The translations under genes and the position numbers were made by a program. A model generated the notes under the pieces. It had not been told where the DNA came from. It was given only the letters and a program-made list of their open reading frames with translations, and ran no database searches. Below, one piece after another: positions 1-25,778 of a DNA stretch of 25,778 nt (position 1 is the first letter of the stretch; every line of letters starts with the position of its first letter). The DNA is from a virus. The stretch lies in the IMG/VR virus record IMGVR_UViG_3300042455_002110, positions 1 through 25,778 of that record. One strand, written 5' to 3'.

Positions 1-1006
1 GCCCGTTCGACGAATTCAACAACCGGTCCAACGCTCCCTTGAGTGTTAACCCGTCGCAATCCAACCGTGGTTCGTACCAATCCGCGTATTGGGTCGCGGT
101 CGTCGGTGGGTCCAACAAATCGTGGTCGAATATCCACACCGGTACAAATGCGCTTTTGCCCGTATCGGTCCCCACGGTTTTTTCCAATCCGTCATCATCG
201 AACACGCCCACACGCGGGGCATTGTATGCAACTAGGTTTTCCAACACGTCCCCGAGGGTCCACACGCTGGCGGGGCTTGCGCGGTTCACCCCGTACAAAC
301 CCGGGTATTTGTGTTGGTACACCTGGCGTATGTTCGCGGCCCCAACAATCCCGAACGACATCGCGGAAACTTGGCCACCGCTGCGGCTCGGCGGAATCTT
401 GGCCCCCCCGAATTCGTCCGCCTGTGCCCGAGTCGGCGAAACGTTGTAAACGGGGGCTGACCATGCAACGCGCTCGGTTTCGGTTCCCGTTGGACCGAAC
501 GCGGCGGCCACTTCGAAATAGGTTCGTTGTATCGGTGTTCGATCCAATGCGGCGATCATGCCCACGCAACTGAGGGTTTGAATTCCGGTGGCCTCGGGAA
601 TCGCGGTGGGTGGGTCGCCTGGTTCGGCTCCGGGCGTGTACCTGGTTACAATCCCGGTTTGTTCGTCGGCTAGGTCGTCAACGAATCCGTGCCAAATCCG
701 GTTCCCGTCCGCACACGTCACCACCAATTTGACGTAATGCCCCAACCACGTTTTTTTGGTGCGTGTGGTTTCGACTACTGCCCCCTGTTCGACAACGCGG
801 CCATACCGGTACCGCAATGTTGCGGTGGGTATGTTTGGCGCGGCGTTCCATGTCACGTTCAACACGTCCACCATGGTGTCGGCGATCCACTCATCGGCCC
901 AACGTTGGCGTGTGTACACGGCCACCGAAACGTCGTTGGCTAGTCCATCGCCAAAAACCAATTGGTTGTTGGTCGGCTGCGGGTGTGGGTATGGGTAGGC
1001 GGGCAC
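1..1006 (-). CDS. Tail-tip / baseplate hub-like protein, truncated by window edge
   Basis: I traced an open frame from a GTG start to the left edge: 335 codons with no stop, and the C-terminus lies outside the window. The start is fixed by a strong Shine-Dalgarno GGAGGTG 8 bases upstream, which also forms the end of the preceding gene. The N-terminus is Pro/Tyr/His-rich. It is followed by a beta-rich segment with a motif near residue 115 (HGFVDD), then TLSCVGMIAALDRTP around residue 165 and a region rich in short beta strands. Position after the tape measure and a 132-residue tail protein is where siphophages encode the hub that closes the tail tip and contacts the host surface. The WHGFVDD-type segment resembles hub beta-barrels of the gp27/late-control kind, but the assignment is mostly positional. 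I cannot say whether an enzymatic domain follows off the edge. Confidence 0.6.
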   Translation of the reverse strand, partial: MPAYPYPHPQPTNNQLVFGDGLANDVSVAVYTRQRWADEWIADTMVDVLNVTWNAAPNIPTATLRYRYGRVVEQGAVVETTRTKKTWLGHYVKLVVTCADGNRIWHGFVDDLADEQTGIVTRYTPGAEPGDPPTAIPEATGIQTLSCVGMIAALDRTPIQRTYFEVAAAFGPTGTETERVAWSAPVYNVSPTRAQADEFGGAKIPPSRSGGQVSAMSFGIVGAANIRQVYQHKYPGLYGVNRASPASVWTLGDVLENLVAYNAPRVGVFDDDGLEKTVGTDTGKSAFVPVWIFDHDLLDPPTTATQYADWYEPRLDCDGLTLKGALDRLLNSSNG

Positions 1007-1009
1007 GGG

Positions 1010-1408
1010 TTACACCTCCACGGGTTGAATACGGAACGTGCCTTCGACGACGAACGCGGGGGAAACGTTGGCGCGTGGGCAATGGTAAAACACCTGGGGT
1101 ACTATCTTGGTTCGTACGTCCAGTACAACGAATTGCACGCCACTACCGGCGAACGTAACGCCACCCAAAACGATGTTTACCGGTGCGGCCGTAAACGTGT
1201 TGGCCCAACTCAATTCGGCGGTGCGTGCCAACGCGTAGGTGGCAAACGCGAATTTGCCTACCAACTCAAATTGGTTACCGCGTCGGCCCGTGTTGAAAAT
1301 GCTTACCCCGTCATCGCCCGATCTGTTTTCCACGTCGCGGCGCATTTGCGGGAAATCAACATCGCCCAACAAATTGTCAAACGAAATCACCCCGATACTG
1401 TTGCTCAC
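1010..1408 (-). CDS. Distal tail protein candidate (132 aa)
   Basis: This 132-residue protein starts with GTG overlapping the tape-measure stop codon by 4 bases (GTGA), so it is probably translationally coupled to it. It is beta-rich with no membrane segment or signal peptide. The first part contains a Gly/Asp/Asn-rich loop region (residues about 25-45) followed by alternating hydrophobic strands. It sits directly between the tape measure and the hub-like gene, the position of distal tail (Dit-like) or tail-tip adaptor proteins in siphophages. Its length is well below that of classical Dit proteins, so it could instead be a tip accessory protein like those of the lambda M/L region. No diagnostic motif was recognised, so the role is inferred from gene order. 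Confidence 0.55.
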   Translation of the reverse strand: MSNSIGVISFDNLLGDVDFPQMRRDVENRSGDDGVSIFNTGRRGNQFELVGKFAFATYALARTAELSWANTFTAAPVNIVLGGVTFAGSGVQFVVLDVRTKIVPQVFYHCPRANVSPAFVVEGTFRIQPVEV

Positions 1409-3519
1409 GGCTGCCCCTCCGGTCGTAGCATCTCACGCAACCGGTTGGGTGCGTTCGATGGTTGGTTGTTCAATGATTGTTCCAACAATTCGTTGGTTCG
1501 TTCCATCAGTTTGTTTTGGCGTTCAAGGTACGCCCCAACGTTGTCGCCATTGGTTTTGAGTGCTTCCAATCGTTCGGGCAACACCAATAATTTGTTAATG
1601 GCTTCAATGGCTGCCCCGGCGGTTTCGATTTGCGCCGGCGGTGCGTTTGCGTTCTGTAAATACTCGATGCGGTTTTGCAATTCTTTGATTTGGGAATCAC
1701 CGAACCCGGTTGGACCGTCTAACGTGCGCCCCAATGGGGACGTTAACCGCGTGCCCACCGATCCCAACCCGGTTAGCATGTCCACCGATGTAGCCCCCAT
1801 GGCATCGGCAAAAATCTTTCCCACCGCTGCGCGTACTTGGCCTTCGGTGTCCGTCGATTGTTGGATGTTCAAAGCGGTTTCGGCTAGGTTCGCGGCCTCT
1901 ACCACACGGGCTTGGGGTGTTTGTACTGTGGTTGCGGCCACGGTTTCAAATGCGGAAACGTCCGTGGTTACGGTCGATAACGCTTCATTGAATCCGGCGG
2001 TTAGCTTGCTTTCACCGTCCAACAATTGACGGAACAACGGTTGGAACTTAGCTTCCCCCGTCAACGTTTCCTGTAACGCTCCACGCAATTCGGGCGTTCG
2101 CTGAATCACCTGCAACCGTTGCTTGAACGTGTCGGTGGTAACCGGTTGCATGGTTTCGCGTTCGCTTTTTAACTCCCCTATCCGTACCGAATCTTTTTCA
2201 ATTCTTTCCTGTATTTGGTCACGCACCCTTCCAAATGTTTTCGCGGCATCGCTTCCCGGGTTTTTTTCTATTACCTCTGTCCAACCCTTGATGTTCGCTT
2301 CACCGCGTGCAATCCCGGAACTTAATTCGTCTATTTCGCGTTGATTGGCTTGCTTGCGTTGTTCGAACTGTTCCGGCGTTTCGGCCTTGGTCGCGGTGTC
2401 GATCACTTGCAACCGTCGCAATTCGTCGGCGTCCCGCTTGGCCTTCAATTCTGCCTGTGCCAAATCTTGGCGTGCCTTGGCCAATTGCAAACGCGCTGTT
2501 TCCGCCTCCGGGCTTTGGTCCGTCGGCTTGAAAAATTCTGCGGTGCGTTGGGTGTCGGCAATTTTCATTTGTGCGGACTGAACGGCCAACGCGTTGTCGG
2601 TGGTTCCCAACTTCAACGTTTCAATTCGTTCGTTGCGTTCCTTCACCAACTTGGGATCCGCAAACAACGCGCTAACCTGGCGGATAAAATCCGTCGTTGC
2701 GGTCGCGGCGCTTTGGCCCGAGGGGTCCACCGCTGTTAACTTGGCGTACAACGCCACACCTTCCCGCGCGGCGTCTACCTTATCTTGGGCGGGGGCTTGG
2801 GCAATGGCTGCGTTGACCGCTGCGGCGGCCCCTTGGGCTAACTTGCTCAAATCCTCCGGGCGTGCCACCGATCCCGTGGACGCCAACAACGCCAACGCCT
2901 CTTTGGCGTCACCCAATCCGGTCGCGGCCATAATGTCGGCGGTCGCGGTCGCGGTGGTCCCGAGGGCCTCGGGGGTGAACCTGGTTAATTGGGCGGCTGC
3001 GGACACAACCCCGGTTGCTTTATCTTCCCCTACGATACTGGCGGCGGATCCCAACGCGGTGGTTAGCTTGGCCAAATCGCTAAACTGTGTTTCCTTGGCA
3101 ATCTCGGGAACGGTGCGTTGTAGCGTTTGGCTGATTTGCTCGGGTGTTTTCCCGGCTAGGTTTTTCGCGGCTTCCTGTTGGGCTGCGGCTAGTTCTTTGG
3201 CCTTGCCCAACGCCTTGTCTTGATTGTCGATCAATTCTGCGTGGGCCTTGGTCAACGCGCTAACGGCTGCGGTAACGCTCACGTAAGTAGTAACCAAACC
3301 GGCTACGGTTCCTATCGTTTTGTCGATTGCATCAACGCGGCGTTTTTCGTCCTCGGCCTGTTCCTTGGCTGCGGCCTTGGCGGCTGCGGCGGCTTCCTTC
3401 GATGCGCCGGCTATTTTTTTATAGCCCCCCTCGGTTTTGGCCTGTTGGTCCAAGATGCGTTGAAACGCTTTGTACAACTCGGCGTCGTCACCGCTGAGGG
3501 TAACAATTGTTTGGGCCAT
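1405..3519 (-). CDS. Tail tape measure protein
   Basis: This 704-residue protein is nearly all alpha-helical and rich in Ala, Glu, Gln and Lys. Residues about 35-70 form a charged Ala/Lys/Glu helix, residues 70-90 a hydrophobic stretch (IGTVAGLVTTYVSVTAAVSA) and residues about 330-470 a long predicted coiled coil. The C-terminus has a heptad-like helix (around residues 665-690). These are typical tape-measure features: the protein spans the tail lumen, sets tail length and is ejected with DNA. At about 1.5 angstroms per residue a helical ruler of this size implies a tail of roughly 100 nm. The start ATG overlaps the stop of the HTH gene in a TAATG junction, and the next gene overlaps its stop by 4 bases. 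No peptidase or muramidase domain was recognised inside it. Confidence 0.85.
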   Translation of the reverse strand: MAQTIVTLSGDDAELYKAFQRILDQQAKTEGGYKKIAGASKEAAAAAKAAAKEQAEDEKRRVDAIDKTIGTVAGLVTTYVSVTAAVSALTKAHAELIDNQDKALGKAKELAAAQQEAAKNLAGKTPEQISQTLQRTVPEIAKETQFSDLAKLTTALGSAASIVGEDKATGVVSAAAQLTRFTPEALGTTATATADIMAATGLGDAKEALALLASTGSVARPEDLSKLAQGAAAAVNAAIAQAPAQDKVDAAREGVALYAKLTAVDPSGQSAATATTDFIRQVSALFADPKLVKERNERIETLKLGTTDNALAVQSAQMKIADTQRTAEFFKPTDQSPEAETARLQLAKARQDLAQAELKAKRDADELRRLQVIDTATKAETPEQFEQRKQANQREIDELSSGIARGEANIKGWTEVIEKNPGSDAAKTFGRVRDQIQERIEKDSVRIGELKSERETMQPVTTDTFKQRLQVIQRTPELRGALQETLTGEAKFQPLFRQLLDGESKLTAGFNEALSTVTTDVSAFETVAATTVQTPQARVVEAANLAETALNIQQSTDTEGQVRAAVGKIFADAMGATSVDMLTGLGSVGTRLTSPLGRTLDGPTGFGDSQIKELQNRIEYLQNANAPPAQIETAGAAIEAINKLLVLPERLEALKTNGDNVGAYLERQNKLMERTNELLEQSLNNQPSNAPNRLREMLRPEGQP

Positions 3520-3824
3520 TATTCGTATTGCCTATGTTTCGAACTACAAATCACACACGGCCACACGTGTACCAAACCATGGGTCGGGCATCGCTTGGGG
3601 GTCGCCAGTCGGGAAAACTCAATTGTGGCAACCTCGGTTTGGTCGTCCGAAACTTCGGCGGCGTCCCATTCGCGGTATACCTTTTGGCGGTGGTAGTCCA
3701 CCGTCGATTTCCCAATCCCTAATTCCTTTGCCACACGTCGCAACGAACCGTCGCAACGTTGAATCCGCGCGATTTGTTCGGGGCTCAAACGACGTGGTTG
3801 GTGGCGGCTAGTTTGTTGGTTCAT
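3519..3824 (-). CDS. HTH protein with C-terminal zinc-binding motif
   Basis: This 101-residue protein has an N-terminal basic tail, a helix-turn-helix at about residues 26-49 (VAKELGIGKSTVDYH core) and a C-terminal Cys/His cluster at C79, H82, C90 and C93 that could bind zinc. The ATG is preceded by a very strong GGAGGGGGGG ribosome-binding site. It lies alone between the large terminase and the tape measure, with an 86-base upstream gap that may hold a promoter. It shares architecture with the protein at 21693-21995 and with the truncated gene at the right edge. A DNA-binding regulator of late or tail genes is the simplest reading. A small-terminase-like role is possible given its neighbour but less likely, because a better small-terminase candidate lies on the other side of the large subunit. 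Confidence 0.7.
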   Translation of the reverse strand: MNQQTSRHQPRRLSPEQIARIQRCDGSLRRVAKELGIGKSTVDYHRQKVYREWDAAEVSDDQTEVATIEFSRLATPKRCPTHGLVHVWPCVICSSKHRQYE

Positions 3825-3878
3825 AACGCCCCCCCTCCAATGGGTTGTTTTGAAGAAACACGCAAAAACGCGCCCGTT

Positions 3879-3905
3879 ATTGTACCGTTTTTACAAATCG
3901 ACCAA
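3879..3905 (-). promoter_or_regulatory. Possible promoter upstream of the HTH/tape-measure unit
   Basis: In the 86-base gap between the large terminase and the HTH gene, the minus strand carries TACAAT (3884-3879), one mismatch from a -10 consensus, and TTGGTC (3905-3900) as a poor -35 with a 15-base spacer. The spacing is short and the region is only mildly AT-rich, so this is a weak prediction. It is supported mainly by being one of the few real gaps in an otherwise packed operon. Confidence 0.25.
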
Positions 3906-3910
3906 CGCGA

Positions 3911-5932
3911 TTATTCCGCCCATTTCGTTCGTGTCTTTGGTACCTCCGCGTTCGGGTTCCACCCCAACCGAGTCGCGGCGCAAATGGCGTATGCCAACGC
4001 GTCCTTGTAATGCTGCGCCCCGGTCACCACCCACCGCGCCTTGGTCGGTTGGTCGGGTAGTTCCTCCGTTACCCACTGTTCGTTAATCAAATGCCGGATG
4101 AACGTACGGTGGACCGATCCCGGACCACTGAACAACGTTATGGCCCCGGGGTTTCCTGCGGCTACTCGAAAACCACCGTCGGCCAATCGTTTGTACGCGT
4201 CGGCGTCTAGGGTCAATTGGTCAATTCGGGCGCGTCGGACTCGGGACAAATGCCAACGCCCTTCGGGGTCGATTTTCCGAATCACGTTTCCCGTTTTGGT
4301 GGGTACGGCGTAGCGTCTTTTGGCCAACTGTGTTTCGCCCCGACCCAACACCGGCAACACAAATTCCCGCCCAATGGTGGTGTTGAATTCCTTGGCGGCT
4401 TCAAAAACCACTTCGGGTAGGTGGCCCGAATCCACGTAAACGTTGCGACATGCCCACCGGCCACCGGCCACGGGTACGGCTGTGGCTGGTACGTCTTTGG
4501 CCACGCCAAATTCCAAGTGTTGGTACAACTGCAACAAACAACGTTTCAACCCGGCTTTTACACCCTCGGTTCGGTCTACTTCCACGGTCCCATAGTCGCA
4601 CACGTGCAATTGGGCATCGGGTCGGACTACTAGCAACACCCAATGGCAAACGCGCTCGCCAACGTCCACACCTGCTACCACGTGTAACGCGTCCGCATGC
4701 GCTACGGCTCGGGGCAACACGTCGCGCCGGTCCACGTCCGATTCGTCCAACACTTCCCCCACTTCGGCGGCTGGCGGTGTGTAGGGCGATCCAAAAACGA
4801 ATTGGCACAATTTCCGTTCGGCTAGCTCACGGCTGCGGGTGCCTGGTTCCAATTGTGCGGCGGCCCACAAATCCACGGCCAAATCTGCGGCGTTCAAAAA
4901 CGCGTTATGCCACGCCCCATACCGGAAGTACAAACGCTTGGTTCGGGGTAGGTCACCGGTCACACGTCCGCGCCGGTCGATTTCCTGCCCCGAGTGTACC
5001 AACACCGAATCGGCCAACGCGTCGCGCCGTTCGTCGGCTGTGATTGCTTCCCCACACTTGGGACAAATCCACGTGGCCAATTCGCTGGCCTCAACTTCGG
5101 TCCGTGCGGTTTCCCACCCCAACAAATTGTCCCGGCTCGGCCAAATCCATTCGCCACAATGCGGGCATGGGCTCAAAATCCTGCTATCGGTGGACGTTGA
5201 ACGCAACGTTTCCGGCAATTCCTTTTCCGTCGTATTGGTCCCCTCGATGTACGTGGCTCTGTCCGCCCACTTAATCGAACGTTGGCGGGCTCGCAATTGC
5301 TCCAATGGGTCGGCTTCGGGGGACTTGGACGAAATACGGCTGAACGCTGCGGCCTCGGTAACCAAGATGGTGCGCAAAGTGTAACCGGCTTTGGCGGCGT
5401 CACGGCCACCGGCGGTTAGAATCTTGGCCACCGATCCGTTGGCGAATACCACGCGGTCCCGAATCGTACCGCCCGCGGATCCCGGCCCGGACTTGGGCAA
5501 CAATCGTTTCAACCGGTGGGAGGCTTCCAAAACCGGCTTAATGTCGGCTTGCCATTTGTCCCCGGCCATTTCTTCCATTGGGACGCCAAACCCAACGGAT
5601 TCGGCCAACTCGGTAACGTGGTACAAAAACGGGCACACGTACCCAAGGAATGATTTACCGCTTTGGCTCGGCCCCGTGTAAACGAATTCGTTCCACCGGC
5701 CCGAGTCTATTTCGGCGGCCCACAATTTGGCGATGGGCTGATATTCAAACCTGAACCGGCGGCCCGAGTAGGGGCCACCGTCGGCGGGTAAATAGACTTC
5801 CTCCCCCAACCATTGCGAAAAGCTCCGGGGGGGCGATCCGCGGCCCGCACGCAACGCGCCCGCAATCAAGGGTCCAAACTCGGCGGGGCGTAGCAACACC
5901 AACCCGTCGTCGCTGTGTAACTCGGTCGCCAT
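3911..5932 (-). CDS. Terminase large subunit, GpA type
   Basis: This 673-residue protein fits the lambda gpA family of DNA-packaging motors, which cut concatemeric DNA and pump it into the prohead with ATP. A Walker A loop GPSQSGKS is at residues 87-94. A Walker B-like strand ILVTEAAAF follows at about 189-197, with Thr192 where an Asp is usual but the catalytic Glu193 kept. A CPHC...CPKC zinc-binding pair at about residues 254-292 is characteristic of this family. The C-terminal nuclease half contains acidic positions in GVDVGE, VYVDSGH and KDALAYA segments, as expected of an RNase H-like fold. It starts 3 bases after the stop of the small-subunit candidate. Length is normal for the family. 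What is unusual is its place between lysis-type genes and the tape measure rather than next to the portal. Confidence 0.93.
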   Translation of the reverse strand: MATELHSDDGLVLLRPAEFGPLIAGALRAGRGSPPRSFSQWLGEEVYLPADGGPYSGRRFRFEYQPIAKLWAAEIDSGRWNEFVYTGPSQSGKSFLGYVCPFLYHVTELAESVGFGVPMEEMAGDKWQADIKPVLEASHRLKRLLPKSGPGSAGGTIRDRVVFANGSVAKILTAGGRDAAKAGYTLRTILVTEAAAFSRISSKSPEADPLEQLRARQRSIKWADRATYIEGTNTTEKELPETLRSTSTDSRILSPCPHCGEWIWPSRDNLLGWETARTEVEASELATWICPKCGEAITADERRDALADSVLVHSGQEIDRRGRVTGDLPRTKRLYFRYGAWHNAFLNAADLAVDLWAAAQLEPGTRSRELAERKLCQFVFGSPYTPPAAEVGEVLDESDVDRRDVLPRAVAHADALHVVAGVDVGERVCHWVLLVVRPDAQLHVCDYGTVEVDRTEGVKAGLKRCLLQLYQHLEFGVAKDVPATAVPVAGGRWACRNVYVDSGHLPEVVFEAAKEFNTTIGREFVLPVLGRGETQLAKRRYAVPTKTGNVIRKIDPEGRWHLSRVRRARIDQLTLDADAYKRLADGGFRVAAGNPGAITLFSGPGSVHRTFIRHLINEQWVTEELPDQPTKARWVVTGAQHYKDALAYAICAATRLGWNPNAEVPKTRTKWAE

Positions 5933-5935
5933 TGG

Positions 5936-6526
5936 TTAGAACCTCAACGCGCCGGCTTCCACTTCGGCGGCTAGGGCGTCCAAAAATTCGTTTACCGCGT
6001 CCACGCCTGGTTGTCCGACCACGCGGTGTAGTTGGGTTCCTAACGCCCGCAAACGGGAAGCCAACCAATCCAACCCCGCTTGTACGTCCGCTTTCGCCAA
6101 TAGCTTGTCCATGTGGCGATCCAATTCGATTTGTAACCCTGCGGATTGGCGTTGCAACTTGCCAATTTCCTGGCGTAGTTTTTCCTTTACCAATTCTTCT
6201 TCGTCCGCGTCCAAATTCGGGCGGGCGGCTGCGGCCAGTTCGCTAACTCTGGTGTGTAGCTCTTTTATCACCACAAACAAATTGACGGTCGGAACGTCCA
6301 CGGCAATGTCGTAGCGTGCCCCAAATTCGTCAACTACCTTTTGTTGGCGTCCTGCCATTTCGCAATACACGCCCTTGGGGATTTCCGAAAGAATGGTACC
6401 CCGCAATTCGGCGGCCAATTCCCGTTGCCACCGTGTTAACGCCTGGGTTTCCCGGGTCGTTAACTTCTCACCCTTAATCTGCTTGGACCTGGCGGCGATC
6501 CCCGCCAATTCCACTTTTGGTTCCAA
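5936..6526 (-). CDS. Terminase small subunit candidate
   Basis: This 196-residue, highly charged helical protein lies immediately upstream of the large terminase. A segment at about residues 50-90 (PKGVYCEMAGRQQKVVDEFG, then a stretch ending in PTVNLF) resembles the DNA-binding N-terminal part of Nu1-like small subunits I recall from planctomycete phages, where a helix-turn-helix recognises the packaging site. A long coiled coil follows at about residues 108-140 (EEELVKEKLRQEIGKLQRQ), consistent with ring assembly. The start used is TTG with AGGCG about 8 bases upstream; a GTG 12 bases further in is an alternative. Family resemblance plus position make small terminase likely. The packaging site it would recognise was not identified. 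Confidence 0.72.
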   Translation of the reverse strand: MEPKVELAGIAARSKQIKGEKLTTRETQALTRWQRELAAELRGTILSEIPKGVYCEMAGRQQKVVDEFGARYDIAVDVPTVNLFVVIKELHTRVSELAAAARPNLDADEEELVKEKLRQEIGKLQRQSAGLQIELDRHMDKLLAKADVQAGLDWLASRLRALGTQLHRVVGQPGVDAVNEFLDALAAEVEAGALRF

Positions 6527-6529
6527 CGT

Positions 6530-6838
6530 TTACGCCTGGCGTTTGAGGGTATCGGCAATTTCCTGGGTGCGTTCGTCCAACGCTTGTACGCTGTTTCGAA
6601 TGTTTGCAATATCGGTGTGTTGGTCCGCCAGTGTGGTTTGTACTTGTCTCATGGTCGCGGTTGTAACCCGCAAATGTTCAATTCCGGCATCTTTTACCGG
6701 AATGATAACATTGACGTTGGCCCACGTAATCCACTTGTATATTCCCCAACCTCCGGCCACCAACACCAACACGGCAAACCCTTGATTGAACCAATACACC
6801 ACGTGGTTGCTGTCCGCCTGTGCGAATAACTGAAACAT
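6530..6838 (-). CDS. Holin-like single-pass membrane protein with coiled coil
   Basis: This 102-residue protein has a short N-terminus, one hydrophobic helix at about residues 15-39 (ending GGWGIYKWITWA) and then a hydrophilic, heptad-like coiled coil to the C-terminus (QTTLADQHTDIANIRNSVQA). This small one-helix-plus-coil layout resembles BhlA/UviB-type holin-like proteins, which act in the cytoplasmic membrane. The ATG is preceded by GGGGCAGGG. It follows the gene for an exported protein and lies 3 bases upstream of the small-terminase start. Its place in a run of membrane and exported proteins with a protease suggests a lysis role. A membrane-tethered structural or superinfection-exclusion role is also possible. 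Confidence 0.55.
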   Translation of the reverse strand: MFQLFAQADSNHVVYWFNQGFAVLVLVAGGWGIYKWITWANVNVIIPVKDAGIEHLRVTTATMRQVQTTLADQHTDIANIRNSVQALDERTQEIADTLKRQA

Positions 6839-6850
6839 CCCTGCCCCGTT

Positions 6851-7318
6851 CTATCGTCGGAAGATTCTGCGAACCGGCGTTGCCTGTGGTCGGCACACAC
6901 CGCCGGTACACTGTTGGGTGGTTATTGTAGTGGTTTGCCTGTACTGTCCCGATTGAACTACCGTGGGTTCGGAATACAACACGGCGGGCACGTCCACCAC
7001 TTTGTATTCTTGCCAACTCTCGGTTGCGACAATTGGCGATGGTGCCACGGCTGCGGCTGCGGGCTGCACACTCGGCGCGGCGGTATCCAATCCGCTGCGT
7101 TCGAGATTTGCCACGCGGTTTTCCAATCGCTCCACCCGTCCAATCAATCCGCCTGGGGAATCGCTTGGGCTTGCTTGTGGGCGATCCAAACCGGCGGCCA
7201 CTTCCCATTGCGGTGGTTGCGGATTATCCGCCACACCAACGGGTGTTCCCGCAATCATTGCGGCCAACACTACCGCCAAACCCATGATTCCCGCCACAAT
7301 CCATTGTCCGTTTTTCAT
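6851..7318 (-). CDS. Small exported protein with Cys-containing tail
   Basis: This 155-residue protein has an N-terminal signal peptide or anchor (residues about 5-27, GQWIVAGIMGLAVVLAAMIA). Next come a Pro/Ser-rich linker, a short coiled coil around residues 58-76 (GGLIGRVERLENRVANLE), an Ala/Pro-rich stretch and a C-terminal segment with a two-Cys motif, CTGGVCRP, followed by a basic end. No lipobox Cys follows the hydrophobic segment. The ATG overlaps the upstream stop by 4 bases and is preceded by GAGGGAG. Proteins ending in a CxGGxCRP-type motif are familiar from planctomycete secretomes, which supports the host guess. A cell-envelope role within the putative lysis cassette, for example spanin-like, is inferred from position only. 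Confidence 0.6.
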   Translation of the reverse strand: MKNGQWIVAGIMGLAVVLAAMIAGTPVGVADNPQPPQWEVAAGLDRPQASPSDSPGGLIGRVERLENRVANLERSGLDTAAPSVQPAAAAVAPSPIVATESWQEYKVVDVPAVLYSEPTVVQSGQYRQTTTITTQQCTGGVCRPQATPVRRIFRR

Positions 7319-7647
7319 TCGGGTAACTCCCTCAAAAACTTGCTCAAATCCTCGGCGGGAACGTTCCCCGCCAATTGGTCCATTGCGTTGGTAACATGCC
7401 ACAACGCCCGCGCGTTTACGTCCGCACGTTGGGCGGTGCGCTGCAAACTCGATAACCTAGCGGCCACGGCTCGCAACACTTCCAACGGGCTCACCGATCC
7501 CGGCGCGGTGCCAAACTCCACGTCGGTTTTTCTCCACTGGATCCGCAAACCGTTTACGACGGTTTCCCCGCCCAAATCGTCGTTGCTCGGTTCGGCTCGG
7601 CGGAACGTGTTGGCCATTGCTGGTTCGGCTGGTTTGCTCTCGGTCAT
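7315..7647 (-). CDS. Small helical-hairpin protein, possible Acb2/Tad1-like nucleotide sponge
   Basis: This 110-residue protein starts with ATG overlapping the protease stop by 4 bases. After a flexible N-terminus it has a short beta segment (NGLRIQWRK) and two helices: one around residues 55-72 (SPLEVLRAVAARLSSLQ) and one starting ADVNARALWHVTNAMDQL. The pattern of a hydrophobic helix with RL..Q, then R/D-x-NA-x-AL...A...L, resembles the helical hairpin of Acb2/Tad1 family phage proteins, which bind cyclic oligonucleotide signals of CBASS and Thoeris defences. The size also fits that family. The match is from memory of the motif pattern and lacks the usual PF-C-REN segment, so it may be only a generic hairpin. 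Nothing else in the sequence indicates a function. Confidence 0.6.
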   Translation of the reverse strand: MTESKPAEPAMANTFRRAEPSNDDLGGETVVNGLRIQWRKTDVEFGTAPGSVSPLEVLRAVAARLSSLQRTAQRADVNARALWHVTNAMDQLAGNVPAEDLSKFLRELPE

Positions 7648-8474
7648 TCGTCGCCCTGTTGGTTGTGATAAAGTGTTACGGATCGAATCGAAAACGCTTC
7701 GTGGGGTGTGGCTCGGGACTCGACCAACACGGCCTTGCCTCCGGTTTCCCACTCGGTGCCCCAACTGTTGCGGATTACCACACCGAAGGAATCACGGCCC
7801 AACACCACCAACCGGGTGGCGAATACCAAATGGCCCCACCACAACAACCCGAGGGTTACCGGCCTACCGTGCAACAACTCGGTGGCCACCGCGTCGAAAC
7901 TTTGGCTTGGCAATTCCTCGAACTCCACCGTTTTGTGTAACGCGGCGTTGCGGCGTTGCTCGGGTGTGTCGTATCGGCGATCCAATGCGGCTTCCGGCCA
8001 ATACTCCACCGTGGACATTCCAAACCGCTGGATTCCCTCTATGGCTTCCCCTGCCCACCCGCCCACGTCGGTGTAGTTTTTAATCTTCGCGGCTGCGCTC
8101 GTGGCGGATAGATGCGGTACTTCCTGCCCGGCAATGGCGTACGCGGTTTGCATGGCTCCGGCCACACCGTAACACCAACAATACGGGCGGCGGCTTTGGT
8201 TCAAAATTGGGGCTTTGAAATAGCTTGCGATATGCTCCGCGCTGGCCTTGCGAACGTCCAACGCTTCGGCCCGTTCGGCCCATTCGTTGCGTGGGATCAC
8301 GTCACCGGAAAACGGCGCTGTGTACGTGCCAAACGGCGCGGCGTCGAAATCGCGGGCAACGTATCCACGGCCCATACCGGCGTTGGCTTGGGCGGCCTGT
8401 ACCACCAACCCGTTCGTGTTGCGATCACTGAACACGGTCATACCGGCGGGCAACTTGGTTTTGTAATCGCTCAT
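7644..8474 (-). CDS. Papain-like (C1 family) cysteine peptidase
   Basis: This 276-residue protein has complete papain-fold active-site motifs. Gln93 and Cys99 (QSRRPYCWCYG) keep the 6-residue spacing between oxyanion-hole Gln and nucleophile seen in papain, with Trp following the Cys. His215 lies in WWGHLVF and Asn236 in RNSWGTEW, the classical NSWG block. There is no N-terminal signal peptide; residues 1-85 could be a short propeptide or tail. The ATG overlaps the upstream stop by 4 bases. It sits among membrane proteins, and no muramidase, amidase or transglycosylase was recognised in the window. It may therefore act as the lysis enzyme on a protein-crosslinked envelope, as a virion-associated protease in entry, or as an effector against host proteins. 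The fold assignment is firm; the target is unknown. Confidence 0.88.
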   Translation of the reverse strand: MSDYKTKLPAGMTVFSDRNTNGLVVQAAQANAGMGRGYVARDFDAAPFGTYTAPFSGDVIPRNEWAERAEALDVRKASAEHIASYFKAPILNQSRRPYCWCYGVAGAMQTAYAIAGQEVPHLSATSAAAKIKNYTDVGGWAGEAIEGIQRFGMSTVEYWPEAALDRRYDTPEQRRNAALHKTVEFEELPSQSFDAVATELLHGRPVTLGLLWWGHLVFATRLVVLGRDSFGVVIRNSWGTEWETGGKAVLVESRATPHEAFSIRSVTLYHNQQGDE

Positions 8475-8947
8475 CGTGCGAACGCCTCTAATTCCTTCAG
8501 AAATTCGGGCACGTCGGCGGGTAGGGGCATTTCCTTGGCCCGCTTCGGATTGGCGAACACAACAACCGGCGGTCGGCTGCGGACTCGATCACGCAACCGG
8601 CCCCACTCGGGTTTCAATTTGCCCGTGTCGTCGTCTACGTCCAACACCATGATTTCCCCACCGGCTGCGGCCACGGCTTCCCGAATCGGTACGGCGCCGA
8701 AAATGGCGATTTGCTCCGGGTCCAACCGGTCGCGGTCGGCGGATTCTTCCAACACCAACACGCGTAACCCCTCAACACCGACCGGTTCGCCACCGTGTTG
8801 GCCCCGAGTCGCAAACCATGCGACAACGCCCACCAATAAAACCCACGGCAACACCCGACCCAAGGTTTCCCAATGGGGTCCACTCGGGTGTTGCTGTGGG
8901 CGGGTAGGGGCAACCTGTACCGATTCGTTCAACCAATCGTTTTTCAT
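8471..8947 (-). CDS. Membrane-anchored protein with thioredoxin-like soluble domain (tentative)
   Basis: From the ATG 5 bases downstream of the previous stop, this is a 158-residue protein. A hydrophilic N-terminus of about 30 residues leads into one membrane helix at about 31-47 (RVLPWVLLVGVVAWFA). A soluble domain follows, with alternating strands and helices (LRVLVLEE, EIMVLDVDDD, PPVVVFANP) and a conserved-looking PLPADVPEFLKEL end. The strand pattern with VVVFANP resembles thioredoxin-like folds, but there is no CxxC redox motif, so a redox function is unlikely. An upstream in-frame start would add 17 residues and overlap the preceding gene. It belongs to the membrane/protease cassette, and its precise function is not recognised. 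Confidence 0.55.
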   Translation of the reverse strand: MKNDWLNESVQVAPTRPQQHPSGPHWETLGRVLPWVLLVGVVAWFATRGQHGGEPVGVEGLRVLVLEESADRDRLDPEQIAIFGAVPIREAVAAAGGEIMVLDVDDDTGKLKPEWGRLRDRVRSRPPVVVFANPKRAKEMPLPADVPEFLKELEAFAR

Positions 8948-8951
8948 TTTC

Positions 8952-9548
8952 TTAGCCCTGTGGGGTAGCGTCGGCGGCGCTGGAGGAACTACCGCCAACG
9001 CTTCCCCGGGATTGAATCAAACCCGCCAACAATTCGTCCGATACGGCCTGGCGTTTCGCCAAATCGGCCATAGTGCCACGAACCAATTCCGCAAACCGCG
9101 CCAACTCGGGATCCCGAAACGACAACGCGGTGTGGGTGGCTTGGGTTTGTGCGATTGCTTGGGCGGATTGCTGCGCGGCGTTGGTCCCCTGGGTCACGGC
9201 TGCGGCCACACGTGCCCGCATGGCTTGCCCGGTTCGCCAGTTGGCCACCATTTGCCAACACCCTGCGGCAATGTCGGCAAACATACGCCACCCAAATGTG
9301 GCAATAAAGATTCCACCACCCCCGAGGGCCACCACGAAATCAACCAACAACGGTACCACCACGGCGGTAATGGTGGCCACACTTGCAAATCCCTCGGGGG
9401 CTGCGGACTGGGGGGCGATAGAAGAAAACACGAACCCGGCAATCAACCGGCGGTTGGCCCAAAACGCGTAAAGCATTGCCACGCCAACCAAAAATCGTAG
9501 GCCCTTGGATGGTGGTTCGGCAATAACCACCGTGTGGGTTGTGTCCAT
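8952..9548 (-). CDS. Integral membrane protein, function unknown (holin candidate)
   Basis: This 198-residue protein has hydrophobic segments at about residues 17-31 (LRFLVGVAMLYAFWA), 35-46 and 55-86 (a long stretch containing VVVPLLVDFVVALGGGGIF). A hydrophilic helical C-terminal half of about 110 residues, rich in Ala, Gln and Thr, follows, and the protein ends in a Ser/Gly-rich tail. It is the first gene after an 80-base gap that separates it from the tail chaperone extension, so it may head its own transcript. Two to three helices plus a cytoplasmic tail would fit a holin or another membrane effector. The tail is longer than in most holins. No family was recognised. Confidence 0.55.
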   Translation of the reverse strand: MDTTHTVVIAEPPSKGLRFLVGVAMLYAFWANRRLIAGFVFSSIAPQSAAPEGFASVATITAVVVPLLVDFVVALGGGGIFIATFGWRMFADIAAGCWQMVANWRTGQAMRARVAAAVTQGTNAAQQSAQAIAQTQATHTALSFRDPELARFAELVRGTMADLAKRQAVSDELLAGLIQSRGSVGGSSSSAADATPQG

Positions 9549-9628
9549 TGTGTTGTTCCGTTGTGTTGTGGGTTATCAAATCCAGATTACAACGATACGC
9601 AACGGGGCGGCGCTGTCCTAATCCACAC

Positions 9629-9745
9629 CTACCAACCGGCCAACCACGCCCATTGGTCGGCGAAACTTCCGGCAATCCTCGGTCGGACGCCTTGGACCAT
9701 GGCGGCCCGCCAAACTAGGTAGCGGGCGTAGCGTCGGCCAACTCT
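9629..9745 (-). CDS. Frameshift extension of the tail assembly chaperone (minus-1 frame)
   Basis: Directly after the A9 run at the end of the upstream reading frame, the minus-1 frame stays open for 38 codons and ends at 9629. It fills most of the space that would otherwise be an intergenic gap. The extension begins RVGRRYARYL, is rich in Arg, Trp and Ala and ends WAWLAGW. It has no start codon or ribosome-binding site of its own that would explain it. In siphophages a minus-1 frameshift between the tail tube and tape-measure genes makes the G/GT chaperone pair, and the long form bridges tape measure and tube protein. Here a shift after the last Lys AAA codon would give a protein of about 275 residues instead of 246. 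This is inference from sequence and position. Confidence 0.55.
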   Translation of the reverse strand, partial: RVGRRYARYLVWRAAMVQGVRPRIAGSFADQWAWLAGW

Positions 9746-10455
9746 TTTTTTTTGTCCACCCACTTTTTGATGGTCGGGAAATCCAACGCGCAATGTACCA
9801 ACGCGTCCCGAACCGCCACCGTGTAAACGTCCTCGAACAACGCCAATTCCGCGTGGCTGATTCGGTAGTTGGCGGTCAATGCTCCAATGGCTAACGCGTC
9901 GATTTCGGTAAACGCGAATTGCTTCTGTTCCTCGGCCACCGCGTTGTCGTGGGCATCGGCATATTGTTGGGCCAACTCCAAAAACTGGCGGTATTCCTTG
10001 GCCACCTTGGTAGGTAGCCACTTCCCCGTTGTCGCGTCGAACGCCAACGTTTTCGGCAATGGGGTGTAGTACCATTCCGATTCAATATCAAACCCCCGGG
10101 CAACGGCTGCGGCCCACACCGAACCGTCCCCGAGGGCCACCGGGTGGTGTTCCAACACTGTGGCCCGTGCTAACTTGCTTGGCTCCAAACCGTCGGTGTT
10201 CCATCGCCCAACGTAACACACCGGCCCGTTGGGCGCGTGAATCCTGGCCCACGTTTGGGTGGCGGGATCCAACTTCAGTTCCCGCGCGTCGGTGCCTTTG
10301 CACCCGATCCGAAACAAATACCCCGCCCCGTGTCCGTCTGGTCCGCTTAACACTTCCCGAGATTGCAAACTTGCCCCCCGGTCGGTGGCATAACTCAAAC
10401 ATTGTGGCGTAGCAAATTTGTCCGCGCCGGTGCGCTCGTAATAGTACAAAAACAT
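9715..10455 (-). CDS. Tail assembly chaperone candidate, short form (246 aa)
   Basis: From the ATG this protein is 246 residues. An alternative TTG start at 10497 overlaps the upstream stop by 4 bases but adds a low-complexity Thr/Gln/Arg stretch encoded by a run of ACG triplets. The N-terminal half is beta-rich with Tyr and Gly (FLYYYERTGADKFATPQ). The C-terminal half is helical and Ala/Glu-rich and contains NYRISHAELALF and FPTIKKWVDKKK. It lies downstream of the tail tube gene and ends in an A9 run with an overlapping open frame, the hallmark of the G-like tail chaperone of siphophages. No sequence family was recognised, so the assignment depends on position and on the frameshift signal. 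It is larger than typical G proteins, so an additional N-terminal domain is likely. Confidence 0.6.
   Translation of the reverse strand: MFLYYYERTGADKFATPQCLSYATDRGASLQSREVLSGPDGHGAGYLFRIGCKGTDARELKLDPATQTWARIHAPNGPVCYVGRWNTDGLEPSKLARATVLEHHPVALGDGSVWAAAVARGFDIESEWYYTPLPKTLAFDATTGKWLPTKVAKEYRQFLELAQQYADAHDNAVAEEQKQFAFTEIDALAIGALTANYRISHAELALFEDVYTVAVRDALVHCALDFPTIKKWVDKKKELADATPAT
9745..9753 (-). promoter_or_regulatory. A9 slippery sequence, candidate programmed minus-1 frameshift site
   Basis: The coding strand has nine consecutive A residues read as three Lys codons, followed by GAG, 8 codons before the zero-frame stop. It includes the canonical heptamer A AAA AAA in the zero frame. A GC-rich, potentially structured stretch follows, with GGCGGGCCGCC near 9700. 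Slippage by minus 1 leads straight into the extension ending at 9629. Confidence 0.6.
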
Positions 10456-10493
10456 GGTCCGTTGTGTTTCCCGTTGTGTCGTCGTCGTCGTCG

Positions 10494-10682
10494 TCAAACC
10501 GCTTTGTTGTTTGGTGTCAACAATTCGCGGATTTCATCCACCCCACCCATTTTCAACAATTCGTCGGCGGCTTCCCAATTGTCGGTGGCGTCCAATTGGT
10601 CGGCGATCCACTTTGCGCCCATGCCCGTAGCGTCGGCAATCTCTTGGGCGATTTGCTGTTTGTTCATTGGCTCGGTGTCCAT
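10494..10682 (-). CDS. Small helical protein after the tail tube gene
   Basis: This 62-residue protein has a compact helical sequence (MNKQQIAQEIADATGMGAKW, then WEAADELLKMGGVDEIRELL) resembling a helix-turn-helix or small chaperone bundle. The start chosen is the ATG 4 bases downstream of the tail tube stop. A second ATG lies 4 codons further, and a GTG 5 codons upstream would overlap the tube gene. Its 3' end overlaps the possible TTG start of the next gene by 4 bases. Small acidic helical proteins between tail tube and large chaperone are often tail-assembly factors, but nothing here identifies a specific family. Confidence 0.6.
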   Translation of the reverse strand: MDTEPMNKQQIAQEIADATGMGAKWIADQLDATDNWEAADELLKMGGVDEIRELLTPNNKAV

Positions 10683-10686
10683 GGGT

Positions 10687-11601
10687 TTAAAGCGCACTTG
10701 CGGCGTTAATCATCAACGGGGCGTTGGTCCCGTCAAACGCTGCGGTTAGTTCGAAAACGGCGTTGGCGTCGTCGTTGTTCTGTGCGCTGAACGGATCGGT
10801 GGCAACCACCATTCCGTCGGCGGTAATTACAACGTGTTCGGCGGTCGCCCCTGCCACAAACGTACCGGTTTTGTTTATGCGCTTGCGCAACTTCACAAAC
10901 GTGTTGGCGTGTGTGGCTGCGGCTCCGGTCGTTTCAATCTTCCCGGCCCCGGTTCCCACCAATTCGGTTTTCAATGTGGTAACGCGAATTTTGGGGACGA
11001 TGGATTGCAACCCCATACGGGTATCGAAAATATCGGATTTGCAACCCTCGGAAGTGATTTGCAAACCGGATTCCAAACGAACGTCGGTTACGCAACCCAA
11101 ATCCAAACCACCGAATTGCACGGCGGCAATGGTGTGGCGCGATGTGTCCACCGCTGTTGGTGCCACCACCCCCTCGGTAAACGTCAACGGGTTCAAGACC
11201 CCGTTGGACGATAGGCCAAAAATTTCAATTTCGATTTGGGCGTCCTGTCGGTTCGCGCAACTGATGGTCCGCCAGATTGCCCGGCCCGCGCTCAATGCTA
11301 CTTTGCGATGGGTTGCGCCGGCTGTTATGAAACCGTCATCGCCATAGTTGATTTCGTACAACTCGGCGGGGCTTCCAACGCTCAATGGTACCCCGAGGAA
11401 TCCCAACACACCCAACGCGGTGGCAACGTTGTACGATGTAAAACGGAATCCGTTTTTGATTTCGTTAATGCTCATTTGCAACGGGTAAACGCTTCCCGCT
11501 GTCGGCTCGGTCTGCATGTTCGCGGCGTTGGTCAACTGCTGGCTGATAATGCCCCCAATCCAATTCGCCCCAATCTTTAACGCGTGGCCCTTGTACGCCA
11601 T
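10687..11601 (-). CDS. Major tail tube protein candidate
   Basis: This 304-residue protein is dominated by beta strands and is rich in Gly, Ala, Thr and Asn, without signal peptide or membrane helix. Its length fits tail tube proteins that carry an added Ig-like or insertion domain. The N-terminus (MAYKGHALKIGANWIGGIIS) reads like the start of a tube subunit. The C-terminal part around residues 240-300 (KTGTFVAGATAEHVVITADG) has repeated short strands and could be a surface domain. It follows a gp10-like gene and precedes the chaperone pair, the standard siphophage order. The ATG is preceded by AGGGG. The tail tube polymerises into the conduit for DNA. The call rests on size, composition and order. 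Confidence 0.68.
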   Translation of the reverse strand: MAYKGHALKIGANWIGGIISQQLTNAANMQTEPTAGSVYPLQMSINEIKNGFRFTSYNVATALGVLGFLGVPLSVGSPAELYEINYGDDGFITAGATHRKVALSAGRAIWRTISCANRQDAQIEIEIFGLSSNGVLNPLTFTEGVVAPTAVDTSRHTIAAVQFGGLDLGCVTDVRLESGLQITSEGCKSDIFDTRMGLQSIVPKIRVTTLKTELVGTGAGKIETTGAAATHANTFVKLRKRINKTGTFVAGATAEHVVITADGMVVATDPFSAQNNDDANAVFELTAAFDGTNAPLMINAASAL

Positions 11602-11610
11602 GTTGCACCC

Positions 11611-12105
11611 CTAAACAAATCGCAAACCGTGGTTCAAATCCTGATTGAATTGGCGATTGTAAATTCGGTCCCAATGTTGTCCCAACTCTTTGGCTTCGGC
11701 GGGTAGTATCTTTGTGAATTCGTCACGGGTCCACGGTTGGTAGTTGAGCGCGTTTACTTGGTATTTCAATTGGCCCCGGTTGGTGGTTACCACAATCGTG
11801 GCCATGCGGGCACGCGCCCTAGTTGCCCCACTGAAAACCAACGGCAACGTGTGGCCATGCTTTTTCAATTTCCGGCCCGTGTAGGAATTCCAAAACGCCT
11901 TGGACCCAAACGGGTGTTCCTCCCCGGCCCGTTTGCGGTAACCCGCTGCCAATGCGTGTTCCTTGGTAAATCGCTTCGCGGTGTTTTCTTCGTGGTGCTT
12001 CTCCGCGATTGCTTGGTACGCCTGGCGGGACGCCTGGCGGTGTTGTTTCGCCATCTGCCTGGGGACGGGGCCACGCTCGGCAATGGTTATTCGCGTGATT
12101 TCCAT
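11611..12105 (-). CDS. gp10-like / virion morphogenesis protein candidate
   Basis: From the ATG that follows the LamG gene stop by 5 bases, this is a basic 164-residue protein. The N-terminal half is a long charged helix rich in Gln, Arg, Lys and Ala (RQMAKQHRQASRQAYQAIAE, then HHEENTAKRF). It is followed by a Gly-rich turn region and strands (GHTLPLVFSGATRARARMA, then IVVTTNRG). The pattern of an N-terminal helix followed by a loop with LVFSGA/T and a C-terminal beta part resembles phage neck proteins of the HK97 gp10 or Mu gpG kind, which sit between head connector and tail tube. Longer versions from upstream starts would run antiparallel through the LamG tail and lack ribosome-binding sites. 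Its position just before the tail tube supports this role. Confidence 0.6.
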   Translation of the reverse strand: MEITRITIAERGPVPRQMAKQHRQASRQAYQAIAEKHHEENTAKRFTKEHALAAGYRKRAGEEHPFGSKAFWNSYTGRKLKKHGHTLPLVFSGATRARARMATIVVTTNRGQLKYQVNALNYQPWTRDEFTKILPAEAKELGQHWDRIYNRQFNQDLNHGLRFV

Positions 12106-12110
12106 GGCGT

Positions 12111-12905
12111 TTATCCTGGGTAGCAAACCAACCGAGATGTGCGGCGCCGGTTGTTTGTTGGTGGTGGCGTGCTTGGTAGATAACGGGATCGGCGGCGGGT
12201 CGGCGGCTGCAACGTCAACGCGCCACCCGCCCCCGCTTCGTTGTACTGTGCAATTTGCTCGGGCGTCCAACGCCCTGCGTGTACGATTGCTTCGGCGATC
12301 CGTTGCGGGTAGTACAATTGATTGAACCCTGAACCTAACCTGACAGATGAAACGCTGGCCAACTGCGGAACGCTGGTTGTTGATACGGCTGTCAACCTGC
12401 CATCGGCCCACAATTCACGGCGTGTAGCTGAAGCAAACACACCCACCACACACACCCAACCTGGGTTGAATGTGGCGGTGTAGTTGGCGTTTTCATTGAA
12501 CGTCGTGTTCCGCGCAAAAATACCGGGTAGCGGCGTTGCTCGCCTGTAACCGATTGCAAAATACTGTGTTTGCCCAACACCCACCGACAACGTTAACGCG
12601 GCGGTAGTATCGGGTATTGTACTCGGATGATAAACCCAACTTGCTAGGGTGAACGGGTAGGTTGTGAGTGTTGCGGCGGTCGGAATTGTTACCGAATCGT
12701 TTGCACCATCGAACGCCAAAACGTTGCCAATCGGCGATTGTTGCCACGCCTCGGCGGCGGTCATACCGGACAACGCGCCGGGGTTGTTCGTCGTCGGGTT
12801 AATGTCCAACACGGTTTCGCCGGTGTTGCCCGATACCACGGGGGACCAAATGCCCCGGCAACCGTCCAACAACCAATCGAAACCCTGCCTTGCGAACGCT
12901 TTCAC
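12111..12905 (-). CDS. LamG/concanavalin-like surface protein
   Basis: This 264-residue protein starts with GTG overlapping the upstream stop by 4 bases. After about 60 residues it enters a laminin-G-like region: VLAFDGANDSVTIP, then TLTTYPFTLASWVYHP, strands with WVCVVGVFASATRRELWADG, and RLGSGF. It closes with AGRWTPEQIAQYNEAG, a motif often following LamG domains in phage and planctomycete proteins. The C-terminus is an Arg/Pro-rich tail. Such jelly-roll domains bind carbohydrates or proteins, so a virion adhesin or decoration role on host glycans is likely. It lies in a block of beta-rich, collagen-like and low-complexity proteins placed between neck and tail tube genes, an unusual location for adhesins. 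Confidence 0.75.
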   Translation of the reverse strand: MKAFARQGFDWLLDGCRGIWSPVVSGNTGETVLDINPTTNNPGALSGMTAAEAWQQSPIGNVLAFDGANDSVTIPTAATLTTYPFTLASWVYHPSTIPDTTAALTLSVGVGQTQYFAIGYRRATPLPGIFARNTTFNENANYTATFNPGWVCVVGVFASATRRELWADGRLTAVSTTSVPQLASVSSVRLGSGFNQLYYPQRIAEAIVHAGRWTPEQIAQYNEAGAGGALTLQPPTRRRSRYLPSTPPPTNNRRRTSRLVCYPG

Positions 12906-13507
12906 GCGATGGTTTCCCCTTCGTCGGTTATTGCTTCCACGGCAAACACGCAATCCAACCCCGAGAAGTTAACGCAACGGATTTCGTACACGTCGCCACC
13001 GGGCAACGCAACGCGTCGGGCGTCGGCCAATCCCACCACGTTGTCCCCGTTGTCGTTTCCGTCGCGTAGGTCACGTTCCAACGTAATCACCGAACCGGAT
13101 ATTTGCGCGATACGTCCCCACTGGGCACGCGCTCCACTGGCCCCGGAAATCAACACCACGTCCCCCACCGAAAATCCAACAACGCTTGCCACCGTCAATT
13201 GGTTTTGGTTCGCGGCTGCGGCTGCGGACAACGTGGTGGCGGGCGCTGCGGTCGTCGGTGCCTGGTTCGCAACGTCGAACGCGGCGGGACCGGGGAACAC
13301 GCGTGTGTTGTTGTCCGAATTTCGGATTGCCACGTATGCGGCCCGGGTCGGTGTGGTCGCGGCTCGGCGTCCGATCCATACCATCAACGTAGCGCCAAAC
13401 TTGGTGGTTAGGTCCAACGTTCGCAACGTCCCCATGTTCCCGTTGGCAATCTGTGTAACCGCTTCTACGGTCGAAAATGTCGATGCGTTCTTTGTTACTG
13501 TGGCCAT
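12902..13507 (-). CDS. Beta-rich structural protein, function unknown
   Basis: This 201-residue, Ala/Thr/Val-rich protein is almost entirely beta-strand in character. Around residues 105-125 it has a motif LTVASVVGFSVGDVVLISGA, of a type often seen in phage tail and fibre proteins where it forms a small beta barrel. Its N-terminus (MATVTKNASTFSTVEAVTQI) resembles subunits that assemble on virions. The ATG overlaps the previous gene by 13 bases and follows AGGGGAACACA. It is immediately followed by the LamG gene with a 4-base overlap, so the two may form one surface structure. No specific family was recognised. Confidence 0.6.
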   Translation of the reverse strand: MATVTKNASTFSTVEAVTQIANGNMGTLRTLDLTTKFGATLMVWIGRRAATTPTRAAYVAIRNSDNNTRVFPGPAAFDVANQAPTTAAPATTLSAAAAANQNQLTVASVVGFSVGDVVLISGASGARAQWGRIAQISGSVITLERDLRDGNDNGDNVVGLADARRVALPGGDVYEIRCVNFSGLDCVFAVEAITDEGETIA

Positions 13508-13956
13508 TGTGTTCCCCTGGGTAGTCGTTCAACGTCCAACGCGGTAATGTCGTCGGCTTGCTCTCCGGCGGCCAACAACGGCAACGCCTGTTCGTGGCTC
13601 AAACCTATCCCGCCATGTTCCTGCGGTGCGGTCAACGCTGCGCGGATCGGTGCCAACCCAAAATCCGGCAACTGTTCCGGCGCGGTGCCTGGTGCCATAA
13701 AACTGTACACCTCACGGAACAATCGGTTGTTGGCTGCGGCGGTTTCGATTGCTTCCAAAATTGCAATCGCCACGGTCGGCGCGTTGGCGTACAACCCGAG
13801 AATTCCGATTCTCGATAGTTTCGCGGGTGCGTATACCTTCGGGGCAATTTCGCGGCATCGGTGCGCGCAATCGGCGTACTGACCACGGCGAAACAAATCG
13901 GCGGCCACCGGATCCCCCGCGATTAAATGTTGCAATTCGGTTTCGGTAATTTTCAT
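13495..13956 (-). CDS. Unknown helical protein (153 aa)
   Basis: This 153-residue, Ala/Leu-rich, mostly helical protein has no signal peptide, membrane helix or Cys cluster; three Cys-free hydrophobic helices occur between residues 40 and 80. It begins MKITETELQHLIAGD and ends ITALDVERLPRGTQWPQ. The region around residues 85-100 (SFMAPGTAPEQLPDFG) is Pro-rich. Translation starts 5 bases after the collagen-like gene stop and overlaps the next gene by 13 bases. Its place among virion surface proteins suggests an assembly factor or structural protein, but I do not recognise it and assign no function. Confidence 0.55.
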   Translation of the reverse strand: MKITETELQHLIAGDPVAADLFRRGQYADCAHRCREIAPKVYAPAKLSRIGILGLYANAPTVAIAILEAIETAAANNRLFREVYSFMAPGTAPEQLPDFGLAPIRAALTAPQEHGGIGLSHEQALPLLAAGEQADDITALDVERLPRGTQWPQ

Positions 13957-13961
13957 GGTGT

Positions 13962-14912
13962 TTAACTGCCCCTCACAAAACTAACGCAATCCCATTTTCC
14001 ATCGGCGGCGTGGTACTCGAACGCGATTCGGTCGGTAATGTTTGCGGCGGTGGACAACACCACGTTGGCGGCGGCTAGGTCACCACCGAATCGGTAATCG
14101 CTGCCCCATGTAACCACGCGGTTGCCTGTGGCGTCCTGTTGGAGTCGAAAGATTACCAACCGCCCGTCCACCGCGTTGGTAGGGTTTGCTAGGGTTCGGT
14201 TACCGCCCAACGTTACGTGGAATTTGTTTGATGTGGCGGCGTCCACGTTTATGGTTGCGGCGTCGGTCAATGTTTGAACGCTCAAATCCAACGTATCGGC
14301 GAACGTTTTGACGCCGGCAACGCTTTGGTTCGTGGTGGTCAACACCACACCCGAAACGGCTAGGGTGTTGCCTGAATACTGCAACCCGGTACCGATCCCG
14401 GCCACCAACACGTTGGTACCGTTGCCCGCCAGTAGGCCAACCAACGCGGTGGTGGTGGTGCCCGATACGGTGTTCGGTCCGGCGGGTCCGGTTGCTCCCT
14501 GCGGTCCGGCTGGCCCGGCGTCACCTTGCAACCCCTGCGGCCCCGTGTTTCCCTGCGGCCCGGCTGGTCCGGTGTTGCCTTGCAATCCCTGCGGCCCCGT
14601 GTTCCCCTGCGGCCCGGCTGGCCCGGCGTCACCTTGCAACCCCTGCGGCCCGGTTGCGCCCTGCGGTCCGGCGGGTCCAATTGCTCCAACGTCCCCCCGA
14701 GGAATCACGAACGCCAAAACAACGGCCTGCGATGTCCCGGTATTCGTCACGCTGGCGTTGGTTCCCGGCTGCCCCGTGGTGGTCGATCCCACGTTTACGG
14801 TTACCGTGCCACCACCACCGCCACCGCCCCCACCGTTGGGCACACCGTAACCGGTTACCAACTCCACCACAATTTCGGGGGGTGGTATCACTTCAATTTC
14901 GTAATCCGCCAC
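13962..14912 (-). CDS. Collagen-like phage structural protein
   Basis: This 316-residue protein has a short N-terminal beta segment, nine consecutive Gly at residues 27-35, a beta region to about residue 72, and then 25 uninterrupted Gly-X-Y triplets at residues 73-147 (types [15 protein letters not shown]). The C-terminal 165 residues form a beta-rich domain with segments [34 protein letters not shown] and [21 protein letters not shown], of the kind that caps phage fibres or spikes. Collagen-like stretches in phages form triple-helical rods, so this is probably a trimeric fibre or neck whisker. Start is GTG with a GGGGGCAAAC leader. It is located between neck and tail tube genes rather than after the hub. 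Confidence 0.85.
14472..14696 (-). repeat. Collagen-type Gly-X-Y coding repeat
   Basis: The segment encodes 25 Gly-X-Y triplets. At DNA level it is built from near-identical 54-base units corresponding to an 18-residue module ([18 protein letters not shown] and variants). This favours unequal recombination and length change. Confidence 0.9.
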
Positions 14913-14922
14913 GTTTGCCCCC

Positions 14923-15279
14923 TTAGGTAATAACGAACACGTTGGCCCGAATGTAGCGGCGTTTTTTCCCGTTCGCGTCGGTGCCCGTAATGTTCATGGT
15001 CCAACGCCCGGCCAAATCGTTGGCGTTTGCTCCGGCTACCATTACCGCCGTTTGCGCTGCGGTTAGGCTGAACGTCACGGTACCGGCTGCGGCGTCCGGT
15101 GCGGCGGCCATTACCACGTCCGATTGGCCCGTACGCTGCAACCTGGCGTCGAAGGTCCAACCGGTTAGGTTCACGGCCACGGTGGCAACCTTGAACGCCA
15201 ACAACAACGCGTAATCGTCGCCCCTCGAAATCGTGGCCCGCTTAAGCGCTGGGGGCTGGCCTATTTCCGAACAACTCAT
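14923..15279 (-). CDS. Ig-like/BppU-like beta-sandwich protein
   Basis: This 118-residue protein contains a compact beta-sandwich pattern: [15 protein letters not shown], then [30 protein letters not shown] and [19 protein letters not shown]. The arrangement GD-x-Y...L...LTGWTF-x-A-x-LQR matches the N-terminal domain found in baseplate upper proteins and small fibre adaptors of siphophages. These attach fibres or decorate the virion. The ATG has a GGGGCAAAT leader. It lies immediately upstream of the collagen-like gene, so it may anchor that fibre. The family resemblance is recalled, not searched. Confidence 0.62.
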
Positions 15280-15287
15280 ATTTGCCC

Positions 15288-15809
15288 CTAGTATCTGAAC
15301 GCCAATAAAATGTCGTACGCGTCCCCGTAGTCTGCCACGTTTTCCGGTGGCGTCCTACCGACGAAGGAAACTTCCAATTCTTCGAACGCCAAATAACCGG
15401 CGATACCGGCCAACTCCAGCAAACCCGGCGTGGCTGGGTCATCGTTTGAGATTATCCGGCCAACCTTGTTTGCTGCTTCGTGCCAATGGTCGGTAATGCT
15501 CAATTGGGCGTCGTACCCTCGAGACAACACCGCCAGTATGTACCCTTCCCCACTCCAACAATTTGGGGACGCGTCCCGAACAAATCGGTACCCCCGTTGG
15601 TCCGGGTACAAAATCACGTACGGACGCAATTGGGTAATTTCGTCGGGGGTCATCGTGCCCACTTCCGGCGCGGCTCCAACCCCGTCCACGTACACCCGCG
15701 CGGCGGTTGAAACACCGTCCCACGGAATGCCCAACCAATCCGCAAACGGGCGGCAATCCCGAAACATCGCGGCCAATGCGGTTATTGGATCGGTTAACAC
15801 GTTGGGCAT
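15288..15809 (-). CDS. Head-tail joining / tail terminator candidate
   Basis: From the ATG in a TAATG junction with the upstream stop, and preceded by GGGAGG, this is a 173-residue protein. It is acidic, with mixed helices and strands. Segments include NVLTDPITALAAMFRDCRPF, RPYVILYPDQRGYRF and FEELEVSFVGRTPPE, and it ends DAYDILLAFRY. Longer versions starting further upstream would overlap the preceding gene by 180 bases and lack a ribosome-binding site. Order after the connector genes fits a neck or tail-terminator protein. No distinctive motif confirms this, and the fibre-like genes that follow make the end of the neck module hard to place. Confidence 0.58.
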   Translation of the reverse strand: MPNVLTDPITALAAMFRDCRPFADWLGIPWDGVSTAARVYVDGVGAAPEVGTMTPDEITQLRPYVILYPDQRGYRFVRDASPNCWSGEGYILAVLSRGYDAQLSITDHWHEAANKVGRIISNDDPATPGLLELAGIAGYLAFEELEVSFVGRTPPENVADYGDAYDILLAFRY

Positions 15810-16195
15810 TACTGGCCTCCCATTTCGCGGCGGTAATTCGGGCGGGTAATTTCGTGGGTGTTTGCACGTTGGCACGTCAAACCAAAACGCCCACCACGTC
15901 GCAACGTTGCCACCACGGTGTATTGATGTTCGCAACCACCGATTTGCAACGCGGCATTCAACGGAACGTCCACGGCGGAATACACCCACCGTTGGATTAC
16001 CTGTTGGGCAACCTGCGGGTTACCCTTGCGAACCCATTTGGTTTCCTCACCGTGTACCACCGCGCCGTCTATGGCGATCCATTCGCAATTCGGCCCGGTG
16101 CGGTACTGTACCGCGTTGGCGGAATCGGTCGATTCGCCAAACCAAATGGCATGGTTGGCGGCTGCAACTGCGGCGTTGGTGGCGTGTCGGCTCAC
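15809..16195 (-). CDS. Neck/head-closure protein candidate
   Basis: Using the GTG that overlaps the upstream stop by 4 bases, this is a 128-residue protein; an upstream in-frame start would add 4 residues. It begins MSRHATNAAVAAANHAIWFG. A beta-rich middle has WIAIDGAVVHGEETKWVRKG, and a basic C-terminus with a Cys pair (GGCEHQYTVVATLRRG, then LTCQRA) follows. It lies between the helix-hairpin-helix protein and the tail-terminator candidate. Its size fits head-closure or head-tail joining proteins. The role is inferred from order. Confidence 0.57.
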   Translation of the reverse strand: MSRHATNAAVAAANHAIWFGESTDSANAVQYRTGPNCEWIAIDGAVVHGEETKWVRKGNPQVAQQVIQRWVYSAVDVPLNAALQIGGCEHQYTVVATLRRGGRFGLTCQRANTHEITRPNYRREMGGQ

Positions 16196-16689
16196 GATTG
16201 CAACCACTCCAAAATTTTGCGTTCGGCGGCCTTACCGATTCCGGGCACGTCGGCCAACAACCCGCCATCGTCCAAATACCCTTGAACCTCGGCCCGCGTT
16301 GTGAATTCGTGTTCGGCCAACGCTGCGGCGATCCGTGGCGGCAACGCTTGCAACCCTACGGGTAGCTCCGGTTTGGTTTCCTCCGGTGTGGTCGGCTCGG
16401 TCGGTTCGTCGTCCGCGTCCATCGCGTTCAACGCGTCGGCGTCTAGCTCCACCGGCTGCGGCTCGGGACTCGGCGCGGCCACCTGTTCGCGGCGAACCTG
16501 GCGGATTTCCTCCGGTGGTGGTGGTGCTTGGCTCGGGTCGGCTTCCAATTGCACGTCCCCAAAAAACATAGCGGAAACTAGATTGGTTATCGGCATGGTG
16601 GATTCCACCGTACCCACTACCGAACCCGCTTTGTATACCCTGCCATCGCCCGCCAAATCGTGTTTCAAAACTGCGTTGTAACGTCGCAT
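16192..16689 (-). CDS. Helix-hairpin-helix protein in the head-tail region
   Basis: This 165-residue protein has three parts. The N-terminal beta-like segment (MRRYNAVLKHDLAGDGRVYK) is followed by a long acidic, Pro/Glu-rich disordered linker at about residues 50-110. The C-terminal domain holds a classical helix-hairpin-helix motif, LLADVPGIGKAAERKILEWL, which contacts the DNA backbone without sequence specificity. Similar N-terminal segments occur in small head proteins encoded after capsid genes. It lies right after a strong hairpin and carries a leader with ACAACCACAACGG. It may be a connector that touches DNA at the portal vertex, or a DNA-end binding protein. The motif is clear; the role is inferred. 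Confidence 0.68.
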   Translation of the reverse strand: MRRYNAVLKHDLAGDGRVYKAGSVVGTVESTMPITNLVSAMFFGDVQLEADPSQAPPPPEEIRQVRREQVAAPSPEPQPVELDADALNAMDADDEPTEPTTPEETKPELPVGLQALPPRIAAALAEHEFTTRAEVQGYLDDGGLLADVPGIGKAAERKILEWLQS

Positions 16690-16724
16690 TAGTTGCCCCC
16701 GTTGTGGTTGTTAGTGTTCAAAAC

Positions 16725-16752
16725 AAATGGCGGGGGAAATCCCCCGCCATTT
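16725..16752 (-). terminator. Strong hairpin terminator downstream of the decoration gene
   Basis: A perfect 12-bp stem (AAATGGCGGGGG with CCCCCGCCATTT) closes a 4-base loop. On the minus strand the 3' arm is followed by GTTTTG, a short U-tract, as in an intrinsic terminator. It lies 28 bases after the decoration gene stop and before the helix-hairpin-helix gene. Because genes continue on the same strand, it would act as partial termination or as an RNA-processing/stability element. Confidence 0.7.
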
Positions 16753-16779
16753 TCCCGTCCATCCCTGCGGTTAATCGTG

Positions 16780-17118
16780 TTAGTTCAACCGAACCAACAC
16801 CGATGTTTCGTTTGCTACCTTGGCGCGTTCGGCCTTGCCCATTGCCGTACCGCCGGTCGCAACCGCCAGTTTGGTGGATGTGTTCCACTGAACGGCGGCC
16901 CCTGCGGCAAACGTGGTAGCGCTAGCGGAATCCGCCAACACCAACGCGTCGGTGGAAATTGCCACACGTTGGCCAACCACGTACGTGGACGGTTCGCACA
17001 CGATCCCGGCTTTACCGGATCCCGTGAACACAATGTCCCCGTTTCGCCCTGCGGCTGCGGCGATGAATTCCTCCCGACCGTCCAACCCGCCCAAATCCCG
17101 AACAATCTCGTTTGCCAT
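16780..17118 (-). CDS. Capsid decoration protein candidate, DUF2190 type
   Basis: This 112-residue, beta-rich and Ala/Gly/Thr-rich protein has the DUF2190 pattern: NGDIVFTGSGKAGIVCEPST, then GQRVAISTDALVLADSA, FAAGAAVQWNTSTKLAVATG, and a final VANETSVLVRLN. Members are small capsid-associated or decoration proteins encoded next to the major capsid gene. The ATG follows GGAAG. The gene is flanked on both sides by GC-rich hairpins, implying that its transcript level is set separately from its neighbours. The family assignment is from the recalled motif order GD-x-V...G...V...G..V-x-W...T...G.A. Confidence 0.75.
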   Translation of the reverse strand: MANEIVRDLGGLDGREEFIAAAAGRNGDIVFTGSGKAGIVCEPSTYVVGQRVAISTDALVLADSASATTFAAGAAVQWNTSTKLAVATGGTAMGKAERAKVANETSVLVRLN

Positions 17119-17177
17119 GCTTCCAAATCCCTGTTCAAAAATGTCTGTGGTGTAAATCCGTTGTGGTTGTGTTGGAC

Positions 17178-17217
17178 TACCCCGGGGACTTCGCGGTATG
17201 ACTTAGCCCCCGGGGTA
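17178..17217 (-). terminator. GC-rich hairpin after the capsid gene
   Basis: A perfect 10-bp stem (TACCCCGGGG with CCCCGGGGTA) encloses a 20-base loop, beginning 14 bases after the capsid stop codon. No U-tract follows on the minus strand, so it is more likely a transcript-stabilising or attenuating structure than a full intrinsic terminator. Confidence 0.5.
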
Positions 17218-17231
17218 TCACAACGGTTTCG

Positions 17232-19625
17232 TTAGCTCGCTGCGGATCGGCTGCGAACCATTGCGCCTGGACGCAACACGCCCAACCCCAAATCGTGGGC
17301 AACGTCCCAACCCCAACCGAATTCGCCTGGGGCCATCAATGGACGCGCTCGAATGCTCGGGGCTCGGCCTGTTCCTCGGCGGTAACCCACTTGAACCGCT
17401 TGTTGTCCGCTTCGCTCGGCAATGAAGAAATCCGAAGTCGAACCGGTGGTTTTGGTTTCGGTGTCGGGGTCAATAACGCCAATGTCCAATCGGGCATCGC
17501 TGCGCAATTGGTATTCGCCATCGTGCGGGTTAATGTTGCCTTGGGTGGTCGTGGATCCACTGACTACCAACGCGGAATTAACAACCTGTTTTCCGAGGGC
17601 ACGCAACGCCCGAGGGACGATTAGGTACCCCGCCATAAGGTTCAATGGACGCGGTATTCCCGCTTTGGTCGAAACGGTTTGCGCGGCCATCAACGCTTCG
17701 GCTTTCCCAAGGTTGTCCAACGACAACGCGTTGGAGAAAATCACGTTGCCACGGCTGGAATGAAACCATGGGTTCCCGTCCGCCAAATTGCTGTTGCGTT
17801 GCATCGCGGCATATAACAAATCAGGACGCAATCGCGCGGCCATTTCGCCCAACTGTTGCGGAACGGTTTGGCCCATTCCCACCGCGTCGTTAATCACGTG
17901 GATTTCGTCGATTGCAAAATACCCCGTGTACCGTGCAATCGCGTACGCTTCGCCGAAGTCGGCAAAATCCACGGATTTAGCGCGGGTGTTTGGCGTGTGT
18001 TTGCGTAGCCCTTGGGTGGCGTCAATTCCGATGGGCTGGTTTTGTCGGAAGTCGGACCAATCCGCTTCGGCCACCCACCCCACCGTGGAATCTTGGTACT
18101 CCAAATACCCTTGGATCAAACCGACGGAAACAATCGAACCGAACACGCGGGGCAAAAACGGCGTGGAAAATGCCCGGTTTACGGTTTCTTCGTAGTCGTC
18201 CCCACCGTCCATTTGTGCCACCGTCAACAACCGTTCACACGTGCGCGGTGCGCTGTCGTTGGAGAATCGGCGGCCCAACTCAATGATTTGTTCCAAATCG
18301 CTGTTGCCTTCGTCGGCAATGTCCGCGTTCATTCGGTACAACCAACCACAATGTTGGCGTTCAAGAACCACGCGGGCTTGCTCGGTAGCAAACACGGGGT
18401 TTTGAAGGTTAATTCCGGCCCGCATAAGCAAACCGGCCTGCAAACTTTGTTCGGTCGGTGCGTTGCGTCGAACGTGCGCCGCTGGGGCTCGGTTTACACC
18501 GTCGCCACTTTGTTGGGTTTGGTGCCCGGCGGAAACTCCCCGCATACGCTCCAACACGGCCAACCCGAATTGCTCGGGGCTTAGTCCGTCCTCAATGGCT
18601 CGCGCGGTCAATTCGTCCGGCTGGCCTTGGCCTAGTTCGCGGATCCTCGCCACACGTGCGCGTTCATCGCGGCGGATTTGGTCCGCTTGCTCCGGTGTTG
18701 CTCCGGCGGCTGCGGCTCGGGAATCGGCGCGGCGGTCGATTTCGGCCACGCGGTTGGCGTGGTGTGCCCGTGCGGTTTGTGCGTGTTCGTCGCCTTGGTC
18801 GTTATCTTGCTCCAACGCTGCGTTGTCCAATGCCAACGTGGCGGCAACCGTTGCCCGCTTGGCTCGGCGTTCGGTGGTTGCTTGCTGATTCGCTTGCACG
18901 CTCGCGGACTGGGCACCAACTCGGGTTACCCTGCGTTTCGTCTTGGTCATATCGTCACCCTCGTTAAAAGTAGCCCCACCAATCCCCGGTTTTGTTCGTG
19001 GCAATTGTTGCGTTGCTTCGGTACGTGTCCTAATCTTCGCGGTTTGCTTGCTTCTGATCACGGCCCGAGGGTCGGCCCCTTCGTCCACCACACTGGTTTC
19101 GTTTGGCGTCCATTTCTGAACAATCCGCATTGGGTTTTTCGTTGCGGTGTATTTGGTACCGGCGTACGTCGCGGATTCCCCCGGCTGTAACGTGGTGGTG
19201 TCTTTCATCCGATAGGTAGCCCCAACGCTTACCGCGTCTAGATTCCCTTCCCGCACACGTTGGAACACTTCGTCCACGTCGGCGGCGCGTGAGAAATGCA
19301 ACAACCCGGTTACCTCGGTGGCGTTGGTTTCCAATTCGCTTACGCGTCCGATGACGCCACGGCTGCCGTACGTGTTGTGGTCAAGTCTCAACCGCAGTTT
19401 ATCCACGGCCACCATTCCACCCGGCAACAACACTTCGTCCACGTAACCGTATTCACCGTTGCCCAAGTCGTCGTAGATTTGTACCGGGGTATCGGTGGCG
19501 ATCACGGCCCGAACCGTTCGCGCGTTGTCGTCCAACGTGGTCGGTGCCTTGGGTGCTTTGGCTCGGCGTTGCGTGCTTCGTTGCTCGGCGGTGTTGGTTC
19601 CTCGGCGTCGAACTTTGGTTGCCAT
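17232..19625 (-). CDS. Prohead protease / scaffold / major capsid fusion protein
   Basis: This 797-residue protein joins three parts. Residues about 40-150 fit an S78-type prohead protease, with the likely catalytic His83 in RLRLDHNTYG, followed by GVIGRVSEL, and the likely catalytic Ser133 in DAVSVGATYR. Residues about 225-400 are highly charged, Ala/Arg/Gln-rich and helical, like a scaffold or delta domain. Residues about 400-797 resemble a Mu gpT/HK97-fold capsid protein (FLPRVFGSIVSVGLIQGYLE, then VGMGQTVPQQLGEMAARL, IPRPLNLMAGYLIVPRALRA). Fused protease-capsid genes are known in phages, and maturation would cleave the fusion after assembly. The ATG follows the portal stop directly (TAAATG). 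An internal ATG at codon 226 with its own ribosome-binding site could yield a separate scaffold-capsid product. Confidence 0.88.
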   Translation of the reverse strand: MATKVRRRGTNTAEQRSTQRRAKAPKAPTTLDDNARTVRAVIATDTPVQIYDDLGNGEYGYVDEVLLPGGMVAVDKLRLRLDHNTYGSRGVIGRVSELETNATEVTGLLHFSRAADVDEVFQRVREGNLDAVSVGATYRMKDTTTLQPGESATYAGTKYTATKNPMRIVQKWTPNETSVVDEGADPRAVIRSKQTAKIRTRTEATQQLPRTKPGIGGATFNEGDDMTKTKRRVTRVGAQSASVQANQQATTERRAKRATVAATLALDNAALEQDNDQGDEHAQTARAHHANRVAEIDRRADSRAAAAGATPEQADQIRRDERARVARIRELGQGQPDELTARAIEDGLSPEQFGLAVLERMRGVSAGHQTQQSGDGVNRAPAAHVRRNAPTEQSLQAGLLMRAGINLQNPVFATEQARVVLERQHCGWLYRMNADIADEGNSDLEQIIELGRRFSNDSAPRTCERLLTVAQMDGGDDYEETVNRAFSTPFLPRVFGSIVSVGLIQGYLEYQDSTVGWVAEADWSDFRQNQPIGIDATQGLRKHTPNTRAKSVDFADFGEAYAIARYTGYFAIDEIHVINDAVGMGQTVPQQLGEMAARLRPDLLYAAMQRNSNLADGNPWFHSSRGNVIFSNALSLDNLGKAEALMAAQTVSTKAGIPRPLNLMAGYLIVPRALRALGKQVVNSALVVSGSTTTQGNINPHDGEYQLRSDARLDIGVIDPDTETKTTGSTSDFFIAERSGQQAVQVGYRRGTGRAPSIRARPLMAPGEFGWGWDVAHDLGLGVLRPGAMVRSRSAAS
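18948..18962 (-). promoter_or_regulatory. Internal ribosome-binding site and ATG within the fusion gene
   Basis: On the coding strand GAGGGTGA (18962-18955) lies 4 bases before an in-frame ATG at 18950-18948, which is codon 226 of the fusion. Initiation here would give a 572-residue product lacking the protease, starting exactly where the charged scaffold-like segment begins. Confidence 0.5.
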
Positions 19626-21128
19626 TTATGGGTTCTCCAATTCGGTTTGGGTGTCAATCGCTGGCGTGCCTGGCGTGGCGTCAATCGGTTCACTCAATTG
19701 GTTCAACGCGGCGATTTGCTCCGGTGTCAATTGCGTTGGGACTGCGCCCACCAACGGCGGCAAACCAGCTTTTACCAACGCTTGGTTGTCGCGGCTTCGA
19801 ATGCGCAATGTTTCCTCCGGTCGGCGTCCGTCCGCTGCAATTGCTTCGGACAATGCCAACGTTCCGTTTTCCAACTTGATGCGCTCGGCCATCGCGTCTT
19901 TTAGTTGGTCCACCGGTGGCGGCTTGGGCCACGTCCACGAAATCGGTAGCAACACGTTCGGGAACTCGAACGCCAACGCGTCCAATTCCGCTTTTCTCGG
20001 GGTCGGTGGTAACACGCCAGTGTATTGGGCGATCCGAACCAACCGACGAACAATCATAGTTAACATTCGGCGTTCCAACTTCGCTTGGATTCTCTCCACC
20101 GCCTTGGCGTAGCGGCTGCCATCGAACCGCGCGGAACTCATGTTGTGATTGCTGGCATCCTTTCGGAGAATCATCAACGGCATTTCCAACACGTTCGCAA
20201 TATCCGTTTGTTTTTCCTTACGGAAATCGCGGTATGTTGCGGCGGGCTGCCTGGCGTCCAACTGTGCAATCTTCCAACCCGGCCTAAGGTATTGCCGAAC
20301 CCGTCGTTTGTAGGGCAGTACCTTTTCTTCCGGCTCCACAAATTCCGCGTCCGGGTGGTCCGAGTAGAAAAACACCGCGTGGTCCGCTGCGGCTCGTGCG
20401 GCGTCCTGAACTTGGTCGTCGTAATCTCGCAAGTCGGCTGCGGGTTGCAACACGCTGGCGAACCCTGGGTAACCTCGGCGTTGCATAGCAAACCGGCGGC
20501 GGTACAAGTGCAGACACAGGTCGGCGGGTAACGTATCCTTAGACGTGGGGTTGGCGGGGTCGTAGATGTGGTAGGCAACCACCTGCCCGTTGTCGTTCAC
20601 TTCTACCCCGCTGTGTAGATTCTTCCCTAGTTTGTTGGTGTCCAACGCTTCGGGGCCCATGTCAAAAATTTTGTATTGCGAAACGCTGCGGCCAATCATT
20701 TCCCGACAAAACGCGGCCCCGTAAATCATGTATTGGGCCACCCAACCGTCTAGCAAATCCACCATGGATAGGTTGTCTGCATATTCGCAATCTCGGGACC
20801 ACTCACCGTACAACGCCTCCACCGCGTCGTTAAACTTTTGGTCGTCGGTCAACACTTGCAACGCTGGCCCGCGTGCGCTCACCACGTTGGTTTGTTGGGT
20901 GTCTATCGCGGAATCCAACACCGGGTTGTTTATGGATTCGTGGCGGACTCGGCGTTGCAACTCCACCAAGTCGGTGCGCAAATCGGCCACCGGGTTATCG
21001 CTGGCGTTTTCCCAATGCGCAAAATTCAACCGATCGGTTTGTGCCCCTTCCCAATGGCGGGTGGATTTCTTGGGCGTCGGGTCACCGGCGTAGCATTCCC
21101 ACACGCCCCACGTTTGTTCGTTTGCCAT
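19626..21128 (-). CDS. Portal protein, lambda type
   Basis: This 500-residue protein resembles lambda gpB-family portals, which form the dodecameric DNA channel at the head vertex. Characteristic segments are LVELQRRVRHESINNPVLDS near the N-terminus, VVSARGPALQV, and in the middle VVAYHIYD followed by KDTLPADLCLHLYRRRF. DLRDYDDQVQDAARAAADHA forms a long helix and RAAADHAVFFY runs into the wing/clip region. The C-terminal third is Pro/Glu-rich. I chose the ATG at 21128 after GCCGGGGATAAC. A TTG 30 bases upstream is in frame but would overlap the preceding gene. The next gene starts immediately after its stop. Confidence 0.9.
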   Translation of the reverse strand: MANEQTWGVWECYAGDPTPKKSTRHWEGAQTDRLNFAHWENASDNPVADLRTDLVELQRRVRHESINNPVLDSAIDTQQTNVVSARGPALQVLTDDQKFNDAVEALYGEWSRDCEYADNLSMVDLLDGWVAQYMIYGAAFCREMIGRSVSQYKIFDMGPEALDTNKLGKNLHSGVEVNDNGQVVAYHIYDPANPTSKDTLPADLCLHLYRRRFAMQRRGYPGFASVLQPAADLRDYDDQVQDAARAAADHAVFFYSDHPDAEFVEPEEKVLPYKRRVRQYLRPGWKIAQLDARQPAATYRDFRKEKQTDIANVLEMPLMILRKDASNHNMSSARFDGSRYAKAVERIQAKLERRMLTMIVRRLVRIAQYTGVLPPTPRKAELDALAFEFPNVLLPISWTWPKPPPVDQLKDAMAERIKLENGTLALSEAIAADGRRPEETLRIRSRDNQALVKAGLPPLVGAVPTQLTPEQIAALNQLSEPIDATPGTPAIDTQTELENP

Positions 21129-21129
21129 G

Positions 21130-21399
21130 TTATCCCCGGCGGTATTCGATTGGTTCAACCACGGTTCCCGCTTTGGCCCAGCGTTTCGAGTTGCACGCCT
21201 TTAGAATTTCCTTCAACGCCATGGTGGCCCCGGCTCGATCAAACCGGATTTGGTCGCCACCGTCAAATTGCGTGTCGGGCGTAGTCGCAATAATGAGCAA
21301 CGCGGAACGCGCCAACGTCGCGGCGCTTTCATAGTTGCCTGCTTCCATCGCGGCAATTGCGGAATCCGTTTTTGTTTGTAGGTCTGCTAATGTGGCCAT
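21130..21399 (-). CDS. Small head-completion (gpW-like) protein candidate
   Basis: This 89-residue protein has an N-terminal helical hairpin (LADLQTKTDSAIAAMEAGNY) and a second helical part (RAGATMALKEILKACNSKRW), separated by a short DGGDQIRFD stretch. Small helical proteins directly upstream of a lambda-type portal are usually gpW-like head-completion or connector proteins. The DGG-Q-x-RFDR-A segment preceding a LKEIL helix resembles the beta hairpin and second helix of that fold. The gene ends 1 base before the portal ATG. It follows a 33-base gap after the Cys-rich gene and has no obvious ribosome-binding site. Position is the main support. Confidence 0.65.
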   Translation of the reverse strand: MATLADLQTKTDSAIAAMEAGNYESAATLARSALLIIATTPDTQFDGGDQIRFDRAGATMALKEILKACNSKRWAKAGTVVEPIEYRRG

Positions 21400-21432
21400 G
21401 AGCCAAAATGTACGGCCCGGCCTGGCGGTGTC

Positions 21433-21696
21433 CTACTTGGGCGGCTCGGTCGATTCGTACCACCGGCAACAATCGAACGGCCCCGTGTGTGGTCGGCGAT
21501 CCATGGGGACCACGGCGGGATTGCTTGCCCAACACTCCCGCGTCACTGGGTTAAACTCGGTGGTTGAAACGTTGGGTTGTACGTGTTGCATTTGCTGCGC
21601 GTCGATCCAAAACCGACACGTGCAACACCGGCCCGGAATGCTTTGGTGTTCCATTCTCAATTCGGGCACGGTCTTTTTTCTTGGTGTTCGTTTCAT
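21433..21696 (-). CDS. Small Cys-rich protein, probably metal-binding
   Basis: This 87-residue protein has Cys residues grouped as CCTCRFW near residues 24-27, ECWASNP in the middle and a final CCRWYES. Such spacing with Trp and Arg around the Cys is typical of small zinc or iron-sulphur binding proteins of phages and bacteria. The N-terminus is basic (MKRTPRKKTVPELRMEHQSI). The ATG overlaps the upstream HTH-zinc gene by 4 bases, so the two are likely coupled. It sits at the end of the early block, before the gpW-like gene. No function can be assigned. Confidence 0.6.
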   Translation of the reverse strand: MKRTPRKKTVPELRMEHQSIPGRCCTCRFWIDAQQMQHVQPNVSTTEFNPVTRECWASNPAVVPMDRRPHTGPFDCCRWYESTEPPK

Positions 21697-21995
21697 CGCG
21701 GGATCCTCTCACGGCTGCGGGTTGCTCTACACGCCACACACGCGGCGGTGGTAATTCGGTGGCCACACCCGGGGCAACGCCACGGTTCAACGTCGGCCAC
21801 AACAATTAGTTGTTCGGGTGGTGCGCGTAGGGTGCGTTTGATTCTCACCACGGTTGACAAACTCACGTCGTACAATTGCGCAATTTCGATTTGGGATAAC
21901 TGCGCCTGGGTAATCGCCTTGGCGATTGCGTCCCGGGTCGAATTGTCCAACCTGCGTTGGGCAAACTTAATTTGTTGTTTTCGGGGTTGTGGCAT
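21693..21995 (-). CDS. HTH protein with C-terminal zinc ribbon
   Basis: This 100-residue protein has a basic N-terminal region, a helix-turn-helix at about residues 33-54 (LSQIEIAQLYDVSLSTVVRI) and a C-terminal zinc ribbon with C74, C77, H79, C86 and C89 (CPGCGHRITTAACVAC). This resembles short transcription regulators. It overlaps the preceding gene by 29 bases and the next by 4. It shares architecture with the gene at 3519-3824, and its Cys-rich end is similar to the truncated gene at the right edge. The three may be paralogs that mark different parts of the genome, possibly regulating successive transcript units. Target sites are unknown. Confidence 0.75.
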   Translation of the reverse strand: MPQPRKQQIKFAQRRLDNSTRDAIAKAITQAQLSQIEIAQLYDVSLSTVVRIKRTLRAPPEQLIVVADVEPWRCPGCGHRITTAACVACRATRSRERIPR

Positions 21996-22431
21996 CGTCC
22001 CATTCTTTGGGGAAATTTTTTTTGATGTTTTCGAGGGCTTGATTCCATGTGGCCACCTGTTTGTTCAACTCAACGGCGGCGGCAATCAATGCGCGTTTTC
22101 TTTGTGTTTCCATGTCTAGCCTATGTCCCAATACGTTGCGATCGTTCAACGCGTGGGTACATTCTTTTTCCATATGCCCTAAACGTTTGTTAAGCTCCTC
22201 GCCCCATTTAATTGCGTATTGCTCGCGTTGCTCCACTTGGCTTACTTTGGCAATCAATTCTTGAACGGCCTTTACTGCGGCGTTTTTCTCTTGTTGTAAT
22301 TCGATTGCCTGTTGGCGCAAATCATTGCATTCGTGGATCCGTTGCAACAACAATTCGTGGCAACTGTTGTGTTGTTCCTTCGCAATGCTTCCAACTAACG
22401 TTTTCCAAATCCACGTTTTGAATTTTTTCAA
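21967..22431 (-). CDS. Coiled-coil protein, unknown
   Basis: This 154-residue protein is nearly all helix, with heptad-like repeats through residues 35-120 (LQQEKNAAVKAVQELIAKVS, then VEQREQYAIKWGEELNK and HRLDMETQRKRALIAAA). The N-terminus is basic and aromatic (KKFKTWIWKTLVG) and may be amphipathic. I chose a TTG start that overlaps the HNH stop by 4 bases with AGGGAG 9 bases upstream. Upstream in-frame starts lack such signals and would overlap the HNH gene. It may be a scaffold or accessory protein. No membrane helix, Cys motif or enzymatic signature was seen. Confidence 0.6.
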   Translation of the reverse strand: MKKFKTWIWKTLVGSIAKEQHNSCHELLLQRIHECNDLRQQAIELQQEKNAAVKAVQELIAKVSQVEQREQYAIKWGEELNKRLGHMEKECTHALNDRNVLGHRLDMETQRKRALIAAAVELNKQVATWNQALENIKKNFPKEWDDATTPKTTN

Positions 22432-22856
22432 TTTGCTTGCTCCCTCATAGTTTCGGCATGTAAACGAACGCTTGGATTCCACGATTTCCAATTTGGCTTC
22501 AAGGGTCCAAACGGCCCGTCGGGATCATGCCCAACGGTGTAATGGTGTTGCTCACACAACGTTATTAAATTCGGCGGTTGCAATTCTAGTTCCGGGTACA
22601 ACCACACCGGCTTAACGTGGTGAACGTTCAATTGCTTCAAACTTCCACACGCGGCGCACCTCGGGAACTTCGCAACGTGGGCGGCTCGCACCTTGGGCCA
22701 TTTCGAACTGCGGTTGCCCTCGAAACTGTCCACACGTTCGGCGCGTTCCTCCGGTGGTATCGGATCGGTGCCCGCTTGCCACACCACAACGGCCACGGCA
22801 AACACAACGGTGGCGGTTAATAACCACCCGATTGCATCAAACCTATTGCTACCCAC
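22428..22856 (-). CDS. Membrane-anchored HNH endonuclease-like protein
   Basis: From a GTG overlapping the upstream stop by 8 bases, this is a 142-residue protein with one membrane helix at about residues 9-27 (LLTATVVFAVAVVVW). A cytosol- or periplasm-facing HNH domain follows. The metal-binding and catalytic elements are C67 and C70 (RCAAC), H79-H80 (NVHHVKP), N96 (PPNLITL), C101 (CEQHH) and H104, H105 and H110. HNH nucleases next to terminase genes often assist packaging, but this one is far from them and tethered to the membrane. That could place it at the site of DNA entry, for example for attacking incoming DNA. An upstream start at 22937 would give a longer version overlapping the small membrane gene. 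The nuclease motif is clear; the role is inferred. Confidence 0.75.
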   Translation of the reverse strand: MGSNRFDAIGWLLTATVVFAVAVVVWQAGTDPIPPEERAERVDSFEGNRSSKWPKVRAAHVAKFPRCAACGSLKQLNVHHVKPVWLYPELELQPPNLITLCEQHHYTVGHDPDGPFGPLKPNWKSWNPSVRLHAETMREQAN

Positions 22857-22971
22857 GGTCCAACCCCCAATCCATATTGGAAATCCAAACCAACACGGTG
22901 GCCAGTAACACAACGCCCACCACCACACCGGCGGCAAACGCCAAACACGCGGTAATTACGATTTCAATCAT
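22849..22971 (-). CDS. Very small single-pass membrane protein (40 aa)
   Basis: This 40-residue protein has one strongly hydrophobic helix (IVITACLAFAAGVVVGVVLL, ending VLVWI) and a short charged end (NMDWGLDRG). The ATG overlaps the upstream stop by 4 bases (ATGA), and the gene overlaps the HNH gene by 8 bases, so it fits the coupled operon pattern. It could partner with the membrane-anchored HNH protein. Nothing more can be said about function. Confidence 0.5.
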   Translation of the reverse strand: MIEIVITACLAFAAGVVVGVVLLATVLVWISNMDWGLDRG

Positions 22972-23153
22972 GGGGTTTCCTTTTCCTTTGGTTCCTTGGG
23001 TACGTCTCGTATGAACTCCAAAAACTGCCCGGTTTGTCGCATACACAACCCTGGCCCGTATTCCTTCGATAGTGCCCTAGTGACTACACCCAACGCCCTA
23101 ACGCCAACTGGGACTTTCAACGATGCCACAACCTCCACTGTGGTATTACTCAC
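22968..23153 (-). CDS. Small conserved-type phage protein, unknown (61 aa)
   Basis: This 61-residue protein starts with GTG overlapping the preceding stop by 4 bases and ends with ATGA overlap into the next gene. It begins MSNTTVEVVASLKVPVGVRA and has a basic middle and a Lys/Glu-rich end. Its start lies inside a 23-base sequence duplicated at the previous gene junction. No family was recognised. Confidence 0.45.
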   Translation of the reverse strand: MSNTTVEVVASLKVPVGVRALGVVTRALSKEYGPGLCMRQTGQFLEFIRDVPKEPKEKETP

Positions 23154-23171
23154 GCCTCACCGCCTTTCGCT
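23149..23171 (-). repeat. Gene-junction direct repeat, copy 1
   Basis: This 23-base sequence differs at one position from 23367-23389. On the coding strand it reads AGCGAAAGGCGG, TGAGGC, then GTGAG. It supplies the end of one gene (KGGEA), the ribosome-binding site AAAGGCGG and the GTG start of the next. Confidence 0.85.
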
Positions 23172-23371
23172 TCTCGCTTTACATGCTCTAGGATGACAAT
23201 AACGCATTGAGCGGCCATAACTGCATTATTCAAATTCAGTAATGGAATTGCTTCCCCACTTGCAACCATGCGAAAGTGTTTCTCGAACGCTTCGCGATGG
23301 CTCACAAATTCTGGATCGTTTAATAGCTTTCGGAACTTCTCGAAAAGCTCCTCTAATGTGGGTGCGCTCAC
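23150..23371 (-). CDS. Small helical protein, unknown (73 aa)
   Basis: This 73-residue helical protein begins MSAPTLEELFEKFRKLLNDP and continues with a hydrophobic helix (LNNAVMAAQCVIVILEHVKR). It starts with GTG inside one copy of a 23-base junction repeat and ends in the other copy. Its C-terminal AKGGEA is therefore identical to the end of the upstream protein. Four-base overlaps bind it to both neighbours. No function was recognised. Confidence 0.5.
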   Translation of the reverse strand: MSAPTLEELFEKFRKLLNDPEFVSHREAFEKHFRMVASGEAIPLLNLNNAVMAAQCVIVILEHVKREAKGGEA

Positions 23372-23389
23372 GCTTCACCGCCTTTCGCT
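23367..23389 (-). repeat. Gene-junction direct repeat, copy 2
   Basis: This is the upstream copy of the 23-base junction element, with A instead of G at one position. It contains the end of the DUF6884-type gene, a Shine-Dalgarno-like AAAGGCGG and the GTG start of the next gene. Confidence 0.85.
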
Positions 23390-23859
23390 ATCGGTTGGAA
23401 TTCAAACTGTGCGTAATATCGCAATTGCTTTCCGATACCCACGCCTTGCAATGGACGCCCGACGAACAACCCGGCCTTGTGCAATATGGTTGCAAGGGGC
23501 TCGGCGTACTGTTCGCCCGCGTGTATCTCAATTCGGACCGTTCGTAAATCTCGAATGTTGTGATCGTGGTACAACTCGTCGATTAGGTTCAACGCGGTCC
23601 CAACATGCCACGCGGCGAAATCAATCTGTTCGCAATCTCGCAACGTTTTGTCGTACGTCCGAATCCGTGTTTCCGGTCGTATCAAACCGGCTTTGGCGGA
23701 CAAAATGAAATACGGGATTCCTCGGCGTGTTACGTGGTCCACGCGTGCCCGGAACAATTGCGATTGGTACAACTCCCCGGCGGGGAAAAACTCCATTGGG
23801 TCAACCGAAGTTTTCTTTTGCTTCGAACAACCCACCAACGCGAACACGTGCGGTTTCAT
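23368..23859 (-). CDS. DUF6884-type protein
   Basis: This 163-residue protein starts ALVGCSKQKK, with Cys11-Ser12-Lys13. It continues with FPAGELYQSQLF at residues 25-36, ILSAKAGLIRPE at 52-63 and YDKTL at 69-73. This order of motifs is that of DUF6884-type proteins found in phages and mobile elements. The family's biochemical role is not settled to my knowledge; distant links to nucleotide-base modifying enzymes have been discussed, but no preQ0-pathway genes are seen here. The ATG overlaps the initiator gene stop by 4 bases and follows GGGGGCAAC. The C-terminal half is mixed alpha/beta (VRIEIHAGEQYAEPL). Family recognition is good; function is open. Confidence 0.75.
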   Translation of the reverse strand: MKPHVFALVGCSKQKKTSVDPMEFFPAGELYQSQLFRARVDHVTRRGIPYFILSAKAGLIRPETRIRTYDKTLRDCEQIDFAAWHVGTALNLIDELYHDHNIRDLRTVRIEIHAGEQYAEPLATILHKAGLFVGRPLQGVGIGKQLRYYAQFEFQPIAKGGEA

Positions 23860-24863
23860 GTTGCCCCCTGCAACGCTCGGGTTGCTAGTTCGTCGGCCTG
23901 TTCGTCGGTTATCGCTTTCCCGCTTCGTCGCGCGGCCATCACGATTTGTCCACGAACCTGTTCAAACTTGAATTGCGATTTGGTCGCGCTCACGGCTGCG
24001 GCGCTGCGTTCGAGACTCTCGGCGGTTGGCAACTCCACCGGCCACGCGCCGTTGCGGATCCGATCCACCAACGCGCCCGGCCCGTCGAACCGGCGGCGGT
24101 GCGTGTTGTATTCGGCGATCACTTGCCCAACGGCTGCGGGATCCATGCCCGAGGACTTAGCGGCGGCAATGGTCGCGGCGCTGCGTTGCACCCCGGCGGT
24201 TTGCAACTCGGTGGCGATCCGTTCCCACTCGCCTGGTGCGTTTGTGCGTTGTGGGGTTTGACTTCCACCGGTTGGAATTTGACTTCCAAGGGTTCGTTTT
24301 TGACTTCCAAACTTTTCCAATTCCGCCCCCGCCGTTCGGGGTGGCGGATTCTTCGGATTCAACGGTAAAACCGGTATATAGTGTGGCTTCGAAATGAAGG
24401 GGCCAGCGCCGGGGCCAGCGCCGGGGCCAGCGCCGGGGCCAGCGCCGGGGGGGGTAACGTCGGCCAAACGTGCGGTTAACTGGTGAACCACTTTCATTTG
24501 GATCTCAACGCAAACCCCAACCACCGCGCCCCGGTCGTCCACCGTGTTGGTGGTGGTCACAATACCGGCGGTCCGAAGTCGGCGCACGGCCCGGCTAACG
24601 CTCTCGGCTGAACACTCCAACCGGTTGGCCAATTCCGCCCACGTGCCCACCCAACGCAAACCGGATAGGCCCATGGCGCGTTGGCTCGGTGAATCGACGA
24701 ATACCGCCAGCGTTCCGGCTACACGATACAACACCTCACCGGCCCGCGCTCCAATGGCCACGGCTGCGGACTCCAACGCCCTGGCGCGTTGTGCCCTTAT
24801 CGCGGTTTCGGCCACGCGTTCGGCTTCGGCGCTTTCGCCAAAATCTAGTCTTAATTGGTCCAC
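23856..24863 (-). CDS. Winged-helix replication initiator candidate
   Basis: This 335-residue protein has a helix-turn-helix/winged-helix region at about residues 71-104 (TWAELANRLECSAESVSRAV, then RRLRTAGIVTTT). A Gly-Ala-Gly-Pro repeat linker follows at 140-155, and a Pro-rich stretch to about 175. Three GSQ units spaced by 7 residues lie at 186-202. The C-terminal helical domain (ERIATELQTAGVQRSAATIA, then AAVGQVIAEYNTHRRRF) resembles parts of phage replication proteins. It starts with GTG after GGAGGAA. The combination of N-terminal DNA-binding domain, linker carrying iteron-like DNA repeats and separate C-terminal domain is like lambda O. No helicase or primase gene is in the window to confirm it. 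A transcription regulator is the alternative. Confidence 0.65.
   Translation of the reverse strand: MDQLRLDFGESAEAERVAETAIRAQRARALESAAVAIGARAGEVLYRVAGTLAVFVDSPSQRAMGLSGLRWVGTWAELANRLECSAESVSRAVRRLRTAGIVTTTNTVDDRGAVVGVCVEIQMKVVHQLTARLADVTPPGAGPGAGPGAGPGAGPFISKPHYIPVLPLNPKNPPPRTAGAELEKFGSQKRTLGSQIPTGGSQTPQRTNAPGEWERIATELQTAGVQRSAATIAAAKSSGMDPAAVGQVIAEYNTHRRRFDGPGALVDRIRNGAWPVELPTAESLERSAAAVSATKSQFKFEQVRGQIVMAARRSGKAITDEQADELATRALQGAT
24257..24309 (-). repeat. Three iteron-like direct repeats inside the initiator gene
   Basis: On the coding strand TGGAAGTCAAA occurs three times (24309-24299, 24288-24278, 24267-24257) with an exact 21-base period, all 11 bases identical. The middle copy is also part of an inverted repeat TTGGAA-GTCAAA-TTCCAA. 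AT-richer DNA lies just upstream in gene direction (24360-24398). Such phased repeats are typical of replication origins bound by the encoded initiator. Confidence 0.7.
24399..24454 (-). repeat. Four 12-bp tandem repeats plus G8 run
   Basis: Four exact copies of a 12-base unit (GGCGCTGGCCCC on the coding strand) and a run of eight C/G bases encode the Gly-Ala-Gly-Pro linker of the initiator candidate. Exact identity indicates recent expansion or slippage, so copy number may vary between related phages. Confidence 0.9.
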
Positions 24864-24889
24864 TTCATTTCCTCCAATGTTGCGAACGT

Positions 24890-25252
24890 TTACGTTTCAC
24901 GAACCACGATTTGGTGTTGTGATTCCATCAATTTTTTCTTGGCCTTGTATTCGGGTGTTTTGTACCCCTTAACATCTTCCACCACTTCCACGCCCGATTC
25001 GTCGTGGTAAACGAAGTCGGCCACGTAGTGGACTACCTGAACCAATCGGTAACGGACTTGGCGGGTTAACGCGGAAATCTTCCCGGCTTGTTCGAGTAGC
25101 TTTAATTCCCCGTACCGCTTGGCTTCGCGTTTGCTCGGGAACTTAATCCCGTCCACCACGGTTTGTTTCGCCCCGTACTTATGGCCCTTGGTGTGGCGGT
25201 TCAACAACGTACGTGTATTCGTGCTTAATCGCCTTGCTCGTTTTTTTGCCAT
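24890..25252 (-). CDS. DUF1064 family protein
   Basis: This 120-residue basic protein has the DUF1064 motif set: KYGAKQTVVDGIKFPSKREA at residues 25-44, followed by KRYGEL; KLLEQAGKISAL; YVADFVYHDESG at 76-87; and VVEDVKGYKTPEYKAKKK at 90-107. The spaced acidic and Lys residues (E in REAKRY, D79, D93 and K95) are compatible with a PD-(D/E)xK-like nuclease fold, which has been proposed for this family in phages. It starts with ATG after AGAAGGG. It overlaps the upstream gene by 74 bases. A role in replication or recombination is plausible because the initiator candidate follows 26 bases later. Confidence 0.82.
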   Translation of the reverse strand: MAKKRARRLSTNTRTLLNRHTKGHKYGAKQTVVDGIKFPSKREAKRYGELKLLEQAGKISALTRQVRYRLVQVVHYVADFVYHDESGVEVVEDVKGYKTPEYKAKKKLMESQHQIVVRET

Positions 25253-25664
25253 GGTTGGGCCCTTCTAATAACTCACCGAGTCGAATTTCAATACGTTGGT
25301 GTGGTTGGTTCACGGTAGTTAGGATTCGGTACCGGCGGTGGTTGTCGTCGAACGTCCGCCACGTTGCAACCAATGCGGCCACGCCCACGGGTAACAACAA
25401 TTCGCCCCGTCGATGGTGCTTTATTAACTTCGTTCCATAGTCCCCCGTCGGGTCCAAATCCACCGCCAACATTTGTTCGGCTCGGTCAAAATGCCAACGG
25501 CAAAAACTTTGATCGGCCCAACCTAGTTGTTCGATTTCACTCCACCAAATCACCAATCGGAATTGCTTTTGTATTGCTCCGTTGGTGTGGCGTAGAATCG
25601 AAAACCTTAGGTAGTTAACATCGGATCCCAACCACCTGCGGGTGTTGAACGCTTCAAACGGCAT
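25179..25664 (-). CDS. Hypothetical protein (161 aa)
   Basis: This 161-residue, basic, aromatic-rich protein starts with ATG inside the end of the truncated upstream gene (11-base overlap) and ends 74 bases into the DUF1064 gene. It has many Trp, His and Arg residues (FRLVIWWSEIEQLGWADQSF, then RWHFDRAEQML) and a middle helix with LLLPVGVAALVATWRTF. The 74-base overlap is longer than any other here, so its C-terminus may have been extended by loss of an earlier stop. No family was recognised. Start-stop coupling with both neighbours supports a real gene. Confidence 0.5.
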   Translation of the reverse strand: MPFEAFNTRRWLGSDVNYLRFSILRHTNGAIQKQFRLVIWWSEIEQLGWADQSFCRWHFDRAEQMLAVDLDPTGDYGTKLIKHHRRGELLLPVGVAALVATWRTFDDNHRRYRILTTVNQPHQRIEIRLGELLEGPNHGKKTSKAIKHEYTYVVEPPHQGP

Positions 25665-25778
25665 CGGCTGTTTCTCTTTTCGCTTCGGCTGCCAAACACG
25701 CCAAACATTGACGGGTGGCGATTAAACACCCGCACGATTTGCAACGGTGTGGCTTACAACGTCGGAACGGGTTGTTGT
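25654..25778 (-). CDS. Truncated zinc-ribbon protein at window edge
   Basis: An open frame enters from the right edge and ends at 25654, giving 40 complete C-terminal codons. They contain a dense Cys/His cluster: RRCKPHRCKSCGCL, then QCLACLA, ending in a charged tail. The pattern matches the zinc ribbon at the end of the protein at 21693-21995 and, loosely, the one at 3519-3824. The missing N-terminus may therefore hold a helix-turn-helix. Its stop codon overlaps the ATG of the next gene by 11 bases. Confidence 0.55.
   Translation of the reverse strand, partial: NNPFRRCKPHRCKSCGCLIATRQCLACLAAEAKRETADAV

Follow-up and report, generated by a model that had tools for sequence, protein, structure and literature searches.

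The replication origin lies inside the initiator gene in phage lambda and in Stx phages (PMC7466680, PMC6022878). The lambda iterons are 18-bp hyphenated inverted repeats (PMC6022878); the annotated ones, at 39034, 39054, 39078 and 39101, are each 18 bp long and follow one another at intervals of 20-24 bp. In Stx-phage relatives with six iterons, the extra iterons merely lengthen the protein, by 13 aa, and replication has been scored with silently altered Stx-phage iterons (PMC7466680). Related arrangements have been described in other systems: oriL of phage SPP1 is located inside gene 38, which encodes the replisome organizer gp38 and contains direct repeats to which this initiator binds (PMC6316719), and oriV of repABC plasmids is found inside the repC coding sequence (PMC3155836). 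Embedded iterons are an already known kind of element, and what is unusual in the locus described here is the relocation and loss of the repeat block among relatives.

In this study, we analyzed a stretch of viral DNA of 25,778 bases, an IMG/VR record (the window). Profile matches in the window (gpA-type terminase and lambda-type portal) pointed to a tailed phage, and an integrase was present on a related contig. The original prediction had placed a possible lambda-O-like origin inside its own initiator gene. The features of this region are as follows.

24890..25252, minus strand: upstream neighbour gene, DUF1064 / phrog_190 Holliday junction resolvase-like (profile matches; same neighbour in homologue genome G003)
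23856..24863, minus strand: gene of a 335-aa winged-helix protein, the proposed replication initiator, which holds the repeats (GTG start; AlphaFold; full-length homologue alignment)
24501..24734, minus strand: predicted winged-helix DNA-binding domain, residues about 44-121 (AlphaFold secondary structure; HTH_Crp_2 / MarR; Foldseek)
24240..24470, minus strand: predicted disordered linker, residues 132-208, pLDDT below 50, with both repeat systems inside (AlphaFold)
24399..24450, minus strand: 12-bp tandem array coding for (GAGP)n, 4.3 perfect copies
24363..24380, minus strand: TATATACCGGTTTTACCG, the same sequence in all three repeat-bearing phages but not in those that lack the block
24299-24309, minus strand: putative iteron core 1, TGGAAGTCAAA
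24278-24288, minus strand: putative iteron core 2, TGGAAGTCAAA, within a perfect 6-bp-arm dyad TTGGAA-N6-TTCCAA (24272-24289)
24257-24267, minus strand: putative iteron core 3, TGGAAGTCAAA
23865..24230, minus strand: predicted C-terminal helical domain, residues 212-333 (AlphaFold), which may contact the helicase or its loader

Three copies of TGGAAGTCAAA (in plus-strand form TTTGACTTCCA) were present on the coding (minus) strand at exact 21-bp steps, spanning 24257-24309, in agreement with the predicted repeats and their start at 24257. Each copy is read as xxT GGA AGT CAA Axx. The GSQ triplets use GGA AGT CAA in three of three cases and the identity reaches the preceding T and the following A, also as predicted. 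When up to one mismatch was allowed, the 11-mer had 4 matches in the window compared with 0.40 expected (none of 100 shuffles reached 4), and no other exact three-copy repeat of at least 9 bases was present in the window at any fixed period from 13 to 40. We then considered a synonymous null, with 200,000 resamplings in which amino acids were fixed and the phage's own codon usage was applied. Three identical 9-mers (the GSQ triplets) appeared in 0.22% of these resamplings and three identical 11-mers in 0.002% (about 2 per 100,000); under phage codon usage, the probability that all three GSQ are GGA AGT CAA was 5.7e-6. Core columns of the unit were invariant in 11 of 11 cases, compared with 2 of 10 other columns, a contrast that partly reflects amino-acid constraint and for which the synonymous test is the cleaner measure. 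An 18-bp dyad was also partly present in the units, with 3, 6 and 4 of the 6 arm pairs matching; it was perfect in the middle unit only, and its null P of 0.026 is post hoc, the best centre having been chosen.

The protein that contains these repeats was modelled with AlphaFold (ten sequences; mean pLDDT 67). The predicted order of winged helix (wHTH), disordered linker and helical C-terminus is consistent with the earlier placement of the repeats in the linker of a winged-helix protein. The winged helix matched the HTH_Crp_2 and MarR profiles below threshold, agreeing with the predicted fold, and Foldseek searches against PDB returned MarR-like, CodY and DnaD-N winged helices, all weak. Against viral proteins, Foldseek returned HTH proteins of replication type from phages, including a putative DNA replication protein, replication protein O and a RepA-like initiator. 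PHROG replication-initiation matches were weak, the best homologue reaching phrog_4617 at 4.6e-4 and the window protein itself phrog_2880 at 0.043, and no curated family matched the 335-aa protein above its cut-off. Because this assignment is based on fold, architecture and weak profile matches, we call the protein a probable replication initiator and go no further. Besides the resolvase-like gene, the other neighbour encodes a DUF6884 protein, and no P-like helicase-loader gene was found among the neighbours scanned. Within the C-terminal domain (23977-24209), two imperfect direct-repeat pairs of 16 and 34 bases, 174-177 bp apart, code for the similar segments ELQTAGVQRSAATIAAAKS and ELPTAESLERSAAAVSATKS.

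The 12-bp array predicted near the repeats was also found (24399-24450). It is a thing apart from the 21-bp repeats: a (GAGP)n array was present in all homologues at the same alignment place, with 4-7 units and varying codons. The middles of this array in relatives alternate among GGCGCT, AGCGCC and GACGTT, the former two being mutual reverse complements and the last departing from the GAGP protein pattern.

No close relatives could be identified by single-protein search in viral_contigs or the phage collection, and homologues were reached via the terminase, the repeat DNA pattern and then an alignment search. Nine distinct homologues were counted (G001, G002, G003, G004, G006, G007 and G008, plus contigs L049 and L050), with L054 and L055 carrying the same protein as G006; no copy of the gene was seen in the terminase relatives G005, G009, G010, G011 and G012, some of which are fragments. 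Besides the window, only G001 and G002, which are close to each other, had the block, in the form of GGAAGTGAA, GGAAGTCAA and GGAAGTCAA at exact 21-bp steps with the same core and codons. In these two genomes the block comes before the Gly-Pro array and a YIPVLP..NPPP segment, and in the window it lies behind both. The other seven homologues had no such residues or repeats at either linker place and no substitute repeats inside the gene, and they include those nearest by whole-protein identity (60-64%). Since seven homologues manage with neither repeat nor in-gene substitute, the block is dispensable for the basic role of the protein.

In the window and in G001 and G002, none of 200 codon shuffles equalled the three-copy 21-bp repeat, a result that no block-less gene gave. 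Unit 2 of the window and unit 2 of G002 agreed in 19 of 21 bases at different places of the protein, an agreement that 1 of 1000 synonymously recoded window blocks reached. Together with the synonymous null, these comparisons favor the idea of a constraint on DNA besides that on protein. The original prediction had named GSQ residues kept with free codons and spacing as evidence against it; the homologues gave the opposite outcome, in that codons and spacing were both kept or the whole block was absent. Thus, codon identity, exact period and a different site in the gene of relatives support the view that the block is a DNA-level element, and the fact that the repeats were moved or absent among homologues is easier to reconcile with such an element than with a protein motif. 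The three block-bearing phages fell on one side of a branch (support 95/94) in the wHTH tree, a grouping that the C-terminal tree did not resolve. Judged from these sequences, the simplest history would be an ancestral block followed by one loss and one relocation, and separate gains could also be envisaged.

To look for similar arrangements in other phages, we scanned viral contigs for a degenerate GGNAGYSAA occurring three times at 21 bp. The 56 loci obtained comprised 42 O-like initiators, forming one protein-similarity cluster, together with G001, G002 and twelve others. As the pattern was modelled on the window repeat, the letter likeness of the O-like group was selected for. This group matched PHROG 8540, 678, 391 and 4617 (E down to 6e-58), and the examples examined had GSE heptads directly behind the wHTH at 21-bp steps, the last step usually being 24, each unit with a 15-17-bp dyad. 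In L113, L118 and L151, the last step was one codon longer (GGSE; 21, 21 and 24 bp), which puts the final unit off the 21-bp phase. The corresponding protein of Aggregatibacter phage S1249, 64% identical to L118, had heptads and one 8-residue step with the residues GMPADST, which suggests that in the O-like family letters may change while the spacing stays. An earlier pattern scan gave 18 loci, among which only L003 and L006 were relevant; L005/L017 and L010, like the other remaining loci, were unrelated by context. A search of 257 Gb of cellular genomes with the paired 10-mer gave 19 loci, but a wHTH initiator gene could be recognised at none of them, and no prophage or host was found. The paired word also occurred in unrelated coding heptads of viral and cellular contigs. 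Among the twelve remaining loci of the degenerate scan, L157 (a 12.6-kb IMG/VR contig) had three 21-bp repeats GGTAGTCAATTGGTAAAAATC at 6031-6081, which lie upstream of a Rep_3 initiator gene at a distance of about 130 bp; this may be a plasmid origin on a contig classed as viral.

Other signals of an origin were then considered around the block. Duplex stability showed no lambda-type AT-rich tract beside the repeats. The AT-richer DNA that had been predicted there proved to be a weak feature: stability fell slightly below the genome mean at the repeats and at a segment 30-90 bp from them (z about +1.6), but the neighbouring (GAGP)n array was GC-rich and very stable (z -4.1). No DnaA box was present near the repeats, no Rfam match and no promoter-like site were found at the block, and strand secondary structure was ordinary (z -0.08). 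The cumulative GC-skew switch proposed as a check was uninformative and gave no support for an origin. The TATATACCGGTTTTACCG segment might serve as a weak unwinding element.

Taken together, the repeats are probably iterons, belonging to an origin that lies within its own initiator gene and works like lambda O. This part of the original prediction gains from the DNA-level repeats, the wHTH/linker/helical layout, the resolvase-like neighbour and the O-like parallels, but not from an AT-rich tract, a DnaA box, skew or a firm family match, and the repeats were absent in seven of nine homologues. In the proposed mechanism, the winged-helix domain would bind the three TGGAAGTCAAA units inside its own gene, and with two full helical turns between units, the bound molecules would all sit on the same side of the double helix. 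The resulting nucleoprotein complex could open nearby DNA, and the C-terminal domain could recruit the host replicative helicase. The linker can house such sites because it is predicted to be disordered and tolerates almost any amino acids.

The locus most likely works like the known initiator-gene origins, each of which it resembles in part. It shares with lambda gene O the position of mid-gene iterons behind an N-terminal DNA-binding part; however, no sequence kinship could be detected, the unit and its core are different, the window has no adjacent AT-rich tract, its dyad is perfect in one unit only, and the block shifts its position between relatives. Membership of the lambda O family is not claimed, because a firm sequence match, the AT-rich region and a P-like gene among the scanned neighbours were all missing. 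The O-like initiators (PHROG 8540/678/391; S1249, L113, L118, L151 and L156) have, as in the window, a wHTH directly followed by in-frame 21-bp linker repeats, with 7/7/8-residue (21/21/24-bp) steps and quite different letters in S1249. On the other hand, they contain HTH_36 (PF13730) and have strong PHROG matches, whereas the window protein matches these families weakly or not at all, they have no reported (GAGP)n array, and one of their steps is 24 bp. SPP1 is similar in its direct repeats within the initiator gene, but possesses a DNA unwinding element as well as another origin, oriR, at a different location. The repABC origin also lies inside an initiator coding sequence, but repC lacks iterons and contains an extensive A+T-rich region, whereas the window has iterons and no A+T-rich region.

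Other explanations of the block were weighed against an embedded origin. It could be a site at which the same protein or another phage regulator acts for autoregulation or silencing. The DNA-level constraint does not reveal what it serves, the wHTH is at least as MarR/Crp-like as initiator-like, and block-less relatives manage without the block. However, three exact 21-bp direct repeats about 550 bp downstream of the start codon would be atypical operators in a place that contains no promoter-like site, and the helical C-terminal domain and the O-like parallels favor replication, which makes a regulator site rather unlikely. We consider it quite improbable that GSQ heptads are a linker motif of the protein, which arose by tandem duplication and whose identical codons are leftovers. 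Such a history agrees with the reading frame of the repeats and with a family linker that consists of repeats in any case, all members having (GAGP)n arrays. On the other hand, the codons would have had to outlast the divergence of the spacers (11 of 11 core columns versus 2 of 10 others invariant), the same cores appear at another linker position in other phages, the block is missing from seven homologues, and the linker is predicted to be disordered.

Finally, the repeats might be due to chance or to an unrelated DNA function, such as a recombination or packaging word, as the occurrence of the paired word in unrelated coding heptads could suggest. This is very unlikely, since within the phage group arrays of the word are confined to this gene, where they occur in three genomes with fixed spacing. 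Returning to the embedded origin, a further version of it appears doubtful: that the block is a portable cassette, placed on either side of the Gly-Pro array or discarded, with wHTH specificity changing along, so that relatives would have switched origin without changing the gene frame or neighbours.

If the repeats are indeed iterons, our results would add an uncharacterised phage group, which has no close relative in the searched phage collection, to the phages with in-gene origins. A natural experiment could be provided by the homologous initiators, in which the block follows the array, precedes it or is missing, and it would allow the joint movement and change of an origin and the protein that binds it to be studied. 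This locus also suggests a rule for searches, namely in-frame 21-bp repeats in the disordered linker that follows a wHTH; applied blindly, it yielded mostly O-like initiators.

In two block-less genomes, we observed 28-bp direct repeats with GGATC/GATC words (TGGAGCTCGATCGATCCGCCGATGCGTT; GGCCAATCAAATTCGGCGGATCAACCGC), located at 14569-14831 of L068 (G006) and 17057-17140 of L066 (G004). They are apparently intergenic and are followed by a common AAACTTACTTACC stretch, and might represent an alternative origin or an operator array; no such intergenic repeats were found in the block-less G003, G007 and G008. In addition, the contig of one terminase relative (G010; L076-L077) contained SPTRKRG/ASEG-type coding repeats, which we take to be typical of Gemmata-like planctomycetes and which offer a clue to the host of these phages.
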